This document shows positions 1-64,000 of a stretch of 64,000 nt of DNA, one piece after another. Below the pieces are notes generated by a model. It saw nothing but the letters and a program-made list of their open reading frames with translations. It searched no databases and was not told where the DNA came from. Each line of letters begins with the position of its first letter. The stretch's first letter is position 1. The DNA is from Deferribacter autotrophicus (GTDB taxonomy: Bacteria; Chrysiogenota; Deferribacteres; Deferribacterales; Deferribacteraceae). The DNA lies in contig NZ_VFJB01000006.1 of NCBI RefSeq assembly GCF_008362905.1, positions 1-64,000 of the forward strand, in the 5' to 3' direction. The translations under genes and the position numbers were made by a program.

Positions 1-50
1 TGTTAAAGTCAAGTAAAAATCCCCACCTTAGGGCCCTTAAAATTCCCCAG

Positions 51-797
51 TTACCTTTTAGTATTTTTCATAGATTGTAAACTTTTGATTCTATAGCTTT
101 CACCATTGATTCTAAAAATATGAGCATGATGTACGAGTCTATCTATGATAGCAGAAGCTAAAACAACATCACCAAATATATTACCCCACTCTTCGAAAGG
201 CCTATTAGTAGTGATAATTATAGAATTATTTTCATATCTATGTCTGATTATTTCAAAAAATTCATCAACATGGTTTAAAGGTATTTTCTTAAAACCAACC
301 TCATCAATTATCAGTAAATCCACACTTAAAAACTGTTTTAATACACTAAAATAACTACCATCTCCTTTCGATGATACTAATTTTGATACCATGTCATTGG
401 CGTGAATAAATAAAACCTTGTATCCTTTCTTTAAAGCCTCTAATCCTATGGCATTTGCAAGATGTGTTTTGCCAACTCCTGGATTACCCATGAATATTAT
501 ATTCTTCTTTTCTTCTATAAATCTGCAACTACTTATATCAAGTATTTCTTGCTTATTCAGTTCAGGCTGATAAGTAAAATCATACATAGATAATGTTTTG
601 GATGAATCCAACTTAGATTTTGAAAATCTTCTCTTAAAAGAATTATTCTGTCTGTTCACTGACTCATCATCAAGTAACAATTCAAGAAAATCCAGGTAAC
701 TCAAACTGTTTTCTATTGCATATTGATTTCGGCTTTCTAATGTCTTTGCCATTCCGGATAACTTAAAATTTGTTAGTTTTTTTAAAATATCTTGCAT
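51..797 (-). CDS. istB: IS21 helper ATPase IstB
   Basis: This 248-residue AAA+ ATPase helps the IstA transposase choose and capture target DNA in IS21 transposition. A Walker A motif GNPGVGKT lies at about residues 104-111 and a Walker B stretch LLIIDE at about 160. Length is normal for IstB (about 250). It lies 17 bp downstream of istA in the same direction, as in all IS21 elements, and was probably translated from the same transcript. No damage is seen. A truncated relative of this gene occurs at 41228. Confidence 0.93.
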   Translation of the reverse strand: MQDILKKLTNFKLSGMAKTLESRNQYAIENSLSYLDFLELLLDDESVNRQNNSFKRRFSKSKLDSSKTLSMYDFTYQPELNKQEILDISSCRFIEEKKNIIFMGNPGVGKTHLANAIGLEALKKGYKVLFIHANDMVSKLVSSKGDGSYFSVLKQFLSVDLLIIDEVGFKKIPLNHVDEFFEIIRHRYENNSIIITTNRPFEEWGNIFGDVVLASAIIDRLVHHAHIFRINGESYRIKSLQSMKNTKR

Positions 798-814
798 TTA
801 TACCCTCCCCCTCA

Positions 815-2254
815 TCAATTAACTAATAAATCATATTTACTTAAATCATTCGAAAAACCACCACAGTTAACCGATTCTTTAGATGACGCATCTTTTTGAG
901 TATATAAACCAGTTTCACATATCCTCTTTACTGACAAATAACTAATGGAATTAAACTCATTTGCTCTCTTACATGCCAATTCCACTGTATCTTTATCATA
1001 ACTCTTCATCAAATTAAAAATTCCTTGCATCATACGGTGATAATGATGGGGCTTTTCTTCCTTTAACCTGTTATAAAATTCAAAGGTGTTTGTACCTATC
1101 TCAAGCGATTTTGCTTCATAATCTACAGATTTTAATTTCGGATTATGAGATTCTTTTGTTATGAATTCTCCTACTGATTTAGATATATTGTGAATTGCTA
1201 TCTCTTCATATTTATCATTGTAAATTTTTAATATATTACCATTGCTGCGAATACTTACTTTGTTGCCTATGTAATTGTAGGGTACTGAGTAGTAATTATA
1301 TCTGTAAGTAATGTGACCATAGCGGTTTACTATTCTTTCCGATATGTCATAAACCTCGTATCTCTGAGATGGTAAAGGCTGCAATTTACTTTTCTCCTTA
1401 TCTACAAATTGTTCAAAAGGAATTTTTCTTGTCGTGCCATGTATTTTCTTGTTACATACATTGTCTTGCCACTTTCGTAGAAGACCTTTGACTTTATAAT
1501 AATCTTTTTCTTGAATTGATTTGAAAAAATTATTCTTCACATATTTAATTCCGCTTTCCACTTTCCCTTTCTCCTGGGGATATCTCACCTTACAAGCAAA
1601 TGGACTGCTACCGTAATATTCAAGCATTGCAGCATACTCTTTCTGTATTACAGGTTCATAAAAATTTGCTTTCAATACTCCAGATTTTAAATTGTCTATC
1701 TTGATTACTCTAGGAATTCCTCCAAAATATTCAAATGCATTAATGTGGCATCTTAAAAATGTTTCTACGTCCTGACTCCTAACTATTTCATAATATTTAT
1801 ATCTGCTATGAGATAGCACCATGCAAAATATCCAGCTCTTTACTTTTTTACCTTTTTCGCTATCATAAAGATAACCTATGTAACCGAAGTCCACTTGGGC
1901 TTCTTCGCCTGGTGGGGAAATTAATGGGACATAAATTCCATCCGGGCCTTTTAATTTCCTAACATACTTTTTCACACAACTGTAGCTTACGGATAAACCA
2001 TGATCACTTATTAGTTTCTGATGGATTAATACTGCTGTTAAACCTTCTGAGAGGTATTCGATTATTTCTTCTTTGTAAGCCTCTAAAACACTTACTCTTG
2101 AAAATTTGGGTGTTTCTACTTTACCGTCTTTCACTTTGTCCCTTATCTTTCTCACTGTCTTCCTGTCGATCCCTAATTCCCTGGCTATTTGGGAAATATT
2201 TTTGCCTTGCGACAACAATGTCTTTACTGTGTAATACATTTCTACCCCCAGCAT
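815..2254 (-). CDS. istA: IS21 transposase IstA
   Basis: This 479-residue DDE transposase cuts and joins the element ends. It has an N-terminal helix-turn-helix (about residues 11-45, ISQIARELGIDRKTV), then an RNase H-like integrase core. Candidate catalytic residues are D122 (QVDFGY), D187 (IKIDNLK) and E233 (GKVESGIKY). The start at 2254 has a GGAGG-type ribosome site just upstream; an alternative start five codons in is possible. istB follows after 17 bp. The frame is intact. Confidence 0.93.
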   Translation of the reverse strand: MLGVEMYYTVKTLLSQGKNISQIARELGIDRKTVRKIRDKVKDGKVETPKFSRVSVLEAYKEEIIEYLSEGLTAVLIHQKLISDHGLSVSYSCVKKYVRKLKGPDGIYVPLISPPGEEAQVDFGYIGYLYDSEKGKKVKSWIFCMVLSHSRYKYYEIVRSQDVETFLRCHINAFEYFGGIPRVIKIDNLKSGVLKANFYEPVIQKEYAAMLEYYGSSPFACKVRYPQEKGKVESGIKYVKNNFFKSIQEKDYYKVKGLLRKWQDNVCNKKIHGTTRKIPFEQFVDKEKSKLQPLPSQRYEVYDISERIVNRYGHITYRYNYYSVPYNYIGNKVSIRSNGNILKIYNDKYEEIAIHNISKSVGEFITKESHNPKLKSVDYEAKSLEIGTNTFEFYNRLKEEKPHHYHRMMQGIFNLMKSYDKDTVELACKRANEFNSISYLSVKRICETGLYTQKDASSKESVNCGGFSNDLSKYDLLVN

Positions 2255-2453
2255 TTTATTTCCTCCAACCTGTGTATTTGTTGGAGGATGTTAACATACA
2301 CAGGTGGGGATTTTTAAGGGCCTTTTACTGGGGAATTATTGTACCTTTAACAGTTGTATGGGGGGGATTTAGTTTTCATATACACAATTTCCATACAATA
2401 GAGTTGTATTATGGTTAAAGGGCGTTTGTTTTTAATCAAATATGTTCTTTTAG

Positions 2454-2500
2454 CCACTTCTTAAAAGGTGGCATTGGCGGTAGCCTGCCCATAGATGCCG
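2454..2500 (+). repeat. Dispersed repeat ending in GGTAGCCTGC, copy 1
   Basis: A short imperfect hairpin built on CCAC/GTGG is followed by GGCGGTAGCCTGC and then by AAGCG/AATCG-type words. A clear second copy lies at 3424-3470 and a more diverged one around 4960-5000. The rest of 2353-2727 has no convincing gene; it holds AACGTT-type words and 7-bp words of the GAATTTT/GGATTTT kind. Confidence 0.5.
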
Positions 2501-2727
2501 TAAAGCGTAATGCGTGAAGCGGAAATCGTAAGTCGTGAAGCGTTAATGTGGAGTGTTTACCGACTTTTTTTGCATTTCCGAGTTACGATTTTCGGTTAGT
2601 GATAATAAAACGTGTGAACGTTAAAAACGTTGGAACATTGAAACGTTTAATTTTGGATTTTGAATTATGGGTATTAGGTGTTATTCTAGGTATTGGTTTT
2701 TTTGTGTAGGAGTTTGGGTATTTGGTT

Positions 2728-2770
2728 ATGAGGGATTTTAGGAAGCTAAAGGTTTGGCAGGAGACGGAAA
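2728..2770 (+). pseudogene. 5' fragment of a four-helix-bundle (IVP) gene
   Basis: An ATG is followed by codons for MRDFRKLKVWQ, which is the typical opening of the IVP/S23 family (compare DLDVWKK and DIKAWKEA in the full copies of this window). Homology stops at about 2770, where the sequence passes into GTGAGG-type short repeats. It is therefore only the first dozen codons of a lost copy, immediately upstream of the next one. Confidence 0.6.
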
Positions 2771-2819
2771 CTGATGGTAGTGGATGTGAGGATGTATGTG
2801 TATGTGAGAGTGAGATTTG
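2771..2819 (+). repeat. Left arm of short tandem repeats (GTGAGG/GTATGT units)
   Basis: G/T-rich units of about 6 bp (GGATGT, GTGAGG, GTATGT, GTGAGA) lead directly into the start of the four-helix-bundle gene at 2820. The complementary C/A-rich arm lies just after that gene at 3190-3228, so the gene sits between inverted arrays. Confidence 0.65.
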
Positions 2820-3184
2820 ATGGTTAAATTGGTAGAAGATTTGGATGTATACAAAAAAGCACATCACCTAATTCTAATGTTGTATGAAATAACGAGAAAT
2901 TTACCAGTTGATGAAAAATTTGGGCTTGTTTCGCAAATCAGAAGAGCAGCAGTTTCAATTAATGCTAACCTGTTGGAGGGAAGTCATAGAACAAATAGAA
3001 AGGAATTTAAACAATTTGTTGGAATAGCCAGAGGCTCAGCAGGTGAACTCAAATATCACTTACTAGTTGCAAAAGACTTGGCTATATAACTAAAAGAGAG
3101 TATGACTATTTGATGGATGAACTTGAAGCAGTTACAAAAATGTTATTAGGACTGATAAAATCTCTTTCAGAGCCTACAAAATGA
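2820..3184 (+). pseudogene. Four-helix-bundle protein (23S rRNA intervening-sequence protein family), frameshifted
   Basis: The first part reads MVKLVEDLDVYKKAHHL and carries family signatures FGLVSQIRRAAVSINANLLEG and EFKQFVGIARGSAGEL. It ends prematurely at AKDLAI (3089). Reading on after a one-base shift at about 3078-3083 restores DLGYITKREYDYLMDE and a normal C-terminus ending at 3184, so a single base appears to be missing. The restored length is about 121 residues, normal for the family. The family fold is a four-helix bundle also found in the Avd protein of diversity-generating retroelements; the function of free-standing copies is unknown. Confidence 0.8.
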
Positions 3185-3189
3185 AACAT

Positions 3190-3228
3190 ATACTTACACT
3201 TACACTTACACGTACACCTACACGTAAA
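3190..3228 (+). repeat. Right arm of short tandem repeats (ACTTAC units)
   Basis: CTTACACTTACACTTACACG-like units of about 6 bp read as the reverse complement of the G/T-rich arm at 2771-2819. The two arms frame the frameshifted four-helix-bundle gene as inverted repeats made of tandem units. Beyond it, 3229-3423 is AT-rich and shows no gene. Confidence 0.65.
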
Positions 3229-3423
3229 TTTTGAATTTGTAATTCGTCATTCATCATTTAACTAACATTTATACATACTTTTTAGTTACAATGTTTATAA
3301 AATACTTGAATTAATATTAACCTGTTGTTTTGGTTTGTTTGACAATGATAAAATTATTTCTTATATTTATGATTAGGAATAAAATGTTTAAAAAAAGATA
3401 TATTAATAAATTAAATAATATTT

Positions 3424-3555
3424 TTAACCACTAACCAGAAAAGTGGTAATGGCGGTAGCCTGCACAGTGAACGTAAATCGTGAAGCGTAACCCACGATCA
3501 ACCATCACTAACCGCAACTAACCTCAATTAACAATAGATAACCATAAATACCTAT
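3424..3555 (+). repeat. Dispersed repeat copy 2 plus TAAC-type tandem words
   Basis: The segment begins with an imperfect CCACT/AGTGG hairpin and GGCGGTAGCCTGC, matching copy 1 at 2454. It continues into GTAAATCGTGAAGCG-type words and then into tandem AACCNNNACT and AATAACCATA words of about 10 bp. No coding potential is seen. Confidence 0.5.
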
Positions 3556-3623
3556 GTATAATAAATTTTTGACATGACTTGATGGGAGAAGTACAGAAAG
3601 TACTTGATTATTTTGTTGGTATG

Positions 3624-3639
3624 ATACTATATATAGTAT
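3624..3639. promoter_or_regulatory. Perfect 16-bp palindrome, candidate HicB operator
   Basis: The sequence ATACTATATATAGTAT is a perfect palindrome located about 20 bp before the hicA start at 3660. HicB-type antitoxins usually repress their own operon through palindromic sites, so this is the natural operator candidate. The site itself is seen; the binding is inferred. The A/T richness makes chance occurrence possible. Confidence 0.4.
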
Positions 3640-3659
3640 TAAGAAGTAAGGCATAAGAA

Positions 3660-3891
3660 GTGGTTAATGTTAAGAGATTATTAAAAAAATTAAAAAGACT
3701 TGAGCAAAACCCAAAAGATGTAGATTTTGAAACAATAAAAAATATTTTAGAATCTTTAGGATATGAGATGAGTTCAAAAAGTGGTGGTTCTCACAGAACA
3801 TTTTAGAAAAAAGGGCAAATAACCAATATCAATACCTGAAAGAAAGCCGGTAAAAGAAACGTATGTGAAAGAATATATTGATATTATATAG
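3660..3891 (+). pseudogene. hicA: HicA-type toxin remnant
   Basis: HicA is a small double-stranded-RNA-binding-fold mRNA interferase. From a GTG at 3660 the frame reads VVNVKRLLKKLKRLEQ and reaches LGYEMSSKSGGSHRTF, which contains the HicA core with its catalytic histidine in GGSH. An in-frame TAG follows directly, and a further shift is needed to read PISIPERKPVKETYVKEYI, the normal HicA tail, ending at 3891. The toxin therefore has both a stop and a frameshift. It lies directly upstream of hicB in the usual order. Confidence 0.75.
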
Positions 3892-3901
3892 GATGAATTA
3901 G

Positions 3902-4447
3902 ATGAGTACCTATGATAAAAAAGTTGAATATTATATGTCTCTTCCATATACATATGAGATTATAAAAGAAGAGGACGGTAGTTACTTTATAAAAGTGAAA
4001 GAACTAAAAGGGTGTATGAGTGTTGGTGATACAGTTGAAGAAGCTTATGAAATGATTCGTGATGCCATGAAGGATTGGTTTTATGCTGCTCTTGAAAGCG
4101 AAGTTGAAATTCCTTTGCCTGAAACAATTACAAAAGAAAAAGAGTTTAGTGGAAAAGTACTACTGAGAATGCCTAAAACATTACACAAAACTTTAGCTTT
4201 GAATGCTAAAAAAGAAGGTGTTAGTTTAAATGCTTATTTAGTTCATTTATTATCTATAAATACAACGTTAAAGCAATTAGATGATAAGTTAGAAAAGATA
4301 ATTAAGAACAAACCTGGTGACTATCATATACATGTAGGCTTAAAACAGAAAGAAGATTTTAAACCATCTTTAAGTTGGGGAGATGATATATTATTTAATC
4401 AATATACTAAGATAAATGAGGCTATGTATGTCACCAAAAAGAATTAA
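3902..4447 (+). CDS. hicB: HicB-type antitoxin with long C-terminal extension
   Basis: HicB antitoxins bind and neutralise HicA and repress the operon. The HicB fold is visible at about residues 14-70 (YTYEIIKEEDGSYFIKVKEL, then GDTVEEAYEMIRDAMKDW), followed by a ribbon-helix-helix-like DNA-binding region at about 83-118 (VLLRMPKTLHKTLALNAKKE). At 181 residues it is longer than usual; the last 45 or so residues are rich in aromatic and hydrophobic residues (LSWGDDILFNQY). Because a SecB-like gene follows, this tail may be a chaperone-addiction sequence as in toxin-antitoxin-chaperone modules. The gene starts 10 bp after the broken hicA and overlaps the next gene. Confidence 0.82.
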   Translation: MSTYDKKVEYYMSLPYTYEIIKEEDGSYFIKVKELKGCMSVGDTVEEAYEMIRDAMKDWFYAALESEVEIPLPETITKEKEFSGKVLLRMPKTLHKTLALNAKKEGVSLNAYLVHLLSINTTLKQLDDKLEKIIKNKPGDYHIHVGLKQKEDFKPSLSWGDDILFNQYTKINEAMYVTKKN

Positions 4448-4892
4448 AGCAAAACAATTTTTAGTCGGACATATATGGTTTCCAAGTTTATCTTATAAAT
4501 CCTATATTAATAGATGGGATAAAAAAAGAGCAAAGAAAGAAGTAAGAATTCAGTTTGAAACGTATGACGAAAAAATTACTTTTGGTAAGTACGTAGACAA
4601 CATGGGATATTTATATCGATTTTCAGTAGAGTTTGGCTTTAAAATTATTGGCGTGTTTTCTGACAAAAAAGATGATAAAGAAGAAGATGTATATTTTGAA
4701 ATGTTGGGAACAGTAAATGGAGACATTTTCTTACAAGAGAAAGTAGAAGATGAAAAAGTTGTAGAATTCTTTGATAATAATAAGAATATTATTATTCTTC
4801 CTTATATCAGAACAACTGTTGATGATGTTCTTGTAAAAGCAGGTCTACCTCCATATGGCATGATTTTGGGTTATCAAATTAAAGAATATTAA
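4428..4892 (+). CDS. SecB-like chaperone of a toxin-antitoxin-chaperone module
   Basis: A protein of about 154 residues starting MSPKRIKAKQF. The start at 4428 is preferred over the in-frame ATG at 4416 because GAGG lies six bases before it. The C-terminal segment LPYIRTTVDDVLVKAGLPP matches the SecB helix motif (LFPYLRE...AGFPPL) and the middle contains SecB-like strands (RFSVEFGFKIIGVF, DVYFEMLGTV). It overlaps the end of hicB. SecB-like proteins in such positions are known to protect unstable antitoxins. The divergence from housekeeping SecB is large, so the assignment rests on the C-terminal motif and the context. Confidence 0.68.
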   Translation: MSPKRIKAKQFLVGHIWFPSLSYKSYINRWDKKRAKKEVRIQFETYDEKITFGKYVDNMGYLYRFSVEFGFKIIGVFSDKKDDKEEDVYFEMLGTVNGDIFLQEKVEDEKVVEFFDNNKNIIILPYIRTTVDDVLVKAGLPPYGMILGYQIKEY

Positions 4893-5099
4893 TTCGGGTT
4901 ATATTGCTCCCATAAAAAGTGGGACACTTTTCTAAGATAGTGTATAATTGAAAGAGAAAGGGGGCAATGTCAATAGCATGCCTAGAGCCGTTAAACGTGC
5001 TAACACTATTTCGACTTGCCAGATTATATAGTTCCAGTAGAATCATGATAATTTGATTTTAAATTATGAATTTTGGATGTTGAATGTTGGATTATTTTT
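4893..5099 (+). other. Gene-poor stretch with possible IS end and diverged repeat
   Basis: The segment AAAAAGTGGGACACTTTTCT at about 4914-4933 resembles terminal repeats of some IS3-type elements, but no transposase follows. GGGGGCAATGTCAATAGC at about 4957 looks like a diverged third copy of the repeat at 2454 and 3424. From 5055 there are 7-bp words of the GAATTTT/GGATGTT kind. No gene is visible. Confidence 0.35.
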
Positions 5100-5197
5100 T
5101 TAATATTTAGCAAACAATAAACTAACTATAACTAACTATAAATTACTATTAATAACAATGAATAACTATAAATTACAATGAATAACTAACATTGAAA
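5100..5197 (+). repeat. 10-bp tandem repeats (AATAACTATA family), upstream copy
   Basis: Words of about 10 bp such as AATAACAATG, AATAACTATA and AATTACAATG run up to the start of the four-helix-bundle gene at 5198. A similar array follows the gene in the same orientation, unlike the inverted arms at most other IVP genes of the window. A nearly identical stretch recurs at about 6365-6448. Confidence 0.7.
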
Positions 5198-5563
5198 ATG
5201 AGTTTGGAAGATTTAGAAATATATCAATTGGCGCTAAAATTATCAGATGATATTTGGGGAGTTTATCAACAATTACCTAAGAATTTAAAATTTAATATAG
5301 GTGACCAACTGTTGAGGGCTGTTGATTCCATAGGTGCTAATATTTCAGAAGGATTTGGTCGTTATCATTATAAAGATTCAATGAAATTTTATTACAACGC
5401 AAGAGGTTCGTTATTTGAATCTAAGTATTGGTTGCAATTATTATTTAAGAGGAAATTAATTAATACTGATAAGTATGATGAATTAAAGAATAAATTAGAT
5501 TTACTTGGCATTAAATTAAATAATTTCATAAACTCAATAAAAGCAACAATAAACAACAAATAA
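5198..5563 (+). CDS. Four-helix-bundle protein (IVP/S23 family)
   Basis: An intact copy of about 121 residues beginning MSLEDLEIYQLALKLSDDIW; ATG 5198 is preferred to the TTG two codons earlier. Family signatures are NIGDQLLRAVDSIGANISEGFGR and the aromatic FYYNARGSLFESKYWL segment, followed by two further helices. No catalytic residues are known for this family, first seen in intervening sequences of fragmented 23S rRNA; free-standing copies have no established role. It is flanked by 10-bp tandem repeats and followed by a RelBE-type module. A 67-bp duplicate of its 5' end lies at 6449. Confidence 0.85.
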   Translation: MSLEDLEIYQLALKLSDDIWGVYQQLPKNLKFNIGDQLLRAVDSIGANISEGFGRYHYKDSMKFYYNARGSLFESKYWLQLLFKRKLINTDKYDELKNKLDLLGIKLNNFINSIKATINNK

Positions 5564-5625
5564 CTATAAATAACAACAAATTACTATGAATAACTATAAA
5601 TAACTACAAACAATAATGAATTTTT
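5560..5625 (+). repeat. 10-bp tandem repeats after the IVP gene
   Basis: AACAACAAAT, AACTATAAAT and TACTATGAAT units of exactly 10 bp start at the stop codon of the four-helix-bundle gene. They have the same orientation as the upstream array. Confidence 0.7.
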
Positions 5626-5706
5626 GTCTTAATTTTTGGGGAGCTATACACTTGAAGCGCCTTTAATGATTTATACAATAGTATTTTTTAATAAAATAAA
5701 AATATA

Positions 5707-5734
5707 TTGATTAAAATCTCTTTGGATATATAAT
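5707..5734 (+). promoter_or_regulatory. Sigma70-like promoter of the RelBE-type module
   Basis: TTGATT at 5707-5712 and TATAAT at 5729-5734 are separated by 16 bp. A TATATA-ATTG-TATATA inverted repeat covers the -10 region and could serve as an antitoxin operator. GGAGG at 5761 precedes the antitoxin start at 5770. Confidence 0.5.
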
Positions 5735-5769
5735 TGTATATATAATGTAAGTTTGTAATTGGAGGTTTT

Positions 5770-6018
5770 ATGGCTGTTGTGAAAAAGCTTATATCGTTGG
5801 ATGAGTCTGTTGCAAGGGAATTGGAAATAATCTCAAAAGCCTTAAATAAAAGTCAGAAAGAAATCGTTGAAGCTGCTTTGGATTTTTATTTCGATTATAC
5901 TGATGGTATTATTGCTGACAAAATTACTGATGACATCAAAGAGGGTAAAATAAAAGTTTATGATAGCAAAGAAGTTTATGATGAGTTAGGAATAGATGTC
6001 AAAGAAGTTGAAGGTTAA
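5770..6018 (+). CDS. RelB/CopG-type antitoxin
   Basis: An 82-residue protein. Residues 5-45 (KKLISLDESVARELEIISKALNKS) fit a ribbon-helix-helix DNA-binding domain, and the acidic C-terminal half (KVYDSKEVYDELGIDVKE) is the usual toxin-binding tail. GGAGG lies five bases before the ATG. The end overlaps the toxin gene by 23 bp, showing translational coupling. It is expected to neutralise the adjacent toxin and repress the operon. Confidence 0.82.
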   Translation: MAVVKKLISLDESVARELEIISKALNKSQKEIVEAALDFYFDYTDGIIADKITDDIKEGKIKVYDSKEVYDELGIDVKEVEG

Positions 6019-6280
6019 ATATTCTGAGATTGCCGTAAAGGATTTAAAGAATTTTAATGTGGCCGAAAGACAACTAATTGTTAAGAAAATTCATTACTTA
6101 GCTGATAATTTTGAAGAGCTCAAAAAAACAAAAAAAATCACAGAGCTTAAAGGGACAAAATACAAAGGACAATATCGTTTTATTATAGCAAGAAAAATAA
6201 GAGCTATTTTTAGGATAGAGAATGAGGAGTTAATTTTATTAGTTTTGCGCATTGGTAAAAGAAAAGATGTTTATAAATAA
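5996..6280 (+). CDS. RelE/ParE-family toxin
   Basis: A 94-residue basic protein with the RelE fold pattern: an N-terminal strand (LKVKYSEIAVKDLKNF), two helices, and the strands YRFIIARKIRAIFRIENEEL and LVLRIGKRKDVYK. RelE-type toxins cleave mRNA at the ribosome; ParE-type toxins target gyrase. The IGKRKDVY ending is usual for the RelE superfamily. It overlaps the antitoxin gene by 23 bp. No damage is seen. Confidence 0.84.
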   Translation: MSKKLKVKYSEIAVKDLKNFNVAERQLIVKKIHYLADNFEELKKTKKITELKGTKYKGQYRFIIARKIRAIFRIENEELILLVLRIGKRKDVYK

Positions 6281-6284
6281 TAGA

Positions 6285-6350
6285 TTTTGGATTATGAATT
6301 TTGAATGTTGGATTTTAGATTATGGATTGTGGATGTTGAATTATGGATTT
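6285..6350 (+). repeat. 7-bp tandem array (GGATTAT/GAATTTT units)
   Basis: Ten consecutive 7-bp words of pattern RRATTNT (GGATTAT, GAATTTT, GAATGTT, GGATTTT, AGATTAT and so on) follow directly after the toxin stop codon. Similar words occur at 2643, 5060 and 34330 and, as coding sequence, in gmd. Confidence 0.75.
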
Positions 6351-6448
6351 TGAATTATTTATTTAAAATTTAGCAAACAATAAACTAACTATAAATTACT
6401 ATTAATAACAATGAATAACTATAAATTACAATGAATAACTAACATTGA

Positions 6449-6515
6449 AAATGAGTTTGGAAGATTTAGAAATATATTAATTGGCGTTAGAGTTGACAGG
6501 TGATATTTGGGGAGT
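6449..6515 (+). pseudogene. 5' fragment of a four-helix-bundle (IVP) gene
   Basis: The first 67 bp are nearly identical to the start of the intact gene at 5198 (MSLEDLEIY), including about 80 bp of upstream repeat sequence. A TAA replaces the glutamine codon after EIY, and the copy ends abruptly just before the MNT gene at 6521. It looks like a partial duplication cut by later rearrangement. Confidence 0.75.
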
Positions 6516-6520
6516 AGGAC

Positions 6521-6808
6521 ATGAATAAAGAAATTTTAGATAAATTGATTCAATTAAAGCCAATTTTAAAGGATAAGTTTGGGATAGAGGAGTTTGCTAT
6601 ATTTGGTAGTGTTGCTAAAGGATTAGCTAATAAGGATAGTGATGTGGATATAGTAATTTTAAAAATGAATATTAAAAAAGGATTCGCTTTAATTGAGGTA
6701 AAATATTTTTTGGAAAAGCAATTAAATAAAAAAGTAGATATAGGAACATATGCATCTATGAAAACTTTTATTAAAAATAGAATAAAAAAGGATTTAATAC
6801 ATGTCTAA
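6521..6808 (+). CDS. mntA: MNT-type nucleotidyltransferase antitoxin
   Basis: A 95-residue minimal nucleotidyltransferase. The polymerase-beta-like motif GSX10DXD is clear in IFGSVAKGLANKDSDVDIVI. In MntA-HepT modules this protein neutralises the HEPN toxin by adding AMP groups to a tyrosine near the toxin active site. It overlaps hepT by 8 bp. The annotation is by family motif and pairing; activity is inferred. Confidence 0.85.
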   Translation: MNKEILDKLIQLKPILKDKFGIEEFAIFGSVAKGLANKDSDVDIVILKMNIKKGFALIEVKYFLEKQLNKKVDIGTYASMKTFIKNRIKKDLIHV

Positions 6809-7229
6809 AGACAGAAAAGTTGAATTATTTATTTTTGATATTTATGTTGCGATTTTAAAAATAAAGAAAGTTGCTTCAAAATTTGATGAAGCTAAAGATT
6901 TATTTTATAGTTTTACTGATTGGGATAGTGTAATTAGGGAATTTGAGATTATAGGGGAAGCTACTAAATATTTGGTAAACAATAAATTGATAGACAAGAA
7001 ATACCGAGTAATAGTAGATTTTAGAAACCAGATAACACATGCATATTTTGGGATTGATAAAGATATTGTGTGGTTTATCATTAAAAATGATTTAGTTGAA
7101 TTTGAAAAAGTTATTTTAAAACTCATTAATAAGATAGAAGCTGGTTTAAAGCAAGAATTGATAAAAACTTTTATAGAAGATAATAGACATTTAAACTTTA
7201 TAGTGGAAGCTTTAGAAAACTTAAAATAG
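6801..7229 (+). CDS. hepT: HEPN-domain toxin HepT (DUF86)
   Basis: A 142-residue all-helical HEPN protein. The RNase motif RX4-6H is present as RNQITH, followed by AY, giving the RX4HXY form that MntA modifies. EFEIIGEATKYL is a second family signature. The last 30 or so residues form an additional helix. It overlaps mntA by 8 bp and is probably translated with it. The frame is intact, in contrast to the second copy at 34856. Confidence 0.85.
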   Translation: MSKDRKVELFIFDIYVAILKIKKVASKFDEAKDLFYSFTDWDSVIREFEIIGEATKYLVNNKLIDKKYRVIVDFRNQITHAYFGIDKDIVWFIIKNDLVEFEKVILKLINKIEAGLKQELIKTFIEDNRHLNFIVEALENLK

Positions 7230-7306
7230 AAATAGACAGCACAGAAAATGAGAAAAATAAACCCAAAACCAAATACCCAACACCCAAAACCTAATATAAT
7301 TATTGC

Positions 7307-7570
7307 GAACTACCATGAATAACCATAAATAACAACAAATTACCATGAATAACAATGAATTACTACGAATAACAAAGAATAACCATAAATTACTACGAAT
7401 TACAATAAATAACCAATGAATAACCACAAACTAACCATAACTAACTACGAGCTAACAATTAACTAACGACAAACTAACTATGAACTTACGATGAATAATA
7501 CCTAACAACTTTATTGACTCCATAAAACAATAACTATAAATTACTACGAATTACTACAGATGATAATAAT
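7307..7570 (+). repeat. 10-bp tandem repeat array (GAATAACCAT family)
   Basis: About ten consecutive 10-bp units (GAATAACCAT, AAATAACAAC, GAATTACTAC and so on) run from 7307 to about 7410, then decay into AACTAAC-type words to about 7570. The period equals roughly one DNA turn. No coding potential is seen between hepT and gmd. Confidence 0.75.
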
Positions 7571-7633
7571 GAATAACAGAAATTACAACAAAAATCATTA
7601 AAATAGACTATAATAAATTCCAAGGGGCTTGTT

Positions 7634-8818
7634 ATGAGTAAAAAGGTTGCACTAATTACAGGTATTACAGGGCAAGATGGAGCATATCTTGCAGAGTTTT
7701 TATTGAGTAAAGGTTATGAGGTGCATGGTATTAAAAGAAGATCATCCTTGTTCAATACTGAGAGGATAGACCATCTGTATCAAGATCCACATGAAGAAAA
7801 TGTTAATTTTCATCTTTATTATGGCGATCTTACGGATAGTTTAAATCTAACAAGACTTATTCAAAAAATTCAACCAGATGAAATTTATAATCTTGCAGCT
7901 CAGTCACATGTTGCAGTATCTTTCGAACAACCGGAATATACTGCAAATGCTGATGGAATAGGAACCCTTAGAATTCTTGAAGCTGTTAGGTTGCTAGGAC
8001 TGAAAGATAAAACAAAAATATACCAGGCTTCTACTTCTGAACTTTATGGAAAAGTACAGGAAATTCCCCAAAATGAAAAAACTCCTTTTTATCCACGGAG
8101 TCCTTACGGTGTGGCAAAGCTCTATGCTTACTGGATCACTGTAAATTATCGTGAAGCTTATGGAATGTTTGCTTGCAACGGAATTTTGTTTAACCACGAA
8201 TCTCCTATAAGAGGTGAAACTTTTGTAACAAGGAAAATAACACGTGGAGCTACAAGAATATTATTAGGACTTGATAAAAAACTCTATCTTGGAAATTTAA
8301 ACGCAAAAAGAGATTGGGGACATGCTAAAGACTATGTAGAAGGGATGTGGTTGATATTGCAACAGGATGAGCCTGACGACTATGTTCTGGCAACAGGTAA
8401 AACCACAGAAGTAAGAGAGTTTGTAAGGATGGCTTTTGCTGAATTAGGTCTTGAAATCGAATTTAAAGGCAAAGGTATTAATGAAAAAGGCAGTATTGTT
8501 AATGTTGAATTTGAAATTTTGAATTCTAAATTAGAAAGAGTTAATGCTGATAAAAATATAATTCAGAATTTAAAATCCAAAATCCAAAATTTAATAGGAA
8601 AGGTTGTGGTTGAGGTTGATCCAAGATATTTTAGACCAGCAGAAGTTGATATCCTCATAGGAGATGCTACAAAAGCAAGAGAAAAGCTTGGGTGGAAACC
8701 GAAACATTCAGTTGAAGATCTTGTGAAAGAAATGGTTACAAGTGACTTGGGGAAAAATTATCAAGAACTGGTATTAAAGAATTGTGGGTTTGAAGTGCCG
8801 AAGAGTTGTGAACTTTGA
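7634..8818 (+). CDS. gmd: GDP-mannose 4,6-dehydratase
   Basis: Converts GDP-D-mannose to GDP-4-keto-6-deoxymannose, the first step to GDP-L-fucose. The N-terminus has the NAD(P) site [14 protein letters not shown] and [15 protein letters not shown]; the catalytic segment is STSELYG followed by [15 protein letters not shown] with the YXXXK pair. The C-terminus ([21 protein letters not shown]) is typical. At 394 residues it is longer than usual because of about 32 residues at roughly 286-318, encoded by 8500-8600, where the DNA contains 7-bp words such as AAAATCC; they are in frame. fcl follows after an intervening IVP gene. Confidence 0.95.
8505..8600 (+). repeat. 7-bp-type repeats inside gmd
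   Basis: GAAATTTTGAATTC words on one side and AAAATCCAAAATCCAAAAT words on the other form a loosely paired inverted array within the coding frame of gmd. The encoded segment (FEILNSKLE to LKSKIQNL) lies between conserved Gmd blocks and is absent from typical family members as I know them. Confidence 0.6.
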
Positions 8819-8875
8819 TTAGTAATCAGTGATCTGTGATGTGTGATGGGTAACGGGTAATGAGTGATGGGTTAA
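8819..8875 (+). repeat. Left arm of 7-bp repeats (GTGATGG type)
   Basis: Units such as AATCAGT, GATCTGT, GATGTGT and GATGGGT run from the gmd stop codon into the first codons of the IVP gene at 8860, whose opening MSDGL is itself encoded by this array. The complementary arm CTGATCACAGCTCACA follows at about 9249-9265. Confidence 0.7.
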
Positions 8876-9252
8876 AAAGTCATAAAGATTTGGATGTTTG
8901 GAAAAAGAGTATGGATTTGGCAACAGAGATTTATAAAATAACAAAAAGTTTTCCAAAGGAAGAGATGTACGGGCTAACATCACAAATCAGGAGAGCGGTT
9001 GTTTCAATTTCAGCAAATATTGCTGAAGGTGCAGCCAGGAATAGCAAAAAGGAATTCATTCAGTTTTTATATATTAGTTTAGGGTCATTAGCGGAACTGG
9101 AAACAGAACTTTTAATAGCTAAAAATATAGGATATTTAAAAAACGATAGTATTTTTGAAGAGATTAAAATAATAAGAAAAATGTTATCAGGATTAATAAA
9201 TTCCGTGAGGCGAAAATATGATTCAACAAGACAAATTAAATCAAAGTCCTGA
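8860..9252 (+). CDS. Four-helix-bundle protein (IVP/S23 family)
   Basis: An intact copy of 130 residues. Signatures are HKDLDVWKKSMDLATEIYKIT, YGLTSQIRRAVVSISANIAEGAAR and EFIQFLYISLGSLAELETEL. It is inserted between gmd and fcl, which are normally adjacent, and its first five codons are part of the upstream repeat array. It ends 13 bp before the preferred fcl start. The position suggests that the gene moved in together with its flanking arrays. Confidence 0.87.
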   Translation: MSDGLKSHKDLDVWKKSMDLATEIYKITKSFPKEEMYGLTSQIRRAVVSISANIAEGAARNSKKEFIQFLYISLGSLAELETELLIAKNIGYLKNDSIFEEIKIIRKMLSGLINSVRRKYDSTRQIKSKS

Positions 9253-9265
9253 TCACAGCTCACAA
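9249..9265 (+). repeat. Right arm of 7-bp repeats (GATCACA type)
   Basis: CCTGATCACAGCTCACA follows the IVP stop codon and is the reverse complement in kind of the left arm at 8819. Read in frame it could extend the N-terminus of fcl, but the ATG at 9266 is more likely. Confidence 0.55.
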
Positions 9266-10540
9266 ATGACTACTAACTCAAAAATAGTAGTTTTTGGCGG
9301 GACTGGATTGGTAGGAAGTGCTATTTTAAGAAAACTTGTAGAGAAAGGCTATAAAAATATATTAGCAACTTATCACCGATCACCGATCACAGATCACAGA
9401 TCACAGATCACAGATCGCGGATCACAGATCACATTTATTCAAATAGATCTCACAGACCAGCAATCGGTTGTTGATTTTTTTAAAACTCACAAACCCGAAT
9501 ACGTATTCCTTGCCGCTGCAAAAGTAGGAGGAATATGGGCAAATAACGTTTATAGAGCTGATTTTATATACCAAAATTTACAGATACAAAATAATGTGAT
9601 TCATCAAAGTTATTTAAATAAAGTAAAGAAATTGTTGTTTTTAGGGAGCACATGTATATATCCAAAAAATTGTCCTCAACCAATAAAAGAAGAATATTTG
9701 TTAACAGCACCTTTAGAGTACACAAACGAGCCATATGCTATTGCTAAAATAGCCGGAATAAAAATGTGCGAAAGTTATAATCTTCAATATGGAGCAAACT
9801 TTATTTCAGTTATGCCAACCAATCTTTATGGACTTAATGATAATTTTGATCTTGAGAAATCACACGTTTTACCTGCATTAATCAGAAAAATCCATTTGGG
9901 GAAATGCTTAGAAGAGAATAACTGGGATGAAATAAGAAGAGATTTAAACAAAAGACCAATTGAAGGTATCGATGGAAATGCAAATGAGGATGAAATATTA
10001 AGGATTCTTGATAAATATGGAATAAAGATAACTAAAAGTGATCAGTTATCAGTAATCAGTGATCACTTTTCAGCTCATTATTCACCGATCACCGATCACC
10101 GATCACAGATCACCGATCACCAATCACCTGTTTCCATTGAAATCTGGGGCACAGGCAAACCAAAACGCGAATTTCTCTGGTCAGATGATATGGCGGATGC
10201 CTGCATATTTATTATGGAAAATGTGGATTTTAAAGACGTAATCAGTGATCAGTTATCAGTGAACAGTAAACAGCTCACAGCTCACAGCTCACAGATTACT
10301 GAAATTAGAAACACTCACATCAACATCGGCACTGGCAAAGATATCTCTATAAAAGATTTAGCTTATTTGATAAAAGATATAATTGGTTTCAGAGGTGAAT
10401 TTTATTTCAATACCAACAAGCCCGATGGTACAATGAGAAAGGTGACAGATGTATCAAAACTTCATTCTTTAGGATGGAGACATAAAGTTGAGTTAGAAGA
10501 AGGGATTAGAGAGTTATATTATTGGTATAAAAAGGAATAG
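9266..10540 (+). CDS. fcl: GDP-L-fucose synthase with in-frame repeat insertions
   Basis: Epimerises and reduces GDP-4-keto-6-deoxymannose to GDP-L-fucose. The start at 9266 puts the Rossmann motif GGTGLVGSAI near the N-terminus; an in-frame ATG at 9218 would add 16 residues from repeats. Conserved blocks are AAAKVGGIWANN, LGSTCIYPKNCPQPI, YAIAKIAGIKMCE (catalytic YXXXK), VMPTNLYGLND, REFLWSDDMA and NIGTGKDISI. Three extra segments encoded by 7-bp arrays (9370-9432, 10033-10136, 10236-10298) interrupt the normal protein without breaking the frame. If the segments are surface loops the enzyme may still work. Confidence 0.93.
   Translation: MTTNSKIVVFGGTGLVGSAILRKLVEKGYKNILATYHRSPITDHRSQITDRGSQITFIQIDLTDQQSVVDFFKTHKPEYVFLAAAKVGGIWANNVYRADFIYQNLQIQNNVIHQSYLNKVKKLLFLGSTCIYPKNCPQPIKEEYLLTAPLEYTNEPYAIAKIAGIKMCESYNLQYGANFISVMPTNLYGLNDNFDLEKSHVLPALIRKIHLGKCLEENNWDEIRRDLNKRPIEGIDGNANEDEILRILDKYGIKITKSDQLSVISDHFSAHYSPITDHRSQITDHQSPVSIEIWGTGKPKREFLWSDDMADACIFIMENVDFKDVISDQLSVNSKQLTAHSSQITEIRNTHINIGTGKDISIKDLAYLIKDIIGFRGEFYFNTNKPDGTMRKVTDVSKLHSLGWRHKVELEEGIRELYYWYKKE
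9370..9432 (+). repeat. 7-bp array inside fcl, insertion 1 (GATCACA)
   Basis: About eight GATCACN units in tandem, encoding HRSPITDHRSQITDRGSQIT. Three 7-bp units equal 21 bp, so the array can expand in steps that preserve the reading frame. It interrupts the region between the first Rossmann unit and the LTDQQSV segment. Confidence 0.85.
10033..10136 (+). repeat. Inverted 7-bp arrays inside fcl, insertion 2
   Basis: A forward part (AGTGATCAGTTATCAGTAAT) is followed by a reverse-complement part (CACCGATCACCGATCACCGA). It encodes SDQLSVISDHF and SPITDHRSPITDHQSP just before the conserved IEIWGTGKPKREF block. This is a paired inverted array within a gene. Confidence 0.85.
10236..10298 (+). repeat. 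Inverted 7-bp arrays inside fcl, insertion 3
   Basis: Forward words GTAATCAGTGATCAGTTATC are followed by CAGCTCACAGCTCACAGCTC. They encode VISDQLSVNSKQLTAHSSQI, inserted before the conserved HINIGTGKD block, again in frame. Confidence 0.8.
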
Positions 10541-10846
10541 AAAATAAGCATAATTTTATAGCTAAAGTTACGTTACAGTTTTAACTTGTTCTGAAAGTAA
10601 AATTTATACAAGTTATAGAATTAATATCTACGAAGAGGATTTCTATGCAATTTATAGTAAGTTAGAATCTACTAACGATGATGAATGGATTATCAAAAGA
10701 AACAACTTGATTAGAAAACTAAATATTTTAGTATAGAGACTGTTTCTACTTATTTGTTAAATTATAAGATTTAAGTTTTTTTAAGACTTGTCTTTTTTAT
10801 GAGGATTATAATAAAATTATGATTATGAATTGGGGGTAATAGAATA
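10541..10846 (+). other. Intergenic stretch with a possible gene remnant
   Basis: A frame without a start (10617-10736) reads INIYEEDFYAIYSKLES and ends RKLNILV; it is not recognised and may be the tail of a lost gene. The rest is AT-rich and probably holds the promoter of the following rfb genes. No other feature is visible. Confidence 0.3.
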
Positions 10847-11620
10847 ATGAAAGTTGTAATTTTAGCAGGTGGATTTGGGACTAGACTGAGTGAGGAGACA
10901 GATATTAAACCAAAACCTATGGTTGAAATTGGAGGAAAACCAATTTTATGGCATATAATGAAAATATATTCTCACTATGGATTTAACGATTTTATCATTT
11001 GCTTAGGATATAAAGGATATGTAATAAAGGAATACTTTGCAAACTATTTTCTTCACATGTCAGATGTAACAATAGATTTAAAAAATAATCAAATTGATGT
11101 TCATAATGTTAAAGCAGAATCTTGGAAAGTAACTTTAGTAGATACAGGTTTAAGCACAATGACGGGAGGAAGAATAAAAAGGATAAAGGATTATGTTGGT
11201 AATAAACCTTTTATGCTTACCTACGGCGATGGAGTTGGTAATATTAATATAAAGGAATTATTGGAATTTCATAGAAGACATGGTAAATACGCAACATTAA
11301 CAGCAGTTCAGCCTTCGGGTAGATTTGGTTCTTTGGATTTAGAGGAAAGTCAAGTTAAGGCTTTTAAAGAAAAACCAAAGGGTGATGGTGCCTGGATTAA
11401 TGGAGGATTTTTTGTTTTAGAACCTCAAATTTTTAACTATATTAAAGGAGATGAAACCATCTGGGAAAGGGAGCCTTTGGAAAATTTGGCAAAAGAGGGA
11501 CAACTTATGGCATATAAACATGTTGGTTTCTGGAAACCTATGGATACATTAAGAGATAAACGAGAGCTGGAGAGTTTATGGCAATCAGGTAATCCGCCTT
11601 GGAAGGTATGGGAAAAGTAG
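10847..11620 (+). CDS. rfbF: Glucose-1-phosphate cytidylyltransferase
   Basis: Makes CDP-glucose from CTP and glucose 1-phosphate, the entry to CDP-3,6-dideoxyhexoses. The N-terminal signature [13 protein letters not shown] followed by [18 protein letters not shown] is diagnostic, as are [12 protein letters not shown] and [10 protein letters not shown]. Length 257 is standard. It heads a run of closely spaced genes through tyv. Also called ddhA. Confidence 0.95.
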
Positions 11621-11624
11621 TTCT

Positions 11625-12518
11625 ATGAAAACCATACTCATTACTGGTGCTACGGGGTTTCTTGGTAGTCATCTTACAGAGCAGTTTTTAAAAGATAGAT
11701 ATAAAGTTATTATTTTGAAAAGAAGTTATTCTAATATATGGGGAATAAAAGATTTTATCAAAGATATTATTTTTTACGATATTGATAGAATTGACCTAGA
11801 AACTGTATTCAAAGAAAATAAAATTGATTTTATAGTTCATACAGCGACTTTATATGGTAGAAAAAACGAAAGAATCTCGGAAATAGTTAAAGCCAATTTG
11901 AATTTTCCTTTAGAAATCTTAGAGTTAGCAGTAAAATTCAACATTAAATACTTCATAAATACAGATACAACTTTACCTAAAAATACTAATTCTTATTCTT
12001 TGTCAAAATATCAATTTAAAGAATGGTTATTTTTATTTTCAGACAAATTGAAAGTACTAAACATAAAATTAGAACACTTTTATGGTGAAAAAGATGATAA
12101 AACAAAGTTTGTAATATGGATTATAGAGCAGTTAACCAATAATGTAAAAGAAATCAAGCTTACACAAGGAGAACAAAAAAGAGATTTTATATATATAGAG
12201 GATGTTAAAACATTTTATTCCTTTTTACTACAGTCAATAGAAAATTTTGGCAATGGTTTTTACGAGTATGAAATAGGAAGTGGAAAAGCAACAACAATAA
12301 AAGAATTAGTCTTAAAAATAAAAGAGTTAACAGGAAATACGGAAACAAATCTAAACTTTGGAGCAATACCTTATAGAAAAAATGAAATAATGTTTTCTCA
12401 GGCAGATATATCTAAAGCAAAAAAGGATTTTGGATGGGAACCAAAATATTCTCTAGAAAAAGGTTTAAAAAGAACTATCAATTGGTATAGAGGTATTATA
12501 AATGAAAAAACTATTTAA
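11625..12518 (+). CDS. SDR-family sugar nucleotide reductase, probably CDP-paratose synthase
   Basis: A 297-residue short-chain dehydrogenase-like protein. TGATGFLGSHL is the NAD(P)-binding glycine motif and YSLSK supplies the YXXXK catalytic pair; RDFIYIEDV is the usual C-terminal block. Its place between rfbF and rfbG, with tyv downstream, makes it the likely reductase giving CDP-paratose (RfbS), though abequose synthase (RfbJ) is a close relative. It starts 4 bp after rfbF and overlaps rfbG by 17 bp. Confidence 0.72.
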   Translation: MKTILITGATGFLGSHLTEQFLKDRYKVIILKRSYSNIWGIKDFIKDIIFYDIDRIDLETVFKENKIDFIVHTATLYGRKNERISEIVKANLNFPLEILELAVKFNIKYFINTDTTLPKNTNSYSLSKYQFKEWLFLFSDKLKVLNIKLEHFYGEKDDKTKFVIWIIEQLTNNVKEIKLTQGEQKRDFIYIEDVKTFYSFLLQSIENFGNGFYEYEIGSGKATTIKELVLKIKELTGNTETNLNFGAIPYRKNEIMFSQADISKAKKDFGWEPKYSLEKGLKRTINWYRGIINEKTI

Positions 12519-13611
12519 TAATGTATATGAAGGTAAAAAAGTTTTATTAACAGGCCATACTGGTTTTAAAGGTTCATGGTTGACATTGTGGTTAAAACAA
12601 CTCGGAGCAAAAGTTATAGGTTACTCCCTTGAACCACCTACAAAACCAAGTTTATTTGAAACCTTACAACTTGAGAAGGAAATAATACATATAATTGGAG
12701 ATATAAGAGATGAAGAAAAACTAAAAAAAGTTTTTAAAGAATATAAACCTGATATAGTTATACATATGGCTGCACAACCATTAGTTAGATACTCCTATAT
12801 AAATCCAAAAGAAACTTACGAAATCAACGTTATAGGAACATTAAATGTATTCGAAGCCGTAAAAGAAACAGGAAGTGTTAAAGTTGTTATAAATGTAACA
12901 AGCGATAAATGCTATGAAAATAAAGAATGGGTTTATGGATATAGAGAAAATGATCCAATGGGGGGATATGACCCTTACAGTTCTAGTAAAAGTTGTGCAG
13001 AACTTTTAACGTCGGCTTATAGAAATTCATTCTTTAATCCTAAGGATTATGGGAAAACTCATAATGTTGCTTTGGCCTCGGTAAGAGCTGGAAACGTAAT
13101 AGGTGGTGGAGACTGGGCTGAAGACAGATTGATACCTGATTGTATAAGAGCTTTATCAAAAAATAAAACAATTTATATAAGAAATCCTCAAGCCATTAGA
13201 CCATGGCAACATGTCTTAGAGCCGCTATCGGGATATCTTTGGCTTGGAGCATTAATGTGGGGAAATCCTGCCAAATATAGTGAAGGCTGGAACTTTGGAC
13301 CAAACGATGAGGACATTTTAACTGTTGAAGCGATAGTAAAAAGTGTTATCAAAATATGGGGTGAAGGAAATTACGAGGTAAATTTAGATAACAGGTATCA
13401 TGAAGCAAAATTGTTAAAACTTGATATAAGCAAAGCTCATTTTTTCTTGAAATGGAAGCCTGTTTATAATGCAAATATAGCATTGAAAGAAACTATTGAA
13501 TGGTATAAAAATTATTTTTCAAATCCAGAAAATATTTATGATTTTACTCTTAAACAAATTGTAAAATATGTTAATTCTGCTAAAGATAAAAATCTTATTT
13601 GGACAAAATAA
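12502..13611 (+). CDS. rfbG: CDP-glucose 4,6-dehydratase
   Basis: Converts CDP-glucose to CDP-4-keto-6-deoxyglucose. LTGHTGFKGSWLTLWLKQLGA is the typical RfbG start; VTSDKCYENKEW and DPYSSSKSCAE carry the catalytic residues including YXXXK, and IRPWQHVLEPLSGYL is family-specific. Length 369 is standard. It overlaps the previous gene by 17 bp. Also called ddhB. Confidence 0.95.
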   Translation: MKKLFNNVYEGKKVLLTGHTGFKGSWLTLWLKQLGAKVIGYSLEPPTKPSLFETLQLEKEIIHIIGDIRDEEKLKKVFKEYKPDIVIHMAAQPLVRYSYINPKETYEINVIGTLNVFEAVKETGSVKVVINVTSDKCYENKEWVYGYRENDPMGGYDPYSSSKSCAELLTSAYRNSFFNPKDYGKTHNVALASVRAGNVIGGGDWAEDRLIPDCIRALSKNKTIYIRNPQAIRPWQHVLEPLSGYLWLGALMWGNPAKYSEGWNFGPNDEDILTVEAIVKSVIKIWGEGNYEVNLDNRYHEAKLLKLDISKAHFFLKWKPVYNANIALKETIEWYKNYFSNPENIYDFTLKQIVKYVNSAKDKNLIWTK

Positions 13612-13635
13612 CATTCTATAATATAGAGGGTAAAG

Positions 13636-15057
13636 ATGGAAAACTTCACAAACTTTTTAGATGAAGAAAAGTTTAAAAAAGTAATTTCTGGAAAAAATAA
13701 ATCAGATATAGATAAGATTTTAAGAGAAAATATAAAATATCTAACCAAATTATATTTCGAATACTGCAAAAAAGGAAACAATAAAAGAGATTATATTCCT
13801 CCATCCGGAAAGGTATTAGATGAACATGAGCTTTATAATATGATTGATGCATCTCTTGATATGTGGCTTACTACAGGTAGATTTAACGATGAATTTGAAA
13901 AAAAGCTAGCAGAATTTGTAGGAGTAAAATATGCATTGACTACCAATTCAGGCTCTTCTGCCAATTTACTAGCAATTTCTGCTTTGACATCATATAAACT
14001 TGGCGATAGGAGGCTTAAAGAAGGTGACGAAGTAATTACTGTAGTAGCAGGTTTTCCAACAACAGTTGCTCCTATTATACAGAATAAACTTATTCCTGTT
14101 TTTGTAGATGTGGAGCTTGGAACATACAATATAGATATAAAACAAATAGAAGAAGCTATAAGTGAAAAAACTAAAGCTATATTTGTAGCACATACCCTTG
14201 GGAATCCATTTGACATAGAGAAAGTTTTAAAATTAGCTGAGAGACACAATTTATGGGTGATTGAAGATAATTGTGATGCTTTAGGAGCAAAATATAATGG
14301 AAAATACACTGGTTCTTTTGGACATATTTCAACAATAAGTTTTTATCCAGCCCATCATATTACTATGGGTGAAGGTGGAGCTGTCCTTACAAATGATTAT
14401 GGACTATACAAAATAGTTTTGTCTTTTAGAGATTGGGGAAGAGATTGCTGGTGTCCTCCTGGGAAAGATGATACCTGTGGAAGAAGATTTGACTGGAAAC
14501 TTGGAAATCTTCCAAAAGGATATGACCATAAATATATATATTCTCACTTAGGTTATAATCTTAAGATAACGGATTGGCAAGCAGCAATAGGATTAGCACA
14601 GCTTGATAAATTGCCAGAGTTTATTGAAAAAAGAAAGGAAAACTTCAGACTTCTGTATGAAGGATTAAAAGAGTTTGAAGAATATTTAATCCTCCCCAGG
14701 GCTATGCCAAACAGTGAACCTTCATGGTTTGGTTTTCCAATTACAGTAAGAGACAATGCTCCTTTTAATAAATTTGAATTAGTTAAATATTTAGAAGAAA
14801 ACGGTATTGGTACAAGACAACTGTTTGCTGGGAATATGCTAAGACATCCAGCATTTATAGAAACAGATATAAAATTAAGAATAAAAAACTCACAAATTGT
14901 TAATTCTAAAGACTTATCTGAAGAGCATTATAAATTATTACCTAATACTGATAAAGTAATGAATGGAACATTTTGGATGGGGGTTTGGCCAGGAATTGAA
15001 GGGAGAGATGTGGGTAAAATTTTAAAAATATTTAATAATTTTGTAAGGAGATTTTGA
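13636..15057 (+). CDS. rfbH: CDP-4-keto-6-deoxyglucose 3-dehydratase (E1)
   Basis: A PMP-dependent, iron-sulfur enzyme that removes the C3 hydroxyl to form 3,6-dideoxyhexoses. In the aminotransferase fold the usual Schiff-base lysine is replaced by histidine in [15 protein letters not shown], the hallmark of this enzyme. Cysteines in [11 protein letters not shown] fit the [2Fe-2S] site. Length 473 is slightly over normal. The partner reductase E3 (rfbI/ddhD) is not in the window. The stop overlaps the next start by one base. Confidence 0.94.
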
Positions 15058-16091
15058 TGAAATATTTAATTACAGGTGGTTGTGGATTTTTGGGTTCTAA
15101 TTTAGCTTCTGAAGTTTTAAAAAAAGGAGATGAACTTGTAATATTCGATAATCTTTATAGGCTAGGTTCTTACCAAAATTTAAAATGGTTAAAAAATCAA
15201 GGAGAATTCAGATTAATACACGGAGATATACGGAATAGAGAAGATATTGAAAGATTAATAAAAGAAGAAAAGCCTGACGTAATTTTTCATTTAGCTGGAC
15301 AAGTTGCAATGACAACTTCAATACAAAATCCTAGACTTGATTTTGAAGTAAATACACTTGGAACTTTTAATTTACTTGATTCTGTGAGAAAATTTTCTCC
15401 TGATAGTATAGTAATATATTCTTCAACCAACAAAGTTTATGGAGATTTAGAATGGGTCCGATATGAAGAAACAGAAACAAGATATATCGCTCCTGAGTTT
15501 CCTAGTGGATTTCATGAAAATATACCTTTAGAATTTCATTCTCCTTATGGGTGTTCAAAAGGATCTGCAGATCAGTATATGTTAGATTTTTACAGAATTT
15601 ATGGCATAAAAACCGTCGTATTTAGACATTCTTCAATGTATGGAGGAAGGCAATTTTCAACATATGATCAGGGATGGATCGGTTGGTTTTGTTTAAAAGC
15701 AGTTGAAATAAAAAAAGGTATTTTAAAAGAACCTTTTACTATCCATGGTAATGGTAAACAGGTTAGAGATGTTTTATATGCAGATGATATGATAAATCTA
15801 TACTTCAAAACTATAGAAAACATAGAAAGTGTAAAAGGTGAGGTATTTAATATAGGTGGAGGAATGGAAAACAGTTTGTCATTAATAGAGTTATTCAAAC
15901 TTTTGGAAGAAATGCTTGATATAAAGATGGAATATAAACAGCTTCCACCAAGAGAAAGTGATCAAAAAGTATTTGTTGCCGATATAATAAAAGCTGAAAA
16001 ACTCATTGGTTGGAAACCGGAGATTTCTAAAAAAGTTGGAATAAAAAGAATGGTTAATTGGATTAATTCTTTAGTGATACACAATGAATAA
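15057..16091 (+). CDS. tyv: CDP-paratose 2-epimerase (CDP-tyvelose synthase)
   Basis: An SDR epimerase converting CDP-paratose to CDP-tyvelose at C2. [12 protein letters not shown] is the NAD site; [17 protein letters not shown] and [21 protein letters not shown] are typical of RfbE/Tyv, and [20 protein letters not shown] is a strong family block. Start 15057 (ATG) has AAGGAG seven bases upstream. Together with rfbF, rfbG, rfbH and the reductase it completes a CDP-tyvelose route. Confidence 0.88.
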
Positions 16092-17397
16092 TATCAGAAC
16101 AATAAATTATATTAAGCAAGTTAAATATTCTTTCGTTTTAAAATTTTTAACAATAGGTTGTAGTTTTTTAAGTATACCTATCATGATAAAATATTTAGGT
16201 ACAGAATTATATGGAATATGGAGTACACTATTATCTATTACGTCTTGGATAGTTTTAATGGATTTTGGAATTGGTAATGGTTTAAAAAATAAAGTAGTTG
16301 AAAGTCTAGCGTTGAATTCAAGAATTTTAGCGCGAAAGTACATATCCACTTCCTACATTATAATTGGCTTTGTATCAATATCTTTGATTCTATTTATAGT
16401 TTTAATAAGTCAATTTATTCCTTGGCAAAAAGTTTTTAATACCAATTTATTAAGTAATGATGAAATTACTAAAGTTGTAAATATTACATTTATTTTTATT
16501 TCATTAAATTTTTGGGTAAGCTTAATAAATCAAGTATTTAATGGTTTGCAGAAAACTTCATTAGTTAATTTAAATCAGTTTCTATCGAACTTTATAATAC
16601 TTGTTTCTGTATATGCTTTGTATAAAACAACATCCCAATCTTTTCATAAGTTAGCTTTTCTATATGGTTTATCTTTAGTATTACCGAATATTATACTGTC
16701 CATTTGGTTTTATAGAAAAAATTCTTTATTAATACCAAGACCACTTGATTTTTCTTTAAAAAAGGCCAAAGAAATAATATCACTAGGAACAAAGTTTTTT
16801 ATAATTCAAATCGCTGTAATAATTATTTTCACAACAGATAAAATCTTAATTACACAGTTGTTTGAACCAGCAAAAGTGGCTGAGTATGAAGTTGTTTTTA
16901 AACTATTTTCCATAGTTATATTGATTCACTCTCTTATTTCAGCTCCTTTATGGCCTGCATATGCGGATGCATATCATAAAAAAGATTTTAAATGGATATC
17001 GACTAATATAAAAAAACAGTTAAGTCTCTTTTTTTACTTGATTTTACTGACATTAACTCTATTAATTACTGCAAAATTTATCATATCTTTATGGGTTGGT
17101 GCAGATTTTAATGTTGAAACTGGTTTATTAATTGTAATGGGCATTTTTACTATAGTTTCTACTTGGAATAATATTTTTGCGTTTTTTATTAATGCAACTA
17201 ATCAATTAAATATTCAGATTATAACTTCTTTAATTGCTATTGTTATAAATATTCCATTATCAATATTTATTGTTAAATTTTTTAACACAGATTCTTATGG
17301 AATAGTAATAGGTACAATTATATCATTAATGTTTTTTGCTATTTTAGGACCAATTCAAACTTATAAAATAATTAGAGGTAACTTAAATGTTGAATAA
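16084..17397 (+). CDS. wzx: Wzx-type O-antigen flippase
   Basis: A 437-residue protein with about 12 to 14 hydrophobic segments and the polysaccharide-transporter pattern [25 protein letters not shown] at the N-terminus (family MOP/PST). It would move lipid-linked repeat units across the inner membrane. The start overlaps the tyv end by 8 bp and the end overlaps the next glycosyltransferase by 11 bp, so it is in the same operon. Confidence 0.85.
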
Positions 17398-18343
17398 TAA
17401 CAAATTAGTCAGTATTTTAATTCCCGTATATAATAGAGAGAAATATATAGAAGAAACTGTAAAAGGCGCATTAAAACAGACATATAAAAATATTGAAGTG
17501 ATAGTTGTAGATAATAAAAGTAATGATAAAACTTGGAATAAACTCCAAGAGTTAGCTAAGACAGATAATAGGATAAGAATATTTCAGAATGAAACTAATA
17601 TAGGTCCTGTTAGAAATTGGAAAAGATGTATAGATGAAGCAAGTGGAAAATATGGGAAAATTCTTTGGTCAGATGATTTGATTGCACCTGATTTTATAAA
17701 AAAAACTTTACCATTTTTGGAAAACAATGAAGACGTGGGTTTTGTTTTTACAGGAACAGAAATTTTTATAGATGGCACTCAAAAAAAGAGCGAAAATTAT
17801 TTTATAGGAAAAACAGGTATTTATGATAGTGATAAATATATAAATGGTGTACTTTTTGAAGATAACTATCCTGTGTCTCCTGGATGTGCGTTATTTAGAA
17901 TGAAAGACTTAAAAGAGAATTTACTTATTAATGTTCCAAACAAAGTAAATAGTAATTTTAGTATGCATGCAATTGGTAATGATTTATTAATATTTTTATT
18001 AACCGCACATAAGTATAAGAGATTTGCATTTATAAATGAAAAGTTATCATTTTTCAGAGCCCATAAAGATTCTATTAGTATTAAATCTAATAATGGGAAA
18101 TTACCATTGCATTATAGTTTAGCAAAAGCATATTTTGTCGAAAATTATAGAAAAGATTTAATTAGGAAATTGAATACTAGTATTTGGATAAATATTAAGC
18201 GATATCCAACTACTGCAAAAAAATACAATCTTGACAAAATAGAAAAGTTTTACTTAAGCAACAGAGATTATAAACTAGATTATGTTTATTTGGTTAATAA
18301 AGTGTTTAAGAAAATATTAAAGAAGATGGGATTAATGAGATGA
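17387..18343 (+). CDS. Family 2 glycosyltransferase
   Basis: A 318-residue GT-A enzyme: VSILIPVYNREKYIEETVKGALKQTY with the second aspartates at VVDNKSNDKTW and the metal-binding ILWSDDLIAPDF. The acceptor domain is not informative, so donor and linkage are unknown. It probably adds one sugar of the O-unit. It overlaps wzx and the next gene (ATGAGATGA junction). Confidence 0.85.
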   Translation: MLNNNKLVSILIPVYNREKYIEETVKGALKQTYKNIEVIVVDNKSNDKTWNKLQELAKTDNRIRIFQNETNIGPVRNWKRCIDEASGKYGKILWSDDLIAPDFIKKTLPFLENNEDVGFVFTGTEIFIDGTQKKSENYFIGKTGIYDSDKYINGVLFEDNYPVSPGCALFRMKDLKENLLINVPNKVNSNFSMHAIGNDLLIFLLTAHKYKRFAFINEKLSFFRAHKDSISIKSNNGKLPLHYSLAKAYFVENYRKDLIRKLNTSIWINIKRYPTTAKKYNLDKIEKFYLSNRDYKLDYVYLVNKVFKKILKKMGLMR

Positions 18344-19461
18344 AAATGGAATGTTTAAATAAAAACTATTCAACAACAAAACTGTGCTATAAACTTTTAG
18401 ATGGCAGTTTTTTAGACATGGACGGCAAAATAAAAGCAGAATTAAAATTTAAAATAAACAATCCAAAATTCAAAATCCAAAATTCAAAATTAATCGGAAA
18501 GCCTGAAGATAAATTTGAAACAATGCTCTTTTTACCAGAGGGTGAAGAGAGAAAAGGGGAGGGTGGGCTTAGAACTAAAGGATATTTTAAGCATAGCTAT
18601 AAGAAGGTAGTAAGTGATAAGAGACAAGAGATAGGAGATAAAAGTGACGAATGGTGGATAGTGGATAGAGATGATAATTTAGTCAAAAAAGTAGAAATGC
18701 CAGAAAATTTAAATCTACCATCTACCACCTATCACCTCCCACTTATCTCTATAATAACTGTCGTCTACAACGGCGAAAAATATCTTGAAGAAACCATTAA
18801 AAGTGTAATTAATCAAACTTATCATAATGTAGAGTATATAATAATTGATGGTGGTTCAACTGATGGAACTTTGGGTATAATTAAAAAATATGAAAATTAT
18901 ATTGATTATTGGGTGAGTGAACCAGATGAAGGAATTTATGATGCAATGAATAAAGGAATTTTGACCGCTAGAGGTAAATGGATAGCTTTTTTAAATTCAG
19001 ATGACAAGTTTATAAATTGTTATTTATTGAACAATTTATTTATTTATTTGTTTTCAGATGTTGATATTTTGTATGGGAATATTTTGAAAAATGGTAAGAT
19101 AAAAAAAGCCTACCATAATTTTTTATATTTTTATATGAGTATAAAGCACCCGGCAACTTTTATTAATGCAAAATTGGCAAGAAAAATAAAGTTTGATAAG
19201 AGCTATAAAATAGCTGGAGATTATAAATTATTTTTGGAATGTAAAATTAAGAAATGTAAATTTAAAAAAGTTAATTGCGTGTTTACTATTATGAGGGAGG
19301 GTGGAGTAAGTAGTAATAGTTTAGATTCTATTAAGGAGGTTTGGAATGTTCAGTCAAAAATGTTAAAAAAATATAGGATTGTTTTTTTTATAAATAAGAT
19401 TCTTTTTATTTTCAGAAAAGTTAAATTTGTTTTTAAAGGAGGAAAAAGTGCTAACATATGA
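18340..19461 (+). CDS. Family 2 glycosyltransferase with repeat-derived N-terminal region
   Basis: The glycosyltransferase domain starts only at about residue 136: ISIITVVYNGEKYLEETIKSVI, then IIDGGSTDGTL and FLNSDDKF. The preceding 135 residues are unlike the family and part of them is encoded by short repeat arrays (18446-18500 and 18600-18755). KMECLNKNYSTTKLCYKLLD at the start suggests another small module. It overlaps neighbours at both ends. Donor and acceptor are unknown. Confidence 0.78.
   Translation: MKMECLNKNYSTTKLCYKLLDGSFLDMDGKIKAELKFKINNPKFKIQNSKLIGKPEDKFETMLFLPEGEERKGEGGLRTKGYFKHSYKKVVSDKRQEIGDKSDEWWIVDRDDNLVKKVEMPENLNLPSTTYHLPLISIITVVYNGEKYLEETIKSVINQTYHNVEYIIIDGGSTDGTLGIIKKYENYIDYWVSEPDEGIYDAMNKGILTARGKWIAFLNSDDKFINCYLLNNLFIYLFSDVDILYGNILKNGKIKKAYHNFLYFYMSIKHPATFINAKLARKIKFDKSYKIAGDYKLFLECKIKKCKFKKVNCVFTIMREGGVSSNSLDSIKEVWNVQSKMLKKYRIVFFINKILFIFRKVKFVFKGGKSANI
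18446..18500 (+). repeat. 7-bp repeats inside the glycosyltransferase gene
   Basis: CCAAAATTCAAAATCCAAAA-type words of 7 bp encode NNPKFKIQNSKL in frame. They match in kind the repeats inside gmd. Confidence 0.65.
18600..18755 (+). repeat. Inverted short-repeat arms inside the glycosyltransferase gene
   Basis: A G/A-rich arm (GTGATAAGAGACAAGAGATA, then GGTGGATAGTGGATAG) and a C/T-rich arm (CTACCATCTACCACCTATCA) flank about 50 bp. The arms are complementary in kind and everything stays open in the coding frame. Confidence 0.65.
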
Positions 19462-20482
19462 GATAATTCCTGATAAATTGTACATAAGATCCAATGTTGA
19501 TAGAATTTTACATTTTACATTTGGTGAGGTTTTAAAAAAGACTTCTAACATAAACTGTGTGCAGGCTGAATATATTTTAGAAACTGATAAGACTTTTTGG
19601 AAAGATATAAAAAAGAAGATGATAAATGAACGAAGATTTCACTATTTTTGGTTTTGTAAAAAATATTCTTATTATGAAAGACAAGTGTTTCCTGGGATTG
19701 TATTTAAAATGTTAATTGATCATGATAATGTACCAAAAATTTACTTCAATGAAAAGTTTAGGAAGTATGCAATTGCTAGAGTAAATAACATTTTCCCTCC
19801 AGGTGCTTATCTTTCTGATATTTTGGTGAAATATTTAATAGAAAATAATATAATACCTTTACCTGCAGCGGCAGGTATATATAAAAAATCTAGTATCATT
19901 TTAGCAGGAGCTCCAGATACAGGTAAGACTATTACAACTTTAGAGCTTTTAAAAAAAGAAGACTATTATTATATGGGAGAAGACATTATTGTCTTAGATT
20001 ATAAGGGTATAATTTATGCTGTTCCATGGACAAATACTTTTAGACATTATGATTATGGAGTTAGTTTAATTGGTAAAATTCTTGGGAAAATAAACCATTT
20101 AACTCCATTAATTGGTGTGATTGGAAGAAGAACATCTGGTCATATTACTGATATATTTTTAGATGTTAAATTAGAATCTAAAATAGGGTTAGATATTGTA
20201 TTAGTTTTGGCTATTAATAAGAATATAAATGGTGTAAAAATTACTCCTTTGTCTTTAGAAGATATAAATTATAAGTTATTGTCTTTGTTTTATTATGAGT
20301 TCACTTTTTATAGAAATCCTTTGTTTATCGCAAGAGATTATTTTATAGGGGATATAAAGTTAAAAAATCTCTTAACTAATGTTCAAAATATCTTATATAA
20401 TAGTTTAAAGGGTAAAAGGTTCTATTTGATAGAAGCTGATAATCCTTTTAAATTTATTGATTGTCTTAACAAGGTGTTATAA
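19448..20482 (+). CDS. P-loop protein resembling HPr kinase-like proteins
   Basis: A protein of about 345 residues. The GTG at 19448 is chosen because AAAGGAGG ends five bases before it. A Walker A motif GAPDTGKT lies in the middle (SSIILAGAPDTGKTITTLEL), preceded by an N-terminal domain with no known motif; this layout is seen in HPr-kinase-like proteins found in polysaccharide and peptide-modification clusters. No HPr gene is near. Function unknown; it may phosphorylate or regulate a component of polysaccharide synthesis. It overlaps the previous gene by 14 bp. Confidence 0.6.
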   Translation: MLTYEIIPDKLYIRSNVDRILHFTFGEVLKKTSNINCVQAEYILETDKTFWKDIKKKMINERRFHYFWFCKKYSYYERQVFPGIVFKMLIDHDNVPKIYFNEKFRKYAIARVNNIFPPGAYLSDILVKYLIENNIIPLPAAAGIYKKSSIILAGAPDTGKTITTLELLKKEDYYYMGEDIIVLDYKGIIYAVPWTNTFRHYDYGVSLIGKILGKINHLTPLIGVIGRRTSGHITDIFLDVKLESKIGLDIVLVLAINKNINGVKITPLSLEDINYKLLSLFYYEFTFYRNPLFIARDYFIGDIKLKNLLTNVQNILYNSLKGKRFYLIEADNPFKFIDCLNKVL

Positions 20483-20483
20483 A

Positions 20484-20774
20484 ATGATTCCATTTTTATT
20501 TTATATAGATCTTTTATTTTATCTTTTTAGGTTAAAAGAACTTTTTTTGGTTATATCGTTATTAATTATTTTTCTTGATTTATTAAAAAATAAAATTAAT
20601 AAATTACAATTTATTATTATACTTTTTTTTATTTTATCTTTTGTCCCTTTTTATAACTATGTAATTATTAGTTCAGGTAATATGATATTAGAGTTTGTTA
20701 AAAGATATACTACTTCTTTTATTATAGCTTTTTTGTCAGCTACTATTAGTAAATATAAATTAAACATTTTTTAA
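20484..20774 (+). CDS. Small hydrophobic protein, possibly a truncated membrane protein
   Basis: About 96 residues (start ATG 20484) with three hydrophobic segments. It starts just after the previous gene. In this position a Wzy polymerase would be expected, and none is found elsewhere, so this could be the N-terminal remnant of a larger membrane protein; the sequence has no diagnostic motif. The following glycosyltransferase lacks its N-terminal half, so a deletion may have joined the two. Confidence 0.45.
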   Translation: MIPFLFYIDLLFYLFRLKELFLVISLLIIFLDLLKNKINKLQFIIILFFILSFVPFYNYVIISSGNMILEFVKRYTTSFIIAFLSATISKYKLNIF

Positions 20775-20800
20775 AGAAAAAGGGAGAATTTATATGGTAT

Positions 20801-21535
20801 GTGCATACGATTCAACCCTCACTAATTAGAAGATTTGTGTTTAATCTTTTATTAAAACGTTCAGCTGATAAAGCGATTTGTGTATCTATGATAGTTTGTA
20901 GATCTTTGACTGCTAGAGTAAATAAAAAAACAATTTATAATGTTTTTGCTTTTCCTGAAAATGGAAAAAATTTGAAAGTAAAGAAAAATAAAAGAATAGT
21001 TTTTATAGGCTCGATAAGGAAACAAAAGGGATTACATGTTTTATTTAACGCATTAGCATTTTTAAAAAAGAAAAACTTTTGCTTAAAATTGGAAATAATA
21101 GGTGAACCAATTACAGATAGAGATAAACGTTATAAAAAAAGACTATTGAAACTTGCTAAAAAATTAAACATAACGTCTCAGATTAAATGGAGGGGTTTTA
21201 TTGGAGAATCTTTAGAATTGTTAAAACAATATGATATTTTAATATTACCTTCAATATATCCTGAAGCCTATCCTACTGTTATATTAGAAGCATATTCTGT
21301 AAGAACTTTTATAATAGCTTCCGATATTGGAGGTAGTAGAGAAATTTTAGATAAATCTAAAAGTGGTTTTTTGTTTCTTAATAATAATTATAAAAGTTTG
21401 GCTAATAAAATTCTAGAATATTATGGTCTATCTGATGAAGAGATTATTAAACATTTAGAAAACGGAGAGGAATATCTTAAAAAATATGACAGAAATTATT
21501 ATATTAAAATGCTATCGGATTTTTTCAATATATAA
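20801..21535 (+). pseudogene. Family 4 glycosyltransferase lacking its N-terminal domain
   Basis: The 244 residues cover the end of the first and all of the second Rossmann domain: RIVFIGSIRKQKGLHVLFNAL, KWRGFIG, then ILILPSIYPEAYPTVILEAYS with the conserved EX7E-type region. The usual first 130 or so residues are missing; the open frame extends upstream without a good start (FIWYVHTIQPSL). Only a GTG at 20801 is available. I read it as a deletion remnant, though a short protein could still be made. Confidence 0.65.
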
Positions 21536-21699
21536 TTTTCTTGTTTTTTAAAATATTGTGGGAATTAGTATTTGTTGTTGTGAACATTATCGATCTATCT
21601 ATGTGATAAAATAGGATAAGTAAATTGTCGTAAGTTGATAATATTCAAATATTCTTTTGGCATTGACTACCACAAAAAAAACAGAATATTTTACATTTT

Positions 21700-22700
21700 A
21701 AACCAAATTGCAATATAGGAGGAAATATAATTCAGTTGAGCTTTGAGAATTGCATAAAAGAATACGAAAACGAAGATGCTGGTTAAAGGCAAGAATAGAT
21801 TTGTCACAAAGATAGCTAATAGTGCATTTGTGTATAAAAATAAGGAAACTTATAATCCTCTACTAAAGGAATCAAGAACTGCATGATTTTGTAATTATAA
21901 AAGAGTTTTATAATGGTAAGGAAGCTTGTATAATTAAGTATTTTTTAATGGATTAAATTTAAGTTCTTGTGGTTAAATAATAATAGATTATAGCATTTTG
22001 CTGAAAAGGTATAGAAGCTTAAGAAAACTTTGCAAGGAGAAAGGTAAAATGAGGAGGTTGACAACGTTCATAGAAGCGGATAATGGTAAAATAAAATGTC
22101 ATAATTTACTGAGTTCCAGAAGTGTCAAAAAAGTTTGTAATGGAAATAAAGATTAGAGCAACTAACAGTCGAGATATTTGGAGTGGACGAGACAAAATTT
22201 TATATATTAGGTGAAGGCTGAGTATATTTTTTGGCAGTGGTATTGGATTAGTATACGATTAGAATACGATGGAGTGATTTAGGGTAAGATTGAGTATGCG
22301 TAATAAGGCGGAGGATTAGTTAGAATCGTTAGTTGAGGATTTGTTATTGGGTTTTCCAAAAGAGCTAGGGGTTGGAATTTGTCTTGGTGAGTGACAATGG
22401 CAGCCAACTGTTAAACAAGAGTTTTATGAGAGTGTCTAACATTCTTGAGGTTGAGCAAATATTTATGAGTTTTAACAATCCCAGAGTAAATGCTGAAATG
22501 GAGCGATTGATAAAGAAACTTAAGAGTGAAATTATTTTGCTTAATGCGTTTGAGATATTGAAGAAAGTAGAAAAGACTTTAAGGGAGTTTCAGAAATTAT
22601 ATTACACAAAATATTGTTATTCATCATTAGGTTATATGAGTATGAGAAAACTTTAAGGGACAGATTTGGAGACTATAAATGCAGCGTAGATACTCTCTTG
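21700..22700 (+). pseudogene. Decayed IS3-type transposase region
   Basis: Pieces of an IS3-family orfB are readable only by shifting frames: ATNSRDI, then GVDETKFYI (first catalytic aspartate) near 22165-22205, LGFPKEL near 22345, and an open piece 22372-22656 with VSDNGSQLLNKSF (second aspartate), NNPRVNAEMERLIKKLKSEI (catalytic glutamate region) and SSLGYMS. Several stops and shifts make it inactive. No clear terminal repeats were identified. It separates the truncated glycosyltransferase from the next one. Confidence 0.75.
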
Positions 22701-22749
22701 AAATTGCTGAGAAAATAGCTTGATTGACTTTACTCTATGGGAGCAGTAC

Positions 22750-23832
22750 ATGAATAAAAAGAAAAAAGTATTATTTATAACAAGTCGATTACCCTATCCT
22801 CCCATTGGGGGAGATAAGTTAAAGAGTTTTAATTTATTAAAGATTTTAGCCAAATATTTTGATGTATATTTAATAACTATCACAAATGAAATACTAAATG
22901 ATACAATCAAAAAAGAGTTAGAAAAATATTCTGTAAGCCTGAAAGTATTCACAAAACCAAAATATTTATTTTATTTGAATACTTTGAAATTTTTATTTAA
23001 CGATTTACCTCTACAGGTGAATTATTATTATTTTGGTGATGTAAAAAATTACATAAATAATATGTTATATGAAGTTGATTTTGCAATTTCAACATTAATT
23101 AGAACGAGCAAATATTTAGATTATTTCAATAAACCAAAATATTTAGATATGGTAGATTCTATAGCTCTAAATTATCAAAGGTCAAAAGATAATGTGAAAT
23201 CATTTTTTTGGAAAACTATTTATAAAATTGAAATAGATAGATTATTTAATTATGAAAAAATGTGTATAAAAAATTTTAATAGTACATTTTTAGTTAATAA
23301 ATATGAGGCTGAATATTGGTCAAAATTTGGCAATACAACATGGATACCAAATGGTGTAAATGAAGAAATCTTCGAATATAATAAATTAAATGATAAATAC
23401 AGGAATTATGTAGCATTTTTTGGTAAAATGGACTATCAACCCAATATTGATGCAGTTTTATGGTTTACTGAAAATGTAGTACCACATTTAAATAAGGAAA
23501 TTAAATTTATTATTGTAGGGGCAAATCCTTCTAAACATGTATTGAGATTATCTAAAAAATATACAAATATTGAAGTAACTGGTTTTATAAATGATCCTTA
23601 TGAAATATTAAATTCATCTATAGCAGTTATAGCACCTATGCAAACAGGAGGGGGGATACAAAATAAAATTCTTGAAAGTATGGCATTAGGAACAATAAAT
23701 ATTGTAAGCACATTAGCAGCAAAACCAATAATTGGTGCTAAACATAATGAACATTTAATTGTATGTGATGATCCCAAAGAAATGGCTTATTTAATTAATA
23801 CTATACTTGGGAAAATTATGAAAAAAAATTAA
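22750..23832 (+). CDS. Family 4 (GT-B) glycosyltransferase
   Basis: A protein of about 360 residues. ATG 22750 has GGGAG six bases upstream. The N-terminal domain opens VLFITSRLPYPPIGGDKLKSF; the C-terminal domain has VAFFGKMDYQPNIDAVLWF, the nucleotide-sugar region IAPMQTGGGIQNKILESMALG and a short tail. The pattern resembles the sugar transferases of exosortase-type polysaccharide clusters. Donor unknown. Confidence 0.83.
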   Translation: MNKKKKVLFITSRLPYPPIGGDKLKSFNLLKILAKYFDVYLITITNEILNDTIKKELEKYSVSLKVFTKPKYLFYLNTLKFLFNDLPLQVNYYYFGDVKNYINNMLYEVDFAISTLIRTSKYLDYFNKPKYLDMVDSIALNYQRSKDNVKSFFWKTIYKIEIDRLFNYEKMCIKNFNSTFLVNKYEAEYWSKFGNTTWIPNGVNEEIFEYNKLNDKYRNYVAFFGKMDYQPNIDAVLWFTENVVPHLNKEIKFIIVGANPSKHVLRLSKKYTNIEVTGFINDPYEILNSSIAVIAPMQTGGGIQNKILESMALGTINIVSTLAAKPIIGAKHNEHLIVCDDPKEMAYLINTILGKIMKKN

Positions 23833-24217
23833 TCAGCATTTTAGAGACATTTTTAAACGATTGAGTTAGATTTTTTGTCTTTAAATAATAATTCATTTGT
23901 TATTTAAATTTATAAATTTAAATGATTTTAAGAAACAATTATTGTATAAATACATATCTAAAAGTTACTAATTTAAGATATTGTAAAAATTATTTATGGT
24001 CTATTTCAATATGATTGATCTTTTTGTATATTTCTTAATTATTTTTTAATCAGCTTGATTGTGGTCCTTTTGTTTACTTTTAAATATTGTTGACTTACTA
24101 GACGGAAGAAAAATACATCCTCAGAGGGTGAGAAATTTTATGTTTTTTGATGATAATTTTTTGTGTTTGCATATCATAAAGATTACTATTAATTTAAATT
24201 GAAAGAGGGTTGACCTA
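23833..24217 (+). other. AT-rich intergenic stretch, no gene seen
   Basis: No open frame of note and no tandem arrays, in contrast to most other gaps of the window. It probably holds the promoter of the following WecA-like gene; no convincing consensus was found. Confidence 0.4.
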
Positions 24218-25312
24218 ATGATTTTTTTCTCTTTTTTGGCACTTTTGGTTTCGTTGGTATTGAATTTTTTTATAATAAGATTTTCAAGACGACTTAAATA
24301 TTTTGGGGTGGATGAAGTAGATACCGGTCCGCAAAAGTTTCATCATCGGCCTACGCCAAGGATTGGAGGTTTATCAATATTTGTATCTTTTATGATAATG
24401 TCAATACTATTATACATAAAGTTTAGTAATATGGAATTCGTATATCTTTTAATAGCTTCTATTCCAGCTTTTTTAGGTGGAATATTAGAAGATATTACTA
24501 AAAAGGTTAGTGCTAAAAAAAGATTATTAGCTACAATGTTTTCTGGTCTATTGGGAGTCATTCTATTAAAAAGTGCAATATTTTGGATAGATATACCTTT
24601 TTATGGTGTACTTAAATTAAATTATTGGTTGGCAATTATTTTAACAATTGTAGGCATAGCAGGTGTCTCAAATGCTGTTAATATTATAGATGGTTATAAT
24701 GGTCTTGTTTCTGTTGTTTCAATAATAATTTTTAGTGGTTTATTTTTTGTTTCTTTTAAAGTTCATGATGTTTTTTTGATGAATACTTGCATAGTGATGA
24801 TTTCAGCAATTTTGGGATTTTTTATATGGAATTATCCATATGGTTTCATTTTTTTAGGTGATGGGGGTGCATATTTTATTGGTTTTATTATTGCAGAAAT
24901 TTCAGTGTTGCTTGTTAATAGACATCCTCAGGTTTCTGTATGGTTTCCTCTGTTGTTGGTTATTTATCCGGTATTTGAGACTTTATTTTCAATATATAGG
25001 AAAAAGTTTGTTAGAGGGCATTCACCAGGAGTTCCAGATGGCTTACATTTGCATATGTTGATATACAAAAGAATTGTTAAATTTATGATAAGTAAAGATA
25101 ATTCAAATTACTTGATATATAGAAATTCTGTAACATCTCCGTTTTTATGGTTATTAACATCCTTAAGTTTTTTCCCGGCTTTATTTTTTTGGAAAAGCAA
25201 TATTTTACTGATAATTTTTATCTTGATATTTGTTTTTATATATATTTGGTTATATAAATCAATAGTTTGTTTTAAGGTTTCCAGGTGGTTTTTTCTGAAA
25301 GAAAAGAATTAG
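24218..25312 (+). CDS. WecA/MraY-family undecaprenyl-phosphate sugar-1-phosphate transferase
   Basis: A 364-residue polytopic membrane enzyme that links the first sugar phosphate of a glycan to undecaprenyl phosphate. Family blocks are HHRPTPRIGGLSIF, GGILEDITKK, NAVNIIDGYNGL, FLGDGGAYFIGF and the cytoplasmic HLHML histidine motif. It lies at the end of the polysaccharide cluster and is the only intact initiating transferase seen; a WbaP-type remnant lies at 33803. Likely substrate UDP-GlcNAc or a related sugar (inferred). Confidence 0.88.
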   Translation: MIFFSFLALLVSLVLNFFIIRFSRRLKYFGVDEVDTGPQKFHHRPTPRIGGLSIFVSFMIMSILLYIKFSNMEFVYLLIASIPAFLGGILEDITKKVSAKKRLLATMFSGLLGVILLKSAIFWIDIPFYGVLKLNYWLAIILTIVGIAGVSNAVNIIDGYNGLVSVVSIIIFSGLFFVSFKVHDVFLMNTCIVMISAILGFFIWNYPYGFIFLGDGGAYFIGFIIAEISVLLVNRHPQVSVWFPLLLVIYPVFETLFSIYRKKFVRGHSPGVPDGLHLHMLIYKRIVKFMISKDNSNYLIYRNSVTSPFLWLLTSLSFFPALFFWKSNILLIIFILIFVFIYIWLYKSIVCFKVSRWFFLKEKN

Positions 25313-25499
25313 ATTATTTGATGAAACAAAAATTGTATTGGTACTATATTTATCGGTGATAATTCAATTGAGAAAATAGTTAGAACATATGTGCAGTCGT
25401 TAATGAGGGTTGCAAAGAACATGGAAATAAAAGGATATAAAACAAAAAGTGAAAAGTGTTTAAAAGTTGCAAGATTGTTTGAGAGTATTTTAAAAGGTT

Positions 25500-25552
25500 A
25501 GTTGTGAGTGGTTTAGTAGTGTAGTGGGGTAATAAGTAGTAGTTGGTAAGTT
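25500..25552 (+). repeat. Left arm of short repeats (GTAGTG/GAGTGG)
   Basis: GTGAGTGGTTTAGTAGTGTA-type words lead into the four-helix-bundle gene at 25556. Reverse-complement words (CCACTACTCTACCACTCAAC) follow the gene at 25950-26000. Between 25313 and 25500 a frameless remnant reads EKIVRTYVQSLMRVAKNME and is not recognised. Confidence 0.7.
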
Positions 25553-25555
25553 ATA

Positions 25556-25939
25556 ATGCGAAATAAACCTAATTTTACTTTTGAAGATTTAGATGTGTGG
25601 AAGGAAGCTAGAGAATTGCGAACGGAAATAGCAAATATTGTCAAGAAATTTCCTGGCGAAGAAAAATATAGATTGGTTGATCAAATGATTAGAGCATCGA
25701 GATCAATTACTGCAAATATTGCAGAAGGTTATGGTAGATTTCATTATAGGGAAAATATCCAATTTTGTAGACTGGCGAGAGGTTCTATCTTTGAATTAAT
25801 TGATCATTTAACTGTAGCATTGGATGAAAATTATATTGATAATGAGAGTTTTAAATTATTAAAGGGTAGCTGTTATAATGTATTAAAGAAACTAAATAGT
25901 TATATAAAATATTTGAAAAGACAAAGCAATCAACAATGA
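25556..25939 (+). CDS. Four-helix-bundle protein (IVP/S23 family)
   Basis: Intact, 127 residues: FTFEDLDVWKEARELRTEIAN, YRLVDQMIRASRSITANIAEGYGRF, NIQFCRLARGSIFELIDHL. The N-terminus lacks the repeat-encoded codons seen in the 8860 copy. It lies between inverted short-repeat arms and immediately before the ATPase island. The function is not known. Confidence 0.87.
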   Translation: MRNKPNFTFEDLDVWKEARELRTEIANIVKKFPGEEKYRLVDQMIRASRSITANIAEGYGRFHYRENIQFCRLARGSIFELIDHLTVALDENYIDNESFKLLKGSCYNVLKKLNSYIKYLKRQSNQQ

Positions 25940-25949
25940 AATCACAATT

Positions 25950-26000
25950 TTATTCCACTACTCTACCACTCAACTACTTCACTATTTTCCACTTAATTCT
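25950..26000 (+). repeat. Right arm of short repeats (CACTAC/CCACTC)
   Basis: The array is complementary in kind to the left arm at 25500-25552, with units CCACTA, CTACCA, CTCAAC, CTTCAC. The two arms frame the IVP gene. Confidence 0.7.
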
Positions 26001-26032
26001 TTAAGAACAGATGTTTTATTGGGATTGATTAG

Positions 26033-26200
26033 AGCGAAACGTAAATCGTGAATCGGTAAACGTGAAACGTGAGTCGTAAATCGTGAATCGTGAAGCGTGA
26101 AGCGTGAATCGGGAATCGAAAGATGGGAAAGTCGTCTTACGATTTACGTTTTACGATTTACGAGTTTTATGGCGTTGAAACGTTAGAACGTTGAAGTATG
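26033..26200 (+). repeat. Paired inverted 7-bp arrays (GAATCGT / ACGATTT)
   Basis: Forward units AAATCGT, GAATCGT, GAAGCGT run for about 85 bp, then a spacer GATGGGAAAG, then reverse units TTACGATTTACGTTTTACGA, then GTTAGAACGTTGAA words. The whole can fold into a long imperfect hairpin. This layout repeats between the following ATPase genes. Confidence 0.8.
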
Positions 26201-26275
26201 AGTTGTAGATCATGATTGACAGATAGGAGCTATTTTTGTAAAACAGAATTAACAAAATTGGAGATAAAATAGTAA

Positions 26276-27490
26276 ATGGATTTTTCATTTTTTTTCGCAG
26301 AACAGCAAAAATTGTTACAGAAAATAAATTTATCTTTTAAACGTAGTTTATATAGCAAGATAAATCTAAAAAATAGATTTATCGCTTTATTAGGTCAACG
26401 AGGGGTTGGGAAAACCACTATAATGTTGCAGATTTTGAAGGAGAAATTTGCATATAATGATAGTGTGCTTTATATAAGTGTGGATAATCCTTATTTTGCA
26501 AGTGCTTCATTGTATGATTTTGCTAAAGAGTTTGAAAAATATGGTGGAAAGTTTTTATTTATAGATGAGATTCATAAGTATAAAGACTTTGGTTCTCATT
26601 TAAAGGCAATTTATGATTCTACTGATTTAAATGTCATAATTTCGGGATCTTCTCTACTTCAGATTTATAAAAATAATGCAGATTTAAGCAGACGAATTGT
26701 AACTATAAAAGTGCCAAATATGTCTTTTAGAGAATATCTTGAGCTGAAAGGGTATAATTTTCCATCTTATTCTTTAGAAGAAATTGTTTCAAAGCATGTC
26801 GAAATTGCAAATGATATAATTTCTAAAATAAAACCATTAAAGCTTTTTAAAGAATATCTTGAATATGGCGCGTATCCTTTTATAGTTGAGGGAGTGGATA
26901 CTTATAAAGCAAAATTGATAAATATAATAAATCACATTCTCGAAGTTGACCTTCCTTACGTAACCAACATAGCATATTATAATATTGATAAATTAAAAAA
27001 GTTACTTTATATACTTGCCACATCGGTACCCTTTACACCCAATATTAGTGAGCTTTCACAAAACACAGGTATCTCAAGACCAAGCGTATTGGAGTATATT
27101 TATCTTTTGGAGAAAGCAGAGCTTTTGATAAATATGCATTATCATTCGAGAGGATATTCAAAATTGCAGAAGCCAGATAAAATTTATTTGAATAACTCTA
27201 ACCTTATGCGAGCTATAACCTACAGAACAAACACAGGAAATGAAAGAGAAACTTTTTTTGTGAATCAGGTTATTTCATATTTTTTTAATAAAGTCTCTTT
27301 ATTAAGAGAAGATTTTGCTTTATCCAAAAGTGGTGATTTTTTGATTAATGGAAAAACTTTTGAGATAGGAGGGAAAAGAAAGGGTTATAAACAGATAAAA
27401 GAGATACCGAACTCATATATAGTAGCTGATAATATAGAAATTGGATTTAAGAACAAGATACCGTTGTGGTTGTTTGGGTTTTTGTATTGA
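26276..27490 (+). CDS. AAA-type ATPase (AAA_14-like) with nuclease-like C-terminus
   Basis: 404 residues. Walker A GQRGVGKT at 40-47 and Walker B FLFIDEIHKY at about 93-102, sensor-like VIISGSS, then a helical region with a winged-helix-like SELSQNTGISRPSVLEYIYLLEKAELL and a C-terminal GDFLINGKTFEIGGKRK segment resembling the D...E-X-K core of restriction-like nucleases. It ends IPLWLFGFLY, shared with the gene at 29253 and nearly with 35422. Members of this group are common in archaea and have no settled role. Confidence 0.8.
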   Translation: MDFSFFFAEQQKLLQKINLSFKRSLYSKINLKNRFIALLGQRGVGKTTIMLQILKEKFAYNDSVLYISVDNPYFASASLYDFAKEFEKYGGKFLFIDEIHKYKDFGSHLKAIYDSTDLNVIISGSSLLQIYKNNADLSRRIVTIKVPNMSFREYLELKGYNFPSYSLEEIVSKHVEIANDIISKIKPLKLFKEYLEYGAYPFIVEGVDTYKAKLINIINHILEVDLPYVTNIAYYNIDKLKKLLYILATSVPFTPNISELSQNTGISRPSVLEYIYLLEKAELLINMHYHSRGYSKLQKPDKIYLNNSNLMRAITYRTNTGNERETFFVNQVISYFFNKVSLLREDFALSKSGDFLINGKTFEIGGKRKGYKQIKEIPNSYIVADNIEIGFKNKIPLWLFGFLY

Positions 27491-27632
27491 AACGTGTAAA
27501 CGTAAATCGTGAAGCGGGAATCGTAAATCGGGAATCGTAAATCGGGAATCGTGAAGCGGGAAGCGTGAACCGAGTGGAAGGTAGGAAAATCGTTTTACGA
27601 TTTACGTTTTACGATTTACGATTTACGAATTA
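27484..27632 (+). repeat. Paired inverted 7-bp arrays between ATPase genes
   Basis: Forward GAATCGT/AAATCGG units begin at the stop codon of the preceding gene; a spacer GTGGAAGGTAGGAAAATCG leads into reverse TTTTACGATTTACG units. The same spacer recurs at about 28925 and 30618. Confidence 0.85.
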
Positions 27633-27696
27633 CTATTGACATTCAGAAATCGAGGTCTAATTTAATATAAAAAAGAGGAGTGGATTCACCAAAATT

Positions 27697-28827
27697 ATGT
27701 TAATCAGGAGAATCATCCAGGAAGAAATAGAGAAAAGGTTATTTAAAGGAAAAGCTGTTATAATATATGGTGCAAGGCAAGTAGGGAAGACTACGCTTGT
27801 AAAACAAATTGCGAATAAATACAAGGATGAGAGTATTTATTTAAATTGTGATGAGCCGGATATTAGAGATAAGCTTTTTAATAAAACATCAACAGAACTA
27901 AAACATCTTATAGGCAATAAAAAATTGGTTATAATTGATGAAGCACAAAGGGTGAAAGATGTTGGACTTACGCTAAAACTTATAGTGGACAATTTTAGGG
28001 AAATTCAAGTTATTGCTACTGGATCATCTTCTTTTGACCTATCGAATGACATTTCCGAACCGCTTACCGGTAGAAAATATGAGTTTTTTTTGCCTCCATT
28101 TTCAATAGAAGAATTGCGAGAAATTTACTCTGATATAGAGCTTAATAGAATATTGGAAAATTTGATAATTTATGGGATGTATCCTGAGACTGTTTTGAAT
28201 TGTGAAGATAGAGAAATAAATTTGAAATCCCTTGCGGATTCTTATTTGTTTAAAGATATATTGATGTATCAAAATATTAAAAATCCAGATATTTTGCGAA
28301 GATTACTGCAGGCACTTGCGTTGCAAATAGGTAATGAAGTATCATACACAGAGCTGTCAAAGCTTTTAGGTATAGATAAAAAAACGGTTGAATCATATAT
28401 AAATATCCTCGAGCAAGCATTTATTATTTTCAGGTTAAATCCATTTAGTAGTAACTTAAGAAAAGAGCTCAAGAAATTAAGAAAAATTTACTTTTATGAT
28501 ACAGGAATAAGGAATGCTTTGATTAATAATTTTAACCCATCTTATTTGAGGCAGGATTGGGGAGCGTTGTGGGAAAATTTTGTGATAATTGAAAGAATTA
28601 AGTATTTGAGGAACCATCTTGTAAATAAGAGTTATTTCTTCTGGCGTAATATTTATAAACAAGAAGTTGATTATCTAGAATTTGGAAATGATAAAATTTA
28701 TGCTTTTGAAATAAAATGGAAAAAGGATAGATCAAAGTTGCCTAACATGTTTAATGAGTTATATCCAAATAACGAGTTTATTGTTGTAAATAAGGAGAAT
28801 TTTTTAGATGTGATTTATAGAGCGTGA
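27697..28827 (+). CDS. AAA_14/DUF4143 ATPase
   Basis: 376 residues. Walker A GARQVGKT at 25-32, Walker B KLVIIDEAQRV, ATGSSSFDLSNDISEPLTGR is the characteristic post-Walker block, then a winged-helix segment (YTELSKLLGIDKKTVESYINIL) and a DUF4143 C-terminus with EVDYLEFGNDKIYAFEIKWKK, where D and E-X-K fit a PD-(D/E)XK nuclease fold. Role unknown. Frame intact; repeats start at its stop codon. Confidence 0.85.
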   Translation: MLIRRIIQEEIEKRLFKGKAVIIYGARQVGKTTLVKQIANKYKDESIYLNCDEPDIRDKLFNKTSTELKHLIGNKKLVIIDEAQRVKDVGLTLKLIVDNFREIQVIATGSSSFDLSNDISEPLTGRKYEFFLPPFSIEELREIYSDIELNRILENLIIYGMYPETVLNCEDREINLKSLADSYLFKDILMYQNIKNPDILRRLLQALALQIGNEVSYTELSKLLGIDKKTVESYINILEQAFIIFRLNPFSSNLRKELKKLRKIYFYDTGIRNALINNFNPSYLRQDWGALWENFVIIERIKYLRNHLVNKSYFFWRNIYKQEVDYLEFGNDKIYAFEIKWKKDRSKLPNMFNELYPNNEFIVVNKENFLDVIYRA

Positions 28828-29185
28828 AGCGGGAAACGGGAATCGTGAGTCGTAAATCGGGAAACGTGAGTCGTAAATCGGGAATCGAAAATCAGGAAGC
28901 GTGAATCGTGAGTCGTGAATCGTGTGGAAGGTAGGAGAATCGCTTCACGATTTACGTTTTACGATTTACGTTTTCCGATTTACGAGTTTTATGGCGTTGA
29001 AACGTTAATACGTTGAACATCCCCATCTACCCATCTACTCATTTACCCATCTACCCGTTCACCCATTTACTCGTCACTCGTTACGTTTTACGATTTCCGA
29101 ATTACGAAATATAAGAAAATGTTAGAACGTTAGAACGTGGGAACGTTAGAACGTGTGAACGTTAGAACGTTTTTTATCATTTGAC
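28823..29185 (+). repeat. Compound repeat region between ATPase genes
   Basis: Forward GAATCGT/AAACGTG units (28823-28925), the spacer GTGGAAGGTAGGAGAATCG, reverse ACGATTTACG units (to about 28990), then an 8-bp array CTACCCAT/TTACCCAT (29018-29075), then GTTACGTTTTACGATT words and 8-bp GTTAGAAC/GTGTGAAC units to 29175. A 150-bp segment from 29010 is nearly repeated at 39385-39530, again before an ATPase gene. Confidence 0.85.
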
Positions 29186-29252
29186 AGGAAAGGTAGTTTT
29201 AGTATAATAGATTAAACTAAAACTGGTCAATATAGTTTAATGGAGTATACTA

Positions 29253-30458
29253 ATGAGCAGTTTGCTTGAGATAGCTGTTAATCTTTCTGCGAATAAGATA
29301 ACTCAGCAGATTCCAGATTATAAGCGATTTTTGTTTTATGACATAAAGAAAAGTGACTCTAAAATCATTGGTATTTATGGTGCAAGAGGGGTGGGTAAAA
29401 CGACACTTATGTTACAGCTTCTAAAAGACTTGAACCTACCTTTGCGTGAGACTATTTATATTTCCTGTGATCATCCTGTATTTTCAGGTGTTTCTTTGTT
29501 TGATTTTCTTGAGGAGTTTAGTAAAAAAGGGGGGAAAATTGCATTTGTTGATGAAGTTCACAAAGCACCAGAATTTCAAGCACATCTTAAATCCACTTAT
29601 GATTTTTTAGATATTAAGGTTATATTTTCTGGTTCTTCTGCTGTACAGATGACAAATCCTGATTTTACTCGCAGGTTTTCTATGTACAGACTTCCTGCAC
29701 TTTCATTAAGGGAATTTATTGAGTTAGAACTAAATATTTCATTGAAAAATTATCTTTTAGAAGAGATAATAAAAAATCACCAGGATGTAGCATTAGAAAT
29801 TATAAGAGAATTGAATAAAGAAAAAATCCTAAAACTTTTTGGTGATTATCTGGAATATGGGGTATACCCTTTTTATTTAGAAGATAAAAAGAAATTTAAA
29901 GATAGGTTGTCTGATTCTATAAATGCCACTTTGTACACTGATTTAGCTGAGATATATAATATTCACCCTGAAAAAATAGTAACATTAAAAAAATTGTTAA
30001 CAACTATTGCTGTTTCAGAACCTTTAGAATTATCTGTTGAAAATATCGCAAGTGTGACAGGTATTTCAAAAGCTACACTATATAAATATATAGATTATCT
30101 TTCCAGGGCTGAACTTATAATGTACATACAAAATGAAGCCAAACGGTTTAAGTCGATTAGAAAGCCGGATAAACTATATTTAGCAAATACCAATTTGTTA
30201 AATGCCTTATGTTTAAATGCTAAAAAAGGGACGATGAGAGAAACGTTTTTTGCTTCAATGCTGCGATACAGGCATTCGCTATATTATTCAAATAAAGTGG
30301 ATTTCTTGATAAATGAAAAATATCTCTTTGAAGTGGGTGGGAAAAATAAAGATTTTTCGCAAGTTAAAAATAATAAAAATAGCTACCTCGCAATTGATGA
30401 TATTGAGATGGGGTTTGAGCGAAAAATACCTTTGTGGCTTTTTGGGTTTTTGTATTGA
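29253..30458 (+). CDS. AAA-type ATPase with nuclease-like C-terminus, relative of the 26276 gene
   Basis: 401 residues. Walker A GARGVGKT at 43-50, Walker B KIAFVDEVHKAPEF, VIFSGSSAVQM, MYRLPALSLREFIELEL, winged-helix-like ITGISKATLYKYIDYLSRAEL-type segment and a C-terminal VDFLINEKYLFEVGGKNKDF followed by IPLWLFGFLY. It is clearly homologous along its length to the gene at 26276. No partner gene is attached. Function unknown. Confidence 0.8.
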   Translation: MSSLLEIAVNLSANKITQQIPDYKRFLFYDIKKSDSKIIGIYGARGVGKTTLMLQLLKDLNLPLRETIYISCDHPVFSGVSLFDFLEEFSKKGGKIAFVDEVHKAPEFQAHLKSTYDFLDIKVIFSGSSAVQMTNPDFTRRFSMYRLPALSLREFIELELNISLKNYLLEEIIKNHQDVALEIIRELNKEKILKLFGDYLEYGVYPFYLEDKKKFKDRLSDSINATLYTDLAEIYNIHPEKIVTLKKLLTTIAVSEPLELSVENIASVTGISKATLYKYIDYLSRAELIMYIQNEAKRFKSIRKPDKLYLANTNLLNALCLNAKKGTMRETFFASMLRYRHSLYYSNKVDFLINEKYLFEVGGKNKDFSQVKNNKNSYLAIDDIEMGFERKIPLWLFGFLY

Positions 30459-30690
30459 AACGGGAAACGTGAGTCGTAAATCGGGAATCGTAAATCGGGA
30501 ATCGTGAATCGTGAATCGTAAATCGGGAATCGTAAATCGGGAATCGTAAATCGGGAATCGTGAGTCGTGAATCGTGAGTCGTGAATCGGGAATCGTGAAT
30601 CGTGAAGCGGGAATCGTGTGGAAGGTAGGAAAATCGTTTTACGATTTACGTTTTACGATTTACGTCTTACGAGTTTTATAGTGTTGAAAC
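30455..30690 (+). repeat. Largest paired 7-bp array (GAATCGT / ACGATTT)
   Basis: About 20 forward 7-bp units (AAATCGG, GAATCGT, GAGTCGT, GAAGCGG) run from the stop codon to 30615, then the spacer GTGGAAGGTAGGAAAATCG, then reverse TTTTACGATTTACG units to 30680 and GTTGAAACGTT. It is the longest example and would form a large hairpin. Confidence 0.88.
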
Positions 30691-30757
30691 GTTATTTGAA
30701 GTGATGCATTGCGAAAATTTCCTTGAAATAAAGAAATTTATGAGTTAGTTTATCTTT

Positions 30758-32053
30758 ATGAAAAAGAAAGATGTGTTGAAGTCAATTATAGTTGAGTTCC
30801 ACTCTTGGAATTTGCCTTCAGTTATTGATAGAGAGATTGAGCTGCCTTTAAATTCAAGCAAAATTATATCTGTTGTAGGTTCAAGAAGGGCAGGAAAGAC
30901 TTATCTTCTGTTTAGGACCATAAAGACTTTGTTAGATAGGGGAGTTGATAAAAAGAGATGCCTTTATCTTAACTTTGAAGATGAAAGGCTTGAGATGACC
31001 CAGCAAGATTTAGATTTGATATTGCAAGCTTATAGAGAGTTGTATCCTGAAATTGACTTAGAAAAAACTTATTTCTTTTTTGATGAGGTACAAAATGTTA
31101 ATGGCTGGGAAAAGTTTGTCAGAAGAATATACGATACAATAACTAAAAATATTTTTATAACAGGGTCAAACTCAAAGTTGCTTGGCGATGAAATTGCGAC
31201 ATCATTGAGAGGCAGAACATTAAAATATGAAATTAATCCGTTAACCTTTGAGGAGTTTTTGAAATTTAAAGATTTTAAGTTTAATTTTAAGGTTGATTTT
31301 TATAACAGCAAAAAGAAATCTTTGCTGATTAAATTTTTTGAAGAGTTTTTAAAATATGGGGGATTTCCTGAGATTGCTTTAATGAGGCAGGAGTTAAAAC
31401 TTCGCGCTCTGCAAGAATATTTTAATGTTATGATATATCGGGATATGATCGAGAGATACAATATAAAGGATGCCTTTGTTTTAAAATATTTTATAAAAAG
31501 GTTAGCGGAAAATATATCAAGTACTTTTTCTGTAAATAAAATATACAACGAATTGAAGTCTCAAGGGATAAAAATTGGCAAAAATACCCTGTATGATTAT
31601 ATGGAATATATGGAAACCTGTTTTTTGATTGGATTAGTAAAAAAACATTACGCATCTATATTAAAATCGGAGCTGGGAGAGAAAAAAGTTTATTTTATAG
31701 ATAACGGTTTGCTAAATGCCATAAGAGCATTTGATAAAAAGAATCTTGGTGCATTATTGGAAAATTTAGTCTGGCGTGAGTTAATTTCTCGATATGAAAA
31801 AATTGTTTTTTTTAAAGAAAAGAGAGAATGTGATTTTGTCGTAGATGATAAAATAGCCATTCAGGTTTGTTATGACTTTACGGATAGTAAGACGAGAAAA
31901 AGAGAAATTGATGGCTTAATAGAATGTTGTAAATATTTTAATTTCAAAGAAGGTTTTATTATAACCTTTGACGATGAAGAATATTTATTAAAAGAAAATA
32001 TAGAAATTCATGTTGTACCTGCTTATAAATTTATGCTTTTAAAAGATGGGTAA
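30758..32053 (+). CDS. AAA_14/DUF4143 ATPase
   Basis: 431 residues. Walker A GSRRAGKT at 41-48, Walker B TYFFFDEVQNVNGWEKFVRR, the ITGSNSKLLGDEIATSLRGR block and LTFEEFLKFKDF are typical of the family. The C-terminal nuclease-like segment reads ECDFVVDDKIAIQVCYDF, where the E-X-K lysine is not preserved, so nuclease activity is doubtful. Intact frame. Confidence 0.85.
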   Translation: MKKKDVLKSIIVEFHSWNLPSVIDREIELPLNSSKIISVVGSRRAGKTYLLFRTIKTLLDRGVDKKRCLYLNFEDERLEMTQQDLDLILQAYRELYPEIDLEKTYFFFDEVQNVNGWEKFVRRIYDTITKNIFITGSNSKLLGDEIATSLRGRTLKYEINPLTFEEFLKFKDFKFNFKVDFYNSKKKSLLIKFFEEFLKYGGFPEIALMRQELKLRALQEYFNVMIYRDMIERYNIKDAFVLKYFIKRLAENISSTFSVNKIYNELKSQGIKIGKNTLYDYMEYMETCFLIGLVKKHYASILKSELGEKKVYFIDNGLLNAIRAFDKKNLGALLENLVWRELISRYEKIVFFKEKRECDFVVDDKIAIQVCYDFTDSKTRKREIDGLIECCKYFNFKEGFIITFDDEEYLLKENIEIHVVPAYKFMLLKDG

Positions 32054-32076
32054 TACGTTGAAACGTTAGAACGTGT

Positions 32077-32287
32077 GAACGTTGTTAATGTGAGAGTGAG
32101 AGTGAACAGTGACAGTGATGGTGAAGGTGAAATGAAAATTAAGGATGTTACAGAGTTAGAGGTTTTTAAGTATGCTCATCAGTTAACTTTAGAAATTTAT
32201 AAAGTTACAAATAATTTTCCTAAAGAAGAAACATATGGCTTAGTTTCTCAAATGAGAAGGTCAGCAGCTTCAATTTGTGCTAATTTA
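32077..32287 (+). repeat. 211-bp direct repeat, copy 1 (second copy 33568-33778)
   Basis: The two segments are identical as read, covering the GTGAGAGTGAGA-type left arm and the first 156 bp of a four-helix-bundle gene. The copies are 1491 bp apart and enclose the GIY-YIG element and a VapBC-type module. This implies a recent duplication. Confidence 0.9.
32085..32131 (+). repeat. Left arm of 6-bp repeats (GTGAGA, GTGACA, GTGATG)
   Basis: Units GTGAGA, GTGAAC, GTGACA, GTGATG, GTGAAG end at the ATG (32132) of the interrupted IVP gene. The complementary arm lies at 32799-32857 after the 3' part of the gene. Confidence 0.75.
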
Positions 32288-32596
32288 GCTTGCCCTGTGG
32301 AATAAATATGTTTTATGTGTATGTGTTACAATCAGAAAAAGATAAAAAATTTTATACTGGTTATACAAATGATTTAAATAGACGATTAAAATTACATAAT
32401 TCAGGAAAAGTTTTGTCAACAAAAAATAGACTTCCATTAAAACAGGTTTATTATGAAGCTTGTTTAAATAAAGAGGATGCGATGCTTAGAGAAAAGTATT
32501 TGAAAACCACATATGGAAAAAGGTATATTAAAAATGGAATAAAGAACTATTTAAATGAAAATATTTAATATTCCACAGGGTAAAAAGGTGCGGGCC
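32288..32596 (+). mobile_element. GIY-YIG element with 12-bp inverted repeats
   Basis: CCCTGTGGAATA (32293-32304) and TATTCCACAGGG (32569-32580) are perfect inverted repeats enclosing a single GIY-YIG gene. The right repeat begins immediately after the stop codon. Limits are set by comparison with the uninterrupted copy at 33623 and with the family consensus. The repeats would pair as a stem in RNA or single-stranded DNA. Confidence 0.8.
32308..32568 (+). CDS. GIY-YIG nuclease family protein
   Basis: 86 residues from ATG 32308. MFYVYVLQS and KFYTGYTNDLNRRLKLHNSGK carry the GIY-YIG strands and the conserved arginine; EACLNKEDAMLREKYLKT contributes the glutamate region. It belongs to the small single-domain (UPF0213/YhbQ-like) group. 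Its place between inverted repeats inside another gene argues for a homing-type or transposition-linked endonuclease here. Activity is inferred. Confidence 0.85.
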   Translation: MFYVYVLQSEKDKKFYTGYTNDLNRRLKLHNSGKVLSTKNRLPLKQVYYEACLNKEDAMLREKYLKTTYGKRYIKNGIKNYLNENI

Positions 32597-32798
32597 AGGA
32601 ACAGTCATAAAGAGTTTAAACAGTTTTGTGGCATAGCTAGGGGATCAGTAGCTGAACTTCGTTATTTTATTATGCTTTCATATGATTTGGGGTATGTTGG
32701 CAAAACATTATTTGATGAACTTATAAATAAAACAGAAATATTTTCAAAAATGATTTATGGTATTATAAAAACATTAGAAAATAAACTATAAGAATACA

Positions 32799-32857
32799 TT
32801 CACCGCCCACTCCCACTTTCACCGCCCACTCTCACCCTCACAGTTCACTTTCACTTT
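32799..32857 (+). repeat. Right arm of 6-bp repeats (CACTCC, CTCACC)
   Basis: CACCGCCCACTCCCACTTTC and CTCTCACCCTCACAGTTCAC words are complementary in kind to the left arm at 32085, so inverted arrays frame the interrupted IVP gene. Confidence 0.72.
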
Positions 32858-32948
32858 TGAAGGCGTTGAAACGTGGAAAATAAACAGTGTGATTGAATTT
32901 TGTTGTATACTATTTATATTATACTTAAAAGTGCGAGGAGATGTTTAT

Positions 32949-33155
32949 ATGAAATCAGTTAAACAAGTAATTGATCTTGATATATTGCCAGAAGGTGCAA
33001 AAAAGGAGTTGTTTAATTTTTATGAATTATTGTTAAAAAAGTATAAAATAAGTAAAGAAAATAAACTTACGGATGATGTTGATAAGTTTTTTGAAAAATA
33101 TGCATTAAATTTGGATAACTTTAAATTCAAAAGAGAAGAAATACATGAAAGATGA
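32949..33155 (+). CDS. Putative antitoxin paired with a PIN-domain toxin
   Basis: 68 residues from ATG 32949, with GAGGAG nine bases upstream. MKSVKQVIDLDILPEGAKKELFNFYELLLKKY is typical of antitoxin partners of PIN toxins (DUF2281-like in flavour), with a charged C-terminal tail. It overlaps the toxin gene by 11 bp. Identification rests mainly on this pairing. Confidence 0.65.
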   Translation: MKSVKQVIDLDILPEGAKKELFNFYELLLKKYKISKENKLTDDVDKFFEKYALNLDNFKFKREEIHER

Positions 33156-33552
33156 AATATTTTTAGATACAAATGTAATTTTGTATGCTTTTAGTAAGAA
33201 CATAAAAAAGAAAGAAATTGCAAAGAATTTAATTAGAAAAAGGCCTTTGATAAGTATTCAGGTAATTAATGAAATTGTAAGTGTTCTTTTTAAAAAGTTT
33301 AACTTTTCGACAAAAGAAGTAAAAGATGTTTTTGAATTTCTTATGCTTAAAATGGAAGTTAAAATATTAAATTTTAAAACAGTTGAATTGGCTTTAAGTA
33401 TTAAAGATAGGTATAAATATTCTTATTATGATAGTTTGATAATTGCATCTGCTTTAGAAAGTGGTTGTAAGATATTGTATACGGAAGATTTGCAACATGG
33501 GCAGATAATAGAGAATAGTTTAAAGATTGTGAATCCTTTTGTAGAATGTTAG
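33145..33552 (+). CDS. vapC: PIN-domain toxin (VapC-like)
   Basis: 135 residues. PIN acidic residues are visible: D in FLDTNVILYAFS, E in QVINEIVSVL, D in YYDSLIIASALESGC and E/D in ILYTEDLQHG. VapC-type toxins are Mg-dependent RNases, often against tRNA or rRNA. The last residues and the stop codon fall in AGAATGTTAGAATGTG, which is already repeat-array sequence. Intact. Confidence 0.83.
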   Translation: MKDEIFLDTNVILYAFSKNIKKKEIAKNLIRKRPLISIQVINEIVSVLFKKFNFSTKEVKDVFEFLMLKMEVKILNFKTVELALSIKDRYKYSYYDSLIIASALESGCKILYTEDLQHGQIIENSLKIVNPFVEC

Positions 33553-33622
33553 AATGTGTAAACGTTGGAACGTTGTTAATGTGAGAGTGAGAGTGAACAG
33601 TGACAGTGATGGTGAAGGTGAA

Positions 33623-33800
33623 ATGAAAATTAAGGATGTTACAGAGTTAGAGGTTTTTAAGTATGCTCATCAGTTAACTTTAGAAATTTATAAAGTTACA
33701 AATAATTTTCCTAAAGAAGAAACATATGGCTTAGTTTCTCAAATGAGAAGGTCAGCAGCTTCAATTTGTGCTAATTTATTAGAATGAAGTTATAGGAACA
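33623..33800 (+). pseudogene. Four-helix-bundle (IVP) gene, truncated duplicate
   Basis: Identical to the start of the 32132 gene up to ASICANL, then LE and a TGA where GGA (glycine) is expected, then SYRNT before homology ends at about 33800. It thus has a point stop and a 3' truncation. It preserves the sequence that the GIY-YIG element interrupted in the other copy. Confidence 0.85.
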
Positions 33801-33802
33801 CT

Positions 33803-34212
33803 GATTTTTTATTATGTTTTATTGGTTATTTTTTGTAGGATTTATAGCTAAAAAAGATTATCATTTTGGGATGAGACAAAAGAAATAGTTGTTAGTGTAT
33901 TTTTTACGACTTTATTTTCATTTTCAGTCAGTTATTTATTTGAAAAAAATGGGGAATTTCCTAAGGTCTATGTTGATATTTTATTTTTTCTTTATGGTTT
34001 TTATCCTGCATCTTACAAGATACTATTTTAAATTATTTTTAAGCAAAATTGGTATTTTTTGCAAAAATATTCTCATTTTAGGGTCTGGTAATGCTGGTAA
34101 GATGGTAGCTAAAGGTTTGATTGATGACAAAGAATTTGGATTTAGGATCGCGGGATTTCTTGATGATAATAAAGCAGGTGATTGTATGAAGTGGATAAAT
34201 AAAAATTATTGA
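33803..34212 (+). pseudogene. N-terminal remnant of a WbaP-type undecaprenyl-phosphate hexose-1-phosphate transferase
   Basis: With frame changes the region reads FWDETKEIVVSVFFTTLFSF, SYLFEKNGEFPKVYVDILFF, then in the open frame KNILILGSGNAGKMVAKGLI and FGFRIAGFLDDNKA, matching the membrane and nucleotide-binding-like N-terminal half of WbaP-type enzymes. The catalytic C-terminal half is absent. It abuts the truncated IVP copy, so both were probably cut by one rearrangement. Confidence 0.65.
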
Positions 34213-34224
34213 GAAAGATAACTG

Positions 34225-34550
34225 GTTGATGGTTGATAGTGGATAGTGAATGGATGGAAAGATTGGGAGGTTCAAGGTTCAAGGTTCGAGGTTGAGGTTC
34301 AGGTTAAGGTTATAAATAAGTTTGAATGCGAATAATGAGATTGTGAATTGTGGATTTTGAATTTTGAATTAATAAACGTTGGAGCGTTAAAGCGGAAATT
34401 AATAATGAAGCGTAAAGCGTGAATTGGGAGGTGTTTTACTATTCTCGTTTCCCGTTTTACGACTTACGATTTCCGATTTTCGAATTGGTATGTTTGAAAG
34501 TTAGGACGTGTGAACGTTGAAACTTTATTATAAACTTATATATTAAGGAT
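34225..34550 (+). repeat. Mixed short-repeat region
   Basis: GGTTGATGGTTGATAGTGGA words, GTTCAAG/GTTCAGG 7-bp units (34271-34310), GAATTTT-type units (34335-34365), then forward AAGCGTAAAGCG words and reverse CCCGTTTTACGACTTACGAT words as an inverted pair (34380-34485), then GTGTGAACGTT. No gene is seen. Confidence 0.75.
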
Positions 34551-34574
34551 ATAAAATAAAATTTGGAAAAGTAT

Positions 34575-34859
34575 ATGGAAGAAATAGTAAGAAAATTAAA
34601 AAAAATCCGCAAATTTTTAGAAAAAGAATATTATGTAAAAGATATCGCATTATTTGGGTCATATGTTAGAGGAGAGCAGGATGAAAACAGTGATCTTGAT
34701 ATTCTCGTAGATTTTTACAAAACACCAACTTTGTTGCAGTTTTTAAGGTTGAAATATTTTTTATCTGATTATCTAAGTATTAAAGTAGATTTAGTTATGA
34801 AACAATCTTTAAAACCTGTCATTGGGAAAAGAATAATCAGAGAAGCGATATCGATATGA
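34575..34859 (+). CDS. mntA: MNT-type nucleotidyltransferase antitoxin
   Basis: About 94 residues. The motif IALFGSYVRGEQDENSDLDI fits GSX10DXD of minimal nucleotidyltransferases. The ATG at 34575 is preferred; a TTG at 34563 would add four residues. Its stop overlaps the start of the HEPN gene by 4 bp (ATGA). The partner toxin is frameshifted. It differs considerably from the first MntA at 6521. Confidence 0.82.
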   Translation: MEEIVRKLKKIRKFLEKEYYVKDIALFGSYVRGEQDENSDLDILVDFYKTPTLLQFLRLKYFLSDYLSIKVDLVMKQSLKPVIGKRIIREAISI

Positions 34860-35210
34860 AAAAAGGAAGATTTTGTCTTGACTATTTAAACGATATTAAA
34901 AGATGCAATAGAAAAAATAGAAGTTTTTATTTCTGATATTGATGTAAAAGAGTTGGAAAAAGATGAGAAAACTTTATTTGCAATTATTAGATGTTTTGAA
35001 ATTATAGGAGAGGCTGCTAAAAAAGTTAGTGAAGAAATAAAATGCAAATATCCAGATGTTCCTTGGAAAGAAATTGCCGGGATGAGAGGTATATTAATTC
35101 ATGAATATTTTGGAATAGATGTTGAAGTTATTAAAGAGACAATTAAAAACGATTTAATTTATCTTAAAAAACAGATAATTGAAATATTAAAAAAAGAAAA
35201 GGAAGTTTAA
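34856..35210 (+). pseudogene. hepT: HEPN toxin (HepT, DUF86), frameshifted
   Basis: From ATG 34856 the frame reads [14 protein letters not shown] and then fails; shifting one base near 34890-34900 gives [17 protein letters not shown] and continues through [15 protein letters not shown] and the RNase motif [12 protein letters not shown] (RX4HXY) to the normal end. One indel thus separates start and active site. Sequencing error remains possible. Confidence 0.75.
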
Positions 35211-35229
35211 ATATTTTTAAAAGACAACT

Positions 35230-35312
35230 TTAAAACGTTTAAGTGTATGAACTTGTGAACGTGTGAACGTGCGAACATACGAACGTGAGAACATTGAACG
35301 TTGAACTTTTAT
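35230..35312 (+). repeat. 8-bp tandem array (GTGTGAAC units)
   Basis: Units GTGTGAAC, GTGCGAAC, ATACGAAC, GTGAGAAC and ATTGAACG follow the HEPN pseudogene and precede the next ATPase gene. No coding potential. Confidence 0.75.
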
Positions 35313-35421
35313 ATGCGTAAACGTTAAATTTAGTTTTGATATAGAACGAAATACACTATAAACAGTTCTATGATAGAACTATTTGTGTTGTTTTTTAAAA
35401 ATAAAGTTTTAATATAGGACT

Positions 35422-36582
35422 ATGATAAACGAAATTATTGATCAGATTGAGTTGACTTTAGAACGTCTGAAAACTTATCTTCCAGATAGAAAACGTCCAT
35501 ATTTTGACAATATTCCTATTGATGGTATTAGAGGTGCACTTGTTTATGGGTTAAGGGGAGTTGGAAAAACTACTTTTTTGATTGATAAAATTTCTAATTG
35601 TAAACTAAATTTTTTGTATTTAAGTGCTGATAATCCCTCAATCTCATCATTGCCACTTTACGATATTGTGAGTGCAATTTTTAAAAGGGGGTATGATGGA
35701 GTAGTAATTGATGAGGTGCATCATGGTAATAAATGGAGCGAGCATGTAAAGGCACTTTATGACGATTATCCAGGTAATACTATATGGATAAGTGATAGCA
35801 GTAATCTGATACTGAAAAGGGCTGTGGCGGATTTATCCAGACGGTTTGTACAGTTTCGAATACCTTTGATGTCTTTTAGGGAATACCTTTTTCTTACTCA
35901 AAATATTCTGATTGAGACAATTGATCCATTTAATATTGATAAAAATATTTTTTCAATGTTAAGAAATATAAATATCTTAAAACTATTTGCTGATTACATC
36001 AATACAGGTATAAGACCTATTTTTATCGAGGGGGAGTATTGCTTAAGATTGAAAGGGCTTTTAGAAAAATCTATTTATTATGATATACCATTTTATGTTT
36101 CTTCTATACAGGATAATCATTTAAGGGTGATGAATGCAATTTTAGGACATTTGATAACTGCACCTATTCCAACAATAAATATTTCTGGGATGTGCAGTGA
36201 ATGGAATTTGGGAAAAGAAAAGCTTTATAACTTGCTTTATGTTATGGAGCAATCAGAATTGATAAATATCATCAGAAAACCTAGTAAATCTGTATACACA
36301 AAAGGTTCTAAAATTTTTCTTTCAGATCCTTCTGTTTATAGCTGTTTTAAAGGTAACGTAGGGAATGCAAGAGAGGCGTTTGTAGTAATGTGTTTAAAAG
36401 AAAAATATAATGTTTTTGCAAGCAAAGACGAAAAAGACTGTGACTTTATTGTAGATGATATCAAAGTAGAGGTTGGTGGAAAAAATAAAAAAATGAAAAA
36501 TGCGGACTTTGTAATAAGTGATGAAATTGATGTGCCGGTTAGAAATAAAATTCCGCTATGGATGTTAGGATTTTTGTATTGA
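35422..36582 (+). CDS. AAA-type ATPase with nuclease-like C-terminus
   Basis: 386 residues. Walker A GLRGVGKT at 43-50, Walker B GVVIDEVHHGNKWSEHVKAL, SDSSNLI, FRIPLMSFREYLFL, then a C-terminal CDFIVDDIKVEVGGKNKKMK and IPLWMLGFLY. It shares the DF-I-V/N...E-V-GGK-K and the terminal decapeptide pattern with the genes at 26276 and 29253. Function unknown. Repeats start at the stop codon. Confidence 0.8.
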   Translation: MINEIIDQIELTLERLKTYLPDRKRPYFDNIPIDGIRGALVYGLRGVGKTTFLIDKISNCKLNFLYLSADNPSISSLPLYDIVSAIFKRGYDGVVIDEVHHGNKWSEHVKALYDDYPGNTIWISDSSNLILKRAVADLSRRFVQFRIPLMSFREYLFLTQNILIETIDPFNIDKNIFSMLRNINILKLFADYINTGIRPIFIEGEYCLRLKGLLEKSIYYDIPFYVSSIQDNHLRVMNAILGHLITAPIPTINISGMCSEWNLGKEKLYNLLYVMEQSELINIIRKPSKSVYTKGSKIFLSDPSVYSCFKGNVGNAREAFVVMCLKEKYNVFASKDEKDCDFIVDDIKVEVGGKNKKMKNADFVISDEIDVPVRNKIPLWMLGFLY

Positions 36583-36699
36583 AACGTGTGAACGTTAAAA
36601 CGTTGGAAAGTTGGAACGTGTGAACGTTGGACGTTTATTTACAAATTTTATTGCAAAATTTTTAATGTGTATTATTCTGTGTATTAGGAGGTGTATGAG

Positions 36700-36900
36700 A
36701 TGAGGACTAATGTTGTTATAGATGAAGAATTATTAAAAGAAGCAATGAAGCTTACTAATGCTAAGACTAAAAAGGATGTTATAAATCTTGCATTAAAAGA
36801 ATTGGTAGAAAATTTAAAGAGAAAAAACCTTGCAGATTTAAAAGGTAAAATCAACTTTATAGAAGATTATAATTATAAGTTAATGAGAGAAGGTAAATAA
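36700..36900 (+). CDS. vapB: VapB-type antitoxin
   Basis: 66 residues from ATG 36700 (AGGAGG ends eight bases before). MRTNVVIDEELLKEAMKLTNAKTKKDVINLALKEL is the standard ribbon-helix-helix of VapB, and DLKGKINFIEDY is the toxin-binding tail. It is followed after 2 bp by vapC. Confidence 0.87.
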   Translation: MRTNVVIDEELLKEAMKLTNAKTKKDVINLALKELVENLKRKNLADLKGKINFIEDYNYKLMREGK

Positions 36901-36902
36901 TA

Positions 36903-37301
36903 GTGGTTTTAGTTGATACTTCTGTCTTAATAAATTATTTTAAAGGTAAATCGAATGAAAAAACTGAAAAGTTTGAAACAATAATACAGAATAAAATTCC
37001 TTTTGGTATTAATAATTTTATATATCAGGAGTTACTTCAAGGAGCTGCATCTGAAAAAGAGTTTAATCTTTTAAAAGAATATTTATCGTCTCAGAGATTT
37101 TATGAACTAAAATATGGAAGAAAATCATTTGAAAATGCAGCAAAAATTTATTTCAGATGCAGAAAGCGTGGAATAACTGTTAGGAGTACAATAGATTTGC
37201 TAATAGTAGAAACAGCTTTAGAAAATGATTTATATTTGCTACATAATGATAAAGATTTTAGCTATATTGCATCGGTGATTTCAGAGCTTAAAGAGTATTG
37301 A
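36903..37301 (+). CDS. vapC: VapC-type PIN toxin
   Basis: 132 residues from a GTG. MVLVDTSVLINYFKG, FIYQELLQGAASEKEF, RSTIDLLIVETALENDLYLLHNDKDFSYI carry the PIN acidic residues (D, E, D, D). It is predicted to be an RNase toxin regulated by the adjacent VapB. Intact. Confidence 0.87.
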   Translation: MVLVDTSVLINYFKGKSNEKTEKFETIIQNKIPFGINNFIYQELLQGAASEKEFNLLKEYLSSQRFYELKYGRKSFENAAKIYFRCRKRGITVRSTIDLLIVETALENDLYLLHNDKDFSYIASVISELKEY

Positions 37302-37328
37302 TGTTGAAACGTGTAAACGTTAGAACTT

Positions 37329-37392
37329 TGAAACGGTGAACAGTGAACAGTGAATGTACAATGCGATAAATGCAAAATTAAAACCTCAACCT
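37329..37392 (+). repeat. 64-bp direct repeat, copy 1 (second copy 39299-39362)
   Basis: The segment from TGAAACGGTGAACAGTGAAC to AAACCTCAACCT is the same in both places. The two copies are 1970 bp apart and bracket the ATPase gene at 37879, so this gene may have been inserted or exchanged as a unit. Confidence 0.85.
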
Positions 37393-37411
37393 CAACCTAA
37401 ATTAACCTACT

Positions 37412-37440
37412 TTAGTTGCCACTTAAAAAGTGGCAACTAA
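37412..37440. repeat. Perfect 29-bp palindrome
   Basis: TTAGTTGCCACTT, a 3-bp loop and AAGTGGCAACTAA form a perfect hairpin. It is followed by AGAGAGAACTAATTTAAA, which recurs at about 37717. It could act as a terminator-like structure or be the edge of an insertion. Confidence 0.6.
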
Positions 37441-37460
37441 TTCAGAGAGAACTAATTTAA

Positions 37461-37534
37461 AGATTGCTTCGTCGCTACCGCTCCTCGCAATGACAAAAAA
37501 AGAACTGTCATTGCGAGCATTAGCGAAGCAATCT
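37461..37534. repeat. REP-like palindromic element (ATTGCGAG...GAAGCAAT type)
   Basis: AGATTGCTTCGTCGCTACCG continues into CTCCTCGCAATGAC, a short A-rich loop, then GTCATTGCGAGCATTAGCGA and AGCAATCT. The arms are inverted. Elements of this consensus are, from general knowledge, scattered through many unrelated bacterial genomes. The remaining 37535-37870 shows no gene. Confidence 0.75.
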
Positions 37535-37878
37535 CTTTATTACCAATACGTTTATGATCAAGTTATGCATTTGCAATTTTTCTTTTTTTGTATTATGCAA
37601 CATCCTCATTACATTATTTCATAATTTCGGAAGAGAAATATTATTTCCTAACTTATCGATATAAAATTAATTTAAAACATAAATCCATTATTAATAAATT
37701 AGTTCTCACTTTTTCAGAGAGAACTAATTTAAACATTAGAACGTGCGAACGTGGAAACATTGGAAATGGATTGAAAAATTTTTGAAATTATGCTTTATTA
37801 TGCAAGATAGTAACTTGTGAGTAAGTAACTATAAAGTTAGTTACTGCAAAAATAATATAATGCATTATAGGGGTAAAA

Positions 37879-39276
37879 ATGTTTATTGGAAGAGATTATG
37901 AATTAAAAAAATTGAACGAGCTTTACAGTGAAGATAAATTTCATTTTGTAGTTATATACGGTAGAAGAAGGGTTGGAAAAACAGCTTTGCTTTCAGAGTT
38001 TTGTAAAAGGAAGCCGTCATTATTCTTTGTCGCTGAAGAATATAGTGATGAAATAGCGCTAAAAAACTTCTCGCGTACTATATTTGCTCATTTTAATTTA
38101 AAAGGGCTTGGGAGCTTTGATTCGTGGGAGAATGCTTTTTTGTTTTTAGGTGAAAGAGCAAAAGAAAATAGATTGGTAGTAGTTATTGATGAGTTTCAAT
38201 ATCTGGTAAATTCGAATAGAAATATCCCTTCTACACTGCAAAAACTTATAGATCACCTTTTGAAAAACACCAAATTGTTTTTAATCGTATGTGGTTCTTA
38301 CGTAAGTTTTATGGAAAGAGAGATTTTAGGGTATAAAAGTCCTCTTTACGGTAGAAGAACTGCACAGATGGAGATTATCCCTTTTCGATTTTTTGAAAGC
38401 ACACAATTTTTTCCAAAAATTTCTATAGAAGAGCAGGTTTATATTTTTAGTGTTTTTGGTGGTACTCCTCAATATCTGGTGACTTTTGATCCAGAGATTG
38501 ATCTTTATGAAAATATAAAAACAAAGATACTTGATAAATCATCATACCTGTTTGAAGAACCAAAATTTCTTTTAAAACAGGAGCTAAGAGAACCATCAAT
38601 CTATAATTCTATACTGGAATCAATTGCCAGTGGTTGTACAAAATTAAATGAAATTGCAACAAAAATTGGTATTGAAACAAGTAAGACTGCAAAATACTTG
38701 AAAACATTGATTGAATTGAGGATTGTTGAGCAGTTAAAACCTGAGAAAATAGGTAAAAGCAGCAGAAGTAGCATTTACAGAATAAAGGATAATTTTTTTA
38801 GGTTCTGGTATAGGTTTGTTTTTGAAAATAAGGGATTGATTGAGCAGGATATGCCTCAATATGTTGTTGAGAACAAAATAAAACCATATATGAATAGTTA
38901 TGTTGGCTTAATTTTTGAAGAAATTGCTGTTGAGTATTTAAAAATTCTAAACAAGCAGAGGAAATTACCTTTTATTTTTGATAGAATTGGGAAATGGTGG
39001 GGTAATAATCCTGTTAAAAAAAGAGAAGAAGAAATAGATATTGTCGCATACGATGAAGAAAATTTGCTTGTTGGCGAATGTAAATGGCAAAATAAGAAGG
39101 TTGATTTGCCCGTACTTAATCAGTTGATAGAAAAAAGTGCATTATTTGACAAGCCAAATAAATATTACGTACTTTTTTCTAGAAGTGGGTTTACAGAAAG
39201 TATGATAAAATTTGCAATGAATAACCCAAGTGTAATTCTAATTGGACTTGATGATATGGAGGACGTTAGAACGTAG
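37879..39276 (+). CDS. Archaeal-type ATPase with DUF234-like C-terminus
   Basis: 465 residues. MFIGRDYELKKLNELY and Walker A GRRRVGKT at 28-35, Walker B VVVIDEFQYLVNSN, CGSYVSFMEREILGYKSPLYGRR are typical of the ATPase_2 family; a winged helix (LNEIATKIGIETSKTAKYL) and a DUF234 nuclease-like end with EEIDIVAYDEENLLVGECKWQ follow, where D and E-X-K are kept. The last residues (VRT) and stop are encoded by GTTAGAACGTAG, part of the repeat array. Role unknown. Confidence 0.85.
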   Translation: MFIGRDYELKKLNELYSEDKFHFVVIYGRRRVGKTALLSEFCKRKPSLFFVAEEYSDEIALKNFSRTIFAHFNLKGLGSFDSWENAFLFLGERAKENRLVVVIDEFQYLVNSNRNIPSTLQKLIDHLLKNTKLFLIVCGSYVSFMEREILGYKSPLYGRRTAQMEIIPFRFFESTQFFPKISIEEQVYIFSVFGGTPQYLVTFDPEIDLYENIKTKILDKSSYLFEEPKFLLKQELREPSIYNSILESIASGCTKLNEIATKIGIETSKTAKYLKTLIELRIVEQLKPEKIGKSSRSSIYRIKDNFFRFWYRFVFENKGLIEQDMPQYVVENKIKPYMNSYVGLIFEEIAVEYLKILNKQRKLPFIFDRIGKWWGNNPVKKREEEIDIVAYDEENLLVGECKWQNKKVDLPVLNQLIEKSALFDKPNKYYVLFSRSGFTESMIKFAMNNPSVILIGLDDMEDVRT

Positions 39277-39384
39277 GAATGTGTGAACGTTAGAACGTTG
39301 AAACGGTGAACAGTGAACAGTGAATGTACAATGCGATAAATGCAAAATTAAAACCTCAACCTTAACCTTAACCTAAACCTGAAC

Positions 39385-39532
39385 TACTTTGAACGTTGAA
39401 CATCCCCGTCTACCCATCTACCCATTTACCCATTTACTCATCACGCGTTACGTTTTCCGAATTACGATTTACGAAATATAAGAAAATGTTAAAACGTTAG
39501 AACGTTGGAACGTTGGAACGTTAGAACGTTTT
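39385..39532 (+). repeat. Compound 8-bp repeat region, near copy of 29010-29175
   Basis: CATCCCCGTCTACCCATCTA and further 8-bp TTACCCAT units, then GTTACGTTTTCCGAATTACG, AAATATAAGAAAATGTT and GTTAGAAC/GTTGGAAC units follow in the same order as at 29010. Both copies precede an ATPase gene. Confidence 0.82.
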
Positions 39533-39601
39533 TATTGTCTTGAAATGAGGTTTGAAAAGCTTTAAAATAGTATATGGATAATAAATTATGCAGGTAAAAA
39601 A

Positions 39602-41146
39602 ATGAAAAAGCTACCCATTGGAATTCAAAGCTTTGAAGAAATTAGAACAGGCAATTGGTATTATGTAGATAAAACAATATTTGTTAAAAAACTAGTGGAT
39701 GAAGGAAAATTTTATTTCTTATCCCGTCCAAGAAGATTTGGTAAATCTTTGTTTCTTGATACATTAAGATATGCGTTTTTAGGTAAAAGAGAATTATTTA
39801 AAGGGTTATATTTAGAGGACAATTGGGATTGGGACACAAAATACCCTGTGATAAAGATCAGCTTTGGTGCAGGAGTGATAAAAGATGCAGAAAATCTTTT
39901 TAATAGGTTTAACTCTTTACTAATTGATATAGCTAAAGATTATAGCATTAGCTATGAGAAGAAAGGTGTTAGTGAGCAATTTTTTGAAGCAATAGAAAAG
40001 GTTGCTGAGAAGTTTGATCAAAAAGTAGTAGTTTTGATAGACGAGTATGACAAACCGATACTTGACAGGATTGAGGATAGAGAGACAGCAATAGAGATAA
40101 GGGAGGAGCTTAAGAATTTTTACTCAGTGCTCAAAGATGCTGACGAATTTTTGAAGTTTGTATTTATAACCGGTGTATCAAAATTTAGCAAGGTGTCAGT
40201 TTTTAGCGGACTAAACCAGCTAAATGATATAACCCTTGATGCAGAGTATTCCACAATATGTGGATATACGCAACATGATCTTGAGACAGTGTTTTTTGAT
40301 AGACTTGAAGGTGTAAATCTTGATGAAGTAAGAAGGTGGTACAATGGCTATAGCTGGCTAGGAGAGAGTGTATATAATCCGTTTGATATACTTTTGTATT
40401 TGGATAAAGGGGAATTTCGCCCTTATTGGTTTGAGACAGGGACACCGACATTTCTGATAAAATTGTTAGCAGAAAAGAGATTTAATATAATTGAAGCGGA
40501 GCATCTTGATGTAAGTGAAAAGGTATTGGGTTCTTTTGATATAGATGCGATATATCCGGAGAATTTGCTATTTCAGACTGGCTATCTGACAATCAAAGAT
40601 AAAAAGGTAATAAATGATAGAGCGATATATACTTTGAGTTATCCTAATAGAGAGGTAAAGATAAGTTTTAATGATTATTTTTTAAGCTATCTGTCTCAGG
40701 ATACGATACTTACTGAGAAGAATAAAAACAGGCTTTATTATGCGATAGATGAGAATGATTTTGATAAGTTAAGAGAGATATTTAGAAGTTTTTTTGCATC
40801 AATTCCTTTTGACTGGTACAGGAAGAATGAGCTTGCTGGTTATGAGGGGTATTATTCGAGTATAGTGTATTCTTATTTTGTGGCAAGTGGGTTTAATGTA
40901 GTGGCAGAAGATACGACGAATGCTGGTAGTATAGATCTTACAGTTTTATATAAAGACAGAGCATACATAATAGAATTTAAAGTAGTGGAGCTATCATCAG
41001 AAGGCAATGCGCTGCAGCAGATAAAAGAGAAGAGATACTATGAGAAGTATGTTGGTAAGGTTAAGGATATCTACCTAATAGGTGTGGAGTTTAGCAAAAG
41101 TGAGAGGAATATAGTTGGGTTTGATGTGTTGACGTTAACACGTTAG
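39602..41146 (+). CDS. AAA-ATPase-like protein with PD-(D/E)XK C-terminus (PF09820/PF08011 type)
   Basis: 514 residues. KKLPIGIQSFEEIRTGNWYYVDKT is the family opening; the P-loop variant RPRRFGKS lies at 42-50 and the Walker B LIDEYDKPILD follows. FITGVSKFSKVSVFSGLNQLNDIT is diagnostic. The C-terminus GSIDLTVLYKDRAYIIEFKVVEL holds D and E-F-K of a nuclease fold. The final residues LTLTR and stop lie in ACGTTAACACGTTAG, again repeat sequence. Widely expanded in anaerobes; function unknown. Confidence 0.88.
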   Translation: MKKLPIGIQSFEEIRTGNWYYVDKTIFVKKLVDEGKFYFLSRPRRFGKSLFLDTLRYAFLGKRELFKGLYLEDNWDWDTKYPVIKISFGAGVIKDAENLFNRFNSLLIDIAKDYSISYEKKGVSEQFFEAIEKVAEKFDQKVVVLIDEYDKPILDRIEDRETAIEIREELKNFYSVLKDADEFLKFVFITGVSKFSKVSVFSGLNQLNDITLDAEYSTICGYTQHDLETVFFDRLEGVNLDEVRRWYNGYSWLGESVYNPFDILLYLDKGEFRPYWFETGTPTFLIKLLAEKRFNIIEAEHLDVSEKVLGSFDIDAIYPENLLFQTGYLTIKDKKVINDRAIYTLSYPNREVKISFNDYFLSYLSQDTILTEKNKNRLYYAIDENDFDKLREIFRSFFASIPFDWYRKNELAGYEGYYSSIVYSYFVASGFNVVAEDTTNAGSIDLTVLYKDRAYIIEFKVVELSSEGNALQQIKEKRYYEKYVGKVKDIYLIGVEFSKSERNIVGFDVLTLTR

Positions 41147-41227
41147 AACGTTGAACCTTAATACTTTTTTTTGCAATACCCTCGGATATCTACTTATTTT
41201 ATAAACTGCTATGAACTGTTATAAAAT

Positions 41228-41560
41228 TTGAAGAAGGCACATTTAGAAAATAGGCTTGAAACAAGGCTGAAACATTATGCAAAGTACAAACTTCTTATAA
41301 TTGATGAAATAGGCTATCTGCCAATAAATAGAGAAGAAGGGAAAATACTTTTTCAGCTTATTAACAAAAGATATGAGAAAGGCAATACTATAATAACTAC
41401 CAATAAGGAATTTTCAAAATGGCATAAGATATTCGGAGATGTTACCATTGCCAATGCTATTTTAGACATGTTACTGCATCATTCTGTTGTAGAAAAGATA
41501 GTGGGTAGATCTTACGGGTCAAAAGATATTTTGAGGAAAATAAAGATAAAATTAGTTAAC
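41228..41560 (+). pseudogene. istB: IstB fragment (IS21-family helper), N-terminus missing
   Basis: The readable part LENRLETRLKHYAKYKLLIIDEIGYLPINREE carries Walker B and continues through TIITTNKEFSKWHKIFGD and ILDMLLHHSVVEKIVGRSY, the C-terminal half of IstB. The Walker A part and istA are absent. The open frame runs on to 41731 but the tail is not IstB-like. It is unrelated in detail to the IstB at 51, so it stems from another IS21 element. Confidence 0.8.
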
Positions 41561-41605
41561 ACTTTTGTTAACTTTTATATTGGCAATTTTGTTAATTTTT
41601 ATGTT

Positions 41606-41931
41606 GACATTAACCCCCATTTTTTTTTCAGAAACTGTTTTAAATTAAATTATGTTGATTTTTTTTATGGGAAAACATTCTTCTTATTCTCTTTGGGACG
41701 TCCAGTTTTGTTTCGAGGCAAGTTCCTCTAAAACCGCCATCCATGGCAGTTTTATGGGAACTTTCAGGGTGTTGCACATGGTGTTGGGATACATCCTGTG
41801 AGTTATTTTAATAGTTATTATTTGTTATTTTAAGAGATGATGTTTATTTTTTTGTGCTACACCCTGAACCCGAAAAATGTTTCCCCACAAACTCATTAAA
41901 AAAAGTTTTGTAAAAAATAGGGTGATTCCGG
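41606..41931. mobile_element. MITE-like element, copy 1
   Basis: About 150 bp (41725-41880) closely match copy 2 at 54787-54940: CCTCTAAAACCGCC, an ATGG loop, then TTTCAGGGTGTTGCAC and a distant GTGCTACACCCTGAA as inverted pair, then CCCGAAAAATG. The right end AAAAAATAGGGTGATTCC matches TGGGGTGAC ends of the other copies; the left end (about 41606-41620, ACCCCCATTTTTT) is less certain. No open frame. Confidence 0.65.
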
Positions 41932-42029
41932 TTTTAATATTTTGTGCACCAATTTTTATGAAACAAAGTAAGCAAATCGTTATTATTATCAGTCTGTTGC
42001 ACGAAAAAAGTCATAAGGAAAACAATGTT

Positions 42030-42178
42030 ATCTTTTTAGGTGTGTAACGTTTTAGCGTGTTAACGTTTCAACGTTTTCATATTTCCTTAAATCGTTAATC
42101 GTAAAACGTAACCCACTATTAACCGCAACTAACCACAAATAACCACAAATAACTACAAATAACCATTAAATTACTCCT
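42030..42178 (+). repeat. Mixed repeats before the oligosaccharyltransferase gene
   Basis: AACGTTTTAGCGTGTTAACG words, then ATCGTTAATCGTAAAACGTA, then 10-bp AACCACAAAT/AACTACAAAT units. 41932-42030 shows nothing recognisable. Confidence 0.65.
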
Positions 42179-42247
42179 AATTACTTTTTATTTGTTGAGG
42201 ACTATAAAAAATTGATGTAATATTTAGGTATTATATGGGGGTGAGAA

Positions 42248-44234
42248 GTGACAAATAAAAATGGGTTATTTTTTCTTTTTTTATTTCTTGTTGTTGCAAT
42301 TTTCTTTTATTCAGCGTTTGTGAGATATAATCAGTACAGTGAATGGAAAAAGAAGAAAAATTTATATTTTGTAGAAAAGTATCCTGCTATGACCACCCTA
42401 GATGCATATTACTGGCTGAGATATGCAAAAGAGTATGATAAAGGCATATATAAAAGTGATAATGATACTCTGCGCTATTATCCGGACAGTCAAAAAAGGC
42501 GGAAGCCAATTCCTTTACTTAGTTTTTTGGTTGCAAAATTTTCTTCATTTACAGGTGGCAATTACTATTATGCTGGTCTTTATTTGATTCCAATCCTGGC
42601 ATCCCTTTTTATCATACCTTTGTCTATTTACTTTTATTTAGTAGGTTTTCCTTTTGGTGGGCTTGTAGGTAGCTTTGTAGGTGCTTTCAGTTATATGTAT
42701 TTTGTAAGAAGCTCTATGGGGCGTGTTGATACAGACCTTTTAAATATATTTTTTCCTGCACTTGCGTCGTTATTTATTTATTTATTTGGCAGGAAAAACA
42801 GAAAATGATAAGAAGACTTATATTTTCGCCGCTTTATCTGGATTTACAATGCTTCTTTTCTACTGGTGGTATTATCATCCAGGTTTTACATTAATATACT
42901 TTGTTGTATTGATTGCTTTACTTTTTGTTTATAAAAAACAAAGAAAAGTAATAATCTACAGTGCAATTATTTATTTTATTTTCAGTAACCCTATATATTT
43001 CTTTTATGGAATTTTCAATTTATTTGGTTTTATTAAAAATTATTTTACAATATCAAAAGAAAATGTGATTGGATTTCCAAATATATTGCAGACGATTACG
43101 GAAGCTCAGCATAAACCTGTGATGGAAGTTTTAAGATATGTTATGACTTCTCCTTTATTAACAGCTTTAGGTTTAATTATATTTATAGTGATTGGAGTGT
43201 TAAACTGGAGAAGGTTTTTATCGATTGTTCCGCTGTTTTTGTTGGGATTACTTTCTTTTAAAAGTTCAAACAGATTTGCAATGTTTCTTGCACCTTTTGC
43301 AGGTGCTGGCTTAGGTGTTTTAATAGATTATGTTTATAAAGTGGGTTCTGAGAAGCTTCAAGACAAAAAAGTATATGTTGGAGTTGGGGCATTATCACTG
43401 TTTGTCTTGATGATTGTGTTTGTAAAAAATTTAACTGCCATTGATTATGTTCCAAGGCCATCGATAAATCCAAATATTATTAAATCGTTTATAAATATGA
43501 ACAAGAAACTTCCTCAAGGGGCAATTTGGTCCTGGTGGGATTATGGATATGCTATAGAGGATATTGTGGGTTTTCCTGTGTACCATGATGGAGGTTCGCA
43601 AGGATCTCCAAAAACTTATTTTATTGCAAAAAGTTTTATTACAGACAATCAAAGCAAACTTTATAAATATGTATCTTATTTTGATAATTATGGAATGGAT
43701 GAAATAAAAAAGTTGATTGAAGATAACATTTCAGCTCTAGAGATAGTAAAGAATGTAGATGCTTTTGATGGAAAACCTGTCAATGAGAATAATTATTTAC
43801 TTTTTACTCAAGATATGATTTCCAAATTTGCGGCATTTAATTTTATTGGATCTTACGATTTTAAAAAGAAACAATCTGAAAAAGTCATCTTAGCTCTTAT
43901 GACATGTCAAAAAGTTGAGAAAAATGTATTTTTTTGTGATGGTAATAAAATTGATACAAATAAGGGAATAATCAACAAAAAAGTACCGCTAAAACAATTT
44001 ATTGTTACAGTAAACGGGAAAATCGCACAAAGAAAAAGCTATTCTTTTAAAAAAGGCTTAAATGCTGAACTTATTGTTAAAGATGGGATTATTTATTATA
44101 TGATAATTGGTGATGATAAATATTATAACTCAAACTTTAATCAGATTTATATTTTAGGTAATTACGACAAAAGGCTATTTGAAGAGGTTTATAATAATTT
44201 TCCGTTTGCTAGAGTTTTTCGAGTACGGAAATAG
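42248..44234 (+). CDS. STT3/PglB-type oligosaccharyltransferase, out of frame at a tetranucleotide tract
   Basis: Transfers a lipid-linked oligosaccharide to protein. Part 1 (42248-42808) has MTTLDAYYWLRYAKEY with a candidate catalytic aspartate and RVDTDLLN; part 2 (to 44234) continues GKTENDKKTYIFAALSGF, membrane segments and the catalytic WWDYG motif in SWWDYGYAIED. The frames change within four TTAT units at 42770-42787. Loss of one 4-bp unit would join them into about 660 residues, normal for the family. I read it as a phase-variable gene now off, though decay or error is possible. Its stop merges with a GTTCAAG array. Confidence 0.85.
42770..42787 (+). repeat. TTAT tetranucleotide tract at the frameshift
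   Basis: TTATTTATTTATTTATTT is four TTAT units plus TT, inside a coding region exactly where the two halves of the oligosaccharyltransferase lose frame. Three units would put both halves in one frame. Confidence 0.85.
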
Positions 44235-44316
44235 TTCAAAGTTCAAGGTTCAATGTTCAAAGTTCAATGTTCAAGGTTCAAAGTTCAATGTTCAAAGTTC
44301 AAGGTTCAAAGTTGAG
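44234..44316 (+). repeat. 7-bp array (GTTCAAG/GTTCAAA/GTTCAAT), left arm
   Basis: About eleven 7-bp units begin at the stop codon of the preceding gene. A short second piece lies at 44413-44442, directly before the IVP gene. The complementary arm is at 44862-44932. Confidence 0.85.
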
Positions 44317-44355
44317 TGTGTATAGATTGAAGGTTATGGCTGGAAAGATAGTAAT

Positions 44356-44415
44356 ATGAGGATTACTAAGTTTGAAGATATAGAGGCCTGGAAAGAAGCA
44401 AATGGAATGGTTTGA
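44356..44415 (+). pseudogene. 5' fragment of a four-helix-bundle (IVP) gene
   Basis: ATG 44356 opens MRITKFEDIEAWKEANGMV and stops; it matches MKIERFEDIKAWKEAREL of the intact gene 93 bp downstream. Homology ends at a new GTTCAACG array. It is a start-only remnant like those at 2728 and 6449. Confidence 0.8.
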
Positions 44416-44448
44416 TGTTCAACGTTCAAGGTTCAAGGTTAGTAAAAT

Positions 44449-44814
44449 ATGAAGATTGAAAGGTTCGAAGATATTAAAGCGTGGAAAGAGGCAAGAGAAC
44501 TTGCGAAAATAGTTTATGAGAATTTTAAAGATATTAAAGACTATGGTTTTAAAGATCAAATACAGCGAGCTGCTGTTTCAATAATGTCTAATATTGCTGA
44601 GGGGTTTGATAGACATTCGAATAAAGATTTTATTCACTTTTTAGTGATAGCCAGAGGTTCTGTTTCAGAGGTTAAAAGTTTGTTGTATGTTGCATTAGAT
44701 AATGAATATATTGACTCTAAGATGTTTGAAAAATTGTACAATCATTGTAATAAAATAGCAAATTTAATTAATGGGTTTATTAGATACTTAAGAAACTCAT
44801 CAAGATCATGCTAA
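44449..44814 (+). CDS. Four-helix-bundle protein (IVP/S23 family)
   Basis: Intact, 121 residues: FEDIKAWKEARELAKIVYENF, YGFKDQIQRAAVSIMSNIAEGFDRH, DFIHFLVIARGSVSEVKSLL. It lies between GTTCAAG units on the left and TTGAACG units on the right, with a terminator between its stop and the right arm. Function unknown. Confidence 0.88.
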   Translation: MKIERFEDIKAWKEARELAKIVYENFKDIKDYGFKDQIQRAAVSIMSNIAEGFDRHSNKDFIHFLVIARGSVSEVKSLLYVALDNEYIDSKMFEKLYNHCNKIANLINGFIRYLRNSSRSC

Positions 44815-44817
44815 AGT

Positions 44818-44858
44818 AAACCGCCCAGGGCTTCATAAAAAGCCCGGAGCGGTTTTAA
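44818..44858. terminator. Intrinsic terminator between converging genes
   Basis: AAACCGC (44818-44824) pairs with GCGGTTT (44849-44855), and GGGCTT pairs with AAGCCC inside it. A short T run follows on the plus strand. It lies between the IVP gene and the convergent glutamate synthase operon and could serve both directions. Confidence 0.75.
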
Positions 44859-44861
44859 TCA

Positions 44862-44932
44862 CTCAAACATTGAACCTTTAACCGAACATTGAACGTTGAA
44901 CGTTGAACATTGAACATTGAACATTAAACCCC
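44862..44932 (+). repeat. 7-bp array (TTGAACG/TTGAACA), right arm
   Basis: Units TTGAACC, TTGAACG and TTGAACA are the reverse complement of the GTTCAAG units at 44234-44442. The arms frame the IVP gene. The array ends next to the stop codon of the minus-strand glutamate synthase gene. Confidence 0.85.
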
Positions 44933-44934
44933 GT

Positions 44935-47286
44935 TCAGGCTTCTAGGTATTTTTCTACGTTGTCAATCATTGTCCAGATACCGCATGGACAGACTCCTGC
45001 ACAGATTCCACACCCTATACATTTGGTCGGATCACTGTAGTATTCAAAAGTACCATCCTGATTTTGAATTCTAACAATGGCCTGCTCTGGACAAACATCT
45101 TTGCACATTTCACAATCCCTACAAAAACCACAACTCATGCATCTATCTTTTTCAAATTCTGGTTCTTTTTCCATCACTGCCATTGGATTAAAAAGTGGGT
45201 AGTATTCTTTTTTTACCTTATCTTGTGGTATCATTGGTGCTTTTTTAAAGTCATCAAGTGGCAAGCCGCTGAGCAACCTGTCTATATTTAATGCAACTTT
45301 TCTACCATCCCCTATGGCATGAGTGAAAAGACCAAGTTTTATGGCATCACCAGCTACAAAAACCTTTTCATTTACCTCTGACTGTAGATATTGGTTTAGT
45401 CTTACTTTTCCTTTTTCATCAAGATATTCTGAAGGAAGGAATGAGAAATCTGGTCTATCTCCAATGGATACAATGACCATATCTGCTTCAATGAATCGTC
45501 CATCTTTCAGATAAACCCCTTTTTCATCGATCTTTTCAGTGTAAGCTGGCCATAAAATCTTTGCACCGAGCTTTTTGGCATGTTCTATCTCTTTTTCAAA
45601 AGCTGCTGGCTTTTGAATATCTAAAGCCACTACTTCTTCAGCGCCAAGTTTATAAGCTGTGAGTACCACATCCATTCCTGCATTACCTGCTCCGATTACA
45701 ACAACTTTTTTACCGACTTTTGGTGTTTCACCTCTATTTACAGCTTTTAAGAAATCAAGCCCTTTGACAAGGCGTTCTTTCCCTTCCACAGGTAAAATAA
45801 CTGGATTATGTGCACCTACTGCAACAATTACAGCATCATATTCCTTTGTAAGCTTTTCAAAAAGCTTTTTATCTACATCTATTTCAGTTTTTACATTGAC
45901 ACCGGTGTTTAATACTCTTTTTATTTCAGTTTCAAGTATTTTTTGGTTTAATCTGTCTGAAGGGATTACCTGTTTAAGTTTTCCACCAACTACTTTGTCT
46001 TTCTCATATATATCCACTTTGTAGCCCATTTTCCTTAAATGCCATGCAGCAGTGAGACCACTAACACCAGAACCGATTATTGCCACTTTTTTATCTTTTT
46101 CCTCTGCAGGTTTTATATCAAAACCCACATCTTTACTGAGTAATCCAAGCTCTTTTATTCTGACAGGGACATCAACATATTTTCTGGTACATTCATCCAT
46201 ACAAAGATTTGGACAAACTTGGCCGCAAACCGATGCCGGAAATGGGCTGTAATCAAGAACAAGTTCGAGTGCTTCTTTTGTTTTTCCTTGTCTGAGCAGT
46301 GAAATTCTTTTTTGAGTAGGTATATAGGTAGGACAATTATATTCACACGGTGCTGAATATTTCGCATTTCTCCATTCTGGATATTTTAGTCTTAAATCGC
46401 CTTTTTCAACAAAATTAGCTACATAATAATCTTCATCTATAAGGTCGCCAAAAATACCACCTTCTACCCATTTGTGTTCTCTAAAATCTTTTACGGGAAT
46501 CAGAAGTTTTAATTGTCGTTCTTCGTATGTTTTTGCAACTATCTTCTGCCATTTAGAAAAATCTGTTAGTTCACTATAAAGTTCCATCCTATCGATTTTT
46601 GTTAAAAATTCTTTGAGCCCTTTGCTCAAGAAGTCTATATCTGCGTCATTCAGATCCATAAGCCATACGTCATCACTTAAGTCTTTCACAGGTCCCCTTA
46701 CATAGACAGTACCACCTACCATACCTACGCAACTTCTTTTTCCAAGGACAGATTCATACCCTTCACAATCGTATCCACATACGACAGCTATACCACCACC
46801 CATAAATTCAAAACTAAAAGAACCGGTGTTTTTCAAAACCCAGAATTCAGGAGGTGGAAATTTCGGGTCGTGCTTCATTAAAGCTCCAGAACGTGTTCCC
46901 ACACGTCCAGCAACGTAGATTTTACCTGTGGCAGCACAGTGGGCAGTAGTATCTCCACCATCCCCTTTCAGGATGATTTCAGCACCTGCGTTTAACCATC
47001 CTACATCTGCAGGAGCTGAACCTTCAATGATGATTTGAGTTCCTAGCATCCCCATTGAGCCCACACGCTGACCAGGGTTTGTAATTTTAAATTTTAAAGG
47101 ACGCCCTTCTTTATCCCAAAGTGGGCCACCAATATCGTGATGGCCGCAACCAAACACTTCAAACTCTGTGTAACCCTCATCAAGTTTTTTATATATTTCT
47201 TGAAGTAATTTTTGAGTGGAAATTCTTTTGCCGTTAACTATTCCATCTATTCTTGCAACTTTGCTCATATTATCCCCCATTAGCAT
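44935..47286 (-). CDS. Glutamate synthase: GXGXG domain fused to GltD-like NADPH subunit and ferredoxin domain
   Basis: 783 residues. The N-terminal 240 or so residues (GGHHDIGGPLWDKEG-like opening, MGGGIAVVCGYDCEG, MVGGTVYVRG) form the GXGXG beta-helix domain of glutamate synthase. Then comes a GltD-type domain with cysteines (VCGQVCPNLCMDECTRKY), FAD site AIIGSGVSGLTAAWHLRKMG, NADPH site VVIGAGNAGMDVV, and a C-terminal ferredoxin (CMSCGFCRDCEMCKDVC, CIGCGICAGVC). It feeds electrons to the FMN domain encoded upstream. It overlaps that gene by 7 bp. Confidence 0.9.
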   Translation of the reverse strand: MLMGDNMSKVARIDGIVNGKRISTQKLLQEIYKKLDEGYTEFEVFGCGHHDIGGPLWDKEGRPLKFKITNPGQRVGSMGMLGTQIIIEGSAPADVGWLNAGAEIILKGDGGDTTAHCAATGKIYVAGRVGTRSGALMKHDPKFPPPEFWVLKNTGSFSFEFMGGGIAVVCGYDCEGYESVLGKRSCVGMVGGTVYVRGPVKDLSDDVWLMDLNDADIDFLSKGLKEFLTKIDRMELYSELTDFSKWQKIVAKTYEERQLKLLIPVKDFREHKWVEGGIFGDLIDEDYYVANFVEKGDLRLKYPEWRNAKYSAPCEYNCPTYIPTQKRISLLRQGKTKEALELVLDYSPFPASVCGQVCPNLCMDECTRKYVDVPVRIKELGLLSKDVGFDIKPAEEKDKKVAIIGSGVSGLTAAWHLRKMGYKVDIYEKDKVVGGKLKQVIPSDRLNQKILETEIKRVLNTGVNVKTEIDVDKKLFEKLTKEYDAVIVAVGAHNPVILPVEGKERLVKGLDFLKAVNRGETPKVGKKVVVIGAGNAGMDVVLTAYKLGAEEVVALDIQKPAAFEKEIEHAKKLGAKILWPAYTEKIDEKGVYLKDGRFIEADMVIVSIGDRPDFSFLPSEYLDEKGKVRLNQYLQSEVNEKVFVAGDAIKLGLFTHAIGDGRKVALNIDRLLSGLPLDDFKKAPMIPQDKVKKEYYPLFNPMAVMEKEPEFEKDRCMSCGFCRDCEMCKDVCPEQAIVRIQNQDGTFEYYSDPTKCIGCGICAGVCPCGIWTMIDNVEKYLEA

Positions 47287-48920
47287 GCATACTGAATTTT
47301 TAGTCTGTCAGCTACAGCCTTATCTGTGGCGATAAGGGCATCTGAGCGACCAACAGGTAGTGAACTGTTTCCAATAGGAGCCATAAGTTTTTTCAATTCG
47401 TGATCAACGGAGAGAAAGTAGTTTACAATATTTTCTGCCACTTTATCTATATCAAGACGTTTTACAAGGATAGGGTTTTGTGTACATATACCCACAGGGC
47501 ATAAGCCTGTATTGCAGGCATTACATTTTCCATTATCATTTCCCACACACCCAGCAAGTTGGAGCATGAGCTTTCCTGTAAAAATACCGTTTGCTCCAAG
47601 ACATATCATTTTGAAAGCATCTGCAGCAAGATTCCACCCTTTACCCATACCGCCAGCTGCCCAGAGGGGGATTTGTCCTTGTTTTCCTTGATGTACCGCA
47701 GCAAGATAGCAATCTCTGAGTTTTGAGACAATGGGGTGTCCTGTGTGGTCTAAAGAAATTTCGTGGGCAGCGCCTGTGCCTCCATCAATTCCATCTAAGA
47801 AAAATCCACCCACAATATTGTATGGGTCCCTCAAAAGATTGTTATAAACAGATACACTTGTGGCACTTGCAGCCACTTTTATAGCAACAGGTACCCTGAA
47901 TTTAAATGCAGCATTAAAGGATAAAAACATTTTTTGTACACTTTCTTCTATTGAGTAGAGCCCTTGGTGGTTTGGAGGGCTCAAGAGGTCTGCTTTTGGT
48001 ACTCCTCTAATTTCTTGAATGTGTTTTGCTACCTTTTTAGCCTGAAGTAAACCACCATCACCTGGTTTTGCCCCTTGACCTATTTTTATAAGTATTCCTG
48101 CTGGATCTTCTACCATTTCTGGCATGGCATTGATAATCCTGTTCCATCCGAAATGACCGGAGGCTATTTGTAAAATCATATATTTTAGATACCGAGATTT
48201 CAAAAGTCTTACTGGTACACCGCCTTCACCAGTACACATACGGATAGGAATCCCTGCTTCTTCATTCAGGTAGGCGGTGGCTATGGCAAGGGCTTCCCAC
48301 ATTCTCCAGGAGAGAGCCCCGATGGACATATCCCCAATTATAATGGGATATATCCATCTTACAGGAGGGGTGTGTTCTCTCTCCACGAGCTTACCATCTT
48401 TTATTTCGAATGGTATCTCCTGAGGAGGTAGTACTCTACCAAAAGGTGCAAGCAAGTCAAAAGTATGTCTTTGTGCATCAAGGGATGGGTCAGTCATCTG
48501 AGATATACGGCCAATCTTTATTTTATCAAGGGTTCTAGCAGATGTTACAAGGTTGTTTCTTCCTCCTCTTTTAAACGGATCTCCTGTAACGGATCTATAT
48601 TTTGCTTGAAATCTATGGTCAGGATTTCTAACGGGTCTAATTGCATCATTGGGACACACCTTTTCACAGATGCCACATCCTCTACAAAAATTATATTCGT
48701 TTACAACCTGTTTTATTACAGGAACGGTTTGAAAAATTACTTTTGGATTTGGAGTGATATCATCACTTACTACTTTTCTTCTGCGCTCAACCCTTGCTTC
48801 GATAGCCTTGAATGGGCATGCAGCAACACATCTACCGCAAAGAGTGCATCTATCATGTTTGTATTCTATCTGCCAGAAAAAGTCATCTTTTGCCAGTTCG
48901 TTCACTCTCATTGTTGCCAT
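47280..48920 (-). CDS. Archaeal-type glutamate synthase, FMN-binding catalytic domain
   Basis: 546 residues. Two [4Fe-4S] motifs open the protein (CTLCGRCVAACPFKAI and CRGCGICEKVCPNDAI). The FMN/2-oxoglutarate barrel follows: GDMSIGALSWRMWEA, GEGGVPVR, KIGQGAKPGDGG, FLDGIDGGTGAA and the iron-sulfur cysteines GNDNGKCNACNTGLCPVGICTQ. It makes glutamate from 2-oxoglutarate and ammonia delivered by the amidotransferase subunit. Overlaps both neighbours (7 and 13 bp). Confidence 0.93.
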   Translation of the reverse strand: MATMRVNELAKDDFFWQIEYKHDRCTLCGRCVAACPFKAIEARVERRRKVVSDDITPNPKVIFQTVPVIKQVVNEYNFCRGCGICEKVCPNDAIRPVRNPDHRFQAKYRSVTGDPFKRGGRNNLVTSARTLDKIKIGRISQMTDPSLDAQRHTFDLLAPFGRVLPPQEIPFEIKDGKLVEREHTPPVRWIYPIIIGDMSIGALSWRMWEALAIATAYLNEEAGIPIRMCTGEGGVPVRLLKSRYLKYMILQIASGHFGWNRIINAMPEMVEDPAGILIKIGQGAKPGDGGLLQAKKVAKHIQEIRGVPKADLLSPPNHQGLYSIEESVQKMFLSFNAAFKFRVPVAIKVAASATSVSVYNNLLRDPYNIVGGFFLDGIDGGTGAAHEISLDHTGHPIVSKLRDCYLAAVHQGKQGQIPLWAAGGMGKGWNLAADAFKMICLGANGIFTGKLMLQLAGCVGNDNGKCNACNTGLCPVGICTQNPILVKRLDIDKVAENIVNYFLSVDHELKKLMAPIGNSSLPVGRSDALIATDKAVADRLKIQYAC

Positions 48921-50014
48921 CTTTCGACCTCCAGATTATTGTTAATCACCACCATTTCTCTTTCATGTGGATAGATATCTTTTTCCCAGTTTCTCTCTGG
49001 TAAAAGCTCATTTATTCCTGTTACTTCGGAGGTAATGATTACTGTGTCATCAGTATATCCTACAACTACTGGTCGTAATTTTTTAGAGTCGCAGCAGGTA
49101 AAAAGTGTACCATCCGGCAGTACACCTATAATGGTATTTGGGCCATTTATTTCCAAATGAGCTAGTGAAGCTCTGATTTTTTTCAACACTTCTCTATCTT
49201 CACGTTTTTCGATGTCCTCAAATGGAAGAGGTGTAATTACATGTTTGTAGTAAATTAGAGGCCATTTCAATATCTTGTGAATATAATGAAGGGTATATAG
49301 AAAACATTGTGAATCTGATTCAAAACCGATATATCCTTTGTAAAGCTTTTCTTGAAAGTTTTTGTTTTTTTCATAAAAAGTGTTTTCCCCGTTTGCTAAG
49401 GCTGTGTATCCTTGTAGGAAAAATGGGTGTGCTGCGTATCTTACAATGTCGTAATTTGTATTTTGTCTACATTGAGCAGTAATAATCTTTGCTTTTAATT
49501 CATCATTTTCTTCCCAAAGACCAAAATATTCACCGATATCAGTTGGATCACCAATTTCTTTAAGTGTTATTACATCAGGCCAGAATGAGTACACATATCC
49601 TTCGTGATTTTCTTCTAATGCTTGCCTGATTTTAAGACGCATATCTACAAGCAGCTCTTCTTTTTCATCTTTAGATGCATATTTATAACTTTTTGGATAT
49701 TGGACTACCTCAAAGATGTAATTTGGCATAGGTTCAATTTTAAGCCAATCTCTAGGATGCACTTCAGGAGTCCACTGCATCATTCTTACAAATCCGGCTT
49801 CGTGAAGTATATCGTCAGCTATTTTCATCCCTCTATCAGTACATGCAAGAGAGAGTATGGGTAAATCTTTATAATTTTCAAAAACTCCCCCAAGATCCTG
49901 CATAACCATGGCAAAGCCTGAGTTATCATGCCCTTTTTGCTGAGATCGCATTAAATACAAGGCTTTTGATGGGTGTAGATAGTTTTTTGATTTGATAGCA
50001 CCAATTCTGCACAT
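48908..50014 (-). CDS. Glutamate synthase, class II glutamine amidotransferase subunit
   Basis: About 368 residues. The start at 50014 gives MCRIGAIKSK, placing the catalytic cysteine at position 2 so that removal of Met exposes it; GGGAGGTG lies six bases upstream, whereas the GTG at 50023 would bury it. QQKGHDNSGFAMV is the glutamine-binding region. It releases ammonia from glutamine. First gene of a three-gene operon with overlapping ends. Confidence 0.88.
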   Translation of the reverse strand: MCRIGAIKSKNYLHPSKALYLMRSQQKGHDNSGFAMVMQDLGGVFENYKDLPILSLACTDRGMKIADDILHEAGFVRMMQWTPEVHPRDWLKIEPMPNYIFEVVQYPKSYKYASKDEKEELLVDMRLKIRQALEENHEGYVYSFWPDVITLKEIGDPTDIGEYFGLWEENDELKAKIITAQCRQNTNYDIVRYAAHPFFLQGYTALANGENTFYEKNKNFQEKLYKGYIGFESDSQCFLYTLHYIHKILKWPLIYYKHVITPLPFEDIEKREDREVLKKIRASLAHLEINGPNTIIGVLPDGTLFTCCDSKKLRPVVVGYTDDTVIITSEVTGINELLPERNWEKDIYPHEREMVVINNNLEVERWQQ

Positions 50015-50035
50015 TGTATACACCTCCCATATGAC

Positions 50036-50064
50036 CTTATAATATTAGATAAAATATGTGTCAA
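50036..50064 (-). promoter_or_regulatory. Sigma70-like promoter of the glutamate synthase operon
   Basis: On the minus strand TTGACA (50064-50059) and TATAAG (50041-50036) are separated by 17 bp and lie about 25 bp before the start codon region. This is a good match to a vegetative promoter. Confidence 0.65.
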
Positions 50065-50140
50065 GCCTTATTTTTTAATGTTAAAGATTTTGAAGACCTA
50101 ATTTAAATGAATTGATATGTGATAAATGTTGATTATTGAG

Positions 50141-50245
50141 GTTCAAGGTTCAACGTTCAAGGTTCAACGTTCAAGGTTCAACGTTCAAGGTTCAACGTTC
50201 AAGGTTCAACGTTCAAGGTTCAATGTTCAACGTTCAAGGTTTAAA
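50141..50245 (+). repeat. 7-bp array (GTTCAAG/GTTCAAC alternating)
   Basis: About fourteen units, alternating GTTCAAG and GTTCAAC almost perfectly, in the gap between the divergent glutamate synthase operon and tatA. No IVP gene is attached here. From 50280 to 50355 there are TACCCATA/TACAACTT-like words. Confidence 0.85.
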
Positions 50246-50351
50246 ATAGGTTAAGGTTAAGGTACAACCAATAATACTTTTGCAACACATACAACCCTTA
50301 CTACCCATAATACCCATACTACCTTTACAACTTTTATTACTCCTATTACCT

Positions 50352-50390
50352 TATATCCCCATATTTGCAAGAAAATGGGGTGACGTCAGC
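50352..50390. repeat. Short remnant of the GTCACCCC-ended MITE-like element
   Basis: TATCCCCATATTTGCAAGAA continues to AATGGGGTGACGTCAG. It matches the right end of the MITE-like copies at 54653 and 62390 and may be an internally deleted copy. Confidence 0.5.
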
Positions 50391-50469
50391 TTAATTATAT
50401 TCTTGATTTTTTTGGGTGAAAAATATAGTATTTTTAAAAAGTTAAAAATTTTATTATGTAGGGTGATAA

Positions 50470-50784
50470 ATGTTTGGTTTTGGGATGTCTGAACTGATTT
50501 TGATTATGGTGATAGCTTTGATAGTTATTGGACCTAAAAAGTTGCCCGAGGTGGCAAAAGCCCTTGGAAAAGGGTATGCTGAGTTTAAGAAGGCGCTAAA
50601 TGAATTTAAAGAGGCGGTTAATGTGGATTTAAATGACACAAGTACACAGCCAAAGAAGAAAGAATCTCTGACAGAGATTTATCAATCAAAATGGGAAGAA
50701 GCTATTTTAGAGGAGGAAGAGACTTCCTCCACAAATGAGACATCTTCTGCTGAAGAAAAAAATGATGATACAAAAAATTCTTAA
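50470..50784 (+). CDS. tatA: Twin-arginine translocase subunit TatA/TatB family
   Basis: 104 residues. [35 protein letters not shown] is the single membrane helix and amphipathic helix with the conserved FG-x8[11 protein letters not shown] pattern. The C-terminal tail is long and charged, so it could act as TatB as well. It forms the Tat export channel with TatC, encoded 15 bp downstream. Confidence 0.92.
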
Positions 50785-50799
50785 AAAGTAAGGTTGATT

Positions 50800-51552
50800 A
50801 TGGCAAATGTGGATGAAAAATTACCTTTAACAGCCCATCTTGAGGAGCTTAGAAGTAGACTTATTAAGAGCTTGATTGTTGTTCTGGTAGTTTTTATTGT
50901 ATGTTATTCTCAGAGCAAATATATCTTTGATTTTGTAACAGCACCTTTGGTAAAGGTTTTACCAGAAAAATCTTCTCTTGCTATGATTAAGCTTACTGAA
51001 GGTTTTTTTACCGAGTTAAAACTTTCTTTGATGGCGGCTGTGTTTTTCAGTATGCCTTTTATTCTGTATCAGTTATGGAAATTTGTGGCTCCTGGTCTTT
51101 ATGCTCATGAGAGAAGATATATAGTCTCTTTTGTGATTGTATCATCCTTTCTGTTTTTTACTGGTGCTGTTTTTGCATATTATGTTGTGTTCCCCTTTGG
51201 TTTTCAGTTTTTCTTGAGTTATGCAAAGGGGTATGTAATAGCCAATCTTTCCATACAGTGGTATCTTTCTTTTGTAGTAAGGCTAATTATGGGATTTGGG
51301 ATAATTTTTGAGTTACCTGTTTTCACATTGTTTCTTGCTAAGATGGGGATTGTTACTGCTTCAATGATGAGAAAATATAGAAGATATGCCATTGTAATGA
51401 TTTTTATAGCTGCTGCTATACTTACTCCTCCTGATGTTTTTACACAGTTGATGATGGCTGGGCCCCTTATTCTTCTTTACGAAATTAGTATTTTTGTTGC
51501 GAAGATTTTTGGCAGAAAAGATGAAATAAAGAAAGAAGATATTTATGAATAA
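50800..51552 (+). CDS. tatC: Twin-arginine translocase subunit TatC
   Basis: About 250 residues with six hydrophobic segments. LTAHLEELRSRLIKSLIV is the conserved cytoplasmic start; FYQLWKFVAPGLYAHERRY-like and FGIIFELPVFTLFLAKMGIV blocks are typical. It binds twin-arginine signal peptides. The ATG at 50800 is preferred to a TTG two codons earlier. It overlaps moaA by 8 bp, linking Tat export with molybdenum-cofactor synthesis. Confidence 0.95.
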   Translation: MANVDEKLPLTAHLEELRSRLIKSLIVVLVVFIVCYSQSKYIFDFVTAPLVKVLPEKSSLAMIKLTEGFFTELKLSLMAAVFFSMPFILYQLWKFVAPGLYAHERRYIVSFVIVSSFLFFTGAVFAYYVVFPFGFQFFLSYAKGYVIANLSIQWYLSFVVRLIMGFGIIFELPVFTLFLAKMGIVTASMMRKYRRYAIVMIFIAAAILTPPDVFTQLMMAGPLILLYEISIFVAKIFGRKDEIKKEDIYE

Positions 51553-52534
51553 AATATTAGTAGATAAATATGGTAGAAAATATCAATACTTGAGAATTTC
51601 TGTAACTGATAGATGTAATTTCAAATGTAAATATTGTATGCCTCAACATAGTTTTAAGATGTTGTCGCACAATGATATTCTGAGTTATGAAGATATCCTT
51701 TTTGTGGTGAAAACCCTTGCAGAGGTAGGGATTAAAAAAGTAAGGGTTACAGGCGGTGAACCTCTGGTTAGAAAAAATATAACCTATCTTTTTAGAGAGC
51801 TTGGTAAAATACAGGGTATCCAGGATATTACATTTACTACAAATGGTTCACTTTTAAAAAAGTTTGCTAAAGATATTTATGAGGCAGGTGTAAGACGCAT
51901 AAATATTAGTCTCGATTCTTTAAAAAAAGATAGGTATGAGTTTATTACCGGTGGATTTGACTTGGAAGCTATAATTGATTCAATAAAGTATGCAAAAGAA
52001 GTCGGTTTTAAACCTATAAAGATTAACGTAGTTGCAATAAAAGGGTTTAATGATGATGAGATTCTTGATTTTTGTGAATTTTCTGCAGAAAATGATTTGA
52101 ATGTAAGATTTATTGAGTTTATGCCTCTAGAAAGTTCGATGGAATGGAAAAAAGAAAATATAATTACCGGAAAAGAGATTTTAGAAAAAATTTCAAAAAA
52201 ATACGAGTTAAAACATCTTGAAAAAGAGAATCTGTCGGGTCCATCTGATAATTATCTTCTTTCTAATGGTGCAAAGATAGGGATCATTACACCTATTTCT
52301 AATCATTTTTGTGCCACTTGCGATAAGCTTAGATTAACTGCAGATGGGAAGTTGAGACCCTGTTTACTCAGTGATTATGAAATTGATTTAAAACCTGCCA
52401 TAATTAATTCTGATGCGGAATTGCTTTTAAAACTTATTCAGGATTCCTTACATTTAAAGGCTGAAAAGCATCCAGTGGATTGTGACCTTGCAAACAAAAG
52501 GTTTGGCAGGCATATGTCCGAAATTGGAGGATAA
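51545..52534 (+). CDS. moaA: GTP 3',8-cyclase (molybdenum cofactor biosynthesis)
   Basis: A radical SAM enzyme of 329 residues catalysing the first step of molybdopterin synthesis. CNFKCKYCMP is the radical SAM cluster motif; VRVTGGEPLVR and the second cluster CATCDKLRLTADGKLRPC are diagnostic. The end is standard although the usual C-terminal GG is represented by SEIGG. It lies between tatC (8 bp overlap) and a LarA-like gene. Confidence 0.96.
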   Translation: MNKILVDKYGRKYQYLRISVTDRCNFKCKYCMPQHSFKMLSHNDILSYEDILFVVKTLAEVGIKKVRVTGGEPLVRKNITYLFRELGKIQGIQDITFTTNGSLLKKFAKDIYEAGVRRINISLDSLKKDRYEFITGGFDLEAIIDSIKYAKEVGFKPIKINVVAIKGFNDDEILDFCEFSAENDLNVRFIEFMPLESSMEWKKENIITGKEILEKISKKYELKHLEKENLSGPSDNYLLSNGAKIGIITPISNHFCATCDKLRLTADGKLRPCLLSDYEIDLKPAIINSDAELLLKLIQDSLHLKAEKHPVDCDLANKRFGRHMSEIGG

Positions 52535-52535
52535 T

Positions 52536-53795
52536 ATGAAATTACCTTACGGTAAGTCCCATGTGGATATAAATATAAAGAAAGATTTCGATCTTTTAAA
52601 TATAAGTATCGATAAAGAGCCTTTGAGTATAGATGAAATATTTTTAAAATTAGAAGAGGCACCTGTTTATAGTGAAGGTTTTAGCAGAGTTTTAGAAAAT
52701 GCCAGAAAAATCCTTTTTATTGTCCCTGATATTACTAGAAAATCCGGTTTAAACCATTTTTTCCCTGTATTAATAAAAAAGATTGAAGAAGTAGGTGTTC
52801 CCTTTTCAATAATTTTTGCCACAGGTACCCATAGAAAAGTAACTGAAGATGAGAAAAAGTGGATAATTACCGATGAGGTTTACGAAAAATATAAAGATAG
52901 ATTGATAGATCACGATCCTGACGATCCTCAACAGCTTGAATATTTTGGAAAAACAAAAAACGGTACGCCAATTTTATTGAATAAGGCATATCTGGAACAT
53001 GATACAATTATCCCCATTGCGTCCGTGAGTTATCACTATTTTGCAGGTTTTGGTGGCGGTAGAAAGATGATTTTGCCGGGTATTGCTTCCAGAAAGAGTG
53101 CGCTAAACAATCATAAGCTAGTACTTGATATTAGGAATAGTCGAAAGCATCCTTTAGCTACAGCCGGAAATTTAAAACAGAATCCTGTAAATGATGATAT
53201 TGTGGAAGCGGTGATGATAGCAAGAAGGGGAAAAACTTTTTTTGCCATAAATACCATTTTGAATGACAAGGGAGAAATAATAGATCTCACTTGCGGAGAC
53301 CTCTTTATGTCCCATATCGCAGCCACAGAGCTGTTGAAGAAATATACAATGCGAAAAGTGGATAAGAAATATGATTTGATATTTGTATCTTGTGGCGGAT
53401 TTCCTAAGGATATTAATATGGTACAGGCCCAAAAATCTTTGGATAGGGTGGTGAGTATTGCCGAAGAAGGAGCTGATATCCTGTTTTTTGCTGAATGTCA
53501 GGATGGGTATGGAAACGATTATTTTGAGCAATTTTTTGATATAAATGATTCGAATGAAATGTTTCAAAAATTGGTGGATGATTACCAGATAAATAGGCAA
53601 ACTGCTTATTCACTGAAGGTTAAAACCGAAAAATACAATGTGTATTTCTACTCAAATTTTGATGAAACTGATTGTAAAAGAATGGGGTTTAAAAAACTCG
53701 AAGATTTGTCAAAAATCGATGAGTTGGTAGAAAAGAGAAACAACATTGCAGTTGTGCCGGATGCATACAATATATTTTTTGATGTTAAAATTTAA
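52536..53795 (+). CDS. LarA-family protein (nickel-dependent lactate racemase-like)
   Basis: 419 residues from ATG 52536, with GGAGG five bases upstream. FATGTHRKVTEDE holds a conserved histidine, and VSYHYFAGFGGGRKMILPGIA holds the second histidine and lysine that in LarA bind the nickel-pincer cofactor. LarB, LarC and LarE, which make that cofactor, are not in the window. Substrate may be lactate or another 2-hydroxy acid. Confidence 0.85.
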   Translation: MKLPYGKSHVDINIKKDFDLLNISIDKEPLSIDEIFLKLEEAPVYSEGFSRVLENARKILFIVPDITRKSGLNHFFPVLIKKIEEVGVPFSIIFATGTHRKVTEDEKKWIITDEVYEKYKDRLIDHDPDDPQQLEYFGKTKNGTPILLNKAYLEHDTIIPIASVSYHYFAGFGGGRKMILPGIASRKSALNNHKLVLDIRNSRKHPLATAGNLKQNPVNDDIVEAVMIARRGKTFFAINTILNDKGEIIDLTCGDLFMSHIAATELLKKYTMRKVDKKYDLIFVSCGGFPKDINMVQAQKSLDRVVSIAEEGADILFFAECQDGYGNDYFEQFFDINDSNEMFQKLVDDYQINRQTAYSLKVKTEKYNVYFYSNFDETDCKRMGFKKLEDLSKIDELVEKRNNIAVVPDAYNIFFDVKI

Positions 53796-53799
53796 ATAA

Positions 53800-53862
53800 A
53801 AACGTTAGAACGTGTGAACGTTGTAACGTTAGAACGTGTGAACGTTAGAACGTTAGAAATGG
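53800..53862 (+). repeat. 8-bp array (GTTAGAAC/GTGTGAAC)
   Basis: About seven units GTTAGAAC, GTGTGAAC, GTTGTAAC lie just after the larA-like stop codon. The rest up to 54000 is AT-rich and likely holds the vapBC promoter. Confidence 0.8.
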
Positions 53863-54013
53863 TTAGTTTAATGTGTTGCTAGAATTTCCTTGAAATAAGA
53901 TTAATTCTCAATATGAGATAATAAAAATATAGAATAATTTTTTTATTTATGTATATTATTAATAAATATTACATATTAACTTTGCATTATATGTGTTGCT
54001 TTGGAGGCATAAT

Positions 54014-54220
54014 GTGAGAACAACAATTGACATCCCTGATGAGTTAATTAAACAAGCTATGGAAATAACAAAAATAAAAACAAAGAAAAAATTAATTATT
54101 ACTGCTCTGGAAGAACTTATTAGAAAAAATAAAATAGAACAAATCAAAGAATTTAAGGGTAAAGTTGATCTTAATATTGATTTAAATAAATTGAGAGATA
54201 GAAATGCTGGTATTAGTTGA
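54014..54220 (+). CDS. vapB: VapB-type antitoxin
   Basis: 68 residues from GTG 54014, chosen because GGAGG ends six bases upstream. MRTTIDIPDELIKQAMEITKIKTKKKLIITALEELI is a ribbon-helix-helix; IKEFKGKVDLNIDLNKLRDR is the toxin-binding tail. It overlaps vapC by 17 bp. Confidence 0.87.
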   Translation: MRTTIDIPDELIKQAMEITKIKTKKKLIITALEELIRKNKIEQIKEFKGKVDLNIDLNKLRDRNAGIS

Positions 54221-54584
54221 TAGCTCTGTATGGATACAATATTTTAAAAGTGGCGAAGGTGTTGAAAAACTTGATTCTTTAATAGACAGAGATGTTATTG
54301 TTACAAACAAAATTATTCTTGCAGAACTTGTACCATTTTTAAAAATAAAAAAGCAAAATAAATTAGTAACTCTTTTTCAGTCGTTGCGAGAAACAGAATT
54401 GAATATTAACTGGGATGAGATTATTGAGATTCAGTATAAATGTTTAAAGGCTGGAATTAATGGGATAGGGATACCAGATTTAATAATTGCTCAAAATGCT
54501 TTTCAAAATAAATGTAAGTTATATACACTTGATCGACATTTTAATTTACTTCAAAAAGTTTTAGGAATAGAACTTTTTAGTTAA
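54204..54584 (+). CDS. vapC: VapC-type PIN toxin
   Basis: 126 residues. MLVLVDSSVWIQYFKSG, IILAELVPFLK, IGIPDLIIAQNAFQNKCKLYTLDRHF show the PIN acidic residues (D, E, D, D). Predicted RNase toxin controlled by VapB. Repeats of the GTTAGAAC type start just after its stop codon. Confidence 0.88.
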   Translation: MLVLVDSSVWIQYFKSGEGVEKLDSLIDRDVIVTNKIILAELVPFLKIKKQNKLVTLFQSLRETELNINWDEIIEIQYKCLKAGINGIGIPDLIIAQNAFQNKCKLYTLDRHFNLLQKVLGIELFS

Positions 54585-54589
54585 AAGAT

Positions 54590-54650
54590 GTTAAAACGTT
54601 AGAACGTTAGAACGTTGGAACGTTAGAACGTTGGAACGTTAGAACGGTTT
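54590..54650 (+). repeat. 8-bp array (GTTAGAAC/GTTGGAAC)
   Basis: About seven tandem units between vapC and the MITE-like element. Each AACGTT step is self-complementary, so the array is itself partly palindromic. Confidence 0.82.
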
Positions 54651-54652
54651 TG

Positions 54653-54995
54653 CTGGAGTCACTCCATTTTTTTAAAGCAGTAGAAATATTTTTGTGGTTA
54701 TAAATTATTTAATTTGAAATAATCCAGGGAAAAACATTTTTCTCGTTCATTTTTGCTCTACATCCAGTAGTGCTCCGAACTGGATGCCTCTAAAACCGCC
54801 GTCCATGGCTCATTTTTGGGAACTTTCAGGGTGTTGCACATGGTGTTAAGATACATCATGTGAGCTATTTTAGCAGTTATTATTTATTATTTTAAAAGCT
54901 GATGTTTATTTTTTGTGCTACACCCTGAACCCGAAAAATGTTTTTACTCGGGACTAATAAAACTCAAATTTTTGCAAAAAATGGGGTGACACCAA
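54653..54995. mobile_element. MITE-like element, copy 2
   Basis: The terminal inverted repeats are CTGGAGTCACTCCATTTTTT on the left and AAAAAATGGGGTGACACCA on the right. Inside are CCTCTAAAACCGCC, TTTCAGGGTGTTGCAC and its partner GTGCTACACCCTGAA. It has about 150 bp of close identity with copy 1 and shares ends and the CCGCC hairpin with copy 3 at 62390. No protein is encoded, so mobility would depend on a transposase elsewhere. Confidence 0.75.
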
Positions 54996-55036
54996 GTAAT
55001 GTTGTATTGAAAGTAATTGTGCAATATCCTCAAGTG

Positions 55037-55525
55037 TTAAAATAGGTTAATAGCGTTGATTGCTATAGTGCCAATACCGATTAAAAGTTTCAAAAGAGTC
55101 CCCAATATTCTCCCTTTAAAAACTGCAATTCCTCTTTTTAAAGATTTTTTGAAGTCAGCATGCTTTAAATACTCATAAATTACTGCCCCCACAAATGCAC
55201 CTAAAAATGCTCCGATTAAAGCGCCTAATCCGAAAAGTATTGGTGCCATAAGAATGCTGAAAATAATGCTTACTATTAAAGAGGCAGTGAAGGTCCCTTT
55301 TTCGAGCCCTTCCGCTTTGGTACTGAAATATCCGGCAATAAATTCAAGAATCTCACCGATAATTATGAAAATAATTATAATAACCAGTATTTTTAATTCA
55401 ATCCAGTGAAAAAGATAAGCGATTAGGGGGAAGACAAGTGAGATGATATTTCCTGGCAGTCCAAAAAAGTTTGTCAAAACAGCAATGCTTTGAAAGATGA
55501 TAATCAATAATTTAAATATGAACAT
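55037..55525 (-). CDS. DUF456 membrane protein
   Basis: 162 residues, nearly all hydrophobic, with glycine-rich segments GLGALIGAFLGAFVGAVIYEY typical of DUF456. FGLPGNIISLVFPLIAYLFHW is the family N-terminal block. Its function is unknown. It is transcribed after the NhaD-type gene, separated by a hairpin. Confidence 0.78.
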   Translation of the reverse strand: MFIFKLLIIIFQSIAVLTNFFGLPGNIISLVFPLIAYLFHWIELKILVIIIIFIIIGEILEFIAGYFSTKAEGLEKGTFTASLIVSIIFSILMAPILFGLGALIGAFLGAFVGAVIYEYLKHADFKKSLKRGIAVFKGRILGTLLKLLIGIGTIAINAINLF

Positions 55526-55548
55526 TTAAACTCCAATTTTTAAAAGAA

Positions 55549-55568
55549 TACCGGGGATAACCCCGGTA
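55549..55568 (-). terminator. Hairpin between nhaD-type gene and DUF456 gene
   Basis: TACCGGGG, an ATAA loop and CCCCGGTA form a perfect hairpin. On the minus strand it follows the antiporter stop codon and is trailed by a T-rich stretch, so it may act as terminator or attenuator. Confidence 0.65.
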
Positions 55569-55573
55569 CGATT

Positions 55574-56962
55574 TTATAAGAAAAATATTAATAAGTAAAC
55601 AGTAGAGATAATAATTGATACAATCATTAGAGGAAAGGCAAGCTTTGTAAATTTCATAAAAGTTATAGGTCTCCCAGCTCTTTCAGCAAAACCAGCTACA
55701 ATTAAATTTGCACTTGCACCCACTAAAGAACCGTTTCCACCAAGACATGCTCCGAGCGATAAAGCCCACCAAAGACCTTCAGTCCACAATTTGAACTGCT
55801 CAGGGTCAGTAGGTGCTCCCTGCAGATGAGGTGCAAGGTTTTTTATGAGAGGTATCATTGTGGCCACAAATGGGATGTTATCCACAATGGCACTTGCTAC
55901 TGCTGAAACCCAAAGAATAAGAATACCTGCAATGGTTTTGCTTCCTTGAGTAAATTCAAGTACTTTTTCAGCCATCAATCGGATGAGGCCAGCTTTTTCA
56001 ATCCCTGTAACGAGGATGAAAAGTCCTAGGAAGAAGAAGATGGTGACCCATTCTACCTCTCCAAAGATGTGATGCATATCTTCACCTTCCGCATGCATAA
56101 TTAGGAAGAGAAGTGCAGCACCAGTGATGGCGATAGTTGCTGGTTCAACACCTAAAGGGTGAGCAATTACAAATCCAAGAATTACAAGTCCTAAAACAAC
56201 TCCACATTTTTTTAAAAGGGCTGAGTCTGTTATTGCTTCTTTTTCGTTCATAACAAGAATACGTTGCCTGTTTTCCTCTTTTACACTCATTTTCTTTTTA
56301 AATATTAATTTTAAAAGGAATATTGTAGCAATAAATATTACAATAACTACAGGGGTAAGCATCAAAATAAAATCGTTAAAAGTGAGATGGGTAGCGCTAC
56401 CAATCATGATGTTTGGAGGGTCTCCAATTAGTGTGGCAGTTCCACCAATATTAGAAGAAAGGATTTCAGCAAAGAGGATAGGGTATGGGTCTATTTCTAG
56501 TTCATCAGCGATCAATAAACTAACTGGTGCAATTAATAAAACTGTTGTAACGTTATCAAGAAAAGCAGAAAATATGGCAGTAACAATAGAAAGACCTACA
56601 AGTATTTTCCATGGTTCTCCTTTTGCCCATTTGGCTACCCTTATTGCAGTATATTGAAATACCCCAGTTTTTTTAGTGATTGCCACGATTATCATCATAC
56701 CTGTAAGAAGACCTAAAGTATTAAAATCAACTCCACCACTTCTATGGATATTACCAGCTGCATCTGTGTGGAGGAGTCCATATATGGCCTCTTCCTGATG
56801 TAGAATTCCAAGAAAAATCATAAGGCCAGCACCAAGAAGTGCTACAATTGTTCTGTGGATTTTTTCTGATACTATGATTGCGTAGGCAGCAAAGAATATG
56901 ATAGATGCAACGATTAACTGGTTTCCTCCACTTACAGCTTCGTGAGCTACTTGAGCATCCAT
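55574..56962 (-). CDS. NhaD/ArsB-superfamily ion transporter
   Basis: 462 residues with about 11 to 12 hydrophobic segments. GTATLIGDPPNIMIGSA and the second repeat LGGNGSLVGASANLIVAG are the paired signatures of the ion transporter superfamily containing ArsB, NhaD and YbiR. Sodium/proton exchange is the likely role, arsenite or anion transport less likely. It is 15 bp from the metallo-hydrolase gene. Confidence 0.85.
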   Translation of the reverse strand: MDAQVAHEAVSGGNQLIVASIIFFAAYAIIVSEKIHRTIVALLGAGLMIFLGILHQEEAIYGLLHTDAAGNIHRSGGVDFNTLGLLTGMMIIVAITKKTGVFQYTAIRVAKWAKGEPWKILVGLSIVTAIFSAFLDNVTTVLLIAPVSLLIADELEIDPYPILFAEILSSNIGGTATLIGDPPNIMIGSATHLTFNDFILMLTPVVIVIFIATIFLLKLIFKKKMSVKEENRQRILVMNEKEAITDSALLKKCGVVLGLVILGFVIAHPLGVEPATIAITGAALLFLIMHAEGEDMHHIFGEVEWVTIFFFLGLFILVTGIEKAGLIRLMAEKVLEFTQGSKTIAGILILWVSAVASAIVDNIPFVATMIPLIKNLAPHLQGAPTDPEQFKLWTEGLWWALSLGACLGGNGSLVGASANLIVAGFAERAGRPITFMKFTKLAFPLMIVSIIISTVYLLIFFL

Positions 56963-56977
56963 AACATCCTCCTCAAA

Positions 56978-57745
56978 CTAAATTTTAATTCCATATATTG
57001 TTTCTTGCTGTTTCAGATATTTTGTGCTGAAAGGGAAATGGGTATTGCAATATGACACATATTTTTCCACAATTTCATAAGTATTATTTTCTTCACTGAT
57101 ATGACCTAAGAAAACTGTCTCCAATTCAGAATTATCGAGCATATTAAGTGTATTTATGGCTTGTTTATTGGAAAGATGCCCTTTGATAGATTCAATTCTT
57201 TTTTTTAAGAATTTTGGGTAGTTACCGTTTTTAAGCAAACTATCTTCATAATTTGCTTCCAGTATAGCTACTTTTGAGCTTTTTAAGAAATCTACAATAT
57301 CATCAGTTACCACACCTAAATCTGTGGTAAAGGTTAGTCCCTTTCCTTCAAACGTGAAATGATAGCCAAAGGGTTCAGCACCATCATGAATAACCTTGAA
57401 TGGTGCCACTTCAAAGCCATCAACCTGATAAATTTTTTTATCGTCTAATATATAAAAATTTGATACGTCCAAATCATATTTTTTAGAAATTTGCAATGCG
57501 GTCCCCATACTGCAAAAGATTTTTGGATTATAATTGTTTAAAAAGGTTTTTAACCCTTTTGTGTGATCGTGGTGTTCATGAGTTAGAAAGAGAAAAATTT
57601 CACTTAAATTTGAAGATATTTCTTTTAAAAGAGGTTCATATTTCGATTTACCAACTCCTATATCAACTATAATTGCGGCATCTTTATGTTGTATAAGGTA
57701 ACAATTTCCTTTGCTGCCAGATGAAATTACGTTCAAAACCGCCAT
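56978..57745 (-). CDS. MBL-fold metallo-hydrolase (YycJ/WalJ-like)
   Basis: 255 residues. SSGSKGNCYLIQHKDAAIIVDIG is the typical opening, and LTHEHHDHTKGL is the zinc-binding HXHXDH motif. GHLSNKQAI and LGHISEENN supply later histidines. Members are predicted nucleases or hydrolases of unclear substrate. First gene of the minus-strand unit with the antiporter. Confidence 0.87.
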   Translation of the reverse strand: MAVLNVISSGSKGNCYLIQHKDAAIIVDIGVGKSKYEPLLKEISSNLSEIFLFLTHEHHDHTKGLKTFLNNYNPKIFCSMGTALQISKKYDLDVSNFYILDDKKIYQVDGFEVAPFKVIHDGAEPFGYHFTFEGKGLTFTTDLGVVTDDIVDFLKSSKVAILEANYEDSLLKNGNYPKFLKKRIESIKGHLSNKQAINTLNMLDNSELETVFLGHISEENNTYEIVEKYVSYCNTHFPFSTKYLKQQETIYGIKI

Positions 57746-57956
57746 GTGATGATATTAATTTGAAATTTGTTGAAAATCAATAATTATTCTTATCGGCTAA
57801 TTTATTTTATGAACTTCTAAGTATTTAAAAATTAACAAGATATTAACTTATACCGATTTATGATAAAGAATTACAAAAAATAGTTTTATAAAATATTGTT
57901 TTAATTGATTTAAAATTAATGTTAGGTTATGTTTCACAAAAAAGCTGGAGGAGAGA

Positions 57957-59498
57957 ATGAATTTGGGTAAAGCTTTTACAAATAACTTTTTAGGACATGC
58001 CCCGCGTTGGTATAAAAATATCCTATTACTGTTTCTTGTGATTAATCCAATCTTGTATTACACAGTGGGTCATTTTATTACTGGATGGTTATTGATTGTT
58101 GAATTTATTTTTACTCTAGCAATGGCGTTGAAATGCTATCCACTGCCTGCAGGGGGGCTTTTGGCTCTTGAGGCTGTGATAGTTGGGATGACGGATACTC
58201 AATCGGTGTATAAAGAAGTTCTTCATAATTTTCCGGTTATTTTATTACTGATGTTTATGGTAGCTGGTATCTATTTTATGCGTGAAGGTTTGTTATTTCT
58301 GTTTTCAAGACTTTTGACAAAGATACGTTCAAAAATAGCCATTTCGCTACTTTTTTCATTTCTGGGTGCTTTTTTATCAGCTTTTTTAGATGCATTGACT
58401 GTAACAGCGGTTATAATTACCGTGGCATACGGTTTTTATAATATTTATCATAAAGTAGTTTCAGGTAAACATTTTAATGATGCTCACAGTGTAAAAGGTG
58501 ATGATGAAGTAAAAGATGAGTACAGAAAAGAACTAGATGAATTTAGAGCATTTTTAAGAAATCTCATGATGCATGGAGCGGTGGGAACAGCTCTCGGCGG
58601 TGCCACAACTCTTGTGGGTGAGCCGCAAAACCTTTTAATCGGCTATATGGTGGGATGGCATTTTAAAGACTTTTTTGTACATTGTGCTCCAGTGTCCATT
58701 CCGGTGTTAATTGTTGGAATTACAACCTGCTTTTTACTGGAGAGATTTAAACTATTGGGGTATGGACACAAAATGCCTGAGAATGTTAGGAAAATTCTTG
58801 TGGATTACGTGGAGGAGCAGAATAAAAGTTTTGATGCGAAGATGAAAATGAGACTCATTGTGCAGGCAATTGCTGGTGTGATACTTATGTTAACTTTAGC
58901 ATTACATCTGGCAGAAGTGGGATTAATCGGTTTGATGGTGATAGTTTTGCTTACTGCTTTTAATGGGATTATTGATGAACATCAAATTGGGCATGCTTTT
59001 GAAGAAGCGTTACCTTTTACCGCATTGTTGGTTGTATTTTTCACCATTGTTGCAGTAATTCATACTAACCATCTTTTCCAGCCTATTATCGATTATGTGC
59101 TGGGATTTGAAGGGACAAAACAGCTTGCTGCATATTATTTGGCAAATGGTGCATTGTCAGCTATTAGCGATAACGTTTTTGTGGCAACAGTTTATATGAG
59201 TGAAACGGTGAATTATTTTAAAGATATAATTCCATTGCTTGGAGAAAATTTGCATAAAGCAACACCTGAACAACTTGAAAAGATAAAACAATTATGGAAA
59301 CTTGCCGTTTCAATCAATATGGGAACAAATATACCTTCAGTGGCCACGCCAAACGGTCAGGCTGCATTTTTATTTCTTTTGACATCTGCACTTGCACCGG
59401 TGATAAGATTATCCTATATGGAAATGGTAAAACTTGCTTTTCCTTATACTATTACAATGACTTTAACCGGTCTTTTGGCTACAATATATTTCTTATAA
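57957..59498 (+). CDS. nhaB: NhaB-type sodium/proton antiporter
   Basis: 513 residues. [29 protein letters not shown] is the NhaB start; [22 protein letters not shown] and [18 protein letters not shown] and [20 protein letters not shown] are diagnostic. It exports sodium in exchange for protons. Length matches the family. A strong terminator follows. Confidence 0.93.
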
Positions 59499-59508
59499 TC
59501 AAGATTTT

Positions 59509-59544
59509 AGAGTTCGGGTGTTAATCTACACCTGAACTCTTTTT
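59509..59544 (+). terminator. Intrinsic terminator of nhaB
   Basis: AGAGTTCGGGTGT pairs with ACACCTGAACTCT over 13 positions with one G-U pair, loop TTAATCT-like, followed by TTTT. Confidence 0.85.
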
Positions 59545-59722
59545 AGTTCAAAGTTCAACCCGTGTAATAGAGCTATCGACTAACTCAAGTGAGTCTAATA
59601 ATATCAAGGACGTCGAAAGCTATATTATGTTCATATACTTTTATTACACGGGTTCAAAGTTCAAAGTTCAAGGTTCAAGGTTCAAAGTTCAATGTTCAAA
59701 GTTCAAAGTTCAAGGTTTAGAA
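59545..59722 (+). repeat. 7-bp GTTCAAA/GTTCAAG array split by a structured insertion
   Basis: GTTCAAA units start at 59546, are interrupted at 59557-59654, and continue as GTTCAAAGTTCAAGGTTCAA to about 59716. Later parts of the gap (59725-59900) contain AAGGTTGAGGTTAAGG, ACGGTTTACGCTTTACGA and GTTAGAACGTT words. Confidence 0.8.
59557..59654. mobile_element. 98-bp structured insertion with 13-bp terminal inverted repeats
   Basis: AACCCGTGTAATA at the left end is repeated inverted as TATTACACGGGTT at the right. Inside, GCTATCGAC and GTCGAAAGC form a near-perfect second pair and ACTCAAGTGAGT a small hairpin. It splits a GTTCAAA array, which resumes directly after it. No second copy was noticed in this window. 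Confidence 0.65.
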
Positions 59723-59954
59723 AAGGGTAAGGTTGAGGTTAAGGCTTAGGTTAAGGTTGAAGAGATGTTGAAAGTTGTTAAAGGTTAGTTAGTAGTTAGT
59801 TTAAGGGGTAAAATAGATATTTGTGGTTATTTATAGTTATTTCACGGTTTACGCTTTACGATTTAATAAACTTGTGAACGTTAAAACGTTAGAACGTTCT
59901 AACGTTATTATTGTTTTGGTTGAAAATTTAGTTAATTTAAATTATTAACAGGTG

Positions 59955-60389
59955 ATGAATATTTTTGTAAAGCATATTCTAGACGGTCTTAAAAAAGGGA
60001 TTAATATCAGCGGTAAAATTGTAATTTACACATTCCCTTTCTATATTCTCATTGATATGTTGAAGCAAAGTGGTGTTCTTATGAAGATTGGTAATTTTTT
60101 TGAACCTATAACAGCTTTGATGGGGTTGCCAGGTGAAGCTACCATTGTACTTCTTTCAGGTTTTTTGATAAACCTTTATCCTGCCCTTGCTTCCATGGCG
60201 GCTATGGATCTGACAGCAAAACAGATTACAATTATAGGGATTGTTTTGGGGATTGCTCATAACTTAATAATAGAGGGGATTGTTTTATCAAAATCAGGAG
60301 TAAGGATTTATATTACGGTATTCTTTAGATTGATACTGGCAATTATAACAGGGATTGGGGTTAATATTATATGGAATTTTCTCTCCTAA
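59955..60389 (+). CDS. Gate-domain membrane protein, first half (SpmA/SpmB-like)
   Basis: About 144 residues from ATG 59955 with four hydrophobic segments. FPFYILIDMLKQSG, PGEATIVLLSGFLINLYPALASM and GIAHNLIIEGIVLSKSG are nucleoside-recognition (Gate) domain features. Transport or membrane role is inferred, substrate unknown. It overlaps the next gene by 19 bp, and the two probably form a heterodimer. Confidence 0.78.
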   Translation: MNIFVKHILDGLKKGINISGKIVIYTFPFYILIDMLKQSGVLMKIGNFFEPITALMGLPGEATIVLLSGFLINLYPALASMAAMDLTAKQITIIGIVLGIAHNLIIEGIVLSKSGVRIYITVFFRLILAIITGIGVNIIWNFLS

Positions 60390-60802
60390 ATTCTTTTGTA
60401 AATGCAGCAAAGCTATCTTTAAAACTAATTATAGTAATTACCTTACTGATGATTGCATATGAGTTTTTTGAAAACTCTAAATTGTATACCAAATTGCAAT
60501 CTATTCTTGAACGACCTTTAGAAAAAGTAGGGTTTACTCCAAATTCTTCCATAACAATGGTTGTGGGATTAGTCTTAGGTATAGCCTATGGAGCTGGGAT
60601 ATTGATAAGAAATGCAATGAGCGGTAAAATGAGCGGCAAGGAAATTTTGTTATCAAGTCTCTTTTTGTCTGTTTGTCATGCAGTTTTTGAGGATACCCTT
60701 CTTTTTGTTGCTATTGGTGGAAACGGTGTTATTATACTTGGGACTAGAATCTTTCTTGCTATCACTGTTGCAATGATAATAACAAAATATGTTAAATTAT
60801 AG
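60371..60802 (+). CDS. Gate-domain membrane protein, second half
   Basis: 143 residues. GFTPNSSITMVVGLVLGIAYGAGILIRN and SLFLSVCHAVFEDTLLF are Gate-domain blocks complementary to the previous protein. Overlap with the previous gene and the direct start of the lipoprotein gene afterwards suggest one operon. Confidence 0.78.
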   Translation: MEFSLLNSFVNAAKLSLKLIIVITLLMIAYEFFENSKLYTKLQSILERPLEKVGFTPNSSITMVVGLVLGIAYGAGILIRNAMSGKMSGKEILLSSLFLSVCHAVFEDTLLFVAIGGNGVIILGTRIFLAITVAMIITKYVKL

Positions 60803-60816
60803 TGGAGGTTAATATT

Positions 60817-61467
60817 ATGAAAAAGGTTATGTTAATTTTGTTTCTTTTGATTTTTTTTGCAGGAGGTTGTGCGAAAAAAATTGTGATTGACAGTGGTGAA
60901 ATAAATTCAATTGATCAAAGCTTGAATATTATTAAAGAGACACTAAATAAAAATTCTCCATCAAAAGATTATAAATATTACAAGACCATTCATTCTGATA
61001 ATTTCAGACTACTTGCTTTTACTTGGGTTCATAAGAAGAAAGATAAACTCTATATTAAAACTGCTGAGGTCTATGGGAAAAGCCCAAAGGTTTATATCGC
61101 AAGATCTTTGGGAGAATATTTTGTAAAAGTTTCAGGTGGGACAATTTATGGGTGCTATGGGACATCAAAGAAGGAACCAGTAATAGGTTTTAAAGAGATA
61201 AAGGTGGATTGGAATCTGCTAGATAATAGAGGGTGTGATCAGTCTATAAAGATTTCATTTAATAATAAAGAGGATGCCGAAAGGTTTGCTGAAGCGTTAG
61301 CTTTTTTATTAAAACAGTATAAGGAAGAACCGGATATGTTTGAAAAGATTAGAAATGAGAAAACGGAGATTAAGGTTAAAAGTGAAAATAAATGCAGTGT
61401 GGATAAGATATTGAAAATGAAAGAGATTGGTCTTACAAGAGAGGAAATTAAGAAAATTTGTGAGTAG
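60817..61467 (+). CDS. Putative lipoprotein
   Basis: About 216 residues from ATG 60817 (GGAGG eight bases upstream). MKKVMLILFLLIFFAGGC is a signal peptide with lipobox AGGC, so it should be lipid-anchored after cleavage. The mature part is charged and has no recognised domain; C-terminal SVDKILKMKEIGLTREEIKKIC resembles a short helix-turn-helix-like motif seen in other lipoproteins. Function unknown. Confidence 0.75.
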   Translation: MKKVMLILFLLIFFAGGCAKKIVIDSGEINSIDQSLNIIKETLNKNSPSKDYKYYKTIHSDNFRLLAFTWVHKKKDKLYIKTAEVYGKSPKVYIARSLGEYFVKVSGGTIYGCYGTSKKEPVIGFKEIKVDWNLLDNRGCDQSIKISFNNKEDAERFAEALAFLLKQYKEEPDMFEKIRNEKTEIKVKSENKCSVDKILKMKEIGLTREEIKKICE

Positions 61468-62373
61468 ATGAAACTTTTTTTAATTTTTTTACAGAGTGTG
61501 CTACCAATATTTCTTATAATATTGGTAGCCTTTATCTATAACAGATTTAAACATATCGAACTTAAGTCTTTAACAGATGTTACACTGACAATCTTTGCAC
61601 CGCTTTTTGTTTTTTATTCTCTAACCACTCATAAGATTTCAATAGACTTACTCTATAGGCCATTTGTTTTTATGGTGTTTCTTGTTATTGCTCTTATAGT
61701 TATAGCTATTGTTGTATTCAAACTATTAAGAATCGATGAGCAGTATAAAATCCCTTTTATACTCTCTGTTTCAATGATAAATGTAGGAAATTTTGGACTT
61801 CCTTTGATCAGTTTTGTCTTTGGTGAAAAAGGGGTATTTTATTCCATAATCTTTTTTATTGTATTTAATATTCCATTATCAACTCTTGCCATTATGCTTT
61901 CATCTAATGAAAAAAACTTTTTTTATGCTATTAAAGATGTTTTAAAAATTCCTCTTATTCACGCATTTTTAGTAGCTATAGGGTTTTCTTTGTTTAATAT
62001 ACAATTGCCTGACTTTTTAAACAAAACGATTGGACTGTTATCTATGGCTGCAATTCCTCTTTTAATTTTTATCCTTGGCTTACAGCTATCTAATATAAAA
62101 ATTTCTAGCAGGTTTTTAAGGCCGGCTTTAGTGGCTTCTTTTTTAAGACTGGTAATTTCGCCTATAATTGCTCTTTTTATAGTTTATTTGCTTGGTCTAA
62201 AAGGTGTGGAAAAAAATGTAGCGGTGGTTCAAACCTCAGCACCAAGTGCTTTATTACCTTTGATGTATGCAATAAAATTTAATAGGTCACCAGAGTTTTT
62301 ATCTACTGTGATTTTTCTTTCTACACTCTTATCAGGTTTTACTTTGACAATTTTAATTAATTATCTTCGTTAA
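61468..62373 (+). CDS. AEC-family (auxin efflux carrier) permease
   Basis: 301 residues with about 8 to 10 hydrophobic segments. SVLPIFLIILVAFIYNRFK, MINVGNFGLPLISFVFGEKG and VVQTSAPSALLPLMYAIKF are AEC blocks. Bacterial members transport organic acids; the substrate here is unknown. It starts right after the lipoprotein stop codon. Confidence 0.85.
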   Translation: MKLFLIFLQSVLPIFLIILVAFIYNRFKHIELKSLTDVTLTIFAPLFVFYSLTTHKISIDLLYRPFVFMVFLVIALIVIAIVVFKLLRIDEQYKIPFILSVSMINVGNFGLPLISFVFGEKGVFYSIIFFIVFNIPLSTLAIMLSSNEKNFFYAIKDVLKIPLIHAFLVAIGFSLFNIQLPDFLNKTIGLLSMAAIPLLIFILGLQLSNIKISSRFLRPALVASFLRLVISPIIALFIVYLLGLKGVEKNVAVVQTSAPSALLPLMYAIKFNRSPEFLSTVIFLSTLLSGFTLTILINYLR

Positions 62374-62389
62374 ATATTTTAAATCCAAC

Positions 62390-62627
62390 CTGGAGTCACC
62401 CCAATATTTTTGACACAGAACAAGAAGATGTTATTAATTTCAATAAATTATGCGACAAAAGCCAGAGATAAAATATCTTCTTCATTCTCGTGGCACATCC
62501 AGGTAACTTGCGAGGTAAATCCCTCTAAAACCGCCGTCTATGGCGGTTTTATGGGGATTTAAACCCGGAAGATATTTTATCTCTGGCGTATATAAACAAG
62601 GTTTTGTAAAAAATGGGGTGACGCCAG
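62390..62627. mobile_element. MITE-like element, copy 3
   Basis: Terminal inverted repeats CTGGAGTCACCCCA and TGGGGTGACGCCAG. Inside, GCCAGAGATAAAATATCTTC is repeated inverted as GAAGATATTTTATCTCTGGC, and AAAACCGCC/GGCGGTTTT forms a 9-bp central hairpin. The ends and the CCTCTAAAACCGCC core match copies 1 and 2, while the inner inverted arms differ. No open frame. Confidence 0.8.
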
Positions 62628-62689
62628 AAATCCTACTGTTTGACTTTGGATGTAAAATCTTATAAAAGTTTTCGAAAGAGAGGTGGAAT

Positions 62690-63619
62690 ATGGGAAAAGT
62701 TTATGCAATTTCCATAAGTGAAAAAAAAGGTACAAGAAAACATAATGTGGATAAAGTGCATATCAGAAATGAGCATGGGATAGTGGGTGATGCCCATGCA
62801 GGTGACTGGCACAGACAGGTAAGTTTTCTAGCCATCGAAAGTATTGAAAAGATGAGAAAACTTGGTCTTGATGTGAAAAGTGGTGATTTTGCAGAAAATA
62901 TAACCACGCAAGGTATTGAGCTTTGCAAGATGAAGGTTGGAGAGCGAATTATAATCAATGGTATCGAATTTGTAATATCTCAGATTGGGAAAATTTGTCA
63001 TCACAGGTGTGCAATTTATTATCAGGCTGGTGACTGTATTATGCCAAAGGAGGGGATATTTGCCGTCGTGAAAAATGATGGTGAAATTCAGGTGGGTGAT
63101 GAAATTGAGATTAAGCCAAAAGATGGTTTTAGTGTTGCTATAATCACTTTGAGTGATAAGGGGAGCAAAGGGGAAAGGGAAGATATTACAGGTATTAAGC
63201 TGAAAGAGTATTTGCGAGAGAAAATGGATATTTCATTCATCAGGTATGAAATGATACCTGATGAAAAAGAAATGCTTGAAAATATGCTTGTAGATTTTTG
63301 TGACCTGCAAAGGTTTGATCTTGTTATTACCAATGGTTCTACTGGCATTTCTCCTAGGGATATAGCTCCAGATGTTACTAAGAAAGTTATTGATAAGGAA
63401 CTACCTGGATTTGGAGAGGCCATGAGGATGGCAAGCTTTCAGAAAACTCCACACGCTATCATTTCAAGGGCTCTTGCAGGAACAAGAAGAGATACTTTGA
63501 TATTAAATCTACCCGGCAGTCCAAAGGGGGCTATTGAGAATTTGGAAGTGGTGATAGATGCTATCCCTCATACAATAAAAAAGTTACAAGGGGATAAAGA
63601 GGATTGTGCAAGAAGCTGA
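62690..63619 (+). CDS. MOSC domain fused to MogA/MoaB-type molybdopterin adenylyltransferase
   Basis: 309 residues. The N-terminal 145 or so residues are a MOSC domain (HIRNEHGIVGDAHAG, GDFAENITTQGIEL, ICHHRCAIYYQAGDC with cysteines). The C-terminal part is MogA/MoaB-like: VAIITLSDKGSKGEREDITG, LVITNGSTGISPRDIAPDVT, RDTLILNLPGSPKGA. It probably handles molybdenum-cofactor adenylation and sulfur transfer. A possible promoter TTGACT/TATAAA lies about 45 bp upstream. Confidence 0.9.
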   Translation: MGKVYAISISEKKGTRKHNVDKVHIRNEHGIVGDAHAGDWHRQVSFLAIESIEKMRKLGLDVKSGDFAENITTQGIELCKMKVGERIIINGIEFVISQIGKICHHRCAIYYQAGDCIMPKEGIFAVVKNDGEIQVGDEIEIKPKDGFSVAIITLSDKGSKGEREDITGIKLKEYLREKMDISFIRYEMIPDEKEMLENMLVDFCDLQRFDLVITNGSTGISPRDIAPDVTKKVIDKELPGFGEAMRMASFQKTPHAIISRALAGTRRDTLILNLPGSPKGAIENLEVVIDAIPHTIKKLQGDKEDCARS

Positions 63620-64000
63620 TTTAAAAAAAGGACTATTTTTTGTAATTGATGGGATTGATGGATGTGGGAAGACAACACAATCTCAGTTAGTTGTAAGCTA
63701 TTTGAAGTCTTTAGGTAAGAAAGTTATCTTAACGAAGGAGCCTGGTGGAACTGAGGTTGGCAAGGTTTTAAGAAATATCCTCCTTTCTACTGAGTTTGAT
63801 GTGACTTCTGAAACAGAGTTATTATTGTATAGTGCTGATAGGCTTGAGCATCAAAAAAAGGTAATTGAACCAAATATCTTAGATGGAAATATAATTGTAT
63901 GTGACAGATTTATATCGTCAACTTATGCTTATCAGATTTTTGGTAGAGGATTGAATATTAATATACTTAAAACGTTAGAGAAAATCAGTGTAAAATGGTG
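63606..64000 (+). CDS. tmk: Thymidylate kinase, 5' part
   Basis: Phosphorylates dTMP to dTDP. From a GTG at 63606 the frame reads KKGLFFVIDGIDGCGKTTQ with the P-loop, LTKEPGGTEVGK with the conserved EPGGT, and VCDRFISSTYAYQ with the DR motif. It overlaps the MOSC-MogA gene by 14 bp and runs off the window, so only about 131 codons are visible. Confidence 0.92.
   Translation, partial: MQEADLKKGLFFVIDGIDGCGKTTQSQLVVSYLKSLGKKVILTKEPGGTEVGKVLRNILLSTEFDVTSETELLLYSADRLEHQKKVIEPNILDGNIIVCDRFISSTYAYQIFGRGLNINILKTLEKISVKW

Follow-up and report, generated by a model that had tools for sequence, protein, structure and literature searches.

A split oligosaccharyltransferase gene in Deferribacter autotrophicus: frames that meet in a TTAT tract and a probable recent slippage mutation

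Results

The oligosaccharyltransferase gene and its surroundings

The window analysed here comprises 64,000 nucleotides of contig 6 of the Deferribacter autotrophicus genome (2.535 Mb in 10 contigs). It carries on its forward strand a gene for an STT3/PglB oligosaccharyltransferase (OST), which is divided into two overlapping reading frames (Table 1). Frame 1 matches the Pfam family STT3 (PF02516) with 25.0 bits at a cut-off of 24.5, while frame 2 matches STT3-PglB_core (PF21436) with 23 bits at a cut-off of 23. As judged from the sequence and from alignments, the catalytic motifs are all there and are shared out between the two frames: the 5′ part bears the acidic motif TTLDAYYW and the DXD motif GRVDTD, and the 3′ part the TITE motif of external loop 5 (EL5) and WWDYG. 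The Pfam matches of both frames, together with WWDYG in frame 2, agree with the identity originally proposed for the gene. Besides the tract described below, no further stop or frameshift was found in the ~2 kb of the gene, and the two halves are thus otherwise fully open, as had also been claimed. A single STT3 match was obtained in the D. autotrophicus genome, making this the sole STT3 gene detected. Scans for promoters and terminators remained at chance level.

Table 1. Coordinates of the oligosaccharyltransferase gene, its parts and neighbouring elements in the window.
Feature	Position	Strand	Description
STT3/PglB oligosaccharyltransferase gene	42248-44234	+	Two overlapping frames
5′ part (frame 1), STT3/PglB gene	42248-42808	+	GTG start, 186 aa, ends with TGA at 42806-42808
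3′ part (frame 2), STT3/PglB gene	42744-44234	+	496 open codons; 490 aa from TTG at 42762
(TTAT)4.5 tract, frame-change site	42770-42787	+	Sequence, TRF, gap-free ortholog alignment, composition expectation
ATGA overlap	42805-42808		
GT2 open frame	18340-19461		Adjacent polysaccharide cluster
Heptamer-type array in GT2	18440-18491		Translated NNPKFKIQNSK
TTTA-type run in GT2	19034-19049		16 nt, ATTT x4, currently in frame
Three related ATPase genes	26276-27490, 29253-30458, 35422-36582		Between GT4 gene and OST
IS21-type IstB ATPase remnant	41228-41731		C-terminal part of Pfam model only
23S-rRNA-intervening-sequence-protein gene and its flanking arrays	44233-44313, 44417-44440, 44449-44814, 44866-44929		GTTCAA-type heptamers on both flanks
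Examples of similar 7-/8-nt arrays	30456-30618, 50139-50241, 53801-53858, 59652-59717		

The place of the gene is common to D. autotrophicus and D. desulfuricans: in both it follows a polysaccharide cluster, a GT4 gene and several AAA-ATPases. Three related ATPase genes of this stretch show very uneven conservation, with 67%, 92% and 76% identity, respectively, to their own syntenic counterparts in D. desulfuricans. An IstB remnant is located 5′ of the OST gene, and a gene for a 23S-rRNA-intervening-sequence protein (four-helix bundle) lies just 3′ of the OST stop, between heptamer arrays of a type that recurs in the window. A further heptamer-type array, AATCCAAAATTCAA, is found within the GT2 open frame, which looks as though a repeat array of intergenic origin had spread into the N-terminal coding region.

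The two frames meet within the TTAT tract

Frames 1 and 2 are jointly open over just ~64 nt, and inside this overlap lies the tract TTATTTATTTATTTATTT, an 18-nt repeat of 4.5 TTAT units with a 100% match in TRF. The frame change therefore falls within the tract, exactly where the original prediction had put it. When one TTAT unit is removed, the frames fuse into 660 codons with no stop, and alignments of this one-unit-shorter reading with 21 orthologs from the order are gap-free across the junction. The junction peptide then reads SLFIYLAGK, to be compared with SLFIFFAAK in D. desulfuricans and with SLFVYLAST, SLFIYLASI and SLFILLASK in other orthologs. The read-through protein is also aligned across the junction to the PglB of C. 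lari (3rce; phmmer E 1.3e-11). The tract encodes LFIYL in either frame; the net change is +4 nt, and the exact extra unit is not placeable. The gain of two more units also restores the frame, at the price of four residues that are surplus with respect to every ortholog. Hence, the frame arithmetic put forward for the tract (loss of one unit or gain of two) is borne out, as expected of a coding repeat whose unit of 4 is not a multiple of three, and the ungapped alignment obtained after removing one unit indicates that a one-unit slippage accounts for the frame break.

The gene as it stands does not provide a single open frame for an OST, and all the orthologs examined are open at the site of the break. 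We also considered translational coupling at the ATGA overlap, which was rejected, since its ATG opens the third frame and not frame 2.

The gene in related genomes

An STT3/PglB gene was found in 45 of 60 genomes of the surrounding taxa; several of the hits are fragments at contig edges, or homologs that are shorter and more divergent. Among the hits in these 60 genomes, only one short remnant (G010) was reported to have an interior stop. Other phyla (Desulfurellaceae, Thermodesulfobacteriota and others) contributed 14 further loci, all open at the site, three of which run into a contig edge. None of the 35 relatives' sequences (21 from the order and 14 distant) shows a period-4 run at the junction, and no period-4 run longer than 11 nt occurs anywhere in the gene of D. 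desulfuricans or at the 14 distant loci. A tract of variable length, such as an SSR locus might display among relatives, was not seen. The original prediction had named relatives as one place where the proposed switch could be challenged; across species, the challenge holds, in that relatives are intact and lack the repeat at the site, so that a contingency tract is not conserved among them.

The ortholog of D. desulfuricans is 73% identical over 175 aa of the 5′ part and 66% identical in the 3′ part. Relative-rate counts with nine outgroups reveal no consistent excess of changes on the D. autotrophicus branch (for instance, 46 against 42, 42 against 39, 39 against 40, and 27 against 41); one of the nine (L004) was nominally positive, with 48 against 30 (chi2 4.15). 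In 83 columns, at least 90% of the relatives agree; D. autotrophicus departs at two of these, at one of them together with D. desulfuricans. With no rate excess against most outgroups and one lineage-specific departure, the gene has therefore been constrained until recently, and on these sequence comparisons the lesion appears to be recent.

Repeats and composition of the genome

The codons TTA TTT ATT TAT TT(G), which specify the conserved LFIYL, constitute by themselves 14 nt of TTAT repeat. According to Markov models of orders 1, 3 and 5 fitted to a 446-kb sample of the genome, ~4-8 TTTA-type words of 14 nt are expected in the 2.535 Mb, as against ~0.05-0.12 words of 18 nt. On these expectations, the present 18-nt tract is beyond composition and its 14-nt precursor is not; therefore, the starting tract was unremarkable, and a slip has left its mark in the present one. 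Genome-wide pattern searches returned six TTTA-type tracts of at least 13 nt, two of them being 17 nt or longer, namely the OST tract and an intergenic one.

In the 446-kb sample there are three period-4 runs of at least 16 nt, all of the TTTA type. The only other coding run of this length in the sample is the one in the GT2 gene. That the second coding run also lies in a glycosylation gene is suggestive, with n=2. Homopolymers of at least 9 nt are fewer than expected in the same sample (20 observed against 108 under the Markov-1 model), and the STT3/PglB gene contains no homopolymer longer than 7 nt. MutS1 and MutL are both encoded by uninterrupted genes. Thus, the 446-kb sample exhibits no wealth of coding repeats, with its three long period-4 runs, and the genome no signs of weakened mismatch repair, with both mutS1 and mutL in place.

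Discussion

The observations are probably explained by a recent one-unit slippage gain, which inactivated the OST in the sequenced culture and which is revertible at a low rate, and not by an evolved high-frequency switch. The 14-nt TTAT stretch would be a by-product of the AT-rich codons used for the conserved (S)LFIYL in a genome of 32% GC, and strand slippage on this stretch would have added one TTAT unit in recent times. With the extra unit, translation would end after 186 of the 660 residues. TTLDA and DTD are retained in the resulting fragment, which is devoid of the TITE loop and of WWDYG and hence should be inactive; judging from the motifs of PglB, each fragment is presumably inactive alone. 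Since the 186-aa product lacks TITE and WWDYG, there would presumably be no N-linked transfer by the OST in the sequenced culture. The enzyme would be regained if one unit were lost, and such reversion is expected at the low rate of short tetranucleotide tracts such as the CTGG hotspot of lacI.

The length of the tract is in keeping with a low rate. TAAA tracts, the complement of the TTAT type, have been classed as "mutable" at 3-9 units, with 10^-7 to 10^-5 events per division, and as "hypermutable" above 9 units, the "mutable" tracts coming from genome composition and not from selection for mutability (PMC4235727). Phasome surveys count tetranucleotide tracts only from 5 units upwards (PMC6321876, PMC5953494). 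At 4.5 units, the OST tract falls short of both the hypermutable length (>9 TAAA units) and the phasome cut-off (at least 5).

A less probable reading, which overlaps with the foregoing in that inactivation is common to both, holds that N-glycosylation has been lost in the lineage and that the gene is an irreversible, decaying pseudogene of which the frameshift is the first lesion. The frame is indeed broken, no STT3 other than the broken gene was detected in the genome, and its surroundings are rich in repeats and remnants of insertion sequences. On the other hand, neither a second stop or frameshift in the ~2 kb nor a clear acceleration of the rate is seen; therefore, any decay has barely begun.

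The original prediction had described the gene as probably phase-variable. It would then be a contingency locus in which the tract turns the sole OST on (3 units) or off (4 or 5 units) at a useful frequency, giving heterogeneous protein glycosylation in the population. This is not supported by our analysis and we regard it as improbable, considering that 4-5 units belong to the low-rate class, that mismatch repair is present and that no phasome is marked by similar coding tracts. Several observations would fit such a switch: the exact unit-length arithmetic of the frames, a gene that is conserved but for this one lesion, a tract whose 18 nt are beyond composition, the 16-nt TTTA run in a glycosyltransferase gene (GT2) of the adjoining polysaccharide cluster, and the fact that phase-variable glycosyltransferases are familiar elsewhere, e.g., Neisseria pglA, pglE and pglI (PMC5953494). 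However, no relative examined, D. desulfuricans included, has the tract; its 4-5 units are under the phasome cut-offs; MutS and MutL are both encoded; the 446-kb sample holds no family of long coding repeats; and the short tract is accounted for by the codons of the conserved peptide. This assessment rests on one assembly of one strain. If the switch were real, the whole N-glycoproteome of a free-living vent bacterium would be turned on and off, and among the titles and abstracts searched we found no report of phase variation of a PglB oligosaccharyltransferase. A demonstrated PglB switch would be of interest; the present evidence favours an ordinary slippage mutation, and the OST tract does little to support phase variation of a new kind.

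A sequencing or assembly error within the repeat is very unlikely. Although the source is one draft assembly, the SL50 genome was obtained with Illumina MiSeq 2x250 reads at 199x coverage (PMC6896113), which argues against such an error, and a tetranucleotide repeat of 18 nt, which is not a homopolymer, fits many times over into a 250-nt MiSeq read. Also very unlikely is a rescue of the enzyme, whether by programmed +1 ribosomal frameshifting, by transcriptional slippage or by the cooperation of two half-proteins: both frames are open over the tract and encode an identical peptide there, but the orthologs are all single-frame and hence offer no conserved recoding site, the longest homopolymer in the gene does not exceed 7 nt, and inspection reveals no Shine-Dalgarno-like sequence ahead of the frame-2 TTG.

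If the OST was inactivated by a recent slip, PglB-type N-glycosylation is probably missing from the D. autotrophicus type strain in its sequenced form, a point to bear in mind in any work on its surface proteins or pili. Three-unit and four-unit clones would then represent a natural isogenic pair with which to address the role of N-glycosylation in a vent thermophile.

Comparison with known systems

The closest counterpart of the gene is the PglB of D. desulfuricans (G001:C1:381652-383700), a 66-73% identical ortholog in the same locus position, which PMC6025236 (citing Mills et al. 2016) lists among bacterial OTases characterised from organisms of deep-sea vents. Unlike the D. autotrophicus gene, it is intact, with an open frame of 683 codons, and has no TTAT tract, the site reading TTATTTATCTTTTTT. 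The PglB of C. lari (PDB 3rce, 5ogl, 6gxc) is likewise a bacterial OST of the STT3 family with DTD and WWDYG; it differs in being distant in sequence (E about 1e-11) and intact.

Neisseria pglA, pglE and pglI resemble the OST gene in carrying frame-switching repeats in protein-glycosylation genes (PMC5953494). Their tracts, however, are long (G9-21, or 5-34 heptamers) and vary among isolates. Moreover, the pilin glycosyltransferases of Neisseria modify the glycan, whereas the D. autotrophicus gene specifies the transferase to protein.

In lacI, few inactivating mutations are more frequent than one-unit gains and losses in the (CTGG)3 sequence (PMC3485313). Like the OST tract, this is a short coding tetranucleotide repeat in which a one-unit change breaks the frame (PMC3485313), and its hotspot is a spontaneous one, not a contingency locus. 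It differs in that it belongs to a repressor gene followed with laboratory reporters, and in its repeat unit and GC content. By analogy, the lacI (CTGG)3 hotspot is the closest mechanistic precedent for the event that we propose in the OST gene of D. autotrophicus.
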